This document shows positions 1-64,000 of a stretch of 64,000 bases of DNA, in pieces. The DNA comes from Flavobacteriales bacterium (GTDB taxonomy: Bacteria; Bacteroidota; Bacteroidia; CAIKAF01): positions 90,811 to 154,810 of the forward strand of contig JAOABX010000002.1 in NCBI GenBank assembly GCA_026418175.1. The letters run 5' to 3'. Numbering within the stretch: the first letter of the stretch is position 1; every line of letters begins with the position of its first letter. The notes beneath the pieces are model-generated. The model made no database searches, had not been told where the DNA came from, and saw only the letters and a program-made list of their open reading frames with translations. A program made the position numbers and the translations under genes.

Positions 1-1143
1 AGCGATTTTGCTTTTTATGTGGCCTATTTCCCGCAGTTGGTGGCCGGACCCATCGTTCGTGCGAATGAATTTGTTCCCCAGATTTATGAAAAATATCAGG
101 TAACCCGCTATGAATTTGGATTGGCTGTTTTCTGGATTTTAAACGGCTTGCTTAAAAAAATGGTGATTGGCGATTATATGGCCGTAAATTTTATTGACCG
201 TGTTTTTGATTATCCGGAAAATTATACCGGTTTTGGTGTATTGATGGCATTATTTACATACTCCTTGCAAGTATATGCTGATTTTTCAGGATATACAGAT
301 ATTGCTATTGGCGTTTCATTATTGATGGGATTTCGGCTTCCTGTCAATTTTAATTCACCCTACAAAGCTCGAAACGTGGGTGAATTTTGGAAGCGATGGC
401 ACATGTCACTAAGCACTTGGTTGAAAGATTATTTGTACATACCCTTAGGTGGAAATCGTAAAAGCTCCATCGGAACTTGGATATGGAGTTTAGTTATCAT
501 CTTATTTGTAATATTAATTTCAGGTACTAATTGGTGGAAAATTGCTTTAGTATTTGTTGGATTTTCATTTGTTGCATTTATTCTTGGTATAGTTGTGCCT
601 TCATTCAGAAGCGGAATGATTACCAACATTAATCTGATGATAACCATGGTAATTGGCGGATTGTGGCATGGTGCCAGTTGGAATTTTGTAATTTGGGGGG
701 CATTAAACGGGGCTGCTTTAGTAATATACAAAGGGTGGAAAAAAATTTCACCCTATGAAAAAAGCAATCATTGGTTGGTGGTGGGGTGGAAGGTGTTTTT
801 TACATTTACATTCATATCGTTTACACGATTATTTTTCAGAGCTGGTGATATTAAGAATACCGGCGATGGAATGGAATTAGCCAGTAGAATGTGGAATCAA
901 TTGATGACCAATTGGAGCTGGGACGCCAGTTTAAAGATAGTAGAAAATCACTGGGGAGTATTTGTGATGTTTATTATTGGCATGGTAATTCATTGGTTGC
1001 CCGTAAACATTAAAACTAAATACCGCACTGCATTTATTCATGCTCATCCAGCAGTTCAAATAACAAGTGTGGTATTTACAGTATTTTTAATTTACCAATT
1101 TATTACTTCCGATTTGCAAGCATTTATTTATTTTCAGTTTTAA
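1..1143 (+). CDS. MBOAT family O-acyltransferase, 3' part
   Basis: The frame is open to the first base of the window, so the gene starts outside it; the GTG at 19 is an internal valine, not a start. The visible 380 residues are a polytopic membrane protein of the AlgI/DltB branch of membrane-bound O-acyltransferases, which move acyl groups (often acetyl) onto exported polysaccharides or teichoic acids. Family landmarks are FPQLVAGPIVR near the start, FWKRWHMSLSTWLKDYLYIP in the middle, and GGLWHGASWNFVIWG, which holds the catalytic histidine. Roughly the first quarter of a usual 470-residue protein is missing. The acceptor substrate cannot be told from this fragment; the SGNH-type partner often found next to such genes is not downstream. 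Confidence 0.9.
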   Translation, partial: SDFAFYVAYFPQLVAGPIVRANEFVPQIYEKYQVTRYEFGLAVFWILNGLLKKMVIGDYMAVNFIDRVFDYPENYTGFGVLMALFTYSLQVYADFSGYTDIAIGVSLLMGFRLPVNFNSPYKARNVGEFWKRWHMSLSTWLKDYLYIPLGGNRKSSIGTWIWSLVIILFVILISGTNWWKIALVFVGFSFVAFILGIVVPSFRSGMITNINLMITMVIGGLWHGASWNFVIWGALNGAALVIYKGWKKISPYEKSNHWLVVGWKVFFTFTFISFTRLFFRAGDIKNTGDGMELASRMWNQLMTNWSWDASLKIVENHWGVFVMFIIGMVIHWLPVNIKTKYRTAFIHAHPAVQITSVVFTVFLIYQFITSDLQAFIYFQF

Positions 1144-1190
1144 AGGAATGTTACTTATAATTCTTAAACATAGAATATTAAAGCCCAAAA

Positions 1191-2549
1191 TCAAAGCGCT
1201 CCGTACATCAATCTACCAATAAGGAAATAAATAAACATTCCGGTGATATCGTTCATGGTAGTTATAAATGGCCCAGTAGCTAAGGCTGGATCTATTTTAA
1301 ATCGATTTAATGTAAGTGGAATAAATGTTCCCAAAATAGAGGCTACTACAATTACGGTAATCATTGCTGTGCCAACAGTGATAGCTAATTCAATTGAATT
1401 TCCAAAGAGTAGATTATAGCTGAGGATGACTGCAGCACATACTAATCCGTTAAGTAAACCAACGGATAATTCTTTGAAGAATTTTAACCAAGCATCGCCT
1501 TTGCGTAGCGTATTATTGGCTAATCCCTGTACAATAATGGCACTGGATTGTACGCCGGCATTTCCTCCCATGGCTGCAATCAATGGAATAAAATATGCCA
1601 TTTCGGGATGAACTTGTATTTGTTCTTCGTAGGTACTGATAACCCGGCTGCCTACAATTCCACCTATTAAACCTACCAACAACCAAGGCATGCGGCCACG
1701 GGTAAGAGTCCAAATATTATCATCTGATTCAATGCTTCCACTTAATCCACTCATCAACTGATAGTCTTTATCCGCTTCTTCCTGGATAACATCCACCACA
1801 TCGTCTATAGTAATACGTCCAACCAATCGTCCCAATTCATCTACAACTGGCAATACCACCAAATCGTACTTCTTCATGATATTGGCAACTTCTTCAGCCG
1901 GCATGTGTACATAAGCTATCTGAATTTTGTCAATATACATATCGGAAATGGGAATACTTTCCGGTTCAATCAGTAATTTTTTTAGTGGTAAAATTCCTAA
2001 AAGTTTATCATCATCATCAACTACATAGACTGTATAAACGTTATCAATTTCTGCCGATTGCTTTCTGATTTCATCAATTACCCGTTGACGGCTCCAGTTT
2101 ACATTTACTTTAACCAGCTCTTTGGCCATTAAACCACCGGCCGTATTTTCATCATATTTGAGCAGATCAACAATGTCGCTGGCTACTTCAATATCATCAA
2201 TTTCAGAAAGTACTTCTCGTTGGCGTTCTTCTGATAATTCGCTAAGAATGTCAGCAGCATCATCAGAATCAAGATTCTCAACAAAGGTTTCTGCAATTTC
2301 CTTAGAGGTAAGTTGATCTAAAAATTTTTCGCGTACATCTTCATCAAGAAAAGCAACTACCTCCGCTGCCTTTTCTTCATCAATTAGCGTGTAAAGGTAT
2401 TTGGCTTCAATCGGTGTTATTTCACCAAAAATTTCTGCGATATCAACAGGATGTAAATCACCTATTAACTCTAGGATCTGAGTTTCGTTACGGCTTGAAA
2501 TGAGCTCCTCCAGCCGCTCAATGAATTCACGAGTGATTTCGACTTGCAC
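1191..2549 (-). CDS. mgtE: Magnesium transporter MgtE
   Basis: A full-length (452 aa) MgtE magnesium channel of the inner membrane. The order is the usual one: an N-terminal acidic superhelical domain (about 1-125), two CBS domains (about 130-255) that sense cytoplasmic magnesium, a linker helix, and five membrane segments at the C-terminus with the pore signature around AAMGGNAGVQSSA. The start ATG lies 20 bp after the rsmA stop on the same strand, so it is probably the last gene of the leftward icmF-rsmA-mgtE run. It converges on the MBOAT gene, and I see no clear terminator in the 47 bp between them. Confidence 0.95.
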   Translation of the reverse strand: MQVEITREFIERLEELISSRNETQILELIGDLHPVDIAEIFGEITPIEAKYLYTLIDEEKAAEVVAFLDEDVREKFLDQLTSKEIAETFVENLDSDDAADILSELSEERQREVLSEIDDIEVASDIVDLLKYDENTAGGLMAKELVKVNVNWSRQRVIDEIRKQSAEIDNVYTVYVVDDDDKLLGILPLKKLLIEPESIPISDMYIDKIQIAYVHMPAEEVANIMKKYDLVVLPVVDELGRLVGRITIDDVVDVIQEEADKDYQLMSGLSGSIESDDNIWTLTRGRMPWLLVGLIGGIVGSRVISTYEEQIQVHPEMAYFIPLIAAMGGNAGVQSSAIIVQGLANNTLRKGDAWLKFFKELSVGLLNGLVCAAVILSYNLLFGNSIELAITVGTAMITVIVVASILGTFIPLTLNRFKIDPALATGPFITTMNDITGMFIYFLIGRLMYGAL

Positions 2550-2569
2550 GTTGGTATGGGAATATCCAT

Positions 2570-3349
2570 TTACACGTATAATTTTTCAATCCGTTGAGTA
2601 AGCTCTATAAACTGCTCCAGCGACAATTGCTCTGCACGCTGATCCAGCCATGGAAGCTGTTCCCAACCGGGTTGCAAAGGTAGACTTTTGAGTGCATTTT
2701 TCAAAGTCTTTCTCCGTTGATTAAATGTAGCTTTTACTACTTTAAAAAAAAGTTTCTCATCCGGAAGGGCAGGATTTGGTTTTCTAACCATTCGTATTAC
2801 TCCCGATTTTACCTTTGGGGGGGGGATAAAAACATGTTCAGGTACTGTAAATAAATATTCTACCGTATAGTAAGCTTGTGTTAATACACTTGTTATTCCA
2901 TATGTTTTAGAACCAGGTGGTGCTGCAATTCGTTCAGCCACTTCTTTTTGAAACATCCCCACACAGTAAGGTACATATTGCCGGAATTCCAAAATTCGAA
3001 ATACAATTTGGGTGGAAATGTTATAGGGAAAATTACCAATGATCGCAAAACTATCTTTCAAGCGGTTTTCTAAATTTATCTTTAAAAAATCACCTTCCAG
3101 AAAATGTTCTTCATCCAGTTGAAATTCTTGTTTTAATGATTCAAACAAAGTTCGATCTATTTCATTTACAAATAATTCCCATGATGGATGAGTTCGAATA
3201 ATGCGGGTCAGAACACCAGCCCCCGGACCAATTTCCAACACTTTGCCTTTTGGATACACTGATGCCAACGAATCCACAATACGGTGTGCAATTCCCAAAT
3301 CTTTGAGGAAATGCTGTCCAAACTGTTTTTTATGTATAAATCTACTCAG
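2570..3349 (-). CDS. rsmA: 16S rRNA dimethyladenosine transferase RsmA/KsgA
   Basis: RsmA dimethylates two adjacent adenines near the 3' end of 16S rRNA late in 30S assembly. The SAM site LEIGPGAGVLT (about 38-48) and the catalytic motif NFPY (106-109) are present. The start is unusual. The frame contains no ATG: the first standard start is TTG at 3298, but the conserved N-terminal KKQFGQHFLKD lies upstream of it in frame. The stop before that is TAA upstream of KYFFLSRFIH. I chose CTG at 3347-3349, which overlaps the sixA stop as CTGA and gives 259 aa, the normal family length. ATA (FIHKKQ) is the other option. A run of nine C encodes the conserved PPP near residue 184. Confidence 0.9.
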   Translation of the reverse strand: MSRFIHKKQFGQHFLKDLGIAHRIVDSLASVYPKGKVLEIGPGAGVLTRIIRTHPSWELFVNEIDRTLFESLKQEFQLDEEHFLEGDFLKINLENRLKDSFAIIGNFPYNISTQIVFRILEFRQYVPYCVGMFQKEVAERIAAPPGSKTYGITSVLTQAYYTVEYLFTVPEHVFIPPPKVKSGVIRMVRKPNPALPDEKLFFKVVKATFNQRRKTLKNALKSLPLQPGWEQLPWLDQRAEQLSLEQFIELTQRIEKLYV

Positions 3350-3840
3350 GAAAAAATATTTTTAGGATAATCAAAAAATAAAAGTTCTCCTTTTTGCTTT
3401 CCAACATCATTCCACGAATCCCATTGCATAGCACATACACCGCATGTAGGTACATTATCAATTTGCAAGTTACTGAATTCATTTACAAATTCGGTAATAC
3501 CCGGATTATGGCAATAAAAAGCAACACACTTGGCATCCTTAGGAATATGTCTTTTTAAACATTTCAGAATGGTATTGGGGGAAGCATGGTATAATTCTGG
3601 TTCTTCAATAAATTTCATACTATGAGAGTTCCATTCTTTTGCCATTAATCGGGCGGTTGAAAGGGCTCGATTGGCGGTAGAACTAATTATTAAGTCAGGA
3701 ATACAATTTTTATCCGCAATGCGTTTTGCCATTTTAGGGGCATCAGTTTTACCACGTTCATTTAGCGGGCGGTCAAAATCTTTTTCAAACGGAGCAGCCC
3801 AGTCTGACTTCGCATGTCGTATAGCAAGAAGTGTTATCAT
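3346..3840 (-). CDS. sixA: SixA-like phosphohistidine phosphatase
   Basis: A 164-residue histidine phosphatase superfamily protein. The N-terminal IRHAKSDW (R8-H9) is the phosphate-accepting RHG-type motif, in the RHAKS form characteristic of SixA. SixA removes phosphate from histidine residues of phosphorelay or PTS proteins; the substrate here is unknown. The later YCHNPG (H about 118) supplies the second catalytic histidine. Its TGA overlaps the proposed CTG start of rsmA, suggesting translational coupling. It starts 10 bp after the stop of the large exported protein gene and belongs to the same leftward run. Confidence 0.85.
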   Translation of the reverse strand: MITLLAIRHAKSDWAAPFEKDFDRPLNERGKTDAPKMAKRIADKNCIPDLIISSTANRALSTARLMAKEWNSHSMKFIEEPELYHASPNTILKCLKRHIPKDAKCVAFYCHNPGITEFVNEFSNLQIDNVPTCGVCAMQWDSWNDVGKQKGELLFFDYPKNIFS

Positions 3841-3850
3841 AATTAGTTTT

Positions 3851-6022
3851 TTATTTTATAAAACCCATAATGCGGGCTATATTAAATATATTCATAAAAA
3901 AAGGCCCATACCTGTTTTTTTTAGCTTGTTGTTCTTCGCGGTTCCAAAAGTGCAAATTACTTACTGTATATAAATAACCAAAACGATAGGCCGTGTGGTC
4001 TTTAAAACGTGTAGCTATTAAATTGTAAGGATAACGATAGCCTGCTTCTCTTTTTTTTACCAATTGAAGGGCTTGTAACCGTACTAGTTTCGCTTGTTCA
4101 AGGAAGGTATTGGGTAATTTTACATTTTTATTTAAAAGTTTATTTTTTCTAATTTCAATTAAGTATTTTAAAATATAATACCGATGCAATGCTCTTAATC
4201 CTGTAATATAAATCCCATCAAATAATTCATGTACTATTTCATGGTGTTGGTTTTTATCGTTTATTTGGTTTGCAAATTTTGTAATCAAATGGTAAGTAGT
4301 ATCTGCAAATGATTTTAATCGAGGTAAATCAGTAGATTCTATTAAGTTAATTTCTTTCAAGGTGGCCCTTCTTCTAATGTATTTATAAGATAGGTGAGGG
4401 CGAGGTTGAAATTGTAGTGAAAATTTTTTGAATGGAATTTCATCAATCACAGTCATGGCAGTTAGCCATTGAATCAGGTTTTGATTTTTTAAAAATTCCT
4501 GTTGTGTTTGGATAGCTTGTTGAAAAAATATCAGCATGCTATCATTTAGCATGGGTTTTACGAACATATCTGCAGTTCGGATTTCTTTTTTTTGATTGTA
4601 AGTATATTGCCAACTCCAGCGGGCAATGCTCCAATCAAAAAGCCAATACCCCCATTCCCAGCCTGAGCTGAAGGTAATGTGTCCGGGAATTTGATAGGCT
4701 ACACAGGTATCAATATCAGCTAATCGGGCGGTGAGGTATGGAAGTAGAGTCATTGGAATAGAATTATCAAATGTAACCCAATAGGCACTTTCAGGATAAT
4801 ACCAGGTTTCTCGTTGCTTATGCTGTTTTAGCATGAATTCAAACATGTGCCGCTGATTTTCATTTTCATATACTGGAGCATGCGGTTCTGTCATATCATA
4901 AAACATTACGGTGTGAGCCATCACCCCTCTTTTTTTATCTAATTCAATTTCTAAGCTATCATACGCATAATGTTTTTTTCGCTTGTATTCTCTTTCAGGT
5001 TTTACAATATGTTGTCGCCCCATCAGTTTTGTGGAAGAATGCTTATCCAACCAGTCTAAAATATAAAAACGAAGTTTTTCTCTTTTTTTTCGATTACCAC
5101 CAAAAAATTCAGCTGTTGTGAATTCCATGTGCATAAAGTCCCAATTGGCCTGGTTTAGCCACGCCAGATTTTTTCTGATTTGTTTTTTTTTGCCTATGGA
5201 AGAAGTATAAAGTTGAAAGTTTTTTTGTTGAATCATGTGAAGTGACACATCAACCGATACAAAGATGCCTCTTTGATGGCAGTAATCAGTAATTTTTTTT
5301 GCATGTTCAATCCATTGTTTTTTATCAATACTATTTAGTAAACAAAACTCAAAATAATTTTGGCCATTCCGAACTAACCAATCTATGTATTCTTTTACAA
5401 CATCCAATCCTTCTGGAATGGTTGGATTTAATAAATATTCCGTTAATTCAATAGGGTGTTGAGTATGTAAATGAAATCCCTTTTTATCAAATAAGGGACG
5501 GGCCGTAAATTCAAATTCGTTGGAAAGTGGCCAGGTTTTAAGATTTGGAATTACTGTATTTCGAGGATGATAAAATTGAAATCCCAATTTCTCTTGTAAC
5601 AATCCATATAAACCAAAACTTACTGCCTGATGTGTGCTTGCTATCAAATGAAGTATATAGGTGGAGTCATTTGGTTTTTGTTGTATCCATTGATAATCAT
5701 GTATTGGATAATGCTTGTAGGGAAAAGAAGCTGCTTTTTCAAATCGTGTAGGTACAAGTGATGAGTCTGGATGAATTTCCGGTAAATAAATTTGGATAGT
5801 TGCTTGCGGATTATCGAAATCTACTGTGCATTTGCAGGCTTTTTCCAGCAGTTCTTTTGTGTCTTTAATAGTAATACGAGTAATTGTAGTATCCATCAAT
5901 GCCCATGCATTGAAAAAAGTTATATGTAATTGAGCAATTGCGGGGGGCGATAAAAATAAAAACAAACAAATAAGCACTACATGATATTGTTTGACTAAAA
6001 ATTTTTTACTAGATGAATGCAT
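3851..6022 (-). CDS. Large exported protein of unknown function, possibly glycosidase-like
   Basis: A 723-residue protein with a clear signal peptide if started at ATG 6022 (MHSSSKKFL, a hydrophobic stretch VVLICLFLFLSPPAIA, then Q). The longer frame to 6067 would overlap the mutase gene and bury the signal. Residues about 100-180 (HQAVSFGLYGLLQEKLGFQFYHP) resemble the small alpha/beta domain that precedes the TIM barrel in GH20/GH67-type glycosidases. The following part, with repeated WLxxN and a tryptophan-rich DWSIARWSW segment, could be a barrel. I see no catalytic motif I can name. It lies 19 bp after icmF and 10 bp before sixA. The glycosidase assignment is inference from fold-like features only. 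Confidence 0.6.
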   Translation of the reverse strand: MHSSSKKFLVKQYHVVLICLFLFLSPPAIAQLHITFFNAWALMDTTITRITIKDTKELLEKACKCTVDFDNPQATIQIYLPEIHPDSSLVPTRFEKAASFPYKHYPIHDYQWIQQKPNDSTYILHLIASTHQAVSFGLYGLLQEKLGFQFYHPRNTVIPNLKTWPLSNEFEFTARPLFDKKGFHLHTQHPIELTEYLLNPTIPEGLDVVKEYIDWLVRNGQNYFEFCLLNSIDKKQWIEHAKKITDYCHQRGIFVSVDVSLHMIQQKNFQLYTSSIGKKKQIRKNLAWLNQANWDFMHMEFTTAEFFGGNRKKREKLRFYILDWLDKHSSTKLMGRQHIVKPEREYKRKKHYAYDSLEIELDKKRGVMAHTVMFYDMTEPHAPVYENENQRHMFEFMLKQHKQRETWYYPESAYWVTFDNSIPMTLLPYLTARLADIDTCVAYQIPGHITFSSGWEWGYWLFDWSIARWSWQYTYNQKKEIRTADMFVKPMLNDSMLIFFQQAIQTQQEFLKNQNLIQWLTAMTVIDEIPFKKFSLQFQPRPHLSYKYIRRRATLKEINLIESTDLPRLKSFADTTYHLITKFANQINDKNQHHEIVHELFDGIYITGLRALHRYYILKYLIEIRKNKLLNKNVKLPNTFLEQAKLVRLQALQLVKKREAGYRYPYNLIATRFKDHTAYRFGYLYTVSNLHFWNREEQQAKKNRYGPFFMNIFNIARIMGFIK

Positions 6023-6041
6023 GATGAAACATATGAGATGT

Positions 6042-9000
6042 TTACATGTTTCTGCGATATTGGCCACCTACATCAAACAACGCTTGAGTAATTTGGCCCA
6101 AGGAACAGTATTTTGTAACTTCCATCAGCTTTTCAAAAATGTTTTTATTTTGAATGGCAGTTACCTGTAATTCACGCAACATAGCAGGAGCCTTATCTGC
6201 ATGAAATTTATGCAATGATTGAAGCATAGAGATTTGATAATCTTTTTCTTCTTTGGTACTTCGAATTACTTCCTGAGGAATAACAGTGGGAGAACCTTTT
6301 GACGAAAGGAAGGTGTTTACACCAATTATCGGATATTCGCCCGTATGTTTCAGGGTTTCATAGTATAAACTTTCTTCCTGAATTTTACCACGTTGATACA
6401 TCGTTTCCATTGCTCCCAGAACTCCGCCTCGTTCAGTAATACGGTCAAATTCCATCAACACAGCTTCTTCTACCAAATCAGTTAATTCTTCAATGATAAA
6501 CGAACCTTGTAATGGATTTTCATTCTTTGCTAATCCTAATTCCTTATTGATAATTAACTGTATGGCCATTGCTCTTCTTACGGATTCTTCTGTAGGCGTT
6601 GTAATGGCTTCATCGTATGCATTGGTATGCAATGACTGGCAATTATCATAGATAGCATATAATGCCTGTAAAGTAGTGCGGATATCATTAAAATCAATTT
6701 CCTGTGCATGAAGTGAACGTCCGGAGGTTTGAATATGATATTTCAACATTTGTGAACGCTCGTTGGCTCCATACAAATTTTTCATGGCTTTTGCCCAAAT
6801 TCTTCTTGCTACCCGGCCTATTACTGCATATTCTGGGTCAATACCATTTGAGAAGAAGAATGAAAGATTAGGAGCGAACGCATTGATATCCATCCCTCTC
6901 GAACGATAATATTCTACATACGTAAATCCATTAGCTAGCGTAAATGCAAGTTGTGTAATCGGATTAGCCCCTGCTTCGGCAATGTGATAACCTGAAATAG
7001 AAACAGAATAAAAATTTCGAACTCCTTTATCAATAAAGTATTGCTGCATATCTCCCATCACTCGAAGCGAAAATTCTGTAGAGAAAATACAGGTATTTTG
7101 TGCCTGGTCTTCTTTTAAAATATCGGCTTGTACCGTGCCACGAACTACTTTTAAAGTGTCGGCCTTTATTCGTTCATAAACTTCAGCAGGCAATACCTGG
7201 TCGCCGGTTACTCCGAGTAACATCAAACCCAACCCATCATTTCCTTCTGGTAAATTTCCTTGATAAGAAGGAGGTGTAGCTCCTTTAGCAGCATAAATTT
7301 CTTTGATTTTATTTTTTACTTCATCTTCCAGGCCTTGTTGGCGTATGTATAATTCACATTGCTGGTCAATGGCAGTATTCATAAAAAAGGCACAAATGGT
7401 AGGAGCCGGTCCGTTGATGGTCATGGATACGGAAGTATTAGCAGCAGCCAGATTAAATCCGGAATACAGTTTTTTAGCATCATCCAAGCAGCATACAGAA
7501 ACTCCGGAATTGCCAATTTTTCCGTAAATATCAGGTCGTGTTGCCGGATCGTGACCATAGAGCGTTACAGAATCAAATGCTGTAGAAAGACGCTTTGCCG
7601 GCATACCTAAAGAAACATAGTGAAAACGGCGGTTGGTACGTTCGGGGCCACCTTCGCCGGCAAACATCCGGGGGGGGGCTTCATTTTCTCGTTTGAATGG
7701 GAATACCCCGGCTGTATATGGGAAAAATCCAGGAAAGTTCTCTTGTAGATTCCATTTCAAAATATCTCCCCAAGCAGTATAACGAGGTGATGCTACCTTT
7801 GGGATTTTGGTATGTGCTAGCGATTCATGATATGTTTTAACCCTTATCTCTTTATCGCGAACTTTAAAAACATAATATTCATTTTTGTACTCTTGTACGC
7901 GCTGCGGCCAAGTTTCAATCAGTTTCCAATTGTGACCATCCAAACTCAATTTCAGGTTTTCAAATTCTTTTTCCAATGCTTCTGTTACCACATTATCTGC
8001 CTTACCTCCTAAAGCTTGTTTTGCCGTGTGAATACTATACAATTGTTGAGCTATTTCGGCTTGCTTATCTACCCATTCATTATATTTTCTTATCGAGTCG
8101 CTTATTTCAGAAAGGTAACGAGTTCTTTGCGGAGGGATTATGTAAATCTTTTCCGACATTTCATCCGTAACCCTAAATTGCGAAGTAAGATGTTCGTTCC
8201 CGGTTTTAGCTACAATGGTATCCATCACAGCTTTATACAATCGGTTCATGCCGGGGTCATTAAATTGAGAAGCAATGGTACCAAAAACTGGCAGTTGGTC
8301 ATCATCCACATCCCATAACTGATGATTTCGTTTATATTGTTTTTTTACATCTCGCAATGCATCCAGTGCTCCTCGTTTATCAAATTTGTTTAGAGCAATA
8401 ATGTCGGCAAAATCCAACATATCTATTTTTTCCAATTGCGAAGCAGCCCCATATTCCGGTGTCATTACATAAAGGCTAACATCACTATGGTCTATTATTT
8501 CTGTATCACTTTGCCCAATTCCTGATGTTTCTAAAATAATTAAATCATAATTGGCTGCTTTGAGTATATCTATGGCTTCTTTCACATATTTAGACAATGC
8601 CAGGTTGCTTTGGCGTGTGGCCAGCGAACGCATAAATACACGAGGATTATTGATTGAATTCATACGAATCCTATCTCCTAACAATGCACCACCGGTTTTT
8701 CGCTTCGATGGATCTACCGAAACTATCGCAATGGTTTTATCTTTAAAATCAATCAAAAAACGACGTACCAGTTCATCCACCAATGATGATTTTCCAGCTC
8801 CACCAGTTCCCGTTATACCTAATACAGGTGTTTTGGATTGCTTGGCCAATTGTTCAATTAAGGGTTGCTGAGTTATAAATTCCGGAGATTGATTTTCAGC
8901 AGCACTAATAAGTTTGGCAATGGATTTAATGTCTTTATTTCGAATGTGATTTATTTCCCCGTTTAAATTTATTCCAGTGGGATAATCGCATTTCTCTAAG

Positions 9001-9446
9001 AGGTCATTAATCATTCCTTGTAAACCCATGGCACGGCCATCATCCGGAGAATATATGCGAGTTATTCCGTATGCATGGAGCTCTTCAATTTCTTCGGGTA
9101 AGATGGTACCGCCTCCGCCTCCAAAAATACGAATGTGGCCACAGCCATATTCTTTCAACAAGTCATACATGTATTTAAAAAATTCCATGTGTCCACCTTG
9201 ATAAGAGGTAACCGCAATGGCATTGGCATCTTCTTGGATGGCGCAGTTTACAATTTCTTGCACACTTCGGTCGTGCCCAAGGTGGATTACTTCAGCCCCG
9301 CTGGCTTGAATTATACGACGCATAATATTGATAGCAGCATCATGCCCATCAAACAATGAGGCTGCAGTTACAATTCGTATTTTATTTTTGGGCTGATATA
9401 CAGAGACAGCGGATGTTACGCTCATGACTTTTAACTTTTTTTTCAA
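6042..9446 (-). CDS. icmF: Fused isobutyryl-CoA mutase IcmF
   Basis: An 1134-residue adenosylcobalamin-dependent mutase with its own G-protein chaperone inserted. Domains: a B12-binding domain (about 20-150) with cobalt-ligand motif DGHDAA at 33-38; a MeaB-like GTPase with P-loop GTGGAGKS (about 213-220) and NKFD (353-356); a linker; and the mutase TIM barrel (about 560-1100), with [10 protein letters not shown] at 575-584 and [18 protein letters not shown]. This order and length identify IcmF rather than methylmalonyl-CoA mutase, which has separate subunits. IcmF interconverts isobutyryl-CoA and n-butyryl-CoA, and some members also act on isovaleryl/pivalyl-CoA. A nine-C run falls in the PPR codons. 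It is the first gene of the leftward run and has a good promoter. Confidence 0.93.
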
Positions 9447-9452
9447 TGATTA

Positions 9453-9484
9453 CAAAAATAGTTTGTATCTGCCGGAATAACAAA
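9453..9484 (-). promoter_or_regulatory. Promoter of icmF (Bacteroidota type)
   Basis: On the minus strand TTTG (9484-9481) is followed after 20 bp by TATTTTTG (9460-9453), matching the Bacteroidota -33 TTTG / -7 TAnnTTTG consensus. The -7 box lies 6 bp upstream of the icmF start codon, so transcription would begin at or within a few bases of the ATG and leave almost no leader. Confidence 0.65.
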
Positions 9485-9500
9485 CTCGGCTTGATAGCCT

Positions 9501-9508
9501 TATATTTG
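9501..9508 (+). promoter_or_regulatory. -7 promoter box of the beta-barrel gene
   Basis: TATATTTG fits TAnnTTTG and ends 17 bp before the ATG at 9526, the usual short leader. No good TTTG is seen at the expected -33 distance. Confidence 0.5.
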
Positions 9509-9525
9509 CAATAAAACCCAAACCC

Positions 9526-10191
9526 ATGAAGTATATATGGATTTTTAGGTATTTATTTCTAGTTATCTTGATTTTACCGGTTTATCAAGGATTTGCTCAG
9601 ACAGAGAAAAAGCCTTTTAATCAACGACATATAAATTTCGGAGTAAAAGCAGGAATTAATGTAAATCGTTTAGAAACTCGTATTCAAAGGTATATTAACG
9701 AAAATTATATTGGTTTTAATGGTGGTATATTCGCTCGTTTTAATTTGACCCAACGTAAGCGTTTGCATATTCAACCGGAAATGAATTTTTCTATGATTGG
9801 TGGTGAAGGTTTTTTTGAAAATGGTGGCCGATATAATATCAAATCCAATACATTTGAATTGCCCATCGCTTTGGGTTATAAAGTGCTTGATTTTAAATTA
9901 ATCAACGTGCGTTTAAATTTAGGGCCATTTGCTTCTGTAAGTGTTTCTAGAAGTATATATGTTTTAGATCCTGATTATCCAGCGAATTCTACTTTTACGT
10001 ATGAAAAAACGCCCATTTGGAATGGTGGGATTTTTTTTGGATTGGGCGGCGATATCTGGAGATTTACTGTTGATGCCCGCTATAAGTTTGGATTTGTAAA
10101 TATGCTGGGAAGTAATGTGTTAGTTCAGGACCCTGGAGCAGGCTTTAAAAACGGACATTTTGAATTCAGTCTTGGATTTAAGATATTTTAA
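9526..10191 (+). CDS. Outer membrane beta-barrel protein (PorT-like)
   Basis: A 221-residue protein with a signal peptide cleaved after about GFAQ (residue 25). It is followed by alternating amphipathic strands rich in glycine and aromatic residues (INFGVKAGINVNRLE, GFNGGIFARFNL, KLINVRLNLGPFASVS) and a C-terminal strand ending in FEFSLGFKIF, whose last residue is phenylalanine as usual for barrel proteins. It matches the general outer membrane beta-barrel/PorT-like family common in Bacteroidota. A specific function cannot be given. It is divergent from icmF, with about 80 bp between the starts that carries both promoters. Confidence 0.8.
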   Translation: MKYIWIFRYLFLVILILPVYQGFAQTEKKPFNQRHINFGVKAGINVNRLETRIQRYINENYIGFNGGIFARFNLTQRKRLHIQPEMNFSMIGGEGFFENGGRYNIKSNTFELPIALGYKVLDFKLINVRLNLGPFASVSVSRSIYVLDPDYPANSTFTYEKTPIWNGGIFFGLGGDIWRFTVDARYKFGFVNMLGSNVLVQDPGAGFKNGHFEFSLGFKIF

Positions 10192-10302
10192 TCTAACTTA
10201 ATAATGGTATCAAATATTCTAATAGCTTCTGAAGGAAATTAAAATATTCCTAAAGATTCATTGTAAGATATATACATGTAATTTATCTAACGTGCAGTTC
10301 CA

Positions 10303-11043
10303 ATGGAAAATATTTATATACATACCACGCAAAATGTTCGAATAGATCAGGAATTAGCAACACTAGGCGACCGTACCTTGGCATATTTGATAGATACGTT
10401 GATTATGATTGTATGGTTATTGATTATGATTGAATTCAGAGATAGTTTTGGTTCGATGTACAATTTGGATGCAGAGATTGTATGGTTGTTTGTATTGCTT
10501 TTGCCCATGGCTTTATATCATCTATTGTTTGAAATATTTGCCAATGGACAAAGCGTGGGTAAAATGGTGATGAAAATACGGGTAATACGAACGGATGGTG
10601 CCCAGCCAACCCTTGGCAATTATTTAATACGCTGGCTGATGCGTATTGTAGAGTTTATGTTATTTCGTGGCTTGGCATTGTTGGCATTTTTAATTTTAGG
10701 CAAGGGGCAACGTTTAGGCGATTTGTTTGCCGGTACTACCGTAGTTCGCCTTCGACGTCGTGTCACTTTACAAGATACAGTCATTGCAGATACAGATAAA
10801 TCTTATAAACCTACTTATCCGCAGGCACAATATCTTTCACATCGTGATATTGAAGTTATAAAAGAAACATTGGCTTTTTATCAAAAAACAAAAAACTACC
10901 TGGTTTTAGCTGAAGCATTTGTAAAAGTGCAAGAAGTGCTAGATATAGATGATAAAACCATTCCGCAAATTGAGTTTTTAGAAACTGTGGTAAAAGATTT
11001 TAATTATTTCAGGGCCAAAGAAATTTGGGAAACTAACAAGTAA
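10303..11043 (+). CDS. RDD family membrane protein
   Basis: A 246-residue inner membrane protein of the RDD family, named for conserved Arg-Asp-Asp. The N-terminal LGDRTLAYLIDTLIMI holds R and D before the first membrane segment, and GQSVGKMVMKIRVIRTDG plus GQRLGDLFAGTTVVR are the other family signatures. There are three or four membrane segments within residues 25-140. A soluble tail of about 85 residues follows (ISHRDIEVIKETL onward), which RDD proteins of this phylum often carry. The family is thought to be involved in ion or solute transport, but the substrate here is unknown. It stands alone between two exported-protein genes. Confidence 0.88.
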   Translation: MENIYIHTTQNVRIDQELATLGDRTLAYLIDTLIMIVWLLIMIEFRDSFGSMYNLDAEIVWLFVLLLPMALYHLLFEIFANGQSVGKMVMKIRVIRTDGAQPTLGNYLIRWLMRIVEFMLFRGLALLAFLILGKGQRLGDLFAGTTVVRLRRRVTLQDTVIADTDKSYKPTYPQAQYLSHRDIEVIKETLAFYQKTKNYLVLAEAFVKVQEVLDIDDKTIPQIEFLETVVKDFNYFRAKEIWETNK

Positions 11044-11175
11044 AATTTCTACTATTTAGTCTTTAAAGCTTTTTGATAGCTGTTTTTACCGATTGTTAAC
11101 TCAAAACGACGGTTCGTAAATTTTTACTTACATGCAATGATTCAGAAAGCTATACTTGCAAGTAAAATATTTTTT

Positions 11176-12750
11176 ATGAAAAAAACACTACAATTTATTT
11201 CATTCGGATTATTTTTTGCCGGAATTTTAAATGCTCAAGTTGGGGTATTTGATTCTACATTTAATCAAGGTCAATTCGCTCAAACGGGAACTTCTTCCAA
11301 TTATTTACGAGTTATTTCCACAGGCAATGAAACATGTATCATTACTGCAAATGAAGGATATTTTTCGCCTGCTCCAGTAACATCTCAATTTACAGATGCT
11401 TTTTTGAATTCATTGTCCAATACTCCTGGTAATAATATAACAGCAACATCTATTGGCATTTATACTTCAACAAATCAATTTGATGAATTTACAGATGTGT
11501 ATAAAGATACTAACGGAAAGATTTATGCAGTGGGATATGAAAAAGATAGCTATATGAGTTCTAATAATCCTAGATTTTTTGCTATTCGTTATTCAGCAGA
11601 AGGTACAATTGATGCTACGTTTAATGGCGGGCAGCCTTTTTATATTGAAGCATCGAGTTATTATTATGGAGAAAGAGTACGACCTTTGTCTGATGGGAAA
11701 ATATTGATAGCTGGCCACAATCTAAATTATAGTCTATTTTTTTTTCGCTTCAAACAAAATGGAACTCCAGATAGTACTTTTGGGGTTAATGGGTTATATA
11801 ACTTCAATATGATTGATGGAAGCCCACAGTACATTACCGATATGGTCGTTTTATCAAACGGAAAAATATTAATTGCTGGTAGGGCGAAAGATTTAAATAA
11901 CAACAATGGGTTTGAAGTAGGTTTTGTTGCCCGATTAAATAGTGATGGTTCGTTAGACAATACATTTGGAGTAAATGCAGGATATACCACCATTAATTTT
12001 GGAGATGACGATAATCTATCTGCTGTGAATTCAATTACATTAACATCATCAGGAGATATCATTGCAGCGGGTGCCGGTACAATAACAGTTACAGACGGTA
12101 GTGGTAGTTATCAAACTAGCAATGCAGGCCTAGCAAAATTAGATGCTAACGGACAGTTTATAACAACCTTTGCTTCAAATGGGATTTACAAAGGCAATAC
12201 ACTCGGTTATCGCTCAGAGTTTACCAAAGTACGTATATTATCCAATGGTGATATAATAGCAGGTGGGAGAATAGCTCCCACTAATAATCTTGATTCGCTG
12301 GCTTTTGTGTTCTTTACATCAAATGGAGCAGTAAATACCAACTACAGTGCTGATGGAATTGTATATTTTTATTTACCAAATGTAATTCAATATCAAAGCA
12401 TCAAAGATTTTGATATTCAGCCCGATGGTAAAGTGATTTTTGTTGCATCTAGTTTTGTGCCAGTGACTAGACCTTGTTTTATTGGCCGAATGCTGATGAA
12501 TGAACAACCAGTGGCTGGTATTGATGAAAGTTCATTGTCAGAATTAACCTTGTACCCCAACCCAACTACTGATTTCATTCAACTGAATAATACCCAGCCA
12601 ATGCAAATTCAGATTCTGGATATTTCAGGAAAAGTGGTAATGCAATCTCTTATCCAACCGAATGCCCGCATTTCAGTAGAAGCCTTGAGCAACGGCATGT
12701 ATTTTATTTCAACTGAAAATGGAGCCAGTCTTAAATTCATTAAAAATTAA
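11176..12750 (+). CDS. T9SS-secreted protein with delta-60 repeats
   Basis: A secreted protein of 524 residues from ATG 11176 (MKKTLQFISFG, signal peptide ending LNAQ). The in-frame ATG at 11137 would place 13 extra residues before the signal and is less likely. The body holds several delta-60 repeats of the form DxTFGxNG...DGKILIAG, for example near DSTFGVNGLYNFN and DNTFGVNAGYTTINFG, a beta-propeller-like repeat. The C-terminus (LYPNPTTDFIQLNN to FIKN) is a type A sorting domain that targets the protein to the type IX secretion system for surface attachment or release. The ligand or role is unknown. A strong terminator follows. Confidence 0.88.
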   Translation: MKKTLQFISFGLFFAGILNAQVGVFDSTFNQGQFAQTGTSSNYLRVISTGNETCIITANEGYFSPAPVTSQFTDAFLNSLSNTPGNNITATSIGIYTSTNQFDEFTDVYKDTNGKIYAVGYEKDSYMSSNNPRFFAIRYSAEGTIDATFNGGQPFYIEASSYYYGERVRPLSDGKILIAGHNLNYSLFFFRFKQNGTPDSTFGVNGLYNFNMIDGSPQYITDMVVLSNGKILIAGRAKDLNNNNGFEVGFVARLNSDGSLDNTFGVNAGYTTINFGDDDNLSAVNSITLTSSGDIIAAGAGTITVTDGSGSYQTSNAGLAKLDANGQFITTFASNGIYKGNTLGYRSEFTKVRILSNGDIIAGGRIAPTNNLDSLAFVFFTSNGAVNTNYSADGIVYFYLPNVIQYQSIKDFDIQPDGKVIFVASSFVPVTRPCFIGRMLMNEQPVAGIDESSLSELTLYPNPTTDFIQLNNTQPMQIQILDISGKVVMQSLIQPNARISVEALSNGMYFISTENGASLKFIKN

Positions 12751-12778
12751 GTAGTTCTCAATTAATCAACTTCAACCT

Positions 12779-12807
12779 AAAAGCCCGGCTAATAGGCCGG
12801 GTTTTTT
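12779..12807 (+). terminator. Rho-independent terminator
   Basis: CCCGGC at 12784-12789 pairs with GCCGGG at 12796-12801 around a small loop; the stem is extended by G-T and A-T pairs and followed by six T. It ends the T9SS protein gene, whose stop is about 30 bp upstream. Confidence 0.85.
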
Positions 12808-12900
12808 ATTTAATTTTAAAAAAGGTTTTAAATTTTAATGGCTGTGTTCAACAAATAAGAATTGTGGATGTTTATCTATCAAATCATTTAAAAATTACAC

Positions 12901-13557
12901 ATGAAAAAGATAAGATTAATTTCAATCGCCCTGGCAGCTGTAAGTTTCACCTCCTGCAGCAAAGAAGAAAAAGCAAATTTACTGGTAGTACATGCATCTC
13001 CCGATGCCCCGGGTGTTGACCTGTTGATTGAGAATGCAGTGGTGAATTCTGCATCGTTAACATTCCCTAATTATACTGGATACTTGGAAATTGAAGCCGG
13101 AACACGAAATATTAAAGTTAATGCTGCCGGTACTTCCACTACAGTAATTAATGCAGACGTTAATTTTACTAAAGATATGTATTATTCATTGTTTGCGTGT
13201 AACGTATTAAATGGTATCGAAGCGGTGTTATTCAGCGATGATCTGACAGCTCCTGCAGTCGGAAATGCTCATGTGCGTTTTATTCACATGAGTGCTGATG
13301 CTCCGGCTGTAGATGTTGCACTGGATGGTGGTGATGTAGTATTTTCAAACGTGGCATTTAAGCAGGGAACTGCATTTGCTCCGCTGGCAGCCGGTTCATA
13401 CGATCTGGAAGTACGTGTAGCAGGAACACAGACTGTAGCTTTGGATCTGGATCCAATCACCGTAGCTGACGGAAAAATTTATACCGTATTTGCCAAAGGA
13501 TTACTGGCAGGTTCTGGAGACCAAGCCCTGGGTGCTCAAATTATCGTAAATAAATAA
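12901..13557 (+). CDS. DUF4397 lipoprotein
   Basis: A 218-residue lipoprotein. The N-terminal signal ends in a lipobox-like FTSC (cysteine 19). The rest is a DUF4397 domain, recognisable by the paired strands LLVVHASPDAPGVDLLI and VRFIHMSADAPAVDVAL, an internal duplication of an immunoglobulin-like half. The final segment is GKIYTVFAKGLL. Members are surface or periplasmic proteins of unknown function, common in Bacteroidota. The gene is a single unit with its own terminator. Confidence 0.85.
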   Translation: MKKIRLISIALAAVSFTSCSKEEKANLLVVHASPDAPGVDLLIENAVVNSASLTFPNYTGYLEIEAGTRNIKVNAAGTSTTVINADVNFTKDMYYSLFACNVLNGIEAVLFSDDLTAPAVGNAHVRFIHMSADAPAVDVALDGGDVVFSNVAFKQGTAFAPLAAGSYDLEVRVAGTQTVALDLDPITVADGKIYTVFAKGLLAGSGDQALGAQIIVNK

Positions 13558-13576
13558 TTTTATCCATTTCCTTTTC

Positions 13577-13606
13577 AAGGCATCTTCCACCGAAGATGCC
13601 TTTTTT
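13577..13606 (+). terminator. Rho-independent terminator
   Basis: GGCATCTTC (13579-13587) pairs perfectly with GAAGATGCC (13592-13600) across a CACC loop, with A residues before and six T after. It terminates the DUF4397 gene. Confidence 0.9.
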
Positions 13607-13636
13607 GTTTTATTTTGTCAGTTGAAAATTTCAGCT

Positions 13637-16147
13637 ATGACCGCATTTTTCCGAACTCTTTTATTCTCAAGCTTGCTTGTTTCATTTAAGGGATTGGCTG
13701 CCCAGCCCCAAAAACAATGGAGTGGAGCAGAGATTCTTCATGAACTGCAAAAAATGCAGGTAGTGGGCAAAGTACTGTATGTTGCAGCCCATCCCGATGA
13801 TGAAAATACCCGGCTGATTACCTGGCTGGCTAATCATAAAAAACTAGAAACTGCGTATATTTCCCTTACTCGAGGCGATGGAGGTCAAAACCTCATAGGT
13901 AATGAATTGGATGCAGAACTAGGTTTGATACGAACCCATGAGTTATGGCAGGCACGAGGTATTGACGGAGGTAAACAATTTTTTTCCCGTGCTCATGATT
14001 TTGGGTACTCCAAATCTTCAACTGAAACTTTTAAAATTTGGAAGAAAGATGTTGTATTGAGCGACTTGGTTTGGGTGATTCGCAAGTTTCAGCCGGATAT
14101 TATCATAACTCGTTTTTCACCAGAACCATCCAGAACCCATGGACATCATACCGCTTCTGCAATGTTGGCAGTTCAAAGCATGGAATTGCTTACAGATACT
14201 AATATATTCTATGAACAGTTTCCGTTAGTACAAGTTTGGAAACCCAAGCGAGTAATTTGGAACACTTCATCATTTTTTTTTGAAAATGAAAAACAGTTTA
14301 ATAAAGACACCTTTCCGCAGCTCAACGTAGGCGATTACAATGCCCTGCTGGGTGCATCGTATACAGAAATAGCTGCATTAAGCCGAAGCCAGCACAAAAG
14401 CCAGGGGTTTGGATCATCAGGTGCCCGTGGCGAAACCATGGAATATTTTGTACAACTTGCCGGTGATAAAATGGAAAACAAAGATGTGTTTTCTGGCATT
14501 AACACATCCTGGTCTCGCTACAAAGGCGGTGATGTTATTCAGAAAAAAATAGCATCTATTCTTCTAAAATATCAAGTTAGTAATCCATCAGCCATTATAG
14601 ATGATTTATTTGAACTCTATGGACTTATACAAAAACTTCCTGATCAGCAATTTATTGGATACAAATTGGAAGCTTTGCGAAACCTTATCAAACAATGCAT
14701 GGGTCTATTTGCAGAGGTAACAACATCTGATTATATCTATGCTTTAGGAGATTCAATTCGTTTTAACATCGAACTTATTAATCGTTCCGGTAAGAAATTG
14801 ACATATGTTTCATTACGCTTAAAAAATGCATCTCGTTGGTTGCAAGGGGATTTTCAATACAACAAATCAGTACAGGCAGATCAGTTGGTAAAGGCCAGTT
14901 CGCAAGGTTTTGTAATTCGAACAGATGCCCGAATATCCAATCCATGGTGGTTTGATCAACCTTCGCTGAAGTCAGACCCCTATGCATACATGAATGCTAT
15001 TGAAAGTCGGTGGAACGAAGATATGATGGTAGTTTTAGAGCCTTCATTTGATAATAAACCAGCTTCCCAATCATTCATGTGGGAATTTCCACTCTGGCAT
15101 AAAAAGAATGACCCTGTAAAAGGAGAAATATATAAACCTGTTTATATTGCCCCTCCGGTAACTGCATCACCGCTTGATCCGTTGTTGTTTTTTGGGAATG
15201 ATCAATCAAAAGATTTACAGATTCAATTGGAAGCATTTAAAGCCAGAACAACTGGTTATATAGATTTGGAATTGCCAGAAGGTTGGCAATGTCATCCTAA
15301 TAAAATCATGTTTGAGTTTTCAACGAAAAGGGATAAGCATACTATAGGGTTTAAAATAATTCCCCCTGCTGGTACTAGTTCTGGGATAATAAAAATTAGA
15401 GTCCATACAGCCGAGGGGACATTCAGTTATGCATTCCGCGAAATCAGTTATGATCATATCCCACATTTGGTATATTTCCCTTCATCCGAAGTAAAAGTAG
15501 TAAAGCAGCCGGTGCAATGCTCCTCATCATTAATAGGTTATCTGGAAGGTGCCGGAGACGATGTAGATCGTGGGCTGGCACAGCTTGGGTATTCGATAGA
15601 ATACATTGACGCACAACATATGCAGGCTTCCCAACTTCAAAAATACAAAGCCGTAGTGGTAGGTATTCGAGCGTTTAATACCTATGAAAACAGTTCATAC
15701 ATTAACAAACAATTATGTGATTATGTGCAGCAGGGTGGAGTAGTAGTCATGCAGTATATCACAACCTCAGGAATGAAAACAAAGCAAATCGGACCGTATC
15801 GTTTAAATGTAGGACGCGACCGTGTAACGGAAGAACAAGCGCTTGTAAAAATCACTTCACCTGGCCATCGTTTATTTTCTATACCGAATGTAATTGATTC
15901 AACTGACTGGAATGGATGGATACAAGAACGCGGTTTATATTTTGCGTCAGCTTGGGATAGTACCCGTGTGCAAAGTTTGTTGGCAATGAGCGACAGTGGT
16001 GAAGAACCACGTCTTGGGGCATTACTCGTTGCGCCGTATGGCAAAGGAGTTTTTATATATACAGGGTTATCTTTTTTTAGGCAAATACCTGCAGGTATTC
16101 CAGGCGCATACAAACTTCTTGTAAATCTTATTGAATTTAAACCTTAA
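13637..16147 (+). CDS. Long PIG-L family deacetylase, exported
   Basis: An 836-residue protein starting at ATG 13637 (MTAFFRTLLFSS); the TTG at 13622 would only add five residues before the signal. A signal peptide ends around GLAAQ. The N-terminal 250 residues are a PIG-L/LmbE deacetylase domain: VAAHPDDEN holds the zinc-binding AHPDDE motif and TRFSPEPSRTHGHHTAS the distal zinc histidine. The C-terminal 500 residues look like beta-sandwich regions followed by a Rossmann-like region (YKAVVVGIRAFNTYE) of the ThuA/GATase type. Such long PIG-L proteins are frequent in Bacteroidota and act on N-acetylated sugars outside the cytoplasm; the substrate is unknown. Its stop codon directly abuts the stop of the convergent SDR gene. 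Confidence 0.85.
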   Translation: MTAFFRTLLFSSLLVSFKGLAAQPQKQWSGAEILHELQKMQVVGKVLYVAAHPDDENTRLITWLANHKKLETAYISLTRGDGGQNLIGNELDAELGLIRTHELWQARGIDGGKQFFSRAHDFGYSKSSTETFKIWKKDVVLSDLVWVIRKFQPDIIITRFSPEPSRTHGHHTASAMLAVQSMELLTDTNIFYEQFPLVQVWKPKRVIWNTSSFFFENEKQFNKDTFPQLNVGDYNALLGASYTEIAALSRSQHKSQGFGSSGARGETMEYFVQLAGDKMENKDVFSGINTSWSRYKGGDVIQKKIASILLKYQVSNPSAIIDDLFELYGLIQKLPDQQFIGYKLEALRNLIKQCMGLFAEVTTSDYIYALGDSIRFNIELINRSGKKLTYVSLRLKNASRWLQGDFQYNKSVQADQLVKASSQGFVIRTDARISNPWWFDQPSLKSDPYAYMNAIESRWNEDMMVVLEPSFDNKPASQSFMWEFPLWHKKNDPVKGEIYKPVYIAPPVTASPLDPLLFFGNDQSKDLQIQLEAFKARTTGYIDLELPEGWQCHPNKIMFEFSTKRDKHTIGFKIIPPAGTSSGIIKIRVHTAEGTFSYAFREISYDHIPHLVYFPSSEVKVVKQPVQCSSSLIGYLEGAGDDVDRGLAQLGYSIEYIDAQHMQASQLQKYKAVVVGIRAFNTYENSSYINKQLCDYVQQGGVVVMQYITTSGMKTKQIGPYRLNVGRDRVTEEQALVKITSPGHRLFSIPNVIDSTDWNGWIQERGLYFASAWDSTRVQSLLAMSDSGEEPRLGALLVAPYGKGVFIYTGLSFFRQIPAGIPGAYKLLVNLIEFKP

Positions 16148-16942
16148 TCAACGTACACTAATTTTTACAATCAATTTATCGAACAACGACGGAAAAAAAC
16201 GTTTCATAAATACACCAAATTTCTCTTTAAATCCTCCTATAATTATTCTGTTTTTTTGTTTACTAACGGCATACAACATTTTTTTTGCAAATACATCTAC
16301 ATCCAATCCCTCTGAAGTTCCTTTATCCATAATGTTAAGTGGTGTACCATCTCCGGTTAAGGCATGAAGAGTGATAGGCGTGCGTACGAATCCCGGGCAG
16401 ACCAGAGTAACGGCAATATTTTTCCCGTGCAATTCAGCGCGTAATGAATCAAAAAATCCATGCAATGCATGCTTAGAGGCAGCGTAAGATGAGCGAAAGG
16501 GGGTGCCATATAATCCGGTAACGCTACTTACCGTTACAATGTGTCCATACCCCTGTGTTAAAAAATAGGGGAGTACTGCTTTGGTAAGTGCAACAGTGCC
16601 TAAAAAATTAACCTGCATAATACGCTGATCAACGGATAGTGATGTTTCAGCAACCAACGATCGTTGACTAATTCCGCCGTTATTAATCAATATATCAATT
16701 TTCCCAAACTTTTCTATAACTTGTTTGGCATGTTGTTCAAACGTATCGTTACTTGCAAGGTCCAACGGTAAGATCCATGATTCTGGGTTTGTGAGTGAGG
16801 CCCTCACCCGTTGAAGCTCTTGCACATTTCTGGAAGAAAGTATCAATATAGCTCCTGCTTTATCCAGTTGTTTAGCCAAAGCTTCTCCTATACCGGAAGA
16901 AGCTCCGGTAATCCATACAATTTTATTCTTAAAGTAATTCAT
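16148..16942 (-). CDS. Short-chain dehydrogenase/reductase
   Basis: A 264-residue NAD(P)-dependent oxidoreductase of the classical SDR family. The cofactor motif TGASSGIG is at 12-19, NNGG at 87-90, and the catalytic set is S140, Y153 and K157 (YAASK). The C-terminal stretch (KRFFPSLFDKLIVK) is like SDRs that act on lipid or ketone substrates (DHRS7-like), but the substrate is not determinable. It starts 8 bp after bshB1 on the same strand, so the two are probably cotranscribed. The pairing does not show that it acts in bacillithiol metabolism. Confidence 0.9.
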   Translation of the reverse strand: MNYFKNKIVWITGASSGIGEALAKQLDKAGAILILSSRNVQELQRVRASLTNPESWILPLDLASNDTFEQHAKQVIEKFGKIDILINNGGISQRSLVAETSLSVDQRIMQVNFLGTVALTKAVLPYFLTQGYGHIVTVSSVTGLYGTPFRSSYAASKHALHGFFDSLRAELHGKNIAVTLVCPGFVRTPITLHALTGDGTPLNIMDKGTSEGLDVDVFAKKMLYAVSKQKNRIIIGGFKEKFGVFMKRFFPSLFDKLIVKISVR

Positions 16943-16950
16943 AGTTTTAG

Positions 16951-17667
16951 TTATAGTAAGTGAAATAAATTTTGAATTCCCAATGTTCTTTGTGTTATAA
17001 ATCCTTCGGCATATTTAACTCCAATATATTGGCCATAATAGGCAGCTCGGTTAATCACATTATCCAAAAATTCGGGTTGTGAAATAAGTGTTTCGGGTTC
17101 TTTAGAATTGGGATTATAAAACTGCGATTGATGTGCCTTGATTGATTCCATTTTTAAATCCATATAACCGCTAATATCTACTAAAACATCTGGTTTAAGG
17201 TCATAATATTGAATGTAATGTAAAATAATTTTTGGACGCCAGGGGTCTTGGTATTTCCCAACCCATTGCGTAGTTATTTTTGTAAGACCAGCATAAAAAC
17301 ATGCATCACTTACCAGTTGTGATGCACGCCCATGATCAGGATGCCTGTCAGTTGGAGCATTACAAATCACAATATCCGGGCGAAAATGACGAATAATGCG
17401 AATTACTTCTTTCTGATGTTTTTCATCGTTTTGAAAAAAGCCATCAGGCATTCCCAGATTCATGCGGGTTGATGCTCCGATGATTTCTTTAGCTTGGGCT
17501 GCTTCTTGCAGCCTAATTTCTTTATTACCTCTGCTTCCTAATTCGCCATATGTAAGATCAACCAAGCCTACAGATTTCCCTTGATGTATATGTGAAATGA
17601 GAGTACCCGCTGCACCCAGCTCAATATCATCAGGGTGGGCACCAAAGGCTAAAATATCCACTTTCAT
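16951..17667 (-). CDS. bshB1: Bacillithiol biosynthesis deacetylase BshB1
   Basis: A 238-residue PIG-L family protein without a signal peptide. The motif FGAHPDDIELGAAG (H11, D13, D14) and NAPTDRHPDHGRAS supply the zinc ligands. Length and sequence match BshB1, which removes the acetyl group from GlcNAc-malate to give GlcN-malate, the second step of bacillithiol synthesis. BshC, the third enzyme, is at 41.8 kb in this window; bshA is not visible. It is the first gene of a pair with the SDR gene. The start codon lies about 70 bp from the 5' end of the divergent RNase P RNA, so both promoters share this short region. Confidence 0.92.
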   Translation of the reverse strand: MKVDILAFGAHPDDIELGAAGTLISHIHQGKSVGLVDLTYGELGSRGNKEIRLQEAAQAKEIIGASTRMNLGMPDGFFQNDEKHQKEVIRIIRHFRPDIVICNAPTDRHPDHGRASQLVSDACFYAGLTKITTQWVGKYQDPWRPKIILHYIQYYDLKPDVLVDISGYMDLKMESIKAHQSQFYNPNSKEPETLISQPEFLDNVINRAAYYGQYIGVKYAEGFITQRTLGIQNLFHLL

Positions 17668-17724
17668 GCATCATTGATTTGACTGTAAGTTTAACAAAAA
17701 ACTAAATAATCCGTTCAAAAGCGT

Positions 17725-17732
17725 TACCTTTG
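17725..17732 (+). promoter_or_regulatory. -7 promoter box of rnpB
   Basis: TACCTTTG fits the Bacteroidota -7 element TAnnTTTG and ends 4-5 bp before the expected 5' end of RNase P RNA. No clear -33 TTTG is seen. Confidence 0.55.
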
Positions 17733-17736
17733 AAAT

Positions 17737-18105
17737 AGGCAAGCCGACTGGTCGCTTTGCCGTAAGGTAGAGAGGAAAGTCCGGGCAGCGTAGGGCAACA
17801 CACTTCCTAACGGGAAGGCATTGTCAACTTAGTTGATAATGACGGAAAGTGCCACAGAAAATAACCGCCCCGTTTTTACGGGGTAAGGGTGAAAACGTGC
17901 GGTAAGAGCGCACGGAAATACCTGGCAACAGGTGTTTCGGGTAAACCCTGTGTGCTGAAAGACCAAATAAACCCCGAATGCCTGTCGGCCCGGCAGCGTG
18001 TTCTTCGGAACCGTCGGGGAGGGTAGGTTGCTTGAGGTGCCGGGTGACCGGTATCCCAGATAAATGGCCAGATAAAACAGAACCCGGCTTACGGGCTTGC
18101 CTTTT
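17737..18105 (+). ncRNA. rnpB: RNase P RNA (bacterial class A)
   Basis: This is the catalytic RNA that cuts the 5' leader from precursor tRNAs. The terminal P1 helix is visible: AGGCAAGCC at the 5' end (from 17737) pairs with GGCTTGCCT at about 18094-18102. The universally conserved 5' core GAGGAAAGTCCGGGC follows at about 17771, AACGGGAAGGC at about 17809, and the 3' core has ACAGAACCCGGCTTA at about 18077-18091. The length of about 369 nt and the P-loop layout fit class A. A run of T follows P1 and probably ends the transcript. Confidence 0.95.
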
Positions 18106-18162
18106 TTATTGAATCATTATACAACATCAAATATTTCTGGATGATTTTAGAATATTAAAATA

Positions 18163-18196
18163 AAAAAAGCGAAGGGTGCTCCCTTCGCTTTTTTGT
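18163..18196. terminator. Bidirectional terminator
   Basis: A perfect 14-bp stem: AAAAAAGCGAAGGG (18163-18176) and its complement (18181-18194), with a TGCT loop. A on one flank and T on the other make it work on both strands. It ends the leftward T9SS gene and backs up the end of rnpB. Confidence 0.85.
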
Positions 18197-18210
18197 AAGT
18201 ATGTAAAAGA

Positions 18211-20031
18211 TTACTTTTTGATAACGCGAATTACCTGATCTTGGTCTGAAGATTGTATTTTTAACAAGTAGGTACCCGATGCCAATCCAGATAAATCAAA
18301 ACTAATTTTATTTTCTCCGTTGTTCAATACATTGTTACCGCTGGAAATAATTTGTCCAGCAACATTCATAATATGCCAGGTAAATGGAATATTCATCGAA
18401 CTGTAACCACTCAAGTAAAAAATATCATCAGTTGGATTAGGGTATGCTTGTAGGTTTAGAGTGGGCAATTCATTCAAACTGGCACAGCCTAATACATTTA
18501 GAGTTAATGTATCAGTATATTCACAATCATCCGAAGCAAGGTAAGTGTATATAATTTCATTTAAACCAATGGATGCACTGCTTGGGTTAAATTGATTTCC
18601 ACTAATACCCTGGCCAGAGAAAGTGCCACCGGCAGGTGTAGCCGTAAGTGTAATTGGGCTATAATTTGCACAAAATGTTGTTTCAGTTGGAGTATTTATT
18701 GACACAATATACCGGTAATTTAAGCTAAATATCATATTTTCATTATTTGTAGTCCAGTTTGGATAACCAAAACTTGGCCCCTTAAATTTAGCTGGACTAT
18801 GTATAATGGGGCCAGCACTTTCAAATTCCCAGTATGCGTTGCTACCGGTAGCCACTGTAAAACTAACCCAATATTTTGTACCGCTTGCTCCTCCACAAAA
18901 ATTAATAGGCGAAGAAAGTGCTGTTTGTACATGATTTATATCTAACATGCCATTCCAATTACCTACATAATAATAAGAATATAATACTGTATCCTGAAGT
19001 AATAAATTGCCTGGAACACCTGCATTATCATCATAAAAATAAACAATTACACTATTTATAATACTGCCCATACTTACTAAAAAATTAGCTTGCACACCAT
19101 CTACGCTAATGCATTCGTTGGCAGGAACGATAAAATCATCTGCACATTGATTGATGTTTGGATATACATCATGCATAGAAATTCGGCCGATTTCATAGGT
19201 GCCTGCATGGCCATAGTCCTTAATAATTAATACTGGGGCAATACTATCACAACCGGTTGTGGAGGTTAACCATTGGTCAACTCGTGTTGCATAATCATAA
19301 TCAGTACCGTTAATGTTTACTGTTTCTGTTCCACAAAGTTTGATGGTGTCAACCAATTCAGATTTGTATTGATAATTAAGTGTAAATACAAAGTGATCTC
19401 CATAATCTATCCAATTGGGTTGTCCAAAATTAACACCCCTAAATTTACCGGATAATCCATATGGATTGATAGTTTGAAATTCCCAAAAAGAGTCAGTACC
19501 AGTTCCAGAAGTTACACTAATCCAATATTTTTTTCCGGTTGGTCCTCCACACAATTCTAAGCTGGTAGGTAAATTGCAAGTAATGCTTCTTGCAGTTAAT
19601 CCAAAAGCAGAACCAGTAATTAAATATGTAAAGCTAACTCCAATGTAATCTATAACTAAGTTTCCGGGTACCCCCGCATTGTCTTCATAAATATAAATAT
19701 TCATGCTGGTTGGATTGTTAAATGAAAAATGAGTTGATATAACTTGGCTAAGCACCATGCATGTATTAGCAGGTACATCAAAATCATCTGCGCTTTGATT
19801 AACGTTTGTATACACATCGTGCATGGAGATTCTGCCGTCTTCAAATGAATTACCGGGTTGGTTGTAGTTGCAGTATGATATGCTTCCACGTTCAACCTCA
19901 TGGTTGGTTTCATAAAATACCGGGTTGCGAGGGATTTGTAAATTACTCAGTGAAGTACCGTTTTGACCACTCAAAGGGATTAAACTTCCTCCCAAATAAG
20001 TTAATGCAACCCATAAATTAAATTTGTTCAT
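18211..20031 (-). CDS. T9SS-secreted protein with a tandem duplicated domain
   Basis: A 606-residue secreted protein. A signal-like hydrophobic segment sits at about 6-20. Two homologous domains follow: residues about 66-221 and 282-440. Each opens with GRISMHDVYxNxNQxADDFxVPAN, continues with IYxYxDNAGVPGNL, and contains CGGxxGxKYWxS and FWEF/YWEF. A smaller link with CGTETVNINGTDYDYA separates them, and a PKD-like or Ig-like strand region (GGTFSGQGISGNQFNPS) follows. The end (YPNPTDDIFYLSG to VIKK) is a type A T9SS sorting domain. Function is unknown; the repeated domain resembles choice-of-anchor or adhesion-type beta-sandwiches. Confidence 0.85.
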   Translation of the reverse strand: MNKFNLWVALTYLGGSLIPLSGQNGTSLSNLQIPRNPVFYETNHEVERGSISYCNYNQPGNSFEDGRISMHDVYTNVNQSADDFDVPANTCMVLSQVISTHFSFNNPTSMNIYIYEDNAGVPGNLVIDYIGVSFTYLITGSAFGLTARSITCNLPTSLELCGGPTGKKYWISVTSGTGTDSFWEFQTINPYGLSGKFRGVNFGQPNWIDYGDHFVFTLNYQYKSELVDTIKLCGTETVNINGTDYDYATRVDQWLTSTTGCDSIAPVLIIKDYGHAGTYEIGRISMHDVYPNINQCADDFIVPANECISVDGVQANFLVSMGSIINSVIVYFYDDNAGVPGNLLLQDTVLYSYYYVGNWNGMLDINHVQTALSSPINFCGGASGTKYWVSFTVATGSNAYWEFESAGPIIHSPAKFKGPSFGYPNWTTNNENMIFSLNYRYIVSINTPTETTFCANYSPITLTATPAGGTFSGQGISGNQFNPSSASIGLNEIIYTYLASDDCEYTDTLTLNVLGCASLNELPTLNLQAYPNPTDDIFYLSGYSSMNIPFTWHIMNVAGQIISSGNNVLNNGENKISFDLSGLASGTYLLKIQSSDQDQVIRVIKK

Positions 20032-20101
20032 AAAAATTTTATTAATTGGTTATTTGCGTCAAAGATAAGGAAAAAAAACTTATTATTAAATTATTGGTGA
20101 A

Positions 20102-20764
20102 TTATTTTTTAATTAATCCATCTTCCATTCTAACTGTTCTGTTGGCTAACTCTGCCAGTTCGGGATTGTGTGTAACAATAACAAAGGTTTGATTGAATTC
20201 TTGGCGTAGTTTGAGAAATAATTGGTGAAGTTCAGAAGATGTTTGTGTATCTAAATTACCTGTAGGCTCATCAGCAAAAATGGCAGTAGGATTATTTATT
20301 AAAGCACGGGCAATAGCAACACGCTGTTGTTCACCACCTGATAATTCTGACGGTTTATGTGTGATGCGGTGGCTGAGTCCAAGATAATCGAGTAATTCCT
20401 TAGCACGTTGTTCAGCTTGCTTCCGTGGCGTCTTTCGTATGTAAGCAGGCATACATACGTTTTCCAATGCATTGAATTCAGGCAGTAAATGATGAAACTG
20501 AAAAACAAACCCAATGTGTTTATTTCTGAATTCGGATAGCTTTTTGTCATTTAATAAATCCGTTCTAATACCATCAATACTAATTTCACCAGATTCAGGC
20601 CTGTCAAGTGTTCCTAAAATGTGTAACAAGGTTGACTTCCCGGCTCCCGATTTTCCAATGATACAAACAATTTCACCTTGTTTAATTTCAAGGCTAACCC
20701 CTTTTAAAACTTCTAACGAACCATATCGTTTGTAAATGTTTGTGGCTTGAATCAATGGTTTCAC
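20102..20764 (-). CDS. lolD: ABC transporter ATP-binding protein, LolD-like
   Basis: A 220-residue ABC ATPase of the LolD/MacB group. Walker [10 protein letters not shown] is at about 38-46, the Q-loop at [12 protein letters not shown], the signature [15 protein letters not shown] in the middle, Walker [13 protein letters not shown] after it, and the H-switch in VTHNPELA. In Gram-negative bacteria LolCDE extracts lipoproteins from the inner membrane for transfer to LolA. The permease gene is not in this window. The start codon lies 2 bp after the ribBA stop, so the two genes are cotranscribed and probably coupled. LolD fits best, but other export ATPases of this subfamily look alike. Confidence 0.85.
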
Positions 20765-20766
20765 TT

Positions 20767-21987
20767 TTAATGGCCTAGTTTTAATAATAAATGCCCTAAC
20801 TTATCCCGTTTTGTTTTCAAGTAAAAGTCGTTATGTGGATTGGGAGAGATTTCAATTGGTACATTTTCTACAATCTCCAAGCCATATCCGGTCAAGCCTG
20901 CACGCTTTTTGGGATTATTGGTAAGTAACCGGATTTTAGTAATTCCTAAATTTCGCAAGATTTGTGCCCCAATTCCATAATCTCGTTCATCCATTCCGAA
21001 GCCCAGTTTGAGGTTGGCTTCTACAGTATCAAGTCCTTGTTCTTGTAATTCGTATGCTTTGAGCTTGTTGATTAAACCAATTCCTCGCCCTTCCTGATTC
21101 ATATACACGATTACTCCTTTACCTTCTTTTTCAATCATTTCCATGGCAGTATGCAATTGTGGGCCACAATCACAACGGTAAGATCCAAAAATATCCCCTG
21201 TCATACAGGATGAATGCACTCTAACCAACACCGGTTCACCGGGTTTGAACTCACCTTTTACCAGTGCTAGGTGTATTTGATCGTTGGTGGTTTGTTTATA
21301 TGCAATCAGCTTAAAATCTCCATATTCAGTAGGCAATTTTACTTCTGCTTCTTTTTCAATCAGGCTTTCATGCGCCAAACGATAAGCTACCAGGTCAGCA
21401 ATAGAAATTATTTTTAAATTAAATTTTTCAGCAATTTTTACCAATTCTGGCAATCGTGCCATGGTGCCATCTTCGTTCATAATTTCAACTAATACCCCTG
21501 CAGGCTCAAATCCGGCTAATCGCGCCAGGTCAATGGTAGCTTCTGTATGCCCGGTTCTTCGTAAAACTCCACCTCGTTTAGCACGTAATGGGAAAATATG
21601 CCCCGGTTTTCCTAAATCTTGAGGCTTAGTATTTGGATTTATCAATGCTTGAATGGTTTTAGCCCTGTCGGCTGCTGAAATACCTGTTGTAACTCCTTGA
21701 CCTATTAAATCAATCGAAACTGTAAAAGGAGTTTCATGCAATGCACTATTATCATTCACCATCAACTGTAGCCCAAGCTCATCACATCGGTCTTCTATCA
21801 ACGGTGCACAAATTAATCCGCGGCCATGCGTAGCCATAAAATTGATAATTTCCGGCGTTACATTACGTGCTGCCGTAATAAAATCACCTTCATTCTCCCG
21901 GTCTTCATCATCCACCACAATCACAATTTTCCCATTCCGAATATCCTCAATCGCTTCTTCAATGCTGTTGAGCTTAAAATTCCCCAT
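20767..21987 (-). CDS. ribBA: Bifunctional DHBP synthase / GTP cyclohydrolase II (RibBA)
   Basis: A 406-residue fusion catalysing both entry reactions of riboflavin synthesis. The N-terminal RibB half (about 1-200) makes dihydroxybutanone phosphate from ribulose 5-phosphate; its acidic [11 protein letters not shown] and RRTGHTEA motifs are visible. The C-terminal RibA half (about 205-400) opens GTP; it has the zinc cysteines in [16 protein letters not shown] and the NQEGRGIGL motif. Both halves look intact. No FMN riboswitch is recognisable in the region upstream. It is the first gene of a unit with lolD and is divergent from the sulfide:quinone oxidoreductase gene. Confidence 0.96.
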
Positions 21988-22124
21988 TACCCTAAAATTT
22001 TTACAAAATTACCAATAATTCTATTACAGAAGACAGACTTCTTTCCAACTAACAAAATTGGCATTGTAATAAAAGTCACACACTAGATAAGTAAGTGTTG
22101 TTATTTTAAATAAAATTTTAAATC

Positions 22125-23384
22125 ATGAATAAAAAATGTGATATTTTAATACTGGGTGGTGGAACTGCCGGTATTATAACGGCCGCTCAACTTCAAAAGC
22201 AGCATGAAAAGTTTTCTGTGATTATTGTTGAGCCTTCAGAAAAACATTTTTATCAACCGGCTTATACCTTAGTAGGAGCCGGTACTTACAAAATGAAAGA
22301 TTGCATACGGCCGGAAGCTGATTATATTCCTTCTGGGGTAGAATGGATAAAAGAATACGCTGAAAAAATTGACCCTCATCAACAATTAGTTTATTTAAAA
22401 AATGGAGATGCAATAAGTTATCGAACACTAATTATTGCTACGGGTGTTACCTATGATTTTTCGATGATTGAAGGATTAAAAGAAGCGCTGGATAAGGGTA
22501 TAGCATGCAGTAATTATCTCGATCCTGAAAAAACCTGGGAGCTATTAAATCAATTTAAAGGTGGAAATGCTGTTTTCACACAACCCTCAACTCCCATTAA
22601 ATGCGGTGGTGCGCCTCAAAAAGCTGCATATATTTCGGCCGATTATCTTCGCAAAAAAGGATTGGCTAATAAAACCAATATCATATTAGCCATGCCTGGT
22701 TCAGTAATATTTGGAGTAAAACCTGTTGCAGAAAGTTTACTTGCAAAAGTTAAAGAATACAATATACAATTGATGCTAGGACTTAATCCGGTAAAAATTG
22801 ATTCAGTAAACAAAAAAATTTATTTTAAAATCGTCATTCAAGATGCATTCAAAATTAGTGATGAAGTAAGCAAAAAAATTGAATTGTATATAGAAAAAGA
22901 AATAGTTGTAATACCGTTTGATTTTCTGCATTTAGCCCCGCCTCAAACTACCCATACTTTTTTAAAAGAATCCGGTTTAACGAATCTGCAAGGTTGGGTA
23001 GATGTTAATATCAATAGCTTACAACATAAAGTATATCCTAACATTTTTAGTTTGGGTGATGCTGCGGCTTTGCCAACCGCTAAAACAGGCGCTGCCATTC
23101 GAAAACAAGTACCGGTTTTAATAGAAAATGTAATCAGTTATCTAAAACAAAAACAGGTGAATAATTATTCCTATCAAGGATATTCTTCTTGCCCATTGGT
23201 TACCGGTTATAACGAAATGGTGTTGGCAGAATTTAATTACAAAAATGAATTTACTCCTGATCCAAAATTAAAGCAGATGCTGGTTTTTAACTCTGCTAAG
23301 CCCCACTGGAGATTATGGATATTAAAAAAATATATTTTACCCCATTTGTATTGGAATAAAATGCTTCGAGGAATAAAGGTTTAA
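22125..23384 (+). CDS. Sulfide:quinone oxidoreductase, type II-like
   Basis: A 419-residue FAD flavoprotein. The N-terminal GGGTAGIITA is the dinucleotide motif, and FSLGDAAALPTAKTGAAIRKQ is the second FAD site. Three cysteines fall where sulfide:quinone oxidoreductases have functional cysteines: C128 (ACSNYL), C160 (PIKCGGAPQK) and C356 (YSSCPLVTGYNEMVLAEF). The last motif is close to that of the mitochondrial-type enzyme (SQOR, type II). The enzyme would oxidise sulfide to sulfane sulfur and pass electrons to menaquinone at the membrane. C-terminal hydrophobic and basic helices (WRLWILKKYILPHLYW) fit membrane binding. No persulfide dioxygenase or rhodanese gene is adjacent. Confidence 0.88.
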   Translation: MNKKCDILILGGGTAGIITAAQLQKQHEKFSVIIVEPSEKHFYQPAYTLVGAGTYKMKDCIRPEADYIPSGVEWIKEYAEKIDPHQQLVYLKNGDAISYRTLIIATGVTYDFSMIEGLKEALDKGIACSNYLDPEKTWELLNQFKGGNAVFTQPSTPIKCGGAPQKAAYISADYLRKKGLANKTNIILAMPGSVIFGVKPVAESLLAKVKEYNIQLMLGLNPVKIDSVNKKIYFKIVIQDAFKISDEVSKKIELYIEKEIVVIPFDFLHLAPPQTTHTFLKESGLTNLQGWVDVNINSLQHKVYPNIFSLGDAAALPTAKTGAAIRKQVPVLIENVISYLKQKQVNNYSYQGYSSCPLVTGYNEMVLAEFNYKNEFTPDPKLKQMLVFNSAKPHWRLWILKKYILPHLYWNKMLRGIKV

Positions 23385-23426
23385 TTTTCAGTATTAGTAA
23401 AAAAATATTACTTTAGCCACCCATTA

Positions 23427-23508
23427 GCCCGGATGGTGGAATTGGTAGACACGCACGTTTCAGGGGCGTGTAGCGCAAGCTGTGCAGGTTCGACTCCTGT
23501 TCCGGGCA
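23427..23508 (+). tRNA. tRNA-Leu (CAG)
   Basis: Acceptor GCCCGGA (23427-23433) pairs with TCCGGGC (23501-23507), and the discriminator is A. The D-loop has GGTAGAC, the anticodon stem is CACGT/GCGTG around loop TTCAGGG (anticodon CAG), there is a long leucine-type variable arm, and the T-arm contains GGTTCGACTCC. The CCA end is not encoded (ACA follows). Confidence 0.95.
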
Positions 23509-23512
23509 CAAC

Positions 23513-23548
23513 TTCCAACCTTGTCTATTTTTTTTGACAGGGTTGGAA
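23513..23548. other. 13-bp hairpin between tRNA-Leu and rpmG
   Basis: TTCCAACCTTGTC (23513-23525) pairs with GACAGGGTTGGAA (23536-23548) with one G-T wobble; the loop is T-rich. No T run follows on either strand, so a simple intrinsic terminator is doubtful. The right arm contains the TTG that serves as a possible -33 element of the rpmG promoter. Confidence 0.6.
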
Positions 23549-23572
23549 ACTAAAATAAAAGTTGTAAATTTG
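23543..23572 (+). promoter_or_regulatory. Promoter of rpmG
   Basis: TTG at 23543-23545 and TAAATTTG at 23565-23572, spaced 19 bp, fit the Bacteroidota promoter. The start codon of rpmG is 25 bp downstream. Confidence 0.65.
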
Positions 23573-23597
23573 CAGTCCTGTATAAAAATTAAGTAAA

Positions 23598-23780
23598 ATG
23601 GCAAAAAAAGGTAACCGGGTTCAGGTAATTTTGGAATGTACAGAGCATAAAACCAGTGGTATGCCTGGTACTTCCCGTTACATTACCACAAAAAACAAGA
23701 AGAATACAACAGAGCGTTTGGAATTGAAGAAATACAATCCAATTCTCAAGAGAGTAACAGTTCATAAAGAAATTAAATAA
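23598..23780 (+). CDS. rpmG: 50S ribosomal protein L33
   Basis: A 60-residue L33: [18 protein letters not shown] at the start, then [23 protein letters not shown] and VHKEIK at the end. It is the cysteine-poor form, lacking the CxxC zinc pairs, with a single Cys at 14. L33 binds near the E site of the large subunit. It is followed after 8 bp by the DUF4295 gene and then ftsY, a conserved Bacteroidota order. The rpmB gene that often leads this cluster is absent here; tRNA-Leu takes its place. Confidence 0.95.
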
Positions 23781-23788
23781 AATAAGCT

Positions 23789-23944
23789 ATGGCAAAGAAA
23801 GTAGTAGCATCATTGCAAAAAGGAGCCGGTAAAGATTTTACTAAAGTGATTAAATTAGTACGTTCTGAAAAAACCGGAGCATATCAATTTAAGGAAGAAA
23901 TGGTTCACAAAGATAATGTGAAAGATTTCTTAGCATCAAAATAG
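23789..23944 (+). CDS. DUF4295 small basic protein
   Basis: A 51-residue protein (MAKKVVASLQKGAGKDFTKV... to VKDFLASK), too short for many gene callers. It matches the DUF4295 family, which in Bacteroidota is encoded between rpmG and ftsY. The high lysine content and position suggest a ribosome-associated role, but this is inference. It starts 8 bp after the L33 stop and is followed by a terminator, so rpmG and this gene form one short transcription unit. Confidence 0.88.
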   Translation: MAKKVVASLQKGAGKDFTKVIKLVRSEKTGAYQFKEEMVHKDNVKDFLASK

Positions 23945-23968
23945 TTCTAATGATTAAAAAAATGCATG

Positions 23969-24002
23969 AAAGCTTCTTTGCAAAAAGAGGCTTTTTTGTT
24001 TT
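23969..24002 (+). terminator. Rho-independent terminator before ftsY
   Basis: AAAGCTTCTTT (23969-23979) pairs with AAAGAGGCTTT (23984-23994) with one wobble, loop GCAA, followed by a T run. It ends the rpmG-DUF4295 unit. It lies inside the longest possible ftsY frame, which favours the ftsY start at 24011. Confidence 0.8.
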
Positions 24003-24010
24003 TTAGTAAT

Positions 24011-24964
24011 ATGGCAATTTTTGGATTGTTTAATAAAGAGAAGAAAGAAGCCTTGGATCAAGGCCTTTCTAAAACACGAGAAAACTTCTTCGATAAACTG
24101 AAACGTGCAGTTGTTGGCAAATCGAAGGTGGATGAAGAGGTGTTGGATGAACTGGAAGAAATTCTAATTACCAGTGATGTTGGGGTAAATACTACCTTAA
24201 AGATAATTAAACGAATAGAAAATCGTGTTTCTCGTGATAAATATGTTAATACGGATGAACTGAATAAAATTTTAAAAGAAGAAATCACCCAACTGCTTGA
24301 AGAAAATAAATCAGGAGATGTGGTTAATTTAAATACACTACCTTCCACCAAACCCTATGTAATCATGGTAGTGGGAGTGAATGGTGTAGGTAAAACCACC
24401 ACCATTGGCAAGTTGGCATATCAATTTAAAAAAGGCGGAAAAGAAGTATTGCTTGGAGCTGCTGATACATTTCGAGCTGCCGCAGTTGATCAATTGAAAA
24501 TCTGGTCAGAACGTGTAAATGTTCCAATTGTTGAAAAAGGGATGGGTGCCGATCCGGGTTCAGTAGCGTTTGATACATTGAATTCAGCCTTAGCTCGTGG
24601 TAGCGATGTGGTTATTATTGATACAGCCGGCCGGCTGCATAATAAGATAAATTTAATGAACGAGTTGACAAAAATTCGTCAAGTGATGAAAAAAGTAATT
24701 CCAGACGCCCCACATGAAGTATTGTTAGTATTAGATGGCTCAACCGGACAGAATGCATTTGAACAAGCCAAGCAATTTACAGCAGCTACTGAAGTAACCG
24801 CTTTGGCAATCACCAAACTGGATGGAACAGCCAAGGGCGGTGTGGTAATTGGGATATCAGACCAATTTAAAATACCGGTAAAATATATCGGCGTAGGCGA
24901 GAAAATGGAAGATTTGCAGTTATTTGATAAAAAAGAATTTGTAGAATCCTTGTTTCGGAATTAA
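24011..24964 (+). CDS. ftsY: Signal recognition particle receptor FtsY
   Basis: A 317-residue SRP GTPase. I start it at ATG 24011 (MAIFGLFNKEKKE), because the upstream extension to 23966 overlaps a terminator. The helical N domain (about 1-95) leads to the G domain with P-loop GVNGVGKTTTIGK, DTFRAAAVDQL, DTAGR and TKLDGTAKGG. The long acidic A domain of the E. coli protein is absent, as in other Bacteroidota; the amphipathic N-terminus would bind the membrane. It receives ribosome-nascent-chain complexes from SRP. The rimO gene follows after about 26 bp on the same strand. Confidence 0.95.
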   Translation: MAIFGLFNKEKKEALDQGLSKTRENFFDKLKRAVVGKSKVDEEVLDELEEILITSDVGVNTTLKIIKRIENRVSRDKYVNTDELNKILKEEITQLLEENKSGDVVNLNTLPSTKPYVIMVVGVNGVGKTTTIGKLAYQFKKGGKEVLLGAADTFRAAAVDQLKIWSERVNVPIVEKGMGADPGSVAFDTLNSALARGSDVVIIDTAGRLHNKINLMNELTKIRQVMKKVIPDAPHEVLLVLDGSTGQNAFEQAKQFTAATEVTALAITKLDGTAKGGVVIGISDQFKIPVKYIGVGEKMEDLQLFDKKEFVESLFRN

Positions 24965-24990
24965 TTCAAAACCATGAATACTCTCTATTT

Positions 24991-26301
24991 GTGAAAACCC
25001 GTACACTGAAAAAAAATAAAGTGAACGTTATCACCCTCGGATGCTCCAAGAATCTGTATGATTCGGAAGTACTTTTAGGGCAGCTCAAAGCAAATAATAT
25101 CGAAGCTACTCACGAATCCGATTCCAATGATTCGAATATTATTATCATCAATACCTGTGGATTTATTGATAATGCTAAACAACAAAGTATTGATACTATT
25201 TTACATTATGCCCAAGCTAAAGAAGCCGGAAAAATTGAAAAGTTGTACGTTACCGGTTGTTTGAGTGAACGATATAAACCCGAATTAGAAAAAGAAATTC
25301 CGGAAGTTGATGCTTATTTCGGAACACGAGACTTGCCGCGCTTATTGAAAACGCTAAAAGCTGATTACAAACATGAATTGGTGGGTGAACGATTATTGAC
25401 CACTCCTTCTCATTATGCTTATTTTAAAATTTCTGAAGGTTGTGACAGGCCGTGTTCTTTTTGTGCTATTCCGCTGATGCGTGGCAAACATGTTTCCACA
25501 CCGATGGAAAAATTATTGGAACAAGCAAAAAAACTGGCTATACAAGGAACCAAAGAATTACTTATTATCGCACAGGATTCAACGTATTACGGGTTGGATA
25601 TTTATAAAGAAAGAAGATTGGCCGTACTGCTTCAACAGCTTAGTGAAGTAGAGGGTATTGAATGGATTCGTTTGCATTATGCTTTCCCCAGTGGTTTCCC
25701 TCTGGATGTGCTGGATGTAATGAGAGATAATCCTAAAATTTGCAACTATATTGATATTCCTTTACAGCATGTATCAAATGCTATTCTGAAATCCATGCGA
25801 CGGGGAACCACCCGTGAAAAAACCTATGAGTTGATTCAAATGTTTCGAGAAAAAGTTCCGGGCATAGCCCTACGTACCACTCTTATTTGTGGATATCCCG
25901 GCGAAACACAGGAAGATTTTGAACAACTTTGCCAGTTTGTAAGTGATGTGCGGTTTGATCGCTTAGGGGTATTTACCTATTCTCAGGAAGAAAACACCCA
26001 TGCTTATACATTATATGATAATGTGCCGCAAGAAGTAAAGCAGCAACGGGCCGATCGAATAATGCAAATTCAGCAAGAAATTTCAGCTGAATTAAACCGT
26101 GAAAAAGTGGGAAAAGTTTTCCGAGTGCTGATTGATAAAGCGGAAGGAGATTATTTTATTGGCCGTACCGAATTTGATTCGCCCGATGTAGATAACGAAG
26201 TGTGGATTTCAAAACAACACTATGTTCGCATTGGTGACTTTGTAAATGTTAAGATTACCGAAGCCAGGGAATATGATTTGATTGGGGAACCTGTTAAGTA
26301 A
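24991..26301 (+). CDS. rimO: Ribosomal protein S12 methylthiotransferase RimO
   Basis: A 436-residue radical-SAM enzyme that adds a methylthio group to an aspartate of ribosomal protein S12. Two iron-sulfur clusters are supported: the N-terminal cysteines C18, C56 and C90, and the radical-SAM CDRPCSFC (C151, C155, C158). A C-terminal TRAM domain (about 365-436) follows. The start is GTG at 24991, matching the usual RimO N-terminus (MKTRTLKKNKVNVITLGCSKN without its last residue). A seven-codon frame from ATG 24974 ends in TGA overlapping this GTG. The gene is downstream of ftsY in the same direction. Confidence 0.95.
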   Translation: MKTRTLKKNKVNVITLGCSKNLYDSEVLLGQLKANNIEATHESDSNDSNIIIINTCGFIDNAKQQSIDTILHYAQAKEAGKIEKLYVTGCLSERYKPELEKEIPEVDAYFGTRDLPRLLKTLKADYKHELVGERLLTTPSHYAYFKISEGCDRPCSFCAIPLMRGKHVSTPMEKLLEQAKKLAIQGTKELLIIAQDSTYYGLDIYKERRLAVLLQQLSEVEGIEWIRLHYAFPSGFPLDVLDVMRDNPKICNYIDIPLQHVSNAILKSMRRGTTREKTYELIQMFREKVPGIALRTTLICGYPGETQEDFEQLCQFVSDVRFDRLGVFTYSQEENTHAYTLYDNVPQEVKQQRADRIMQIQQEISAELNREKVGKVFRVLIDKAEGDYFIGRTEFDSPDVDNEVWISKQHYVRIGDFVNVKITEAREYDLIGEPVK

Positions 26302-26385
26302 AATTACGTTTAATAAATTTTCTGTTTAATCGAAATATATCTAAAAAATCATTTTTTTCACCCTGTTTCTCACTTTGATTATCCG

Positions 26386-26393
26386 TATGTTTG
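26386..26393 (+). promoter_or_regulatory. -7 promoter box of ychF
   Basis: TATGTTTG fits TAnnTTTG and lies 25 bp upstream of the ychF ATG. The -33 element is poor. Confidence 0.5.
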
Positions 26394-26418
26394 TGCCACT
26401 TAATGTAATCTAACAATC

Positions 26419-27519
26419 ATGGGATTAAAATGTGGAATCGTAGGATTGCCTAATGTGGGTAAATCAACATTATTTAATTGTTTATCTAACGCAAAAGCAC
26501 AAGCAGCAAACTTTCCTTTTTGCACCATCGAACCTAATTTGGGTACGATAGTTGTACCTGACGAGCGGTTGAACAAATTATCAGAATTAGTAAAACCCCA
26601 AAACATTGTACCTACTACGGTTGAAATTGTAGATATCGCCGGATTAGTGAAAGGGGCAAGCAAAGGTGAAGGCCTCGGCAATCAATTTCTTGCAAATATA
26701 CGAGAATGCAATGCTATTATTCATGTACTGCGTTGTTTTGAAGATGATAACATTGTGCACGTGGATGGAAGTGTAAATCCGGTACGCGATAAGGAAGTAA
26801 TTGATACGGAATTGCAATTAAAAGATTTAGAATCATTAGAAAAATCTATCGGAAAAGTTGAAAAACAAGCCAAAGTATCCGGAGATAAAGAAGCTAAAAA
26901 AAAATATGAATTATATCTGACATTGAAAAATATCTTGGAACAAGGTAAATCGGCTCGAACAGCTCCATTTACTCCGGAAGAATGGGAGTTGGTAAAAGAT
27001 TTGTATTTACTTACCGCCAAGCCGGTAATTTACCTATGCAATGTGGATGAAAAAAGTGCTAAAACAGGCAATGCCTTTGTAGAACAGGTAAAACAGGCAA
27101 TTGCAGCCGAAAATGCGCAGCTACTGACAATTGCTGTGGCAATTGAAGCAGAAATAGCCCAACTCGAAAATTATGATGAACGAAAATTGTTTTTGGAAGA
27201 TTTAGGGTTGGAAGAAGCCGGTGTAAATAAATTAATTAAGGCTGCTTACAGTATATTAAATTTACAAACGTATTTTACGGCCGGTGTAAAGGAAGTACGA
27301 GCCTGGACCATTGAAAAAGGAATGACAGCTCCTCAGGCAGCCGGTGTTATTCATTCTGATTTTGAGAAAGGATTTATTCGGGCAGAAGTAATTTCTTATG
27401 ATGATTTTATTAAATACGGTTCTGAAGCTGCAGTAAAAGAGGCCGGTAAAATGCGGGTAGAAGGTAAAGAATATGTAGTTCAGGATGGTGATATCATGCA
27501 TTTTAGATTTAATGTATAA
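26419..27519 (+). CDS. ychF: Ribosome-binding ATPase YchF/Obg-like
   Basis: A 366-residue OLA1/YchF protein. The P-loop GLPNVGKST is at about 8-16. The base-specificity motif is NVDE (YLCNVDEKS) instead of NKxD, the feature that makes YchF prefer ATP to GTP. A coiled-coil insertion spans about 130-170 (SIGKVEKQAKVSGDKEAKKK), and the C-terminal TGS-like domain ends YVVQDGDIMHFRFNV. YchF binds ribosomes and affects stress responses. The next gene starts 9 bp downstream. Confidence 0.96.
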   Translation: MGLKCGIVGLPNVGKSTLFNCLSNAKAQAANFPFCTIEPNLGTIVVPDERLNKLSELVKPQNIVPTTVEIVDIAGLVKGASKGEGLGNQFLANIRECNAIIHVLRCFEDDNIVHVDGSVNPVRDKEVIDTELQLKDLESLEKSIGKVEKQAKVSGDKEAKKKYELYLTLKNILEQGKSARTAPFTPEEWELVKDLYLLTAKPVIYLCNVDEKSAKTGNAFVEQVKQAIAAENAQLLTIAVAIEAEIAQLENYDERKLFLEDLGLEEAGVNKLIKAAYSILNLQTYFTAGVKEVRAWTIEKGMTAPQAAGVIHSDFEKGFIRAEVISYDDFIKYGSEAAVKEAGKMRVEGKEYVVQDGDIMHFRFNV

Positions 27520-27528
27520 TTACATACT

Positions 27529-27990
27529 ATGGATATAAAAGAAAAATTTTTGAGCGAAACCTGGTTTGATTACCTATATGCCCTTAACGGAACAGAAAAA
27601 CCATTATGGGGCAAATTATCTGCACAGGGTATGATTGAACATATGGTAGATTCTGTTGCCATAGCATATGGTAAACAAGTGCATGCTTTGCAAACTCCTC
27701 CGGAAATGATTGAAAAAGCCAAAGCTTTTGCTATGAGTGATAAAGAATTTAAGCCCAATACTAAAAATTCATTAATGGGTGATGAACCCGCACCTTTAAG
27801 GCACGAAAATATCAAGGATGCCATTCAAGAATTACATCAAGAAGTTTCATCTTTTTTTACATTCTATCATAATTACCCTCAAGCCATTGTTACTAATCCA
27901 TTTTTTGGCGATATGAATTATAAAGAATGGCTTCATCTTTTATATAAACATGCCCGTCATCATTTAAAACAATTTGGACTTATTGAATAA
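27529..27990 (+). CDS. DinB-like / DUF1569 protein
   Basis: A 153-residue four-helix protein of the DinB/YfiT superfamily. The conserved histidines expected for the metal site are in the first helix (IEHMVDSV) and at the end (KHARHHLKQFGLIE). The family includes thiol transferases that use bacillithiol or similar thiols, and bacillithiol genes occur in this window, but an enzymatic role here is inference. The gene sits between ychF (9 bp) and the MazG-like gene (1 bp), so all three probably form one unit. Confidence 0.75.
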   Translation: MDIKEKFLSETWFDYLYALNGTEKPLWGKLSAQGMIEHMVDSVAIAYGKQVHALQTPPEMIEKAKAFAMSDKEFKPNTKNSLMGDEPAPLRHENIKDAIQELHQEVSSFFTFYHNYPQAIVTNPFFGDMNYKEWLHLLYKHARHHLKQFGLIE

Positions 27991-27991
27991 C

Positions 27992-28324
27992 ATGGAACCC
28001 ATAACTCTGTCACAAGCTCAACAAATGGTGGATGAATGGATCAAAACATTTGGTGTGCGATATTTTTCAGAGCTTACCAATATGGCTATTCTTACTGAAG
28101 AAGTTGGAGAGTTGGCACGCATCATAGCAAGAACTTACGGCGAACAATCATTTAAACCTGAAGATAAAAGAAATTTGGGTGAAGAAATGGCTGATGTGCT
28201 TTGGGTGTTAATTTGCCTTGCAAATCAAACCGGTGTAGATTTAACCACAGAATTTAAAAAAACAATAGAAAAGAAAACCAAAAGAGATAAAGATCGACAC
28301 CAGTCTAATAAAAAACTAATGTAA
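27992..28324 (+). CDS. MazG-like nucleotide pyrophosphohydrolase
   Basis: A 110-residue all-alpha NTP pyrophosphohydrolase. The EEVGELARIIART motif and LGEEMADVLWVLICLAN give the EExxE...ExxD magnesium-binding pattern of the MazG/YpjD group, which hydrolyse (often non-standard) NTPs to NMP and pyrophosphate. I start it at ATG 27992, one base after the preceding stop; the upstream TTG frame adds only six residues. The C-terminus is basic (KKTKRDKDRHQSNKK). Confidence 0.85.
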   Translation: MEPITLSQAQQMVDEWIKTFGVRYFSELTNMAILTEEVGELARIIARTYGEQSFKPEDKRNLGEEMADVLWVLICLANQTGVDLTTEFKKTIEKKTKRDKDRHQSNKKLM

Positions 28325-28391
28325 TTTAACTCCTTGTATTCAATTATTAATGTCTTATTATTAAATTGGTAGATATAATTATTTATCTATC

Positions 28392-30023
28392 ATGAATTTT
28401 CGTGTTTCTATTTATTGGTTTTTTATTTTATTTACTTGTTGGGGGTATTCGCAAACTCCTGATTGGCAGTGGGCAAAAAATTATCCCTACCTGAGTGGGT
28501 TTTCTATGGAAGTTTTAGCATCTGGCGAAATACTAATTGCTGGCTCAGCCAAAGGTAATTTTACATTAGGTTCGGATGTAATCAATACAAACGGTGAAAA
28601 TTATCCTTTTTTGATAAAATTTGATTCCTTAGGAAACTATCTTTGGTCAACCTATTTTTCAGTTAGTACATCTTCTTCCATCAATAATTTTGAAGACATT
28701 ACGGTGGATGGAGATGGAAATATCTATGTGAGTGGATGGTTTACAGATACATTGTTTCATCCTCTGGGATTTATTAAAACAAGCGGATATTTGGATGCGT
28801 TCATTGCAAAATTTTCAACTAGTGGCTCGTTGATTTGGATCAAAAAAATGGGAGGGACCGGTGAGAACTCCATCCGCGATATAACATTAGATGCCAATCA
28901 TCATCTTTGGATTGCTGGGTATTATCATGATGCATTGGAATTAGATAACGATACGTTATATAGTCCAATTTCTTATTACACGATATACATTGCAAAGCTT
29001 GATACTTCCGGACAAATAGAATTATTAAAATCTTATCATTGCACAGAAAGGTTGTATGTTAATACAATTGCGGCTGATCAAAATGGCAATGTGCTAATTG
29101 GAGGTAGTTTTACCGGTACTGTAGATTGGGATGGAGAATTAATGATAAATGGAAGTGCAGATTTTACTGATCCATATCTTATAAAATTTAATTCACAAGG
29201 AGATATACTATGGACAAAAAGAGCCTGGAGCAGTTTTGATGATGAAATTTTGGATGTAAAAATTGCATCCGATAATTCGATTTATGTTACCGGTACATTT
29301 AGTTCTACCCTAAATTTTGTTGCTTTTTCATTATACAGTGCAGGAGCAAGCGATATGTTCGTAGCAAAATATAATTCAAATGGTTTGATTTTATGGGGCC
29401 AAAGTGCCGGAGGTACTAACTGGGACTCTGGCAATCAAATTAGTTTGGATCATCAGGGTTCGGTTTATGTTTGGGGAAGTTATAACGGTTCTGCCACGTT
29501 TGGTAATACCGTAACTTTATTCAGTATGGGATATAATGATATGTATGTAGCTAAATATGATGTTAACGGTTATTTTTTATGGGTGAATGAAGTGAAAAAC
29601 ATTTTAGATGGTGCAACCTATGGATTAGATTTAACTCCTCCAGGAAAAATCATAGTCATGGGTATGTTTGGTGAATCCTTAATTGTGGGCGATACCATGA
29701 TGATGGCTCCTACCTATGATAGTTACGATCTTTTTTTGGCACAATTGGATAATGCATGGTTGCCGGATGTAACTAACTATATATCCTCTGAAAATACAAA
29801 CAATACCATTAATTTTTATCCCAATCCTTCGCAGGGAGCACTTTCTGTAAATGTGCCTTGGGAGGGTACTTATCATTTATATAATTCACTTGGAGTTTTA
29901 ATTAATTCATATTATCTAAATGCGAATCAAACCCATCAGATTATGATTGAAAATGCTGGACTGTATTATTTTAAATATGGCTTAACAAACACAGCGATAG
30001 TAATAATTATTAGTAAAAATTAA
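28392..30023 (+). CDS. T9SS-secreted repeat protein
   Basis: A 543-residue secreted protein with a signal peptide ending near GYSQ. The body is a run of about seven beta-propeller-like repeats of SBBP type, in which a segment such as NGNVLIGGSFTGTVDW is followed by DPYLIKFNSQGDILWTK, repeated with variation (DMFVAKYNSNGLILWGQ, DMYVAKYDVNGYFLWVN). The C-terminus (FYPNPSQGALSVN to IIISKN) is a type A T9SS sorting domain. Binding partner and function are unknown. It opens a 7-kb stretch of exported proteins. Confidence 0.85.
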   Translation: MNFRVSIYWFFILFTCWGYSQTPDWQWAKNYPYLSGFSMEVLASGEILIAGSAKGNFTLGSDVINTNGENYPFLIKFDSLGNYLWSTYFSVSTSSSINNFEDITVDGDGNIYVSGWFTDTLFHPLGFIKTSGYLDAFIAKFSTSGSLIWIKKMGGTGENSIRDITLDANHHLWIAGYYHDALELDNDTLYSPISYYTIYIAKLDTSGQIELLKSYHCTERLYVNTIAADQNGNVLIGGSFTGTVDWDGELMINGSADFTDPYLIKFNSQGDILWTKRAWSSFDDEILDVKIASDNSIYVTGTFSSTLNFVAFSLYSAGASDMFVAKYNSNGLILWGQSAGGTNWDSGNQISLDHQGSVYVWGSYNGSATFGNTVTLFSMGYNDMYVAKYDVNGYFLWVNEVKNILDGATYGLDLTPPGKIIVMGMFGESLIVGDTMMMAPTYDSYDLFLAQLDNAWLPDVTNYISSENTNNTINFYPNPSQGALSVNVPWEGTYHLYNSLGVLINSYYLNANQTHQIMIENAGLYYFKYGLTNTAIVIIISKN

Positions 30024-30096
30024 CAATCCAAGGTTTGATTCATAGAGTCATTAGCTACCTGTGCTTTAATTTTATGGGCTAAATGTAACTTTTGCT

Positions 30097-31938
30097 ATGA
30101 AAAAAGCTATTTCTCTTTCGATTTTCTTTTTATTAATTATAGTTGATACTTCTTTTGGACAAACAAACTATTTAAAAAGAAAACATTTTGATTACACTTC
30201 TTTTTATCATATAAATAGAGAAGGTATCCCTTTAGCTGTTGACTTATTTTTACCCAAAAAACATCGTTTAAAGAAAGAAGGCAATAAAGTGCCTACTGTA
30301 TTCTACTTAACCCGATACGTACGCTCTATTGAACTTAAAAAAGGTGTAAAATGGCTACAGAATCCTGGGTTTGGACAAGTAAAAAAAGAAGAAGTTGATT
30401 TTTTTACTAAAAATGGATATGCTGTTGTAATACTGGATGCAAGAGGTTCAGGTGCCTCGTTTGGAAATCGTATGATGGATTTTACCATGGATGAAATGTA
30501 TGATGGGGCAGAAGTAATTGATTGGATCGTAAAACAACCCTGGAGTAATGGCAATGTTGGAACAACCGGTATTTCTTATTTGGGTACTACAGCAGAACTA
30601 ATCTTAGCTACTCAACATCCGGCTATTAAAGCATCAATCCCCAGATCGAATATTTACGATTTGTATGCTGATATGGCATTTCCGGGGGGAGTTAGGCAAG
30701 GACCGTTTGTTAAAGTATGGGGTATTACTACCCGTTCGCTCGACTTTAATGATTTTACTTTTTTAGGCGGTCTTGCCAAAACCTTTGTAAAAGGCATAAA
30801 TCCCGTATTGCAAGATAAAAATAAAGAGCAATTGATTTTAGCTTTGAAAGACCATCAATCAAACTATGAAGTATATAAAGAACTTTTAAAAATAGAATAT
30901 AGAGATGAACAACATCCGGTATTGAAAAAACCAATCAATGATTTTTCTATTCATTTTAATCAACAACGAATCATTGAAAGTAAAACGCCCATTTTTAGAA
31001 TTGGTGGTTGGTACGATGGTGCATTACCCAACTCTGTCATTCGTGGATTATGGAATAATCCTAATACCAAACGAGTTTTATTAGGACCATGGGATCATGG
31101 GCCGCATGATAATGCCAGCCCGTATGCAAAATCTCCGAAAGTGAAATACGATATTTATGGTGAAATGCTTCGTTTCTTTGATTTCTATTTAAAAAATAAA
31201 TCAAATGGTATTGATAAGGAATTACCTGTAAAATATTATACAGTGGGCGAGGAGAGATGGAAAACATCCACAACCTGGCCTGAATTCAATAGCTACAAAC
31301 GGTTATATTTTTCATCAGACAAAGTCATGCATTTTGATTCATCAAAGGTAATTTCAGGCCAGGTAGAGTATACCATTGATTACACTGCAGAAACAGGCCC
31401 GGGGACACGTTGGAATAGTCAGACCACCATTTATCGATATGCTAAACATACAGGATATCCAGAACGAGAAAAACAAATTAAAAAAAATGTGGTGTTTATT
31501 ACCTCCCCTTTAGAAAATGATATTGAAATCAATGGACACATTTATATATCATTGCCATTGAAGATAGATGCAACAGATGGCCAAGTTTTTATATATATTG
31601 ATGAGATGGATCAAAAAGGGAATATTCGCTACGTAACTGAAGGGATGTTTAGGCTTACCCATCAACCAATTTCTGTCATAGACAATGAATATAAAACTCC
31701 AGAAATTAATATTTCTTATACAAAACATAATCGACGAGTAATCATTCCTGGAAAAACGGAAGTATATAATTTCCCGCTATTGCCTATATCTTATAAGGTT
31801 AAAAAAGGACACCAATTAATCGTTTCCATAGCTGGTGCAGATTATACGCATTTTGATCATACAGAAGTTAAACCAGAAAAGCTTATTTTGGATATAAACG
31901 ATTATAAGAAAGCTTATATTCAACTACCTATAAAGTAG
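30097..31938 (+). CDS. Exported CocE/NonD family hydrolase
   Basis: A 613-residue serine hydrolase of the X-Pro dipeptidyl-peptidase/cocaine esterase family, with a signal peptide (MKKAISLSIFFLLIIVDTSFG). The nucleophile is in TGISYLGTTAE, the acid in GGWYDGALPNS and the histidine in LGPWDHGPHDN. The C-terminal third is the jelly-roll domain of this family. Members hydrolyse esters, beta-lactam acyl groups or X-Pro dipeptides; the substrate is not predictable. The chain appears complete and ends without a sorting domain, so it is probably periplasmic. Confidence 0.88.
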   Translation: MKKAISLSIFFLLIIVDTSFGQTNYLKRKHFDYTSFYHINREGIPLAVDLFLPKKHRLKKEGNKVPTVFYLTRYVRSIELKKGVKWLQNPGFGQVKKEEVDFFTKNGYAVVILDARGSGASFGNRMMDFTMDEMYDGAEVIDWIVKQPWSNGNVGTTGISYLGTTAELILATQHPAIKASIPRSNIYDLYADMAFPGGVRQGPFVKVWGITTRSLDFNDFTFLGGLAKTFVKGINPVLQDKNKEQLILALKDHQSNYEVYKELLKIEYRDEQHPVLKKPINDFSIHFNQQRIIESKTPIFRIGGWYDGALPNSVIRGLWNNPNTKRVLLGPWDHGPHDNASPYAKSPKVKYDIYGEMLRFFDFYLKNKSNGIDKELPVKYYTVGEERWKTSTTWPEFNSYKRLYFSSDKVMHFDSSKVISGQVEYTIDYTAETGPGTRWNSQTTIYRYAKHTGYPEREKQIKKNVVFITSPLENDIEINGHIYISLPLKIDATDGQVFIYIDEMDQKGNIRYVTEGMFRLTHQPISVIDNEYKTPEINISYTKHNRRVIIPGKTEVYNFPLLPISYKVKKGHQLIVSIAGADYTHFDHTEVKPEKLILDINDYKKAYIQLPIK

Positions 31939-31965
31939 TTTTATTAGTTTTTTATATTTAGATAT

Positions 31966-32876
31966 ATGAGATATATGGATTTAAGATACAGGATATTTAT
32001 ATTATTAAATACAGCTTTTTCATTTTCACTGTTTTCACAGCAAACTACCATTCAAACCGATGCTAAAGAGTTGAAAAAGTTTAAATCCCGTGTACTTATT
32101 CATACAGACCATGGTTATTTTTTGGAGTTGAAGGAGGTATTTCGATTAATTTTGGGCCTACCAATGTTCGAAATGGCAAACATGATTACATTGAGCCTAT
32201 AAATAATTTATTAGCTACAGGCAATGTAGGATTTATTTCTCATCCACGTTTTTTTGCAGGTTATGTGTATAAAAAACACTATTTTGAAGGTGTTTTAGGT
32301 AGTATGGGAGATCGAACTAATTTTTTATTAAAAGACTCATTATTCAATAATCTATATAGATTTTCAACACAAAATTTGTATAGTACAATTAGTTTTCGCT
32401 ATTTATATAATTACACCCCATTTAAAAGTAATTTCATAAAATTTTTAATAGGTGCAGAAATTGGTTACGCAATACGTTCAATATCAAATCTTGGACCTTC
32501 AATGGGATCAATTTTTAATCCTCAGCCTTACACCGTTGTTTCTTTCATAAATAACGATGGGTATTTCGTAGAAATTCAAAATAATCAAATGCACATTCAT
32601 CAGCTTTTTGTTGGTGTAAATAGCAGAATTGATTTTAAGATTAGGAAAAACCTAACCATGTTTTTAAATGGCACATTTTTATCCATTATTCAAAATGGCG
32701 AAATGTACAGAACAACATTAAGATTCCCGGGAGGAACACAATATATTGCAATTCCTGCTGGTTCTGGGTTGAATATGATGTTTAATTTTGGCATGAAGTT
32801 CGACTTCTTTAGTTCAAAGAAGAAGCGTGAAACATACGATAAGTTAGGAATAGAAGATCCATTTAGAGATAAGTAA
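31966..32876 (+). pseudogene. Outer membrane beta-barrel gene split by a -1 frameshift
   Basis: Two frames encode one protein. The first (from ATG 31966) gives a signal peptide (IFILLNTAFSFSLFSQ) and continues to GYFLELKEV, then runs to a stop at 32202. The second, one base back, continues from GVEGGISINFGPTNV through the region before 32265 to 32876. A single extra T in the six-T run 32118-32123 would join them as GYFFGVEGG, giving about 303 residues with barrel-type strands. The site reads T TTT TTG, a possible -1 slippery heptamer. A sequencing error, a decayed gene or programmed frameshifting are all possible; I think error or recent mutation most likely. The barrel's function is unknown. 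Confidence 0.75.
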
Positions 32877-32920
32877 CCTCTTTTTTTAGTTATTAAAATT
32901 ATTTATCCAAAAGGAATAAT

Positions 32921-34738
32921 TTATTGCTTCAAAATTCGAATTGCTGTTCGATGCGAGCCAGAATCCAGAATAATAAAATATATACCATTAGCTAAATTTG
33001 ATAAATCAGCAGTAAATTCAAAATTATTTACCTTATGAAATGTCGATAGTTCTTTAACAGTTATTCCTTCAATGTTCACGACATATAACCGAATTGGTTC
33101 TTGAGTTGTTTGAATATTTTCTGCATATACATTAAAAATACCTTTGCCCGGATTAGGGAAAACATGCAATTGTGTTTTTAATGTATGTTCTTTTGTTGAA
33201 ATAATGCTTGAATGTTCTAACGTATAACAAGTAATAGCAACGCCGTCTTCATCAACAATACAAAGTTTTACTGAATCATTACCAAATACATCAATTTTAC
33301 CAAATGCATTTTTAAAATTAGGATTTAACCCCAATCCATTTCCTCCTTTGTTCCATACTGAATCTAGCACCGGGTATCCCAAAGGTGCACTATATTGATT
33401 TATATAATAAGCCAGTGATAAATCAGTTACGCTAAGCCCACTAGCATTTAATTCAGGTAATCCGGCATTCGTGCCATCATCTATAACATTGTGATGTGTA
33501 TCGCCACTAATTACGATAATATCTTTCAAATTATTAATGGTAATAAAATCTAGCAATTCATTTTGTTCATGTATATGGCCGGCCCAATAATTACTAAAAG
33601 AGGCAGCTAATCTGAAACCAGTACCTGTTTCCCCGCCAATATTAAACACGCTACCTTGAAAAGTCATACCGAATTGAATCAACATTTTTAAACGCTTATT
33701 AAAAGGTAATCCACAAACCAAAAATTTCCACTTTGCTGTGGAATTTAATAATTCCTGTTTAAGCCAATTCTTTTGTGCATGGCCAAGAATGGTATAGCTG
33801 GTATCAGGATTAAACGTCCAAACATTTGTAGATGGGTTGTATTGAAATGCTTCATGATTTGGTCTGGCTGATGAACGTGTGTCTAAGAAAAAAATATCTG
33901 CATTGCCTATAGTTATTTTATGATATAGGCCTTGTGAGGTATCAACTAAAGGATAATGTGGGAAGTATTCTGTATATGCTCGCATATGATTGTACCTGCC
34001 TTGAATAGGTAAAGTGTCTACTTCAAAATAATTTACCACCTGATTATTTGCATTTAAATAGTATTTAGGTTTAGTCCAATAATTCATAGCTACTCCAAAT
34101 CCATCATCATCATCATGAATGTAATCAATTGGTACTGTATAAAGCATTTCTACCATCCGGTCTTCTTCATAGCGCTTTCTCCAAGATAATTGTACTGTTT
34201 CATATACTGCAGGATAAGTATCATCAAGTTGATAGCTTGGATATGTATAATCTCCTGTATGCAGCATCAGCAGTGGATCAAGTTCTTTCATGCGATCGAA
34301 AACTTTCATATTCGCAGTTTCTTGGCAAGAGCCAGTAACTAAAGTAAAATTAGAAGGGGCTCCAGGGAATGGAAATGTTTTAAAACGGCCTTGACGGATG
34401 TCGGCATTTCCATTAAATTTAAAACGGATGTAATAAAAGGTATTGGGTTGCAAGCCTGTTAGCTCAGTTATTACAGATGAGTCTTTCAAAGGATCAATGC
34501 TGATAGTTGCTGATAAAGGAGAATTGAAAGCTACATCATCATCCCATTCTAATATAAAAGGTTGATCAAACCCCGTACGAACAAAAATTTTGGCAGATTC
34601 ATGCGTAATTCCTCCGATTACAGGGCCATGAGAAATGTATTGAGCAGATAATGGAAAATAAATAAAACAAGAAATAAGGAAAAACAAGAGAGGGTAGGAG
34701 GGGAACATGTTTTTTTTAATAAAATTAGTAGAAAACAT
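32921..34738 (-). CDS. PhoD-like alkaline phosphatase with T9SS sorting domain
   Basis: A 605-residue secreted metallophosphatase-like protein. A signal peptide ends near LSAQ. The PhoD N-terminal fibronectin-like domain (YISHGPVIGGITHESAKIFVRT) comes first. The catalytic domain has GSCQE, HTGDYTYPSY, LDTRS and SGDTHHNVIDD, which match the metal-ligand motifs of PhoD/PhoX-like calcineurin-type phosphatases. The C-terminal 80 residues (VFPNPGKGIFNVYAEN to IRILKQ) form a T9SS sorting domain. It would release phosphate from organic phosphates outside the cell. Whether it starts at 34738 or at the in-frame ATG ten codons later is uncertain. No Pho box was recognised. Confidence 0.88.
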   Translation of the reverse strand: MFSTNFIKKNMFPSYPLLFFLISCFIYFPLSAQYISHGPVIGGITHESAKIFVRTGFDQPFILEWDDDVAFNSPLSATISIDPLKDSSVITELTGLQPNTFYYIRFKFNGNADIRQGRFKTFPFPGAPSNFTLVTGSCQETANMKVFDRMKELDPLLMLHTGDYTYPSYQLDDTYPAVYETVQLSWRKRYEEDRMVEMLYTVPIDYIHDDDDGFGVAMNYWTKPKYYLNANNQVVNYFEVDTLPIQGRYNHMRAYTEYFPHYPLVDTSQGLYHKITIGNADIFFLDTRSSARPNHEAFQYNPSTNVWTFNPDTSYTILGHAQKNWLKQELLNSTAKWKFLVCGLPFNKRLKMLIQFGMTFQGSVFNIGGETGTGFRLAASFSNYWAGHIHEQNELLDFITINNLKDIIVISGDTHHNVIDDGTNAGLPELNASGLSVTDLSLAYYINQYSAPLGYPVLDSVWNKGGNGLGLNPNFKNAFGKIDVFGNDSVKLCIVDEDGVAITCYTLEHSSIISTKEHTLKTQLHVFPNPGKGIFNVYAENIQTTQEPIRLYVVNIEGITVKELSTFHKVNNFEFTADLSNLANGIYFIILDSGSHRTAIRILKQ

Positions 34739-34795
34739 GAAATATTAAATCAATAACTGATAATATTTAACTTTAATTTTATGATTGGTTTGTAA

Positions 34796-35221
34796 TTAGC
34801 TTGAATGATCATGGGTAATTTTCCATTTGCCCTTAATTTTTTGAATAATGAGACTAAACCAACCTTTAAGATTACCATTTGAACGAACCAATTTCCATTG
34901 CCCGGTAACGAAGTAAATTTTTGCATGTAGCTTTTCAAATTTAACTGCATCAAAAGATAAAATCCCCATTGATTCTACATCAGGATAATTATTTCGGTAA
35001 TTGTTTAATGTAGTTTTCCATCCATAATTTCGTCCGTTTTTACCTATAAATAGCAAACTATCAGAAACAAGATAACCCTGCATGAATTCCTCTAAATTAC
35101 CCTTATTCCAGGCTGCTACCTGATTGTTCATCATTTGTTGAATGGCAATTATATCTGAATTTTGTGTATAGGAAAATACACCAATATATATAATGAGTTG
35201 GAGAGTTATGATGTTTTTCAT
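34796..35221 (-). CDS. Exported DUF4440 / NTF2-like protein
   Basis: A 141-residue protein with a short signal-like N-terminus (MKNIITLQLIIYIGVFSYTQ). It is followed by the SnoaL/NTF2 cone fold typical of DUF4440: IQQMMNNQVAAWNKGNLEEF, YLVSDSLLFIG, the central YGWKTTLNNYR and the final WKITHDHSS. Such proteins often bind small ligands or act as isomerases, but most are uncharacterised. It lies downstream of the rpsA terminator and 57 bp upstream of the phosphatase start, so it may share a transcript with it. Confidence 0.82.
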   Translation of the reverse strand: MKNIITLQLIIYIGVFSYTQNSDIIAIQQMMNNQVAAWNKGNLEEFMQGYLVSDSLLFIGKNGRNYGWKTTLNNYRNNYPDVESMGILSFDAVKFEKLHAKIYFVTGQWKLVRSNGNLKGWFSLIIQKIKGKWKITHDHSS

Positions 35222-35235
35222 ATCCTGAAAATAAA

Positions 35236-35262
35236 AAATCCCGGCTTTATTGCCGGGATTTA
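35236..35262 (-). terminator. Terminator of rpsA
   Basis: AAATCCCGGC and its complement GCCGGGATTT (35237-35261) form a 9-10 bp stem around TTTATT. Read on the minus strand it is followed by a run of T, which ends the rpsA transcript. Confidence 0.85.
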
Positions 35263-35281
35263 ATGTTTGTAAGGGCAGTAA

Positions 35282-37090
35282 TTATTTGCCTTTTTTCTCT
35301 TGTTCTTCCAGCTTATTTTTGAGTTCGCTTAAGGAACTTACATCGCCTAATGTAGTTTTTTCTACATTTTTATTTACCTCTTTTACTGCTTTCTTGGTAG
35401 ATTTCTCTTCTTTCTTTTTTTCTTCTTCTTTTGCTTTTTCCCAAGTACGAGTATGAGATACCAATATCTTCTTCTCGTCTTTTGAGAATTCTAAAATTGC
35501 AAAAGGAAGTTTTTCATCTAGCTGTGCTTTGCTACCGTCTTCTTTTTTCAAGTGCTTCATCGGAGCAAAAGCTTCGATACCATAAGCCAACGATACAACA
35601 GCACCTTTATCATTTAATTCAATGATAGTTCCATCATGAAACTGATTAACATCAAACACTGTACTGAAAACTTCCCATGGATCTTCTTCCAACTGCTTAT
35701 GACCAAGGCTTAAGCGACGATTTTCAGGATCAATTTCCAATACTTTTACTTCAATTTTATCGCCTAGCTTACAGAACTCAGATGGATGTTTGTATTTCTT
35801 AGTCCATGAAAGGTCAGAAATATGAATTAATCCATCAACTCCTTCTTCTAATTCAACAAAAATACCATAGTTGGTAAAATTCTTAACTTCTGCAGTGTGT
35901 TGGGTACCAACAGCATATTTGGTAGGTACTTCATTCCAGGGATCTGGCTTGAGTTGTTTAATACCCAATGACATTTTTCGCTCATCACGATCCAAAGTAA
36001 GGATTACTGCTTCTACTTCATCACCCACTTTCAGGAAATCTTGTGCTGAGCGCAGATGCTGGCTCCAGCTCATCTCAGAAACGTGAATTAACCCTTCAAC
36101 ACCGGGAGCAATTTCAATAAATGCTCCGTAATCAGCAAGTACTACTACTTTTCCTTTTACTTTATCACCAGGCTTCAAATTCGGATCTAATTGTTCCCAA
36201 GGATGAGGAGTAAGTTGTTTCAAGCCAAGGGCAATACGCTTTTTCTCTTCATCGTAATCAAGTACTACCACTTTGATTTTCTGATCTAGTTGTACAATTT
36301 CTTCCGGATGATTGATGCGTCCCCAACTTAAATCAGTGATATGAATTAATCCATCTACTCCGCCCAGGTCAATAAATACTCCGTAAGATGTAATGTTTTT
36401 AACCACACCTTCCAGTACTTGGCCTTTTTCAAGCTGCGACATGATGGCCTTCTTTTGTTCTTCCAGTTCTTCTTCCAGAAGAATTTTATGAGAAACTACG
36501 ATGTTTTTGAATTCGTGGTTAATCTTCACCACTTTAAATTCCATGTTCTTACCTACGTACACATCATAGTCACGAATAGGCTTCACATCAATTTGTGATC
36601 CAGGAAGAAATGCCTCAATACCAAATACATCAGCAATCAAGCCACCCTTGGTACGGCATTTAATTAAACCGGTAATAACTTGGTCTTTTTCATGAACCTC
36701 CTGTACTTTATCCCAAGCGCGAATTGCTCTTGCTTTTTTGTGAGATAACAGTAATTGCCCGTTTTTGTCTTCCAATTTATCAATATAAACCTCAACGATA
36801 TCGCCAATTTTTAAGTCTGGATTGTAACGAAACTCTGTACGAGGAACAACACCTTCTGATTTGTATCCTATGTTAATTAGTACATCTTTAGGTGTGATAC
36901 CTACTACTTTGCCATCAACAATTTCGTGTTCGGCAACGGTGCTGAGGGTTGTAGAATACATCTTTTCGTAATTTTCACGATCAGATGCTTTATACGTTTC
37001 ACCCTTTTTTCCCATTTCATCCCAGTTGAACTCACCGGGTTGCTGAGTGGTTTCTACAACTTCAGCTAAATCTTTGTTTTCTTCAGACAT
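35282..37090 (-). CDS. rpsA: 30S ribosomal protein S1
   Basis: A 602-residue S1 with six S1 RNA-binding repeats (from about residue 50 to 540). The best preserved are EGVVKNITSYGVFIDLGGVD, KGKVVVLADYGAFIEIAPG and AEVKNFTNYGIFVELEEG, each followed by GLIHISDLSW or a close variant. An acidic N-terminus (MSEENKDLAEVVE) and a lysine/glutamate-rich tail flank them. S1 binds mRNA on the small subunit and in many bacteria represses its own translation. It is preceded by a structured leader of about 130 nt and followed by a strong terminator, so it is monocistronic. Confidence 0.97.
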   Translation of the reverse strand: MSEENKDLAEVVETTQQPGEFNWDEMGKKGETYKASDRENYEKMYSTTLSTVAEHEIVDGKVVGITPKDVLINIGYKSEGVVPRTEFRYNPDLKIGDIVEVYIDKLEDKNGQLLLSHKKARAIRAWDKVQEVHEKDQVITGLIKCRTKGGLIADVFGIEAFLPGSQIDVKPIRDYDVYVGKNMEFKVVKINHEFKNIVVSHKILLEEELEEQKKAIMSQLEKGQVLEGVVKNITSYGVFIDLGGVDGLIHITDLSWGRINHPEEIVQLDQKIKVVVLDYDEEKKRIALGLKQLTPHPWEQLDPNLKPGDKVKGKVVVLADYGAFIEIAPGVEGLIHVSEMSWSQHLRSAQDFLKVGDEVEAVILTLDRDERKMSLGIKQLKPDPWNEVPTKYAVGTQHTAEVKNFTNYGIFVELEEGVDGLIHISDLSWTKKYKHPSEFCKLGDKIEVKVLEIDPENRRLSLGHKQLEEDPWEVFSTVFDVNQFHDGTIIELNDKGAVVSLAYGIEAFAPMKHLKKEDGSKAQLDEKLPFAILEFSKDEKKILVSHTRTWEKAKEEEKKKEEKSTKKAVKEVNKNVEKTTLGDVSSLSELKNKLEEQEKKGK

Positions 37091-37225
37091 TTGTCTTTTT
37101 TAATTAATTCCGGCTTACCGATATATTGCGCTCCTGATAGGATGTTCGTGGAGCGCCCTATATCGTCTGCCATTGGTTTGACATAAATTCCATAATCCTG
37201 AACATCCTCCCCTTTAAAAAAGGAG
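37091..37225 (-). promoter_or_regulatory. Structured rpsA leader with hairpin and predicted pseudoknot
   Basis: The leader contains a long hairpin: CGATATA (37119-37125) pairs with TATATCG (37159-37165) and GCGCTCC (37128-37134) with GGAGCGC (37150-37156), separated by a 2x2 internal loop, i.e. 14 bp. The 15-nt apical loop holds, on the minus strand, GAACATCCT, which is exactly complementary to AGGATGTTC further 5' in the same leader (37208-37200). Pairing of these 9 nt would form a pseudoknot or rearranged fold. The hairpin ends about 29 nt before the rpsA ATG. A role in autogenous control by S1 is inference; I cannot match it to a named RNA family. Confidence 0.65.
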
Positions 37226-37227
37226 TG

Positions 37228-37235
37228 CAAAAATA
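37228..37235 (-). promoter_or_regulatory. -7 promoter box of rpsA
   Basis: On the minus strand TATTTTTG matches TAnnTTTG. Transcription would start near 37222, giving a leader of about 130 nt, unusually long for this genome. No clear -33 TTTG is present. Confidence 0.55.
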
Positions 37236-37290
37236 AATACTTTGAATGTTAATTCCTAATAATTAAACGGAAAAAGCATATTTGCGGGGA

Positions 37291-39096
37291 TTACATTCGT
37301 TCTGGAGCATCTATTCCTAATAAATATAAGGCCTTTTGGATAGTTTTTCCGCATTGGTCTGTAAGTGCCAACCTAAATTGTCGTGCATCAGAATCATCTT
37401 CCTTTAAAACTTTATAATCATGGTAGAAATTACTAAATAAGCAAGCTAGTTCATACACATAGTTGGCAATTAATGCAGGGCTATAATTTATACCCGCCTC
37501 TTTGATAACCAACGGGAACTGAGCCATCCAACGAATTAACTGAGTTTCTTTAAGATTGGGAGTATAGTTGCTCTCACTTAGATGTTGAATATTAAAGGTT
37601 AAACCCAATTGAGTTGCATTACGTAATAATGATTGAGTTCTGGCGTAGATATATTGAATGAATGGCCCGGTATTTCCATTAAAATCAATGGATTCTTCAG
37701 GATTAAAGATCATTTTCTTTTTTGGATCTACCTTAAGTATAAAATATCGAAGTGCTCCAATACCAATTTGTTTATAAATTTCTTCTTTTTTACTTTCATC
37801 CACTTCACTTAACTTGCCTTGCTCATTAGCTGTTTCTTTAGCTATTTTAATTACATCATTTATTAAGTCATCAGCATCCACTACAGTTCCTTCCCGGCTT
37901 TTCATTTTACCGGTAGGCAACTCTACCATACCATATGAAAGATGATATAATTTATCTGATGCTTTCATTCCTAACCTTCGTAAAATTTCAAAAAGCACCT
38001 TAAAATGATAATCCTGTTCATTCCCAACTACATAAATTGAACGATCAAATTCAAAATCTTTTTGTTTTTGGTATGCTAGGGCAATATCTTGTGTTATATA
38101 AACTGTGGTTCCATTGCTTCTTAGAACCAATTTTTCATCCAACCCAACATCTGTAAGGTCTATCCAAACAGAGCCATCTGGCTTTTGAAAAAATACACCT
38201 TTTTCTAATCCTTCTTTTACAGTTTGTCTGCCCAAATTATATACATCAGATTCATAGTAAAACTTATCAAATTTTAAATGAAGCATCTTATATGTTTGCT
38301 CTACACCTTCATAAAACCAGTGGTTCATTGTTTTCCAAAGAGCAACGACCTCTTCATCACCGGTTTCCCACCGTACTGTCAAATCTGCGATTTCTTTTTC
38401 CAGTGGGTTTTGTTTTTTGGCTTCTTCTTCTGTTAATCCTTGAGCTTTTAACTCTTCTATAGCTTTCTTACTAAGCTCGTTATAGACAACATAGTAATCA
38501 CCAACCAGCTTATCCCCTTTAATGCCTGAATTTTCAGGAGTTAGCTTTTTTTCGCTTAGCATGTAGGCTAACATGGATTTTGAAATGTTGGTTCCTCGGT
38601 CATTGTATAAACATACTTGATATACTTTGTGGCCATTGGCCTCCAGAATTCTTGATAGGGAAAAACCTAGAAATATGTTTCGTAAATGTCCCAAATGAAG
38701 CGGCTTATTGGTATTGGGTGATGGATATTCAATTATAACATTTTCAGTTGTTTTATTATGTTTACTTAAATAAAAACTTTCATTTCTATAAATTTCATAA
38801 AGTAAATGCTTCCAGTATGATTTTTTTAATTCCAGATTCAAAAAACCTTTTACGAGATTAAAATTTTCAATGCGTGAATCAGAGGCCAAAAGGGCTTTAC
38901 CAACGGCTTCGCCTATTTGTTGAGGATTCATTCCCAGTTTTTTAACAAATGGAAATAAAACCAAGGTATAATCTCCAGGATATTCAGGGGGCGTTAGATT
39001 AATAAGTATATCTTTTGGCTCAATTATATCTGTATAATTGCTTAATTTATTCAAAATGCTTGCACATTGTTGAGCTAATTCCAGTTGAAAATTCAT
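37291..39096 (-). CDS. argS: Arginyl-tRNA synthetase
   Basis: A 601-residue class I synthetase. The N-terminal additional domain (about 1-110) that contacts the tRNA elbow is followed by the catalytic core with HLGH of the HIGH motif (PNTNKPLHLGHLRN), the KMSKS-like loop MKSREGTVVDADD, and a C-terminal helical anticodon-binding domain (about 480-601, ending YLLGIDAPERM). It charges tRNA-Arg with arginine. It lies about 75 bp downstream of the arginase gene on the same strand, so both arginine-using genes may be transcribed together. Confidence 0.96.
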   Translation of the reverse strand: MNFQLELAQQCASILNKLSNYTDIIEPKDILINLTPPEYPGDYTLVLFPFVKKLGMNPQQIGEAVGKALLASDSRIENFNLVKGFLNLELKKSYWKHLLYEIYRNESFYLSKHNKTTENVIIEYPSPNTNKPLHLGHLRNIFLGFSLSRILEANGHKVYQVCLYNDRGTNISKSMLAYMLSEKKLTPENSGIKGDKLVGDYYVVYNELSKKAIEELKAQGLTEEEAKKQNPLEKEIADLTVRWETGDEEVVALWKTMNHWFYEGVEQTYKMLHLKFDKFYYESDVYNLGRQTVKEGLEKGVFFQKPDGSVWIDLTDVGLDEKLVLRSNGTTVYITQDIALAYQKQKDFEFDRSIYVVGNEQDYHFKVLFEILRRLGMKASDKLYHLSYGMVELPTGKMKSREGTVVDADDLINDVIKIAKETANEQGKLSEVDESKKEEIYKQIGIGALRYFILKVDPKKKMIFNPEESIDFNGNTGPFIQYIYARTQSLLRNATQLGLTFNIQHLSESNYTPNLKETQLIRWMAQFPLVIKEAGINYSPALIANYVYELACLFSNFYHDYKVLKEDDSDARQFRLALTDQCGKTIQKALYLLGIDAPERM

Positions 39097-39171
39097 TTTT
39101 CAAAAAAATTTAAATAAATATTATTAGCATATACAAAATCAATATTTTATTAAATGTAAGCCAGGCATGGG

Positions 39172-40224
39172 TTAGGACTTCTTTTTACCAGCCGATTTAC
39201 TTTGTTTTTTTTCTGGAGAAGGTGAATTAATACCTTGGGCTGCTTTCAACATTTTCTGTTCCCTGGCCTGTTTTTTCTTTATTTTCTCTATGGTATTGAC
39301 CGCATCTCTAAAAATAGGAAATACCCTAACAGCAGTTCTGTTTTCATCATCCAACAATGGATTGATTTCTGTAATCTCAAAACAAGCTACACGAGGATCT
39401 TTCAGTAATGTAGTTAAAATTTTTTTTGCTTCTTTTACGGTTAGTCCGTTTGGCACCGGAGTCCCGGTACCTTTTACCAACGACGCGTCTAAAGAATCTA
39501 TATCAAAAGAAACATACAGTATTTCACATTGCTTAAGATAATCAAGTACATCCTTGCAAATTTCCTTGATTTTTCCTTTCCGTAAATCCTGAACTTTTAT
39601 AACTTTTATGTTGTGTTTAAGAATATACTGAATTTCTTCAGTTTCATAATCACGTAAGCCGATAAATACTAAATTATCTGGAGTGATTTTAGGACAAATA
39701 CCACCCACATTTTTAAGGATATCCCAATAGGGAATCGTATCACCCGTTACCGGATTTTTGGGTTTGTCTTGAAAATCAATACCTAATGCTGCTGCCAAAG
39801 GCATTCCATGGATATTGCCAGACGGTGTGGTATAAGGTGAATGAAGGTCTGCATGGGCATCTATCCAAATTACACCAACTTTTTTATCCGGAAAAGCCAT
39901 TTTTACTCCGGCTATGGTACCCCCAGCACTGCTGTGGTCTCCGGAAATAACCACTGGAAAACGGCCTGCTTTTATTTCTTTTGATACGGCATTGGCTTGT
40001 TTTTCAAAGATTTTTACTACTCCACGTATTCGCTTGGCATAATGCCTTACTGGGTTTTTATAAAGCAATCTGGAGCTGTCTTTTATTTCCTTATTTTTAA
40101 ACTTACCAAAGAAATATGAACCATATTCTAACGAGGCTAATTTTAATGCTTCTATTCCCAAACTGGCTCCACGTGTTCCTGCACCTAATTCTGAACGTAC
40201 TTCTATTAATTTTATCCCTTTCAT
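39172..40224 (-). CDS. Arginase
   Basis: A 350-residue ureohydrolase. The manganese motifs are SGDHSSAGG, WIDAHADLHSPYTTPSGNIHG and SFDIDSLDAS. The TPSGNIHG stretch and EITEINPLLDDENRTA fit arginase better than agmatinase, which has a different specificity loop. Arginase splits arginine into ornithine and urea. The C-terminus carries about 30 extra residues rich in lysine (KKQSKSAGKKKS), beyond the usual 300-residue fold. It is divergent from the arginine decarboxylase gene with about 117 bp between the starts, which suggests shared control of arginine use. Confidence 0.85.
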   Translation of the reverse strand: MKGIKLIEVRSELGAGTRGASLGIEALKLASLEYGSYFFGKFKNKEIKDSSRLLYKNPVRHYAKRIRGVVKIFEKQANAVSKEIKAGRFPVVISGDHSSAGGTIAGVKMAFPDKKVGVIWIDAHADLHSPYTTPSGNIHGMPLAAALGIDFQDKPKNPVTGDTIPYWDILKNVGGICPKITPDNLVFIGLRDYETEEIQYILKHNIKVIKVQDLRKGKIKEICKDVLDYLKQCEILYVSFDIDSLDASLVKGTGTPVPNGLTVKEAKKILTTLLKDPRVACFEITEINPLLDDENRTAVRVFPIFRDAVNTIEKIKKKQAREQKMLKAAQGINSPSPEKKQSKSAGKKKS

Positions 40225-40341
40225 ACCATCTGATTAAGTTAGATGTATTATTTTTTTGTAATCTAAGTAACTTACATGTGATAAATTCAATCTTTTTTTC
40301 TGAATTTTGTTCTGTATTAACTTCAAACCTTACCTCAGCAC

Positions 40342-41730
40342 ATGAAAGTACATTATGCAGATCTGATTAAGCAGACCTTTGAATTTCCACAGGAAGGTTT
40401 TAATGTGGAAGATGGCGAACTATTATGGCATGATATTCCTATGATGGAGATTATCAAGCAATACGGAACTCCACTTAAAATCACATACCTGCCAAAGATC
40501 AGCGCTCAGATTCAAAGAGCAAAGATAATGTTTAAAGTGGCAATGGCAAAGGCTGATTACAAGGGAGAATACACGTATTGCTATTGTACAAAGAGCTCCC
40601 ATTTTAGCTTTGTAATGGAAGAAGTACTGAAAAACGACGTGCACGTAGAAACCTCATCTCATTACGACATGGAGATTTTGCGTGAACTATATAACAAAGG
40701 TTTGATTGATAAAAACAAATACATTGTTTGCAATGGGTTCAAGCGGGAAGGGTATATGCAAAACATTGTAAAATTTGCTAACGATGGTTTTAATATTGTT
40801 CCAATCTTGGACAATACAAATGAATTAAGTTATTATGACAAACATGCCAAAAGCCCAATGAAAATAGGCCTTCGGATTGCATCAGAAGAAGAACCTAATT
40901 TTGAATTTTACACTTCCCGGCTTGGAATTCGATACAAAGACATTGTTCCATTTTATCAGTATAAAATTAAAGGAAACAAAAAGTTTCAGGTAAAAATGTT
41001 ACACTTCTTTATAAATACCGGTATTCGTGATACGGTATATTATTGGAGTGAGCTTTCTAAGTGTCTCAGTGTATATTGTGAATTGAAAAAAGTTTGTCCG
41101 GAGCTTGATTCGTTGAACATTGGCGGCGGGCTTCCCATAAAAAATTCGCTGGCCTTTGAATTTGATTATGAATATATTATAAATGAAATTGTTCAACAGA
41201 TAAAATCGTTTTGTAACGAAAATGGTGTAGAAGAACCAAATATTTTTACAGAGTTTGGTTCATTTACAGTAGGAGAGAGTGGGGCTTCTTTATTTTCAGT
41301 TATAGATTCTAAAATGCAGAACGATACTGAGATTTGGTATATGATTGACAGTTCGTTTATCACAACCCTTCCAGATACTTGGGGATTAAAGCAACGATTC
41401 ATACTGCTAGCTATTAATAACTGGAATAAACAATATCAGCGTGTAAATTTGGGAGGATTAACCTGTGATAGCTTAGATTATTATAACGCAGAAGCTCATA
41501 TCGGGCAAGTGTTTTTACCCAAGTATGATCCTGGAGAAACATTATACCTTGGATTTTTTCATACAGGTGCATATCAGGAATCGTTAGGCGGATATGGAGG
41601 AATTCAGCATTGTTTAATTCCGGCTCCCAAGCATGTAATTATTGATAAAGACGAAAACGGAGAATACTTTACAAAGCTTTTTAGCAAAGAGCAGAGTTAT
41701 AAATCCATGCTGAAGATTTTGGGATATTAA
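40342..41730 (+). CDS. speA: Arginine decarboxylase-like PLP enzyme
   Basis: A 462-residue fold-type III PLP-dependent decarboxylase of the type annotated as arginine decarboxylase across Bacteroidota. The PLP lysine is probably in YCYCTKSSHFSF (about 69-80). Typical barrel motifs are HVETSSHYDMEIL, LNIGGGLP (glycine-rich phosphate loop), FTEFGSFTVGE, and the C-terminal GYGGIQHCLIP. It is shorter than the 650-residue E. coli SpeA. It would make agmatine for polyamine synthesis, opposite in effect to the neighbouring divergent arginase. Other basic amino acids or carboxynorspermidine-type substrates cannot be excluded from sequence alone. Confidence 0.8.
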   Translation: MKVHYADLIKQTFEFPQEGFNVEDGELLWHDIPMMEIIKQYGTPLKITYLPKISAQIQRAKIMFKVAMAKADYKGEYTYCYCTKSSHFSFVMEEVLKNDVHVETSSHYDMEILRELYNKGLIDKNKYIVCNGFKREGYMQNIVKFANDGFNIVPILDNTNELSYYDKHAKSPMKIGLRIASEEEPNFEFYTSRLGIRYKDIVPFYQYKIKGNKKFQVKMLHFFINTGIRDTVYYWSELSKCLSVYCELKKVCPELDSLNIGGGLPIKNSLAFEFDYEYIINEIVQQIKSFCNENGVEEPNIFTEFGSFTVGESGASLFSVIDSKMQNDTEIWYMIDSSFITTLPDTWGLKQRFILLAINNWNKQYQRVNLGGLTCDSLDYYNAEAHIGQVFLPKYDPGETLYLGFFHTGAYQESLGGYGGIQHCLIPAPKHVIIDKDENGEYFTKLFSKEQSYKSMLKILGY

Positions 41731-41793
41731 TAAATAAACGAAAGAACCTTTGCGGGATTTTGATTTCATGCATGGGTTCTGTTTCTTTGTTTT

Positions 41794-43374
41794 ATGAACT
41801 TAGAATTTGTTTCATTTCAGACGGCACGGATAGGAAGCCGTCTGTTTCATGATTATATATCCGGATCTTCCGTTCTATCCTCTTTTTATTCTTTTACGCC
41901 TTCTGTTCATTCAGTTGAAGCTGCAGTAAATGCAAGAAAAAATATGCCTGTGAACCGGGCACAATTGGTATCTATTCTCCATAAACAATATCAAGGAGTT
42001 ACAATTTCAAGGGCAGTAAATGAAAACATTCAATCACTCCTTGATGAAAATACATTTACCATTACTACGGGCCATCAGGTATCGTTGGTTACCGGTCCGT
42101 TATATTTTATTTACAAGATTATTTCGGTGATTGCATTAGCCGAAGAATGCAAAAAAAAACATCCAAAATTGAATTTTGTACCAGTGTACTGGATGAATTC
42201 GGAAGATCATGATTTTAATGAAATAAATCATATATGGATCAACGAACAGCGATTTGAATGGCAGCGCCCTACTCCTATACCTATGGCAACCGGACGAATG
42301 CAACCCTTCGGAATAGAAGATTTCTTTAAATCATTACCTGCATCAATTCAGGAATTTCCTTCATGGGTAGAATGGAAAGATATTTATACGAACGCTAAAA
42401 ACATATCAGAAGCTACTCGAATATTAGTAAACCTTTTATTTGGGAAGTATGGTCTTGTTGTAATAAACCAGGATGATGTGCGTCTGAAACGTTTGGCATT
42501 TGATGTTTTTCATAAAGAACTAACACAACATTACTCATTTAAATTGGTTCATGAAACAACGCAAATGCTTGAAAGCCTTGGTTACCATGCGCAGGTAAAA
42601 CCTAGAGAATTGAATTTGTTTTATCATCACCCTGAAGCAGGCCGTCAGCGGGTAGTGTTGATGGATGACAGGATTAAAGTGTTAAACACACCGGTAGAAT
42701 TATTAAAATCTGAATTGGATAAGCTTTCGGATGAACAATTAAATTGTTTTAGCACAAACGTGGTAACTCGACCACTTTATCAGCAGTCGGTATTACCCGA
42801 TATAATATATGTAGGAGGCCCAGCAGAAGTGAGTTATTGGTTACAATATAAATCCATGTTTCATATGCATGGGGTTTTTTACCCTTTGATTATGATGCGT
42901 GATTCATTTTTGTTGCTCAATCCCTCTGTAAGCAGAAAAATAAACAAATTAGGAATTAAAGTTCCTGAATTATTTTCTGAAGAATCAATTTGGCAAAAAA
43001 CACACGTGAGCCGTATGGCTGAAGAAATTAATTTTACTCCTATTCATCAAACCCTGCAACAGAGTTATCATCAATTAGCTGAAGCGATGGGCCGAATTGA
43101 TCCTACCTTAAAACCAACTGTCATTGGTGAATTGCAGAAACATATTCATTCATTAAAAAACCTAGAAGCAAAATACCTACGAGCCTGGAAACAAAAAAAT
43201 GAAACGGTGGTTAGGCAATTACGAGAAATCCGATCAGCAGTTTATCCGGTAGGAGAAATGCAAGAAAGGCATAATCACCTTTGGGCGCATGCTTCAGACC
43301 CCGAACAGTTCATTGCCATGATTTTATCAGCTGCCAATCCATGGAATTTACAAGTAAAAGTGTTAGAGCTATGA
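41794..43374 (+). CDS. bshC: Bacillithiol biosynthesis cysteine-adding enzyme BshC
   Basis: A 526-residue BshC, which joins cysteine to GlcN-malate in the last step of bacillithiol synthesis. Recognisable segments are TTGHQVSLVTGPLYFIYKI (about 90-108), VPVYWMNSEDHDFNEINH (about 128-145) and YVGGPAEVSYWLQYK in the centre, followed by a coiled-coil region and the C-terminal HAHASDPEQ-like end (LWAHASDPEQFIAM). Together with bshB1 at 17 kb it shows the cell makes bacillithiol. Its TGA overlaps the ATG of the next gene as ATGA. Confidence 0.94.
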   Translation: MNLEFVSFQTARIGSRLFHDYISGSSVLSSFYSFTPSVHSVEAAVNARKNMPVNRAQLVSILHKQYQGVTISRAVNENIQSLLDENTFTITTGHQVSLVTGPLYFIYKIISVIALAEECKKKHPKLNFVPVYWMNSEDHDFNEINHIWINEQRFEWQRPTPIPMATGRMQPFGIEDFFKSLPASIQEFPSWVEWKDIYTNAKNISEATRILVNLLFGKYGLVVINQDDVRLKRLAFDVFHKELTQHYSFKLVHETTQMLESLGYHAQVKPRELNLFYHHPEAGRQRVVLMDDRIKVLNTPVELLKSELDKLSDEQLNCFSTNVVTRPLYQQSVLPDIIYVGGPAEVSYWLQYKSMFHMHGVFYPLIMMRDSFLLLNPSVSRKINKLGIKVPELFSEESIWQKTHVSRMAEEINFTPIHQTLQQSYHQLAEAMGRIDPTLKPTVIGELQKHIHSLKNLEAKYLRAWKQKNETVVRQLREIRSAVYPVGEMQERHNHLWAHASDPEQFIAMILSAANPWNLQVKVLEL

Positions 43375-43889
43375 TTCACAATCTATTTAGACCTAATACG
43401 AATAAAGCTAGTATTGAAAACAACTATCCATGGATTTCTATTACTTCATTTGGAGTGATGATACTTAGTTTTTTATTCACTTTTTGTGCTTTTACATGTT
43501 CTGGAGAACGAATTTCTGAAAAAACTTACAGTGGTATTGATATTATGACGATGCGATTAAATGAAGAAGCATATCGTGATTTGGGGATAGCTGACATCAT
43601 TACTGGAATTGCATTTTTCTCAGCTATAACAGGATTTGTTTTTTCTATGTTTCGCAAAAAAAATATTCTTATTGCTTTAATAGGTTTTATCGGTGTTTTT
43701 TTCTTAATGGTTTTGTATGTTTATATTAAGTATAGGGTAAGGCAATCTTCCGAAATAATGGTATCTTGGATAGAAGTTAAGTTTAAAATTGGATATTTTA
43801 TTGCAATTATTTCAGGACTATTGGGTAGTTTATGGAATCTTAGAAAACATCTAGAAACAAAAAAAGCCTCCATTAATCAGAGGCTTTAA
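43371..43889 (+). CDS. Four-segment membrane protein of unknown function
   Basis: A 172-residue protein starting at ATG 43371, whose first bases overlap the bshC stop (ATGA). Four hydrophobic segments are visible: WISITSFGVMILSFLFTF, IADIITGIAFFSAITGFVF, ILIALIGFIGVFFLMVLYVY and IGYFIAIISGLLGSLW. A short loop with SGERISEKTYSGIDIMTM joins the first two. I do not recognise a family. The coupling to bshC may be only positional. Its last codons and stop overlap the terminator of the convergent rplS gene. Confidence 0.75.
   Translation: MIHNLFRPNTNKASIENNYPWISITSFGVMILSFLFTFCAFTCSGERISEKTYSGIDIMTMRLNEEAYRDLGIADIITGIAFFSAITGFVFSMFRKKNILIALIGFIGVFFLMVLYVYIKYRVRQSSEIMVSWIEVKFKIGYFIAIISGLLGSLWNLRKHLETKKASINQRL
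43862..43888 (-). terminator. Terminator of rplS, inside the end of the facing gene
   Basis: AAAGCCTC (43863-43870) pairs with GAGGCTTT (43880-43887) around a 9-nt loop. On the minus strand a T run follows, so it serves rplS. It overlaps the last nine codons of the rightward membrane protein gene. Confidence 0.8.
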
Positions 43890-43910
43890 TACATAATATT
43901 CAATCTATAA

Positions 43911-44261
43911 CTAGGCAGTAACCGCTGAAATTTTTTCTTTAATTTTAGCAGCTTTACCTTTTGCGTCACGCAAGTAGAATAAACGGGCACGACGAACCTT
44001 TCCTTTTTTTAACACTTCGATGCTGTCAATAAAGGGTGAATTGTAAGGGAAAATACGTTCAACCCCAACTCCGTTAGAAATCTTACGAATGGTAAAAGTG
44101 GTATTGCGTTTTTGAAGAACTATTCCCTGAAATTTCTGAATACGTTCTTTGTTCCCTTCTACAATTTTATAGGAAAGTATGATGGTATCACCTGCTTTGA
44201 ATGCAGGATGAGATTTTTTTTCAACCAATTCTTGCTGTACTTGCTTGATAATATTCTCCAT
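43911..44261 (-). CDS. rplS: 50S ribosomal protein L19
   Basis: A 116-residue L19: [49 protein letters not shown] and [14 protein letters not shown] are family hallmarks. L19 sits at the interface of the 30S and 50S subunits. In many bacteria it is in the rpsP-rimM-trmD-rplS operon; here it is separate from rpsP-rimM at 49 kb. A weak -7 box (TATTATTG on the minus strand, 44289-44282) lies 20 bp upstream of the start. Confidence 0.97.
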
Positions 44262-44371
44262 TTCTCTAAAATTTAGGGGTGCAATAATACGTATTTTTTT
44301 GATATAAAAGAAGAAATTCTGCTTTTTTCATATATTTTCGTGGTAGTACTTTGAAATATTCCATCATACAT

Positions 44372-45826
44372 ATGAATCCAATAACTCCTTATTTTGCTGA
44401 TATTCACGTACATTCTACATTGAAATCATATAATTCCGGATATCCTACTCCCAAATGTACTATTTGGGATGATATTACGCATGCACAGGGAACAACTAAT
44501 CCTGCCAAGTTAATTCATAAAAATAGCAAAGAAGTAGCAAAATATAGCCAATCTAATTTTTATGAGCTGGCTCGTGGTAATGTTCGGGTAGCAACCGTAT
44601 CGCTATACCCTTTGGAAAAGGGATTTTTGGAAATGCGAAATTTATCCAAAGCGGTAACCAATGCAAGGGCTCGTGATGAAATGGCTATGGTAATAACAGG
44701 TTATCATATTGATGCTATCCGCCATATTCGTAAGCATACGGATTATTTTGCAGAATTAAATGCGGAGTATCGGTATATATATGACCAGCAAGGCACATCA
44801 CCTGACGGAAAATATTCATTTCAACTAGTGAATAATTATTCTGAATTAGAAAAACTTATCAATAAAAGTAAAAATTCGCTGGGCATTGTCTTATCCATCG
44901 AAGGAGCCCATGTTTTTTTTGATGAACGAATGATGTCAGGGAAACTATCCAAGCAGGATTTTAAAAAAGCTTTAACTGAAAATATTCAAAAAGTAAAAGC
45001 CTGGGAAGTACCACCCTTTACCATCAACCTGTGTCATCATTTTTATAATGGATTATGTGGCCATGCCAAAAGCTTTTCGGGCTTTTTGGGAGTGGGTTTA
45101 TTAAATCAAGTAAAAGGTCTTGAAACTAATCTTACAGGGTTTGGAATAAAGGCAATGAAAGAATTGCTAAGCAATAATAATGGAAAACGTATTCTGATAG
45201 ATACCAAACACATGAGCCTATCTGGCCGAAAAGAACTATACAATTGGATTAGAAGCTATAATTATTTGAGCAAATACGATAAAATTCCAATTATATGCAG
45301 CCATACAGGTGTAAATGGGTTTAAAACCATGGCAGGTTCATTATTGCAACCTGATAACAATAAAAAAATTAGTAAATCTCATTTTAACAGATGGAGTATT
45401 AATTTGTCGGATGAAGAAATAAAAATAATTCATGAAACCGGTGGATTGATTGGATTAATGTTAGATAAATACAAGCTCGGAGGAGGTAAATTTTTTGATT
45501 CAATAAAAAATATAACTGACGAGAGGAAGCTTCGGGATAAGTATGCAGAAATTTTTTTGGACAATGCATTTCAAATTGTAGATGCTGTAGGTAGCAAGTC
45601 TGGTTGGGATATTATTGCATTAGGCTCAGATTATGATGGGGCAATTTCACATGTGGATTTCTACGATAAATCTTCAACTATACCTCAATTATATCAAGAC
45701 CTGGTTGATTTTTTACATCGTACTCGATACGGTTATACCTATTGGCATGGCTATACTCCGGAAGAACTCATTGACAAAGTATTACGTAAAAATGTTATGG
45801 ATTTTTATGCCAGGCATTTTGTGTAA
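44372..45826 (+). CDS. M19 family membrane dipeptidase-like amidohydrolase
   Basis: A 484-residue amidohydrolase of the peptidase M19 family, started at ATG 44372; the TTG at 44351 adds only seven residues. ADIHVHS near the N-terminus supplies the first metal pair, SIEGAHVFF the bridging glutamate, ICSHTGVNGF the histidine and ALGSDYDGAI the catalytic aspartate. M19 enzymes cleave dipeptides, but some act on other amides. No signal peptide is seen, so it is probably cytoplasmic. It is somewhat longer than the 380-residue canonical enzymes because of inserts around residues 45-130. Confidence 0.85.
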   Translation: MNPITPYFADIHVHSTLKSYNSGYPTPKCTIWDDITHAQGTTNPAKLIHKNSKEVAKYSQSNFYELARGNVRVATVSLYPLEKGFLEMRNLSKAVTNARARDEMAMVITGYHIDAIRHIRKHTDYFAELNAEYRYIYDQQGTSPDGKYSFQLVNNYSELEKLINKSKNSLGIVLSIEGAHVFFDERMMSGKLSKQDFKKALTENIQKVKAWEVPPFTINLCHHFYNGLCGHAKSFSGFLGVGLLNQVKGLETNLTGFGIKAMKELLSNNNGKRILIDTKHMSLSGRKELYNWIRSYNYLSKYDKIPIICSHTGVNGFKTMAGSLLQPDNNKKISKSHFNRWSINLSDEEIKIIHETGGLIGLMLDKYKLGGGKFFDSIKNITDERKLRDKYAEIFLDNAFQIVDAVGSKSGWDIIALGSDYDGAISHVDFYDKSSTIPQLYQDLVDFLHRTRYGYTYWHGYTPEELIDKVLRKNVMDFYARHFV

Positions 45827-45893
45827 AATCCTACAAAAAGCATTGCATTTATAAGATTTAACTATTTTTGCTTTGTATAAGTGTAAAATTGAA

Positions 45894-46487
45894 ATGAAAA
45901 ACAAATTCTTCATAATTATAACTCTTATTAGTGTAGCTGCATTAACTCGCCTACTTCCTCATCCTTGGAATTTTACGCCATTAGCTGGAATTACCCTGAT
46001 GAGCGCATCATTTATTAATATACGTTGGAAAAGCTTTTTACTGCCACTGCTAGTGTGGATGGTGTCTGACCATTTAGTTAATACAATTATTTACAATAAA
46101 TCGCTAATTGATTTTTCATATTTTATGTCAAGCACTGCATTAGGTGTGTATATAAGTATGGCTTTGATTTGGTTGATTGGAAATTGGCTTCGTACTAATG
46201 TGAAAATATCAACCGTTTTTGCTGCCAGCTTATCATCTTCACTAATATTTTTTATAGTATCAAATACATTTGTTTTTATCGGTAATTCATTATACTCTCA
46301 GGACATAAACGGTTGGCTTCAATGCTTAGCCATGGGAATCCCCTTTTACAAAAATGAATTTGGATTATTTTTTGGTAGTTTCTTTTTTAATGGGGTTATG
46401 GGCGACCTTTTTTATACAGGTTTATTATTTGGCACCTACAGTCTTTGGGTAAATAAGTCCCTAAGTATGAATAAAGCTCGTTTTTAA
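45894..46487 (+). CDS. DUF6580 family membrane protein
   Basis: A 197-residue membrane protein started at ATG 45894 (MKNKFFIIITLISVAALTRLLPHPWNFTPLAG without the last part). The LTRLLPHPWNFTP motif followed by ITLMSASF and MVSDHLVNTI is characteristic of DUF6580, predicted as a membrane transport component related to ECF S-component-like proteins. Five or six hydrophobic segments are present. The substrate is not known, and no ECF ATPase or cobalamin gene lies adjacent. Confidence 0.8.
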   Translation: MKNKFFIIITLISVAALTRLLPHPWNFTPLAGITLMSASFINIRWKSFLLPLLVWMVSDHLVNTIIYNKSLIDFSYFMSSTALGVYISMALIWLIGNWLRTNVKISTVFAASLSSSLIFFIVSNTFVFIGNSLYSQDINGWLQCLAMGIPFYKNEFGLFFGSFFFNGVMGDLFYTGLLFGTYSLWVNKSLSMNKARF

Positions 46488-46563
46488 CATTTCAATTTAT
46501 CATGTTATTTATTTGCTCTTCGGCTTCGGTAGGTAGTGATATTTATTGTATTGGTTTTTACAC

Positions 46564-46571
46564 TACCTTTG
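46564..46571 (+). promoter_or_regulatory. -7 promoter box of the fatty acid hydroxylase gene
   Basis: TACCTTTG matches TAnnTTTG. It lies within the longest possible frame of the hydroxylase (from 46536) and 18 bp before ATG 46590, which favours the shorter start. Confidence 0.5.
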
Positions 46572-46589
46572 TGTAATAATTTCTTGTGT

Positions 46590-47234
46590 ATGTCAGTTGA
46601 AAGTCCAATTAGAAAAAAATTATTTGTATCCCATAAAGATGAGTCGCCACGAATGTTTAAAAGCGATTTCATGGATTTTTTTTCTAGAGTTCCCTTTTAT
46701 GTACCGCTTATTGTTTACATACCTGTCATTGCATATGTAACTTATCGTTCGTTTTATAATTATGAAATTCCATTGTTGCAGTTTGGGTTACTTGCTTTGG
46801 GGGGTATTGTATTTTGGTCATTAACCGAATATTTTCTGCATCGGTTTGTTTTTCACTATCATCCTACAAGCAAAATTGGCAAGCGCATCCATTTTATTGC
46901 ACACGGTGTTCATCATGATTATCCCAACGATTCTCTTCGTTTAGTGATGCCTCCAACCTTAAGCATTCCCATTGGTATTTTCTTTTATTTCCTTTTTTAC
47001 CTAATTTTAGGAGAAGCACTTTGTAATCCCTTTTTTGTAGGATTTAACATTGGGTATTTGGCTTATGACGAGCTTCATTATGCCACTCATCATGCTACCT
47101 GGAAATGGGGATGGTTTCAACGTTTAAAAAAGCATCACATGAAACATCATTACCAAAATCCTGATGAAGGTTTTGGTGTTAGTACCCCCATTTGGGACCA
47201 TGTATTTGGTAGTACATTTACCGAAGAAAAATAA
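46590..47234 (+). CDS. Fatty acid hydroxylase / sterol desaturase family protein
   Basis: A 214-residue membrane di-iron enzyme, started at ATG 46590 ([13 protein letters not shown]). Two N-terminal membrane segments precede the histidine clusters [28 protein letters not shown] and [10 protein letters not shown]. This arrangement matches the fatty acid 2-hydroxylase (FA2H/Scs7) type without cytochrome b5. It would hydroxylate fatty acids of membrane lipids such as sphingolipids, which many Bacteroidota make; the acceptor is inferred. A strong terminator follows it. Confidence 0.88.
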
Positions 47235-47251
47235 TTTATCAAGTTCACTTT

Positions 47252-47281
47252 ATCCACTTCCTCAGGGAAGTGGATTTTTAT
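47252..47281 (+). terminator. Rho-independent terminator before prfC
   Basis: ATCCACTTCC (47252-47261) pairs perfectly with GGAAGTGGAT (47266-47275) across TCAG, followed by a T-rich tract. A GTG inside the stem (47270) opens the longest prfC frame, so the true prfC start is downstream. Confidence 0.85.
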
Positions 47282-47290
47282 TTTCATACC

Positions 47291-48883
47291 ATGGGATTAG
47301 TTGAAGAAATTAAAAGAAGAAAAACATTTGCCATTATCAGCCACCCGGATGCCGGTAAAACAACCTTAACAGAAAAGCTTTTGCTTTTCGGAGGCGCCAT
47401 TCAAACTGCAGGTGCTGTTAAAAGTAATAAAATCAAAAAAACAGCTACCTCTGACTTTATGGAAATTGAAAGGCAACGAGGAATTTCAGTGGCTACTTCA
47501 GTAATGGGTTTTGAATACAAGGGTATAAAAATTAACCTGCTGGATACTCCCGGACACAAAGATTTTGCAGAAGACACATATCGAACCTTAACTGCTGTAG
47601 ATAGCGTAATTTTGGTAATTGACGGAGCCAATGGAGTAGAAAGTCAAACAGAGCGACTCATAGAAGTTTGCCGTATGCGTGATACTCCGGTGATTGTTTT
47701 CATAAATAAAATGGATCGGGAAAGCAAAGACCCATTTGATTTGTTGGATGAGTTGGAAGCCAAACTCAATATTCGAGTAAGGCCATTAAGCTGGCCCATC
47801 AATATGGGCGATAGATTCAAAGGGGTTTACAATATCTATGAGAAAAATTTAAATTTATTTTCACCCAATAAAACCAAAATATCAGAAGATATTATTCAAT
47901 TTGATGATTTAAATAATCCACAACTGGATGAAGTAATTGGAGACGATGCTGATAAATTACGCGCTGATATTGACTTAATTGAAGGGGTTTATGATCCTTT
48001 TGATGTTCAAGCATATCTTGATGGAAAAATAGCTCCAGTTTTTTTTGGTTCAGCTATTAATAATTTTGGCGTAAAAGAATTGCTGGATACGTTTATACGT
48101 ATTGCCCCACAGCCTCTTGGCAGGTTAACTTCTACACGGTTTGTAAAGCCTGAAGAAGAAAAATTTTCGGGATTTGTTTTTAAAATTCACGCCAATTTAG
48201 ATCCCAAACATCGTGACCGCATTGCTTTTTTACGAATTGTTTCGGGAAAATTTGAGCGAAATAAATTCTATCATCATGTGCGGCTGAACAAAGAAATGCG
48301 ATTTAGTAATCCTACAAGCTTCATGGCTCAGGATAAAAGTGTCATTGATGAAGCTTTCCCCGGGGATGTGGTGGGGTTGTACGATGCAGGTAATTTTAAA
48401 ATAGGCGATACTCTGACAGAAGGAGAGAATATGTTTTTTAAAGGGATTCCCAGCTTCTCTCCGGAATTATTCAAAGAGCTGATTAACAAAGACCCATTGA
48501 AATCGAAGCAGTTGGAAAAAGGTATAGAGCAGTTGACCGATGAAGGGGTGGCACAATTGTTTTATTTACAACCCGGCAATCGTAAAATTGTTGGCACGGT
48601 AGGCGATCTTCAGTTTGAAGTTATTCAGTATCGTTTAGAACACGAATACAAAGCGGCATGCAGTTTTACCCCCATGCCTTATCATAAAGCCTGTTGGATT
48701 ACATCAACCAATCCACAAAAATTAAATGAATTTATTCAGCGTAAGCAGCAAAATATTGGGTGGGATAAAGACAATAATCCGGTATTTTTAGCACCTTCAG
48801 AATGGTTGTTAAATTTAGCAAAACAGGATTATCCGGATGTAACCTTTCATGCTACCAGCGATTTTAAAACCCGGATAGTTTAG
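47291..48883 (+). CDS. prfC: Peptide chain release factor 3
   Basis: A 530-residue translational GTPase started at ATG 47291. The G domain has [24 protein letters not shown] and [10 protein letters not shown]. The length, the [13 protein letters not shown] segment and the C-terminal domain match RF3, not EF-G. RF3 recycles RF1/RF2 from the ribosome after termination. The stop is 1 bp from the stop of the convergent rimM gene, with no terminator between. Confidence 0.96.
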
Positions 48884-48884
48884 T

Positions 48885-49418
48885 CTACTCTTCCAAATAT
48901 AATTCAATCAACCCGGATGGGCATGCCACAAATAATTTTCGCTTTTCCCGGTCAATATGCGATACAAATTCATCAATGAGGGGAAGCATAATCTCTTTTT
49001 TCCCTTGTTCTATTACTAAAACTGGTTGTTTTAAATGATCCATAACTTCCTTGATAACTCCTATTTCGCCCTTTTGTTGGTCTATTGCAGTAAGGCCTAC
49101 TAATTCGTGGAAATAAAATTTATTAGGATCCGAAATAGGAGGGAGGTCAGTTAATGGAAGCCAGATAGAACAGCCAACCAGAGGTTCAAACTGATCACGT
49201 GTATCAATATTTTTGAATTTTATAATGGCTGAGTGCCCTTTGATAACGATGCGATCAATAAAAAAAGGAACCAGATGATTATGGATTTCAATCCACACTG
49301 ATTCCTTTTTTTTATACGCTTGTGGATTATCGGTATCTAATACAACCTCAAGTTCGCCTTGCAAACCGTGGATGCGTTTAATGTATCCTAGATAAAAGGC
49401 ATCCCGATGATCCAGCAT
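48885..49418 (-). CDS. rimM: Ribosome maturation factor RimM
   Basis: A 177-residue RimM: an N-terminal barrel with LGYIKRIHGLQGELEVVL and a C-terminal PRC-barrel with ELVGLTAIDQQKGEIGVIKEV and IMLPLIDEFV. It assists assembly of the 30S head through S19. It starts 7 bp after rpsP in the classic rpsP-rimM order. trmD, which commonly follows, is not here. Confidence 0.95.
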   Translation of the reverse strand: MLDHRDAFYLGYIKRIHGLQGELEVVLDTDNPQAYKKKESVWIEIHNHLVPFFIDRIVIKGHSAIIKFKNIDTRDQFEPLVGCSIWLPLTDLPPISDPNKFYFHELVGLTAIDQQKGEIGVIKEVMDHLKQPVLVIEQGKKEIMLPLIDEFVSHIDREKRKLFVACPSGLIELYLEE

Positions 49419-49425
49419 AATTCAT

Positions 49426-49956
49426 TTATTCTGCAGATGCAGCCTCGCTTTCAGTTGATGGATTTTCTCCTTCTTGAACAGCTTCATCGGCAGCAGCTGC
49501 TTTGGCTGCTTCTTCTGCTTCTTTTAAGCGCTTCTCCTTAATTTCTTTTTCAGCTGCAATTTTCTTTAGACGCTCTTCTTCACGTTTTTGTTGTACGCTA
49601 GATGCATGTCCGCTAATTTTCTTATTCTTATTGTCTAACCAAGCCTGAAAACGAGTTTCTGCCTCTTCAGCTGTTAAAGCGCCTTTTTTTACACCATTTA
49701 AAAGGTGATTTTTATATAGTGCTCCTTTATAGGAAAGAATTGCTCGAACGGTATCTGTTGGCTCGGCACCATTTTGAAGCCACTTAACGGCAGAATCTAC
49801 ATTTAATTCGATGGTAGCCGGAATAGTAGTAGGATTATATGTTCCTAGTTTTTCGATAAAACGACCATCACGAGGTGCACGTGCATCTGCAGCAACCAAA
49901 TGATAGAAAGGTTTACCTTTTTTGCCGTGTCTTTGAAGTCTGAGTCTAACAGCCAT
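49426..49956 (-). CDS. rpsP: 30S ribosomal protein S16 with long C-terminal tail
   Basis: A 176-residue S16. The first 85 residues are standard ([33 protein letters not shown] without its end, then LGTYNP and [18 protein letters not shown]). The remaining 90 residues form a charged helix rich in K/E ([21 protein letters not shown]) ending in alanine and acidic residues. Such extensions are usual in Bacteroidota. It leads the rpsP-rimM unit. Confidence 0.95.
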
Positions 49957-50066
49957 GGTCTCTTAAGATTAAGTTTTACTGTTTTTTAAAATTAAAATGA
50001 GTGCAAATGTGCAGCTTTTTTTTAAAATATCCAACCCTTTCTGCAATTTTGTCTAAATAATTATTA

Positions 50067-50261
50067 ATGACTATTACTCGCGGACATATAATTTTTGCAC
50101 TGGTTTTTATGATTGTATTTTTGGGTATAATTGTATGGCAATATCGTAAAGACCTGCAAATGCACCGACGATATTATCAAGGCTCCATTTGGGTAATTAT
50201 GGGAATTATTATACTGATTCTATTCTTTATTTTCTTAAAAAACAAACTTATAACTTATTAG
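50067..50261 (+). CDS. Small two-segment membrane protein
   Basis: A 64-residue protein (MTITRGHIIFALVFMIVFLG at the start) with two hydrophobic segments (about 8-25 and 43-60), separated by the basic YRKDLQMHRRYY hairpin, an inner-membrane topology. The regular layout suggests a real gene, and similar short proteins are annotated in related genomes, but I give no function. Its last 14 bp overlap the end of the convergent NUDIX gene. Confidence 0.65.
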   Translation: MTITRGHIIFALVFMIVFLGIIVWQYRKDLQMHRRYYQGSIWVIMGIIILILFFIFLKNKLITY

Positions 50262-50898
50262 ATGTAAACCATCCTTTTCGCAAAATTACCCTTAATTCAC
50301 TAAGTATAATGGCTGTTGCTCCCCAAATTTTGTAACCCTCATATAAAAAATATGGTGCTTTTACTTTGTAATTACCAGAGGTAATAAATTCTCCTTCATA
50401 AACACAAGTATCGTTATTCAAAAACTCCAAAGGTGCTTCAATTAAGCTGGCAACTTCCCGTGGGGCCGGATTCCAAGTTGGTCTTATTTCAGTATAAGCC
50501 ACAAACGGCGAAACCAGAAAATTGCTGGGTGGTATATATACATCAGAAAGCTGCCCTATTATTTCAACCGGGCCATGATATCCTGTTTCTTCTCTCATTT
50601 CCCGTAAAGCAGTTTCAATAAGTGAAGAATCAGTTTCGTCCTTTTTACCTCCGGGAAAAGCAATTTGTCCGCTATGTACTCCTTCATACTTTGGCCTTTC
50701 AATAAGCAAAATATTAGGAATTTTATCAATTCCTGGAAATAGCAATAGCATAACAGCGCTCAACCTGGGTTTTACCGAAAGATTTTTCAAATATTCAGCC
50801 GTTGCAACCCGATTAGCCGGAGCCATTAGTTTTTGTGCATCTTGTCCAGGTAATTCTCCGGCTAAATGAATTTTTAAATAATTTGCCAATCGATGCAT
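50248..50898 (-). CDS. NUDIX hydrolase, CoA pyrophosphatase-like
   Basis: A 216-residue NUDIX protein. The NUDIX box GX5EX7REUXEEXGU is at about 83-106 (GGKKDETDSSLIETALREMR, then EETG). The preceding GQIAFPGG and the general arrangement match the CoA pyrophosphatase (NudL/YeaB/PCD1) group, which hydrolyses CoA or its derivatives. Substrate choice is inference. The start is 151 bp from the divergent parC start. Confidence 0.85.
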   Translation of the reverse strand: MHRLANYLKIHLAGELPGQDAQKLMAPANRVATAEYLKNLSVKPRLSAVMLLLFPGIDKIPNILLIERPKYEGVHSGQIAFPGGKKDETDSSLIETALREMREETGYHGPVEIIGQLSDVYIPPSNFLVSPFVAYTEIRPTWNPAPREVASLIEAPLEFLNNDTCVYEGEFITSGNYKVKAPYFLYEGYKIWGATAIILSELRVILRKGWFTSNKL

Positions 50899-51049
50899 GC
50901 CTCAAAGGTAAATAGGTTGAAATATTTAAAGGCCTATTGCAGCGAATTGTTGAAAAGCCCACATATTTGTTAACAAGTAGATAAAATATTCAGATTATAA
51001 ACGGGATGTGCTTTGTAATTTTGCAATCCTGTAAAATGAGGGATTTTCT

Positions 51050-53635
51050 ATGGAGGAACAAGACAAACCGGTGAATCAAAACAGCGATCGAACCATATCG
51101 CTTTCCGGCATGTATCAGGAATATTTCCTCGATTATGCTTCTTATGTTATCTTAGAACGTGCTGTTCCGGCTATAGAAGATGGATTAAAACCTGTACAGC
51201 GCCGTATTCTTCACTCTATGTTTGAGCTGGAAGATGGGCGCTACAACAAGGTGGCTAATATTATTGGGAATACAATGAAATATCATCCGCATGGGGATGC
51301 TTCCATCGGTGATGCGATTGTACAACTTGGCCAAAAAGACTTGCTGATTGATACCCAAGGAAACTGGGGAAATATTTATACCGGTGATAGTGCTGCTGCT
51401 TCGCGGTATATTGAAGCCAGGTTAACCAAGTTTGCTTTGGATGTGGTTTTTAATCCCAAAACTACCCATTGGCAAATTTCATACGATGGTAGAAATCGTG
51501 AACCTGTTACTCTTCCTGTAAAGTTTCCTTTGCTCTTGGCCCAGGGTGTAGAAGGAATAGCTGTGGGATTGGCATGTAAAATAATGCCCCACAATTTCAA
51601 TGAGTTGATTGATGCATCCATTGATATTCTGAAGGGCAAAAAAGTTCAAATTTTTCCAGATTTTCCTACTGCCGGAATGGTAGATGTTTCTAAGTACAAC
51701 AGTGGGACTCGGGGAGGAAAAATCAGGGTTCGAGCCCGTATTTCTATTCTTGATTCAAAAACATTGTGTATCACTGAAATACCATATGGCACAACAACTA
51801 CTACCTTAATTGATTCAATCATTGCCGCATCTGACAAAGGCAAAATAAAAATCAAAAAAATTGAAGATAATACAGCCGAAAATGTTGAAATTTTAGTTCA
51901 TCTTCCGCCGGGTATTTCACCTGACCAAACCCTCGATGCCTTATATGCATTTACCGATTGCGAAGTGAGTATTTCTCCCAATGCCTGTGTAATTGTTAAT
52001 CAAAAACCGGTATTTATGCCGGTGGATGAAATACTGCGTATTAGTACTGAAAATACCAAAGAATTACTTACGAAAGAGCTTGAAATCCGCAAGTCTGAAT
52101 TGCAAGAATCTATTCTATATACATCTTTAGAAAAGATTTTTATTGAAAAGCGCATATATCGCGATATAGAAGAATGTGAAACCTGGGAAGAAATTATCCA
52201 AACCATTGATGCCGGATTAGCACCTTACAAAAAGAAATTCTATAGAGAAATAACACTTGAGGATATTGAAAAATTAACTGAAATTCGAATTAAACGAATT
52301 TCAAAATTCGACAGTTTTAAAGCAGATGAACAACTTAGAAGCCTCAATGAAGAGCTTAAAAAAGTACAGGATAACCTAGATAATATCGTTGCTTTTACCA
52401 TTGATTATTTTAAGGACCTAAAGAAGAAATACGGAAAAGGCCGGGAAAGAAAAACTGAAATCCGTTCTTTTGAATCAATTGAAGCAACCCAGGTTGTAAT
52501 TCGCAATGAAAAGCTATATGTAGATTATGAAAATGGTTTTGCGGGATATGGCCTGAAAAATGCTGAATATGTAAGCGATTGTGCCGATATCGATGATATT
52601 ATAGTTTTCAGGGATGACGGCACCATGGTGGTAAGTAAAGTAAGCGAAAAATCGTATGTAGGGAAAGGAATTCTACATATAGCTGTTTGGAAAAAAGATG
52701 ATGAACGCACCATATACCACATGGTTTATCGAGATGGGCCGCTGGGAGCAACCTACGTTAAGCGTTTTGCCGTTACATCCATCATTCGTGATAAGGAATA
52801 CGACCTAACTAAGGGAACAAAAGGTTCGAAAGTATTGTATTTTAGTGTAAATCCAAACGGAGAGTCAGAAATACTTACGGTGTATTTAAAACCACGCCCC
52901 AAACTAAAAAAACAAGTATTTGATTTTGACCTGGCCGATTTGGCAATTAAGGGGCGTAATTCTCAAGGAAATGTATTGAGTAAATTCCCCATTCGAAAAA
53001 TTGTTAGTAAAATGAAAGGGGAATCAACCTTGGGAGGTGTGAAGTATTGGTTTGATGAAAATGTAAGACGTTTGAATACCGATGAAAAAGGGAAATTTCT
53101 TGGAGAATTTAATGGAAATGACCGCTTGTTAATTATCACGCAAACCGGTATGTACCGTTTAGTAAAGCCAGATATTTCATTACATTTTGACAGTGATGTA
53201 ATGACAATTGAAAAATTTAACAAGAAAAAAGTAGTTACAGCTATTTATTTTGATGGAGAAAAGAAAGAATACGTGGTAAAGCGTTTTCATCCGGAAACCT
53301 TTGACAAAAACACCTTGTTTATTACTGATCACATAGATTCTAAAGTTCATCTTGTTAGTACCGACAGCTATCCGATGCTGATGGTTACGGCGAAACGTAA
53401 TCAAAGCCTGGAAAAAGATGTGATAAATATCCATGAATATGCTGGTATTATCAATGAAAAATCAAAAGGAAAAAAATTAAATTATCGCGACGTGAAAATG
53501 CTTAGCTGGATGGATCCGTTGCCTGAGCCTGCATTATTGACCGAAAATGAAGAAGAAGGTGGAAAAGAAGGTGGAGAAGAAATTATTCGTGAGGTTGATT
53601 TTGAAGCAGACGACAATCAAAAGTCTTTATTTTAA
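51050..53635 (+). CDS. parC: DNA topoisomerase IV subunit A
   Basis: An 861-residue type IIA topoisomerase A subunit, ParC-like rather than GyrA because the C-terminal domain lacks a clear GyrA box and the N-terminal region reads ISLSGMYQEYFLDYASYVI. The breakage-reunion tyrosine is Y120 (AAASRYIEARL). The quinolone region reads HPHGDASIGD (79-88), so the position aligned to GyrA Ser83 is Ala84 and the Asp87 position is Asp88. The C-terminal part (about 500-861) is the beta-pinwheel domain, ending acidic. It decatenates daughter chromosomes. parE is not in this window. A -7 box (TAATTTTG) lies about 25 bp upstream. Confidence 0.9.
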   Translation: MEEQDKPVNQNSDRTISLSGMYQEYFLDYASYVILERAVPAIEDGLKPVQRRILHSMFELEDGRYNKVANIIGNTMKYHPHGDASIGDAIVQLGQKDLLIDTQGNWGNIYTGDSAAASRYIEARLTKFALDVVFNPKTTHWQISYDGRNREPVTLPVKFPLLLAQGVEGIAVGLACKIMPHNFNELIDASIDILKGKKVQIFPDFPTAGMVDVSKYNSGTRGGKIRVRARISILDSKTLCITEIPYGTTTTTLIDSIIAASDKGKIKIKKIEDNTAENVEILVHLPPGISPDQTLDALYAFTDCEVSISPNACVIVNQKPVFMPVDEILRISTENTKELLTKELEIRKSELQESILYTSLEKIFIEKRIYRDIEECETWEEIIQTIDAGLAPYKKKFYREITLEDIEKLTEIRIKRISKFDSFKADEQLRSLNEELKKVQDNLDNIVAFTIDYFKDLKKKYGKGRERKTEIRSFESIEATQVVIRNEKLYVDYENGFAGYGLKNAEYVSDCADIDDIIVFRDDGTMVVSKVSEKSYVGKGILHIAVWKKDDERTIYHMVYRDGPLGATYVKRFAVTSIIRDKEYDLTKGTKGSKVLYFSVNPNGESEILTVYLKPRPKLKKQVFDFDLADLAIKGRNSQGNVLSKFPIRKIVSKMKGESTLGGVKYWFDENVRRLNTDEKGKFLGEFNGNDRLLIITQTGMYRLVKPDISLHFDSDVMTIEKFNKKKVVTAIYFDGEKKEYVVKRFHPETFDKNTLFITDHIDSKVHLVSTDSYPMLMVTAKRNQSLEKDVINIHEYAGIINEKSKGKKLNYRDVKMLSWMDPLPEPALLTENEEEGGKEGGEEIIREVDFEADDNQKSLF

Positions 53636-53640
53636 AAAAA

Positions 53641-54444
53641 TTAAGGCAAACAGGTACGGTTAATTCCCAATACATAATTCTTTATTACATCAATGGTTGA
53701 AGCTGTTCCAGCACCTTTAAATCCGGAAATATCCGCAAGACTTATTTTTTCATTGTATTGTTTTACTAAAATTTTTGAAATTGGTAAATAGGTCCAGTGC
53801 CATTTTTCTTCTTCGTATCCATTAGGACGATTTGCCCCCTTAGGAGTATACGGTTGGTAATATCCAAATTGATGTGCATGAGCTGTTAGCCATTCATATT
53901 CTTTTTTTCCGTTACCACTTAAAAAATACGAATCGTTCAGATCGTTGATATCTATATCTGTTCCCCAATGATGACGTGATGTTCCAGGCATTGAACTGTA
54001 TCGTAGGATAATTCTGGCCCTTTCGATACTATCTTTAATTTCGATAGCTAAATTTTTACCTTCAACCAATCGCTCTCCATTCCATTTTGCTTCCCAAATG
54101 GTTTTTTGGCTTGAAAAATTTCGAGTAGATGAGATAATCTTAAGTTTTATCCCATCTTTTTGAGCTGCATCATGCATTTTTACAAAGGCTTCATAAGCAT
54201 CTTTACGCAGATAAACATCTGTTTTTGTAGTATGGATAGAGTTAATCTTTACAAAGTCAGGGTGGGTGTCAGGATTAAATTTTCCAAGTAAATATTCTTT
54301 AGAAAACTCAATAGAGTCCGCATGAGTTGTAAACTCTGAAATGTGAGGAATCGAAGAATTTTCATGAATTGAAATTCGTTCAGGTTGCTTGCAATGAAAA
54401 AAATTTACACCCAAAATAACCCAGAATCCAATGATAGTTCTCAT
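53641..54444 (-). CDS. M15 family D-alanyl-D-alanine carboxypeptidase-like peptidase
   Basis: A 267-residue VanY-type peptidase. The N-terminus MRTIIGFWVILGVNFFHC looks like a lipoprotein signal ending at Cys18. The catalytic zinc site is SRHHWGTDIDI (H158 with D165), and EKWHW supplies the second histidine. SSTRNFSSQKTIW is the substrate-binding arginine motif. It trims D-Ala from peptidoglycan stem peptides in the periplasm. Its ATG overlaps the ATG of the divergent lipoprotein gene by 14 bp, and its stop is 5 bp from parC's. Confidence 0.88.
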   Translation of the reverse strand: MRTIIGFWVILGVNFFHCKQPERISIHENSSIPHISEFTTHADSIEFSKEYLLGKFNPDTHPDFVKINSIHTTKTDVYLRKDAYEAFVKMHDAAQKDGIKLKIISSTRNFSSQKTIWEAKWNGERLVEGKNLAIEIKDSIERARIILRYSSMPGTSRHHWGTDIDINDLNDSYFLSGNGKKEYEWLTAHAHQFGYYQPYTPKGANRPNGYEEEKWHWTYLPISKILVKQYNEKISLADISGFKGAGTASTIDVIKNYVLGINRTCLP

Positions 54445-55978
54445 TTTTGCTTTTATTTTAATCTCTAAAATATTTTTTTTATTGAGCTTTGTTAAAAATT
54501 ATTGGGTATATTTATTAACAGCCTGTGTTATTGCAACAGGATGCGGATCGCCCTCCCGTCAAGTAGATCAAACACCTGAATTAGACACTCTTGCTTATCA
54601 TCAATACATCATTAATGGCCCAGATTCTTCTGTTTATCCTCTACTGCAACATGTTTCATCGCAGCGCGAACCAATTTCAGACTTTGGATTACAACAAATG
54701 TTCGATGGTAACCTTTCCACCTCATGGCAATCAGAACCCGGATTGCATGCAGGTGAATGGCTTACCTTTCAATTCCAATCCTTGCCAATTTCTAAAATAG
54801 TTATTCATGTATCTGATACATTTTTAGTAGCTCGGGTAAATCAAATTGAAGTTTGGATTAACGATACTTTGCAAGGGCTTTTTCCGACTAAAACAACAAT
54901 AACCTATAAGGGCATATTAAAAAAACTTACCATTCGTGCTGTAGATGCTGACGGTTTAAACTTGGTTGATATACCTACTATTCAGGATACAACGAAATTA
55001 GAACGCATTGCTTATCGCCAATTGAGTAGTTATTATAACAGTAAATCATTTGCAATTAGCGAAATAGAATTTTTTAATTACCAGGGAAAGAAAATTTCGG
55101 TTCAGCCCATACCATATCGTATGGCAAAAATTAATACTTGGGATCATATACAACCTTCTGTAATTGCTGATGGTGATTTAACCACGGGGTGGAGTAATAT
55201 TTACCTGAAGGAACATCGTATAAATATTGCATTTAATGAATTTACCCCAGTTACACGGGTAAAACTTTTTAATGGCATTGAAAAGAATAATAAAATCAAG
55301 GGCATCCAAAAATGTATTCTTTCTCTTACCGGTAGGCCAGAAGCTCAATGGACATTAAAACCCGGGTGGAACGACTATCAACTTCCTCTACCCATGGTAG
55401 GAAAAATGTTTACGTTACGCATGGTTTCTACTCAACCAATGGGCCTGGCTGAATTATTTTTTTATGATGGAGCTAAGTATTATCAGCCGTATTCAGACTC
55501 GCTGCGTGTTCATATTCAACAATTAAAGGATATGTTAAGTAAAACATCATTACAACCTGCAATTAATAACCGCTTATATTTTAAAGAAAGGATAGTAATT
55601 CTAAAATCAGATACTGTTTCAAATAAAAATTATAAAGATTTACCTATAAGCCAATTGCAAGGTGCTCGAACATCATCATACGATTTAATTTTGAGAGCCA
55701 ATCAAACCATTGAACTAAAATCAGAACTTATTAAAGAAATCTATGGGAAAGAAATTCGAATTATTCTTGAAAATAGGTTATTAACCGGCCGATGGTTTAT
55801 CAAATCAAAAGATAATAAGGGAGATGTAATAATTCAGGTGAAAGGCATTCTCGAAATTTCACGAACCGAATCTGGTAATACAAACCGTATTGTTAATGAG
55901 GATTTTTCAGCTATTTTTAAGGCATCTTCTAATTTCCTTATTTTGGGAGATTTAGGCGAAATGATGATTAGTTATTGA
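54431..55978 (+). CDS. Lipoprotein with discoidin-like glycan-binding domains
   Basis: A protein of up to 515 residues. From ATG 54431 it begins MIVLIFAFILISKIFFLLSF; a TTG at 54482 would give MSFVKNYWVYLLTACVIATGC, a cleaner lipoprotein signal ending in a cysteine. Two discoidin-like segments follow (FDGNLSTSWQSEPGLHAGEW and IADGDLTTGWSN), matching the NADase-type glycan-binding fold seen with secreted NADases and surface proteins. A long C-terminal region is unrecognised. The true start is uncertain. It may bind glycans at the cell surface. It lies 55 bp before the antiporter gene on the same strand. Confidence 0.75.
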   Translation: MIVLIFAFILISKIFFLLSFVKNYWVYLLTACVIATGCGSPSRQVDQTPELDTLAYHQYIINGPDSSVYPLLQHVSSQREPISDFGLQQMFDGNLSTSWQSEPGLHAGEWLTFQFQSLPISKIVIHVSDTFLVARVNQIEVWINDTLQGLFPTKTTITYKGILKKLTIRAVDADGLNLVDIPTIQDTTKLERIAYRQLSSYYNSKSFAISEIEFFNYQGKKISVQPIPYRMAKINTWDHIQPSVIADGDLTTGWSNIYLKEHRINIAFNEFTPVTRVKLFNGIEKNNKIKGIQKCILSLTGRPEAQWTLKPGWNDYQLPLPMVGKMFTLRMVSTQPMGLAELFFYDGAKYYQPYSDSLRVHIQQLKDMLSKTSLQPAINNRLYFKERIVILKSDTVSNKNYKDLPISQLQGARTSSYDLILRANQTIELKSELIKEIYGKEIRIILENRLLTGRWFIKSKDNKGDVIIQVKGILEISRTESGNTNRIVNEDFSAIFKASSNFLILGDLGEMMISY

Positions 55979-56033
55979 TTAATGTTTAAATTTATTGCAT
56001 GGCATTTTTAACATTAAGTAAATCGTAGGGTAT

Positions 56034-57269
56034 ATGGATTCACCACACTTAGAATTGCCATTTTTTACTAATTTATTAATTCTTCTAGTTACCGCTAGAA
56101 TTTTTGGGGAAGTTTTTGAGCGTTTTAAGCAGCCCTCGATGATTGGGGAAATTATCGCCGGAATGATTCTTGGACCTAGCTTGCTAAACTTAATTCATCG
56201 TACTGAGGAAATTAAAGTAATATCAGAATTAGGGATTTTTCTTTTGGTTATTTTGGCTGGATTAGAAATTAATATAGACGATATTTTAAAATCACTCCGT
56301 GGAAGAAACATCGTTGTTTCCATCTTGGCTTTTTTTCTTCCCATAAGCAGCGGCATACTTGTAGGAGTTGCTTTTAATCAGCACATAATGACTACCGTTT
56401 TTATTGGCCTTTGTGTTGCTATTACTGCCTTACCAGTTAGTATTAGAATTTTAATGGACTTAGGGAAAATTAATTCTTCAGTAGGAAAAAAAATTATTTC
56501 AGTTGCAATCTTTGATGATGTATTGGCATTAACAATATTAGGAGTATTATTAAACATAAAAGACACGGATATGTCAACCGAAGCAATTCTACACGCCGGT
56601 TCAATATCCTTGGTGAAATTATTGATTTTTGTTGTATTACTTGGCGTTGCTTACCTTTTCATAAAAAGACTTTTAAAAAAAGGCAATTATTTAGAACAAT
56701 CTCTCAACAAACTAATTCAATTTTTAAAAGGCAAAGAACCCTTATTTGCATTGTTTTTTGCATTTGTTTTATCGTTTTCCACATTTACAGAAACCTTGGG
56801 CTTGCATTTTATTGTAGGTACTTTTTTTGCTTCCATGCTTATAAGCGAAAGCTTGATTGGTGCTCAAAATTTAAAAACTATTGAAAAAACTACCAGCAAC
56901 ATCTCTATGGGGTTCTTAGCACCGATATTTTTTGCCGGTATCGGACTTGAATTTAATGTTTCCTCTATTGAAAATATTGGTTTACTAATTTCGGTCATCT
57001 TAGTATCGTATGGATCTAAAATTTTAGGAGGGTATTTGGGTGGCATTTTAGCCGGATTAAACTCCAGAATGTCATTTACTATTGGTATTGGCCTTAATGC
57101 TAGAGGAATTATGGAGCTTGTTATTGCGAATATAGCTTATAAAAATGGGCTAATAAATACAGAAGTATTCTCAATTTTGGTGATTATGGGTGTATTAACT
57201 ACACTAACTACACCACTTATACTCAAAAGAGCATTTAAAAGACTTGAAAGCCCATTAGAAATAAAATAA
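56034..57269 (+). CDS. Kef-type cation:proton antiporter
   Basis: A 411-residue CPA2-family exchanger with about 12 membrane segments. LPFFTNLLILLVTARIFGE and PSMIGEIIAGMILGPSLL at the N-terminus, FIGLCVAITALPVSIRILMDLGK, and SVAIFDDVLALTILG with the ion-binding DD are family landmarks. GLNARGIMELVIANIAYKNG near the end is also typical. It exchanges sodium or potassium for protons. There is no C-terminal TrkA-N regulatory domain. Its stop is 1 bp from that of the convergent hydrolase. Confidence 0.9.
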   Translation: MDSPHLELPFFTNLLILLVTARIFGEVFERFKQPSMIGEIIAGMILGPSLLNLIHRTEEIKVISELGIFLLVILAGLEINIDDILKSLRGRNIVVSILAFFLPISSGILVGVAFNQHIMTTVFIGLCVAITALPVSIRILMDLGKINSSVGKKIISVAIFDDVLALTILGVLLNIKDTDMSTEAILHAGSISLVKLLIFVVLLGVAYLFIKRLLKKGNYLEQSLNKLIQFLKGKEPLFALFFAFVLSFSTFTETLGLHFIVGTFFASMLISESLIGAQNLKTIEKTTSNISMGFLAPIFFAGIGLEFNVSSIENIGLLISVILVSYGSKILGGYLGGILAGLNSRMSFTIGIGLNARGIMELVIANIAYKNGLINTEVFSILVIMGVLTTLTTPLILKRAFKRLESPLEIK

Positions 57270-57270
57270 A

Positions 57271-58167
57271 TTAATTATGAGAAACTAGCCAATCTAACAC
57301 CAAAGGAAAATGGTCAGAGGGAGCATCCGGATGTGTAAGAATATCTATATGCCCATAATCATTTTTGAATCCGTATTTTTTTCCAACTTCAACATATCGA
57401 TGGTCGTGCGCATTGGCCTCTTGCAATAATAATTGAACATCATACGGATTTCCCAATACAGTATCCTTAACACCAGTAAGTGACAAAATAGGTGGCACAT
57501 TAAGGTTTTTTAATGCTTGTTTATAATTAAGTCCATCTCGTTGATCTACCCAATCATCACTGTATACCCAATGATTGGTTTCTTTATAAAATTGCTTTGG
57601 CTCATTGTCTGAACCAAATCGGAGTGATTTTGCAGGAAGATAGCCTTTTATTCCAGATACAGCAGTCCCCACAACATTCCAAAAAAAGTCTACTTTCCAA
57701 CGCTTTTCCCATGATTTAATGTATATTTTACGTTTAGTTCCAAAAAATACCATGCTTTGAATATGTGCCCTACTGTGGTAACGAGCAAACCAACATAGGC
57801 AAAGCACTCCACCCCACGAATGCGCTAATAGATGAATCGATGTTTTACCAGTAGTATTTTTTATAAAATCAATACATGTTGGAATATCTTCAGTTATGGC
57901 TTCGTATTGCCCATAATGAGAATTTTTATTTACTGATGGTTTTGATTTGCCCTTACCCCGTAAATCAACCACAAATACATCAAAACCATGCATTGCTAAA
58001 TATGGTGCAATTCCTTTGCCAGTGGCTGAATAAAACACTCTTCCGTTTTCAACAGACCCATGAACCATAAAAATAACTCCTTTGTGCTGCAAAGGCTGAA
58101 ATCTTTTAAGGTATAGCTGGTCATTGTTTGTTACTGGGATAAAATATTCCAGTTCGTTTAATTGCAT
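57271..58167 (-). CDS. Alpha/beta hydrolase
   Basis: A 298-residue alpha/beta hydrolase with nucleophile serine in LLAHSWGGVLCL. The usual first glycine of GxSxG is alanine here, as in some Ser-aminopeptidase/lysophospholipase-like members. The acid is probably in GVKDTVLG and the histidine in YGHIDIL. GVIFMVHGSVENGRVF forms the oxyanion region. No signal peptide is seen. The substrate is unknown. It resembles the serine aminopeptidase S33 / monoglyceride-lipase-type family. Confidence 0.82.
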   Translation of the reverse strand: MQLNELEYFIPVTNNDQLYLKRFQPLQHKGVIFMVHGSVENGRVFYSATGKGIAPYLAMHGFDVFVVDLRGKGKSKPSVNKNSHYGQYEAITEDIPTCIDFIKNTTGKTSIHLLAHSWGGVLCLCWFARYHSRAHIQSMVFFGTKRKIYIKSWEKRWKVDFFWNVVGTAVSGIKGYLPAKSLRFGSDNEPKQFYKETNHWVYSDDWVDQRDGLNYKQALKNLNVPPILSLTGVKDTVLGNPYDVQLLLQEANAHDHRYVEVGKKYGFKNDYGHIDILTHPDAPSDHFPLVLDWLVSHN

Positions 58168-58259
58168 ACCGTTATTTTGGGTGTAAAAATAAAGGGTTTA
58201 AACCAGTTCTTTATAGTTAAATATGCATGATAAGTTTTTAATAACTTACAAGTATAGGG

Positions 58260-58290
58260 TTTGTACCTTTGGTAGAATCCACTATTTTTG
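58260..58290 (+). promoter_or_regulatory. Promoter of sucC
   Basis: TTTG (58260-58263) and TATTTTTG (58283-58290), spaced by 19 bp, are close to a perfect match to the Bacteroidota promoter. The start codon is 30 bp downstream. Confidence 0.8.
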
Positions 58291-58320
58291 CCACCATAAA
58301 ACAGAAACATCATAATTTCT

Positions 58321-59511
58321 ATGAACATTCACGAATATCAGGCAAAGGAAGTATTGAAAAAATACGGAGTTAAAATCCAGGAAGGCATCTTGGCACATAC
58401 CCCCGATGAAGCGGTAGAAGCTGCCAAAAAATTAAGCGAACAAACCGGTACATCCTGGTGGGTTATTAAAGCTCAGGTACATGCCGGAGGGCGCGGAAAA
58501 GGAGGCGGTATAAAATTGGCTAAAAACCTGGATGAAGTTCGTGATTTGGCTAGTAAAATTATTGGAATGAACTTGGTAACCAAACAAACTGGTGCCGAAG
58601 GGAAAAAAGTTCATATGGTATTGGTTTCTCAAGATGTGTTTTACCCTGGCCCCAGTGAACCCAAAGAGTTTTACATGAGTGTTTTATTAAACCGATCCAC
58701 GGGACGCAATATTATTATGTATTCTACCGAAGGTGGAATGGATATCGAAGAGGTAGCTGAAAAAACACCTCATTTAATTTTTAAAGAAGAAATAGATCCT
58801 AAAGTAGGATTGATGCCTTTTCAAGCCCGCAAAATTGCCTTTAACCTGGGCTTAAGCGGAGAAGCTTACAAAGAAATGGTAGCCTTTGTTACAAACCTAT
58901 ATAAAGCATACGAGGATACGGATTCATCCATGTTTGAAATCAATCCGGTTTTAAAAACATCAGACAATAAGATAATAGCTGTTGATGCAAAAGTTAACTT
59001 GGATGAAAACGCTTTGTATCGTCATCCCGACCTTTATGCATACCGTGATATTCGTGAAGAAGACCCAACCGAGGTTGAAGCAGGTAAATACAATTTAAAT
59101 TACGTTAAGCTCGATGGAAATGTAGGATGCATGGTAAATGGTGCTGGATTGGCCATGGCTACCATGGATATGATTAAGTTGAGTGGCGGCGAACCAGCCA
59201 ACTTCCTGGATGTAGGAGGTACTGCAGATTCCAAAAGGGTTGAAGAGGCTTTCCGTATCATTTTGAAAGATGAGAATGTTAAAGCTATACTGGTAAACAT
59301 TTTTGGAGGTATTGTTCGATGTGACCGCGTAGCTCAGGGTATTGTTGATGCGTATAAAAATATCGGGAATATTCATGTTCCTATAATTGTTCGATTGCAA
59401 GGCACCAATGCTGAGATTGCCAAGAAACTCATTGACGAATCCGGCTTACAAGTTCATTCAGCTATTGAATTACAGGAGGCTGCCGAAAAAGTAAAAGCAG
59501 TGTTGGCTTAA
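58321..59511 (+). CDS. sucC: Succinyl-CoA synthetase beta subunit (ADP-forming)
   Basis: A 396-residue SucC, the ATP-grasp subunit that makes succinyl-CoA from succinate and CoA, or ATP in reverse. MNIHEYQAKEVLKKYGV, VHAGGRGKGGGIKLAKN and the C-terminal GGIVRCDRVAQGIVDA and RLQGTNAE are visible. The sucD partner is not adjacent; separate genes are common in this phylum. It is a single-gene unit with a strong promoter and terminator. Confidence 0.97.
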   Translation: MNIHEYQAKEVLKKYGVKIQEGILAHTPDEAVEAAKKLSEQTGTSWWVIKAQVHAGGRGKGGGIKLAKNLDEVRDLASKIIGMNLVTKQTGAEGKKVHMVLVSQDVFYPGPSEPKEFYMSVLLNRSTGRNIIMYSTEGGMDIEEVAEKTPHLIFKEEIDPKVGLMPFQARKIAFNLGLSGEAYKEMVAFVTNLYKAYEDTDSSMFEINPVLKTSDNKIIAVDAKVNLDENALYRHPDLYAYRDIREEDPTEVEAGKYNLNYVKLDGNVGCMVNGAGLAMATMDMIKLSGGEPANFLDVGGTADSKRVEEAFRIILKDENVKAILVNIFGGIVRCDRVAQGIVDAYKNIGNIHVPIIVRLQGTNAEIAKKLIDESGLQVHSAIELQEAAEKVKAVLA

Positions 59512-59531
59512 ATTATTAATATTTTTTATGT

Positions 59532-59562
59532 AAAGCCGGTTGAATTTCAGCCGGCTTTTTTT
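59532..59562 (+). terminator. Rho-independent terminator of sucC
   Basis: AAAGCCGGTTGA (59532-59543) pairs with TCAGCCGGCTTT (59547-59558) with one wobble, loop ATT, then seven T. It also lies just 3' of the facing TauE gene, but on that strand the T run is poor. Confidence 0.9.
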
Positions 59563-59564
59563 GT

Positions 59565-60302
59565 TTATAAATCTATATAGTGGCGTAATAATGAAGCTAT
59601 TCCAATAATTAATATTAAAATAAGCACAATCAATTGAAAAATTTTTTGAGGTATGTGATGAAGAATTAATTTACCTATCCACGACCCAATAAATGAAATG
59701 ATTAACAATACAGGAATTATCCAAATAAGTTTAAAATTCAAATAGTAAATCCATAAATAGATGATTGTGCGACTTATATCAACTCCCATATCAATAGCAG
59801 CTGAAGTTGCAATAAATACATTTTTTTCTAGTTTGAACGCTGAAAGTACAATACCACGAATGGCTCCACCTGTACCCATTAAACCCGCTGTAAAACCGGC
59901 TATACTACCACCAGTAATTGAGTTAATCAAAGTTGGGGCGATTTTAATCTTGGGTAATATTAATAGTACCACACTTAATACTATTAGAAATATTCCTAAA
60001 TATAAATCAGCATGTTCAATTTGAATGTATTGACTCAGCCAGGCTCCGATAATAACGAGTACAATGCTTGGCAATCCAATTTTTAAAAATAGCTTCCATT
60101 CAATGTGCCTTCTGAATAATATTAGTTTGGATGAATTACTAAATACATGCATTAAACCGGTAATACATAATACGGTTTTAAAATCAAAGAACCATTCAGC
60201 CATTGGAACAAAAAAAACAGATGAACCAAATCCACCAATAGTACCAATAATTTCACTTATTAAGGCCAGGAAGAAAAATAGGAGATAAGAAAGATTATTC
60301 AT
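59565..60302 (-). CDS. TauE/SafE family membrane protein
   Basis: A 245-residue membrane protein with seven or eight hydrophobic segments. ISEIIGTIGGFGSSVFFVP at the N-terminus and SIAGFTAGLMGTGGAIRGIVL in the middle are the two-repeat signatures of TauE/SafE (UPF0721), a family that exports sulfite, sulfonates or other small anions. The substrate is not known. It stands alone, divergent from the DUF2851 gene. Confidence 0.87.
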   Translation of the reverse strand: MNNLSYLLFFFLALISEIIGTIGGFGSSVFFVPMAEWFFDFKTVLCITGLMHVFSNSSKLILFRRHIEWKLFLKIGLPSIVLVIIGAWLSQYIQIEHADLYLGIFLIVLSVVLLILPKIKIAPTLINSITGGSIAGFTAGLMGTGGAIRGIVLSAFKLEKNVFIATSAAIDMGVDISRTIIYLWIYYLNFKLIWIIPVLLIISFIGSWIGKLILHHIPQKIFQLIVLILILIIGIASLLRHYIDL

Positions 60303-60381
60303 ACTTACTACTACAAAGTTGTTTAAAGTTATTACAATAATAAACCTTGAAATTTATTAAATTAGAATTTCAAAGAAATTT

Positions 60382-61680
60382 ATGAGAAACCATCCGGAAG
60401 AATTGCTTCATTTTATTTGGCAATTTCAATACTTTGATACTACAGCTTTACAAACCTCAAGGGGGGAAAAATTGCAAATTATAAAGCCAGGCATGATGAA
60501 TAACAATGCTGGACCTGATTTTTTTAATTCACGTATTAAAATTGCCAATCAGCTATGGGCAGGGAATGTAGAAATACATTGGAAATCTTCTGAATGGGAG
60601 CTACACAACCATCAACAGGATGCAGCATATAACAATGTAATTCTGCATGTAGTATTCGATCATGATCGAGATGTTTATAAGAAAAACGGTGACTTAATAC
60701 CAACACTTGAATTGAAAAGCCGGATAAATTACATAATGCTGCACCGTTTTAACGCCATGATGAAAGCACGAACATGGATTCCCTGTGAAAAACAATTAAA
60801 AGAAATTGCAATTCAGGAAGAAGGAACTGGTATCTTTTTTCAAAAATTATTAATTGAACGTTTAGAGGAAAAAACACAAAGTATTCGAGAATTGCTTCAA
60901 CAAAACAGCTGGAACTGGGAAGAAGCTTTTTATCGTTTTATGGCTCGTGGATTTGGCTTTAAAGTAAATTCTGAACCATTTTATCAACTATCTGCCATTA
61001 CGCCGTTGCAGGTATTGGTACGACATAAAAATAATTTATTGCAATTAGAAGCTTTATTGCTGGGACAAGCGGGTTTTTTGGATAAATCATATCAAGATGA
61101 ATACATGCAACGTTTAAAACGGGAATACCTATTTTTAAAAAATAAATATAAACTAACATCTCTCCCTGCCCATATTTGGAAGTTTGGGCGTATGCGGCCA
61201 GCTAATTTCCCCACAATAAGAATAGTACAATTTGCAGCCTTAATTCATCATTCAAGCAGCTTATTTTCTCGTATGATTGAAATAAAACGGGAAGAAGAAG
61301 CCTCGCAATGGTTATATCCCGAAGTGAGCGAATATTGGAAATATCGATATATGCCAGATGGTGAGCTGTCGGCCAAAGGTAATCGTATGGGTAAAAGCTC
61401 GGCTCGATTACTCATACTAAATGTTGTTGCACCCTTTATGTTTTTATATGGTAAAGAACGAGGATTAGAATCTATGTCTGAAATAGCTATTGAATTACTT
61501 AATAATATTCCAGCCGAAGCGAATAGAACAATAAAAAACTTTGAAAAACTTGGAATAAATATAAAAACAGCTGCTGATTCACAAGCATTAATAGTTTTAA
61601 AAAACAGATATTGTGATCAAAAACGCTGCTTGTATTGTATTTTTGGAAAAAGAATATTAACACCTGCCTCAAATGAATAA
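60382..61680 (+). CDS. DUF2851 family protein
   Basis: A 432-residue protein of DUF2851. MRNHPEELLHFIWQFQYFDT, PGMMNNNAGPDFFNSRIKI and WAGNVEIHWKSSEW are the conserved N-terminal segments. A cysteine cluster (CDQKRCLYCIFGKRIL) near the C-terminus could bind metal. The function of the family is unknown; the Asp/Glu/Lys pattern PDF...GNVEIHWKSSEW resembles a PD-(D/E)XK nuclease-like core, but I do not claim activity. A 337-bp region with possible regulatory sites separates it from paaA. Confidence 0.85.
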   Translation: MRNHPEELLHFIWQFQYFDTTALQTSRGEKLQIIKPGMMNNNAGPDFFNSRIKIANQLWAGNVEIHWKSSEWELHNHQQDAAYNNVILHVVFDHDRDVYKKNGDLIPTLELKSRINYIMLHRFNAMMKARTWIPCEKQLKEIAIQEEGTGIFFQKLLIERLEEKTQSIRELLQQNSWNWEEAFYRFMARGFGFKVNSEPFYQLSAITPLQVLVRHKNNLLQLEALLLGQAGFLDKSYQDEYMQRLKREYLFLKNKYKLTSLPAHIWKFGRMRPANFPTIRIVQFAALIHHSSSLFSRMIEIKREEEASQWLYPEVSEYWKYRYMPDGELSAKGNRMGKSSARLLILNVVAPFMFLYGKERGLESMSEIAIELLNNIPAEANRTIKNFEKLGINIKTAADSQALIVLKNRYCDQKRCLYCIFGKRILTPASNE

Positions 61681-62017
61681 TATGAAGGATTCATTGATAA
61701 ATAACAAGCCTTTGGCGTTTAAAATAAAGGTGAAAAACGTAGCAATCTTCTTTTAAGAATTCTATTTCATATTAATTTAGAATCATTAATATCATTTGGT
61801 ATATATGAATATTTCATACCCAGCGTTTTTTTAGAGGTAAGAAACTTCTTACTTCCCTAAAGATGCATCTGTAAGAATTTTAACTTATTTACCTGATGCC
61901 TTGTGATATAATATGCGGAAAAGGTATTTCTGAAACATTTTTACACATTCAATGGTTACAATATATCAGTTCATATCACTTAAAAATTTAGTAAAATTGT
62001 ACTAATAAATCAGTTCT
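61681..62017. promoter_or_regulatory. Control region upstream of paaA
   Basis: A 337-bp AT-rich stretch with no credible gene. It holds GTAAGAAACTTCTTAC at 61837-61852, a perfect 7+7 palindrome extended by GAG/TTC and TTAG/CTAA on both sides (61831-61860), without a T run, so more like a protein-binding site than a terminator. An inverted repeat ATGAA-TAT-TTCAT lies nearby at about 61805-61817. TAAAATTG at 61992-61999, close to the -7 consensus, is 18 bp upstream of the paaA start. A TetR-type phenylacetate repressor as the ligand is inference. Confidence 0.55.
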
Positions 62018-62962
62018 ATGTTATCAAACGAACAATTAGAAAAAGAATTTCAGGCTAAAATTGATGCTGAAATTAAAATTGAGCCCAAAGACTGGATGCC
62101 TGATGCATATAGAAAAACATTGATTCGTCAAATATCTCAACATGCACACTCTGAAGTAGTGGGAATGCTTCCAGAGGGTAATTGGATTACGCGTGCCCCA
62201 AGCCTTCGCAGCAAGGTAATATTGTTAGCTAAGGTTCAGGATGAGGCAGGTCATGGGTTGTATCTATACAGCGCCGCTGAAACATTAGGAGTTGACAGGG
62301 AAGAATTGATTGAAGAGTTACACACCGGTAAAGCCAAATATTCCAGCATTTTCAATTATCCTACGCTTACCTGGGCTGATATAGGAGCTATAGGTTGGCT
62401 AGTAGATGGAGCTGCTATTGCTAATCAAGTTATGCTTTGCCGAACATCATATGGTCCATATGCCCGTGCCATGGTAAGAATTTGTAAAGAAGAAAGTTTT
62501 CATCAGCGGCAAGGTTACGAAATTATGATGAAGATGGCCCAAGGTACACCTGAACAGAGACAAATGGCACAGGATGCTTTAAACCGCTGGTGGTGGCCAT
62601 CTCTTATGATGTTTGGCCCGCCAGATGATAAATCCATTCATACAGCACAAAGCCTTAAATGGAAAATAAAACGTCAAACCAACGACGAATTACGTCAAGA
62701 ATTTATTGATAAAACTGTAAAACAAGCTGAATTTATTGGGCTTACCATTCCAGACCCGGATTTAAAATGGAATGAAGAACGTCAACATTATGATTATGGG
62801 CCGATAAATTGGGAAGAGTTTTATCAGGTAATAAATGGTAATGGTCCGTGTAACCGACAGCGGATGAGAGATCGCATCAAAGCACATGAAGAAGGTGCCT
62901 GGGTTCGTGAAGCCGCAATAGCTTATGCAGAAAAAAAACAAGCCAAGAAAAATGCAGCTTAA
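62018..62962 (+). CDS. paaA: Phenylacetyl-CoA epoxidase catalytic subunit PaaA
   Basis: A 314-residue di-iron subunit of the ring 1,2-phenylacetyl-CoA epoxidase. The metal-binding helices are visible as [17 protein letters not shown] and [16 protein letters not shown]. The 30 C-terminal residues are basic ([13 protein letters not shown]). The PaaABCE complex epoxidises the aromatic ring of phenylacetyl-CoA with O2. It is the first of paaABC, followed after 11 bp by paaB. Confidence 0.96.
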
Positions 62963-62973
62963 ATCATAATACT

Positions 62974-63261
62974 ATGAACAAAAAAGAATGGCCGCTTTGG
63001 GAAATTTTTATCCGTAGTAAAAACGGATTAAATCATAAGCATGTAGGAAGTTTACATGCTGCCGACGCAGAAATGGCTATCGAAAATGCCAGAGATGTTT
63101 ATTGCAGGAGAAATGAAGGAGTTAGTATTTGGGTAGTACTTTCTTCACAAATTGTAGCTTCTGATCCCGATGAAGCAGATGCATTGTATGAGCCTGCAAA
63201 AAATAAAATTTACAGGCATCCCACATTTTATGAAATCCCTAAAGAAGTAGGGCATATGTAA
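62974..63261 (+). CDS. paaB: Phenylacetyl-CoA epoxidase subunit PaaB
   Basis: A 95-residue PaaB. WPLWEIFIRSKNGLNHKHVG at the N-terminus, then SLHAADAEMAIENARDVYCRR, are family hallmarks. PaaB bridges two PaaAC heterodimers in the epoxidase complex. It lies between paaA and paaC. Confidence 0.95.
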   Translation: MNKKEWPLWEIFIRSKNGLNHKHVGSLHAADAEMAIENARDVYCRRNEGVSIWVVLSSQIVASDPDEADALYEPAKNKIYRHPTFYEIPKEVGHM

Positions 63262-63283
63262 AGAGTATTATAAAATTACAAAC

Positions 63284-64000
63284 ATGAATATACAGGAAGC
63301 ACTGCTTGAATATTGCCTTCGCCTAGGAGATAATTCTCTGATAATTGGTCACCGCATGAGTGAATGGTGTGGTCATGGTCCTATATTAGAACAAGATATA
63401 GCATTAATCAATATTGCCTTAGATCACATTGGCCAAGCCCGCAATTGGCTTACTTTAGCCGGTGAAATTGAAGGAAAGGGTAGAACCGAAGATGATTTTG
63501 CATATAAAAGAGATGCTCATCAATTTAGAAACCTACTCATCACCGAACAACCCAATGGCAACTGGGGAGATACCCTCATGCGTGGCTTCCTTTTTGACAC
63601 TTTTAACTTTTATCTTCATCAGATACTCCAGCATAGTAAGCACGAAGGCATTGCTGCCATTGCTGAAAAATCATTAAAGGAAATAAATTATCATGTAAAA
63701 TACTCATCCGAATGGGTCATCCGCCTTGGCGATGGAACTGAAGTTAGTCACCAAAAAATGCAGGATGCCTTAGATAACCTTTGGATGTTTACAGGAGAAA
63801 TGTTTGAGGCTGATGAGGTAGATCAATTGTTGTTAGAAGAATCCATTGGTGCAGATTTACAACAGATTAAAGAAGCCTGGAATGATCACGTTCGTGAAGT
63901 AATAGATGAAGCTACTTTGAAAATTCCTGAAAGCAATTGGTTTCAAAAAGGCGGAAAACAAGGCCGGCATACTGAATATTTGGGATATATTCTAGCAGAA
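63284..64000 (+). CDS. paaC: Phenylacetyl-CoA epoxidase subunit PaaC, 5' part
   Basis: The frame is open from ATG 63284 to the window end (239 residues seen). MNIQEALLEYCLRLGDNSLI, GHRMSEWCGHGPILEQDIALIN, and FLFDTFNFYLHQIL are PaaC, the structural partner of PaaA that lacks a catalytic metal site. The remainder of the gene, and probably paaD/paaE, lies beyond the window. It is 22 bp after paaB. Confidence 0.93.
   Translation, partial: MNIQEALLEYCLRLGDNSLIIGHRMSEWCGHGPILEQDIALINIALDHIGQARNWLTLAGEIEGKGRTEDDFAYKRDAHQFRNLLITEQPNGNWGDTLMRGFLFDTFNFYLHQILQHSKHEGIAAIAEKSLKEINYHVKYSSEWVIRLGDGTEVSHQKMQDALDNLWMFTGEMFEADEVDQLLLEESIGADLQQIKEAWNDHVREVIDEATLKIPESNWFQKGGKQGRHTEYLGYILAE

Follow-up and report, generated by a model that had tools for sequence, protein, structure and literature searches.

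A covarying pseudoknot ahead of rpsA in Bacteroidia, a candidate leader for feedback control of ribosomal protein bS1

The rpsA gene of a Flavobacteriales bacterium is preceded by a leader in which a hairpin loop pairs with a strand farther upstream, and conservation in relatives makes this predicted pseudoknot certain. The leader is probably a new ribosomal protein leader, in a phylum that lacks Shine-Dalgarno (SD) sequences. Judged from sequence and by analogy, autogenous translational control by bS1 is the most likely function, about evenly balanced against all others taken together. If true, the leader would exert feedback control on the very protein thought to replace SD recognition in the phylum.

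The window, the whole 64-kb stretch of DNA that was analyzed, encodes bS1 at 35282 to 37090 on the minus strand. The protein has 602 amino acids and six Pfam S1 domains, and it scores 912.6 bits against the NCBIfam equivalog model (cutoff of 720). The argS gene lies upstream on the same strand and ends at 37291, leaving an intergenic gap of 200 nt. A promoter box of the TAnnTTTG type is found at 37235 to 37228, and thus the transcribed leader is probably about 137 nt from this predicted start. A TAnnTTTG box sits at the same place ahead of most rpsA leaders of the class. The features of the leader are as follows, all on the minus strand.

37228 to 37235, minus strand: promoter -7-like box TATTTTTG, Bacteroidota TAnnTTTG type, from sequence reading; likely leader start.
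37196 to 37224, minus strand: possible weak P1 hairpin, UCCU (37224-37221) with AGGA (37199-37196); tentative, read by eye.
37200 to 37208, minus strand: pseudoknot 5' strand AGGAUGUUC, complement of 37139-37147; kept by compensatory changes throughout genera g1, g4, and g5 (12 leaders).
37176 to 37182, minus strand: unpaired conserved element GUCAAAC (GUnnAAC); GUnnAAY is present in 12 of 12 pseudoknotted family leaders.
37169 to 37171, minus strand: tentative basal pair strand GGC, partner GCC at 37112-37114; RNAfold, with GGC/GCC or GGCG/CGYC in L003 to L007.
37159 to 37165, minus strand: outer stem 5' strand CGAUAUA; changes on both sides in 8 of 9 outer-stem columns in the family.
37150 to 37156, minus strand: inner stem 5' strand GCGCUCC; changes on both sides in 8 of 8 inner-stem columns in the family.
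37139 to 37147, minus strand: pseudoknot 3' strand GAACAUCCU, within the hairpin loop (37135-37149); exact complement of 37208-37200.
37128 to 37134, minus strand: inner stem 3' strand GGAGCGC; RNAfold and family comparison.
37119 to 37125, minus strand: outer stem 3' strand UAUAUCG; RNAfold and family comparison.
37112 to 37114, minus strand: tentative basal pair strand GCC; RNAfold, with matching pairs in L003 to L007.

The hairpin, CGAUAUA-GG-GCGCUCC with GGAGCGC-AA-UAUAUCG, has 7 plus 7 bp, a symmetric 2x2 internal loop (GG/AA), and a 15-nt loop. Sequence reading and RNAfold show that the original prediction, a 14-bp hairpin with a 2x2 internal loop and a 9-nt complementarity of 37139-37147 with 37200-37208, was exact in its coordinates; RNAfold recovers the same hairpin (leader z = -2.33). 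From the end of the structure to the rpsA AUG there are 28 nt, GUAAGCCGGAAUUAAUUAAAAAAGACAA, in which no SD is found. A search for a transcription terminator at the rpsA leader found none; termination was therefore rejected as the role of the leader, and translational control is more likely. In the possible weak P1 of the window, the pseudoknot 5' strand would sit in the P1 loop, making it the counterpart of a P1 hairpin seen outside the family; in the sister leader, L003, this hairpin reaches 6 bp (AGUCCU/AGGACU). In f1 leaders, the C-rich first bases are complementary to the G-rich beginning of the pseudoknot 5' strand (CUCC with GGAG, for example; window 37206 to 37226, minus strand), which makes a competing fold possible.

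How often such a match arises by chance was estimated by listing hairpins with a stem of at least 5 bp and scoring the best contiguous duplex of each loop with the upstream leader. The duplex of the window leader amounts to -16.0 kcal/mol by nearest-neighbor stacking. One as strong arose in 14 of 4,000 dinucleotide shuffles of the leader, and in none of the 4,000 together with an equally strong hairpin. With the 64-kb window itself as genomic background, 22 of 3,084 overlapping 137-nt segments had as strong a duplex and 2 of 3,084 an equally strong hairpin as well. The claim that a chance match is unlikely stands insofar as the match is uncommon; from one genome alone it is not extraordinary, and by itself it is suggestive only. 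An ordinary hairpin with a fortuitous 9-nt complement could account for the match, as those window segments indicate, but it does not account for compensatory conservation across the family and the class. We count chance as refuted and give it a negligible probability.

The family comparison comprised 16 leaders, those of 15 other family genomes and of the window. All 12 leaders of genera g1, g4, and g5 keep the hairpin and a pseudoknot of 7 to 11 bp in largely different sequences. They share a layout of a 5' pseudoknot strand, a linker of 21 to 39 nt that includes GUnnAAY, a hairpin divided in two by an internal loop, the 3' pseudoknot strand inside the hairpin loop, and then 14 to 31 nt to the AUG. 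The strands pair as AGGAUGUUC/GAACAUCCU, UUGGAUGCC/GGCAUCCAA, GGGACAGUCGG/CCGACUGUUCC, or GGGUGCC/GGCACCC, and when strands of clearly different pair types were exchanged, the foreign strands mostly paired far worse than the leader's own. A MAFFT alignment of the family misregisters the helices, and pairing was therefore counted in a hand registration that leans towards structure: the pseudoknot is 100% paired with changes on both sides in 7 columns, and the inner and outer stems are 98.6% and 97.5% paired, with 8 such columns each. In 1,000 shuffles, neither the share of paired cells nor the count of doubly changed cells ever came up to the observed value. The swap and shuffle tests of loop-upstream pairing across the class, given below, are independent of the hand registration. 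Thus, the complementarity is kept in close relatives, and the covariation on which the fold had been staked appears in more distant ones as compensatory changes in three helices, the pseudoknot and the two stems of the hairpin. The remaining 4 of the 16 leaders (L015, L017, L019, and L029), from other genera, are without the long pseudoknot. We note that an rpsA contig of the window's genus (L032, JACSSC010000049.1) is recorded as Candidatus Competibacteraceae, an apparent misassignment.

The pairing of a loop with an upstream strand extends beyond the family. The rpsA gene was found in 60 relatives and, within the class, in 284 of 295 genomes; the analysis covered 133 leaders. Many Bacteroidia rpsA leaders consist of a P1 hairpin, GUnnAAC, a P2 hairpin, UACAA, and the AUG, with the P1 and P2 loops complementary to one another as kissing loops. 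An automated scan of the 133 leaders for loop-upstream pairing gave p <= 0.05 in 51 (6.7 expected) and p <= 0.01 in 32 (1.3 expected). The pairing was lost when a leader was given the upstream half of one from another family (KS p = 5e-13). A stem closing directly before UACAA, generally preceded by AAC-nnC, occurs in 61 leaders of 21 families. Outside families f21 and f28 there are 46 of these, and in 25 (about 2 expected) the leader's own upstream sequence is a better partner than 95% of foreign ones. In the 76 leaders with a defined P2, 15 of them with P2 set by hand, the loop found its partner in an upstream hairpin loop at p <= 0.05 in 41 and at p <= 0.01 in 25. Examples of loop pairs are ACCUGA/UCAGGU (L205), GCCGAUG/CAUCGGU (L196), AUUCGACA/UGUCGAAU (L125), and GCCCUAAU/AUUAGGGC (L220), and family f41 alone shows compensatory change at 5 of 7 pseudoknot positions. 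GUnnAAY is present in 71 of 128 class leaders, compared with 24.9 in shuffles (maximum, 35). The window leader agrees with the class motif in having, ahead of rpsA, GUnnAAC followed by a hairpin with a loop that pairs farther upstream.

In a MAFFT alignment of 21 sequences, built with no structural information, the AA...U...AUACAA columns are invariant, and the six P2 pairs are paired in 97.6% of cells, against 70.0% when shuffled. The covariation score of P2 is 0.901 versus 0.310 in shuffles (reached in 0 of 500), and at most 0.25 when the pairing is slid. In a search of 46 genomes with the P2 covariance model, R1, all 26 matches at E <= 0.021 lie before rpsA, six of them in leaders outside the model, and the six matches away from rpsA all have E >= 0.05. 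The leader shows two marks of an r-leader, a covarying structure at the 5' side of a ribosomal protein mRNA and a consistent association with that gene. A search of 247 genomes of the phylum with stricter filters, which is uninformative on spread beyond the class, gave one match (E = 0.012) beside a prolyl-oligopeptidase-like gene unrelated to rpsA, and R1 scores near that value therefore include noise. R1 found no match in the window genome, where the AAC-nnC-U...A-UACAA context is absent; UACAA after the stem is likewise absent in the window and its family. Because R1 misses the window, the link between the long-pseudoknot and kissing forms rests on the gene, the position, the plan, GUnnAAC, and the pairing of loop with upstream strand.

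Not every family has the fold. The pseudoknot is absent though rpsA is kept in family f3 (10 leaders), in f21 (9 leaders), and in most Bacteroidales, and thus it is not indispensable. In most of the Bacteroidales leaders retrieved, UAAUGUCUAAC stands a short way ahead of the rpsA AUG, a placement read from extracted leaders, and mostly GUCUAAC alone is kept; with two mismatches allowed, Bacteroidales UAAUGUCUAAC is not distinguishable from background. In most of these leaders (L034 to L111), a conserved UAAUGUCUAACnnAYUAA without clear structure lies 20 to 60 nt before the AUG. GUYUAAC-like leaders that have lost P2 and the loop pairing also occur in L021 and L159 (both f32) and in L147 to L173 (f3), and these may be reduction intermediates. 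Constraint on an upstream reading frame, on the promoter, or on 5'-end sequences might have preserved the fold as a mere bystander, and indeed, AUG-UCN-AAC is found in the element of the window (MSNQWQTI, then a stop) and of most Bacteroidales. Most pseudoknotted family members, however, have lost this AUG (GUAAAAC, GUUUAAC), several Bacteroidales have AAG, TTG, or TAG in its place, and compensatory change in three helices is left unexplained. With its AUG so poorly conserved, the upstream reading frame was rejected; the compensatory changes refute the bystander account as the main explanation, and we regard it as very improbable. We find it plausible, if slightly short of an even chance, that a bS1-sensing kissing-loop leader spans the Bacteroidia, taking the form of a long pseudoknot in one family and of bare GUCUAAC in Bacteroidales. 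Kissing loops, a long pseudoknot, and an unstructured remnant would then form a rare evolutionary series.

How the leader may act is suggested by bS1 itself, which represses its own rpsA mRNA in gamma-proteobacteria (PMC10931766). We favor translational feedback by bS1 because of that precedent, the restriction of the class motif to rpsA, the position at an SD-less start, the conserved single strands, and the lack of a terminator. Bacteroidia are without SD sequences, and an A-rich motif upstream of start codons is a proposed binding site of bS1 (PMC6847099); thus, the simplest model has free and 30S-bound bS1 compete for the leader, as in E. coli. The hairpin near the start region is anchored upstream through its loop, by a long pseudoknot in the window's family or a kissing loop elsewhere, leaving GUnnAAC and, outside the window's family, UACAA single stranded near the hairpin. 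Protein not bound to the 30S subunit could bind the exposed strands on the folded leader, block 30S loading at the SD-less start, and so act as the repressor of rpsA. Uptake of bS1 by 30S subunits would then free or melt the leader and allow rpsA to be translated. Against control by bS1 stand the families that keep rpsA without the pseudoknot and the failure of R1 to match the window.

Loss of the fold with retention of the gene would also fit a constitutive element, one that shields the 5' end of a strongly expressed mRNA or that keeps the start region open as a standby and presentation platform for ribosomes, without sensing bS1 or anything else. The fold is followed by an unpaired A/U-rich start region of the kind that SD-less Bacteroidota prefer (PMC6847099), and a pseudoknot is reported to be essential for standby translation of E. 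coli tisB (PMC7708055). In tisB, an upstream pseudoknot influences 30S loading, but the RNA is a toxin mRNA with a sequestered start and not a ribosomal protein leader. A constitutive role leaves unexplained why the class model occurs only at rpsA and why GUnnAAC and UACAA are conserved unpaired, and we consider it unlikely, if the most serious alternative. A regulatory RNA for another ligand, be it uS2, a global RNA-binding protein, or a metabolite, is less likely still. Ribosomal protein leaders sometimes bind a partner, and in E. coli the repression that uS2 exerts on its own operon depends on bS1 (PMC10931766). Moreover, bS1 shows little sequence preference among single-stranded A/U-rich RNAs, and a conserved unpaired heptamer is thus unusually specific for it, which also speaks against control by bS1. 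No second gene shares the motif in the R1 search of 46 genomes, however, and since the motif precedes a single gene, the encoded bS1 is the simplest ligand.

The fold is kept by matched changes and is absent from the RNA catalogues searched, and thus we regard it as probably a new S1 control element. No Rfam 15 family, including the Alpha_RBS, S15, and L20 leaders, matches the window leader at gathering scores, as the original prediction had left for a search to decide. At E <= 10 only STnc410 (0.39) and SmY (2.2) appear, far below their thresholds, as chance matches, and the rpsA loci of 20 relatives gave no Rfam match. Pseudoknotting controls translation of ribosomal proteins in the S15 (rpsO), S4 alpha operon (RF00140), and L20 leaders. 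These differ from the present leader in gene and fold, and none matches it in Rfam. The 20 r-leaders of Eckert and Weinberg 2020 (PMC7247131) include no S1 leader. Nor does the main text of two other structured-RNA surveys (PMC6429828, PMC8040213), although a description elsewhere is possible. In the literature we found no description of how the level of bS1 is set in Bacteroidota.

The closest comparison is the bS1 operator of gamma-proteobacteria such as E. coli, which shares the gene, a place just upstream of an SD-poor start, and bS1 as the ligand, proposed here and with repression demonstrated there. Unlike the present leader, it is a specific fold with A/U-rich single strands that bS1 binds cooperatively, and its description, by which we set it apart, has no pseudoknot, GUnnAAC, or UACAA (PMC10931766). 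The L13 and S4 candidates of Bacteroidia and the S15 and S16 candidates of Flavobacteria are computational, with covariation and one main target gene each (PMC7247131); they come from the same phylum and were likewise predicted, but their target genes differ. In Flavobacteriales, bS21 (rpsU) regulates itself through an exceptionally strong SD that senses ribosomes without bS21 (PMC9976891), which is also autogenous control of an initiation-related protein in SD-less Bacteroidia but involves no leader fold. The present leader adds a candidate r-leader missing from Rfam. With bS1 suspected of guiding ribosomes to SD-less mRNAs of Bacteroidota, it may be a compact target for bS1 autoregulation and RNA recognition.

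Other features of the window were noted in passing. A bacterial class A RNase P RNA lies at 17736 to 18107 on the plus strand (Rfam RF00010, 271.6 bits). Beside argS, an arginase-family gene (39172 to 40224, minus strand; 227.1 bits with the arginase model, just under the cutoff) and a gene for a short, 462-amino-acid SpeA/LysA-like decarboxylase (40342 to 41730, plus strand; far below both cutoffs) stand head to head as an arginine-related cluster. Finally, BshC, a bacillithiol biosynthesis enzyme, is encoded at 41794 to 43374 on the plus strand (NCBIfam, 394.8 bits).
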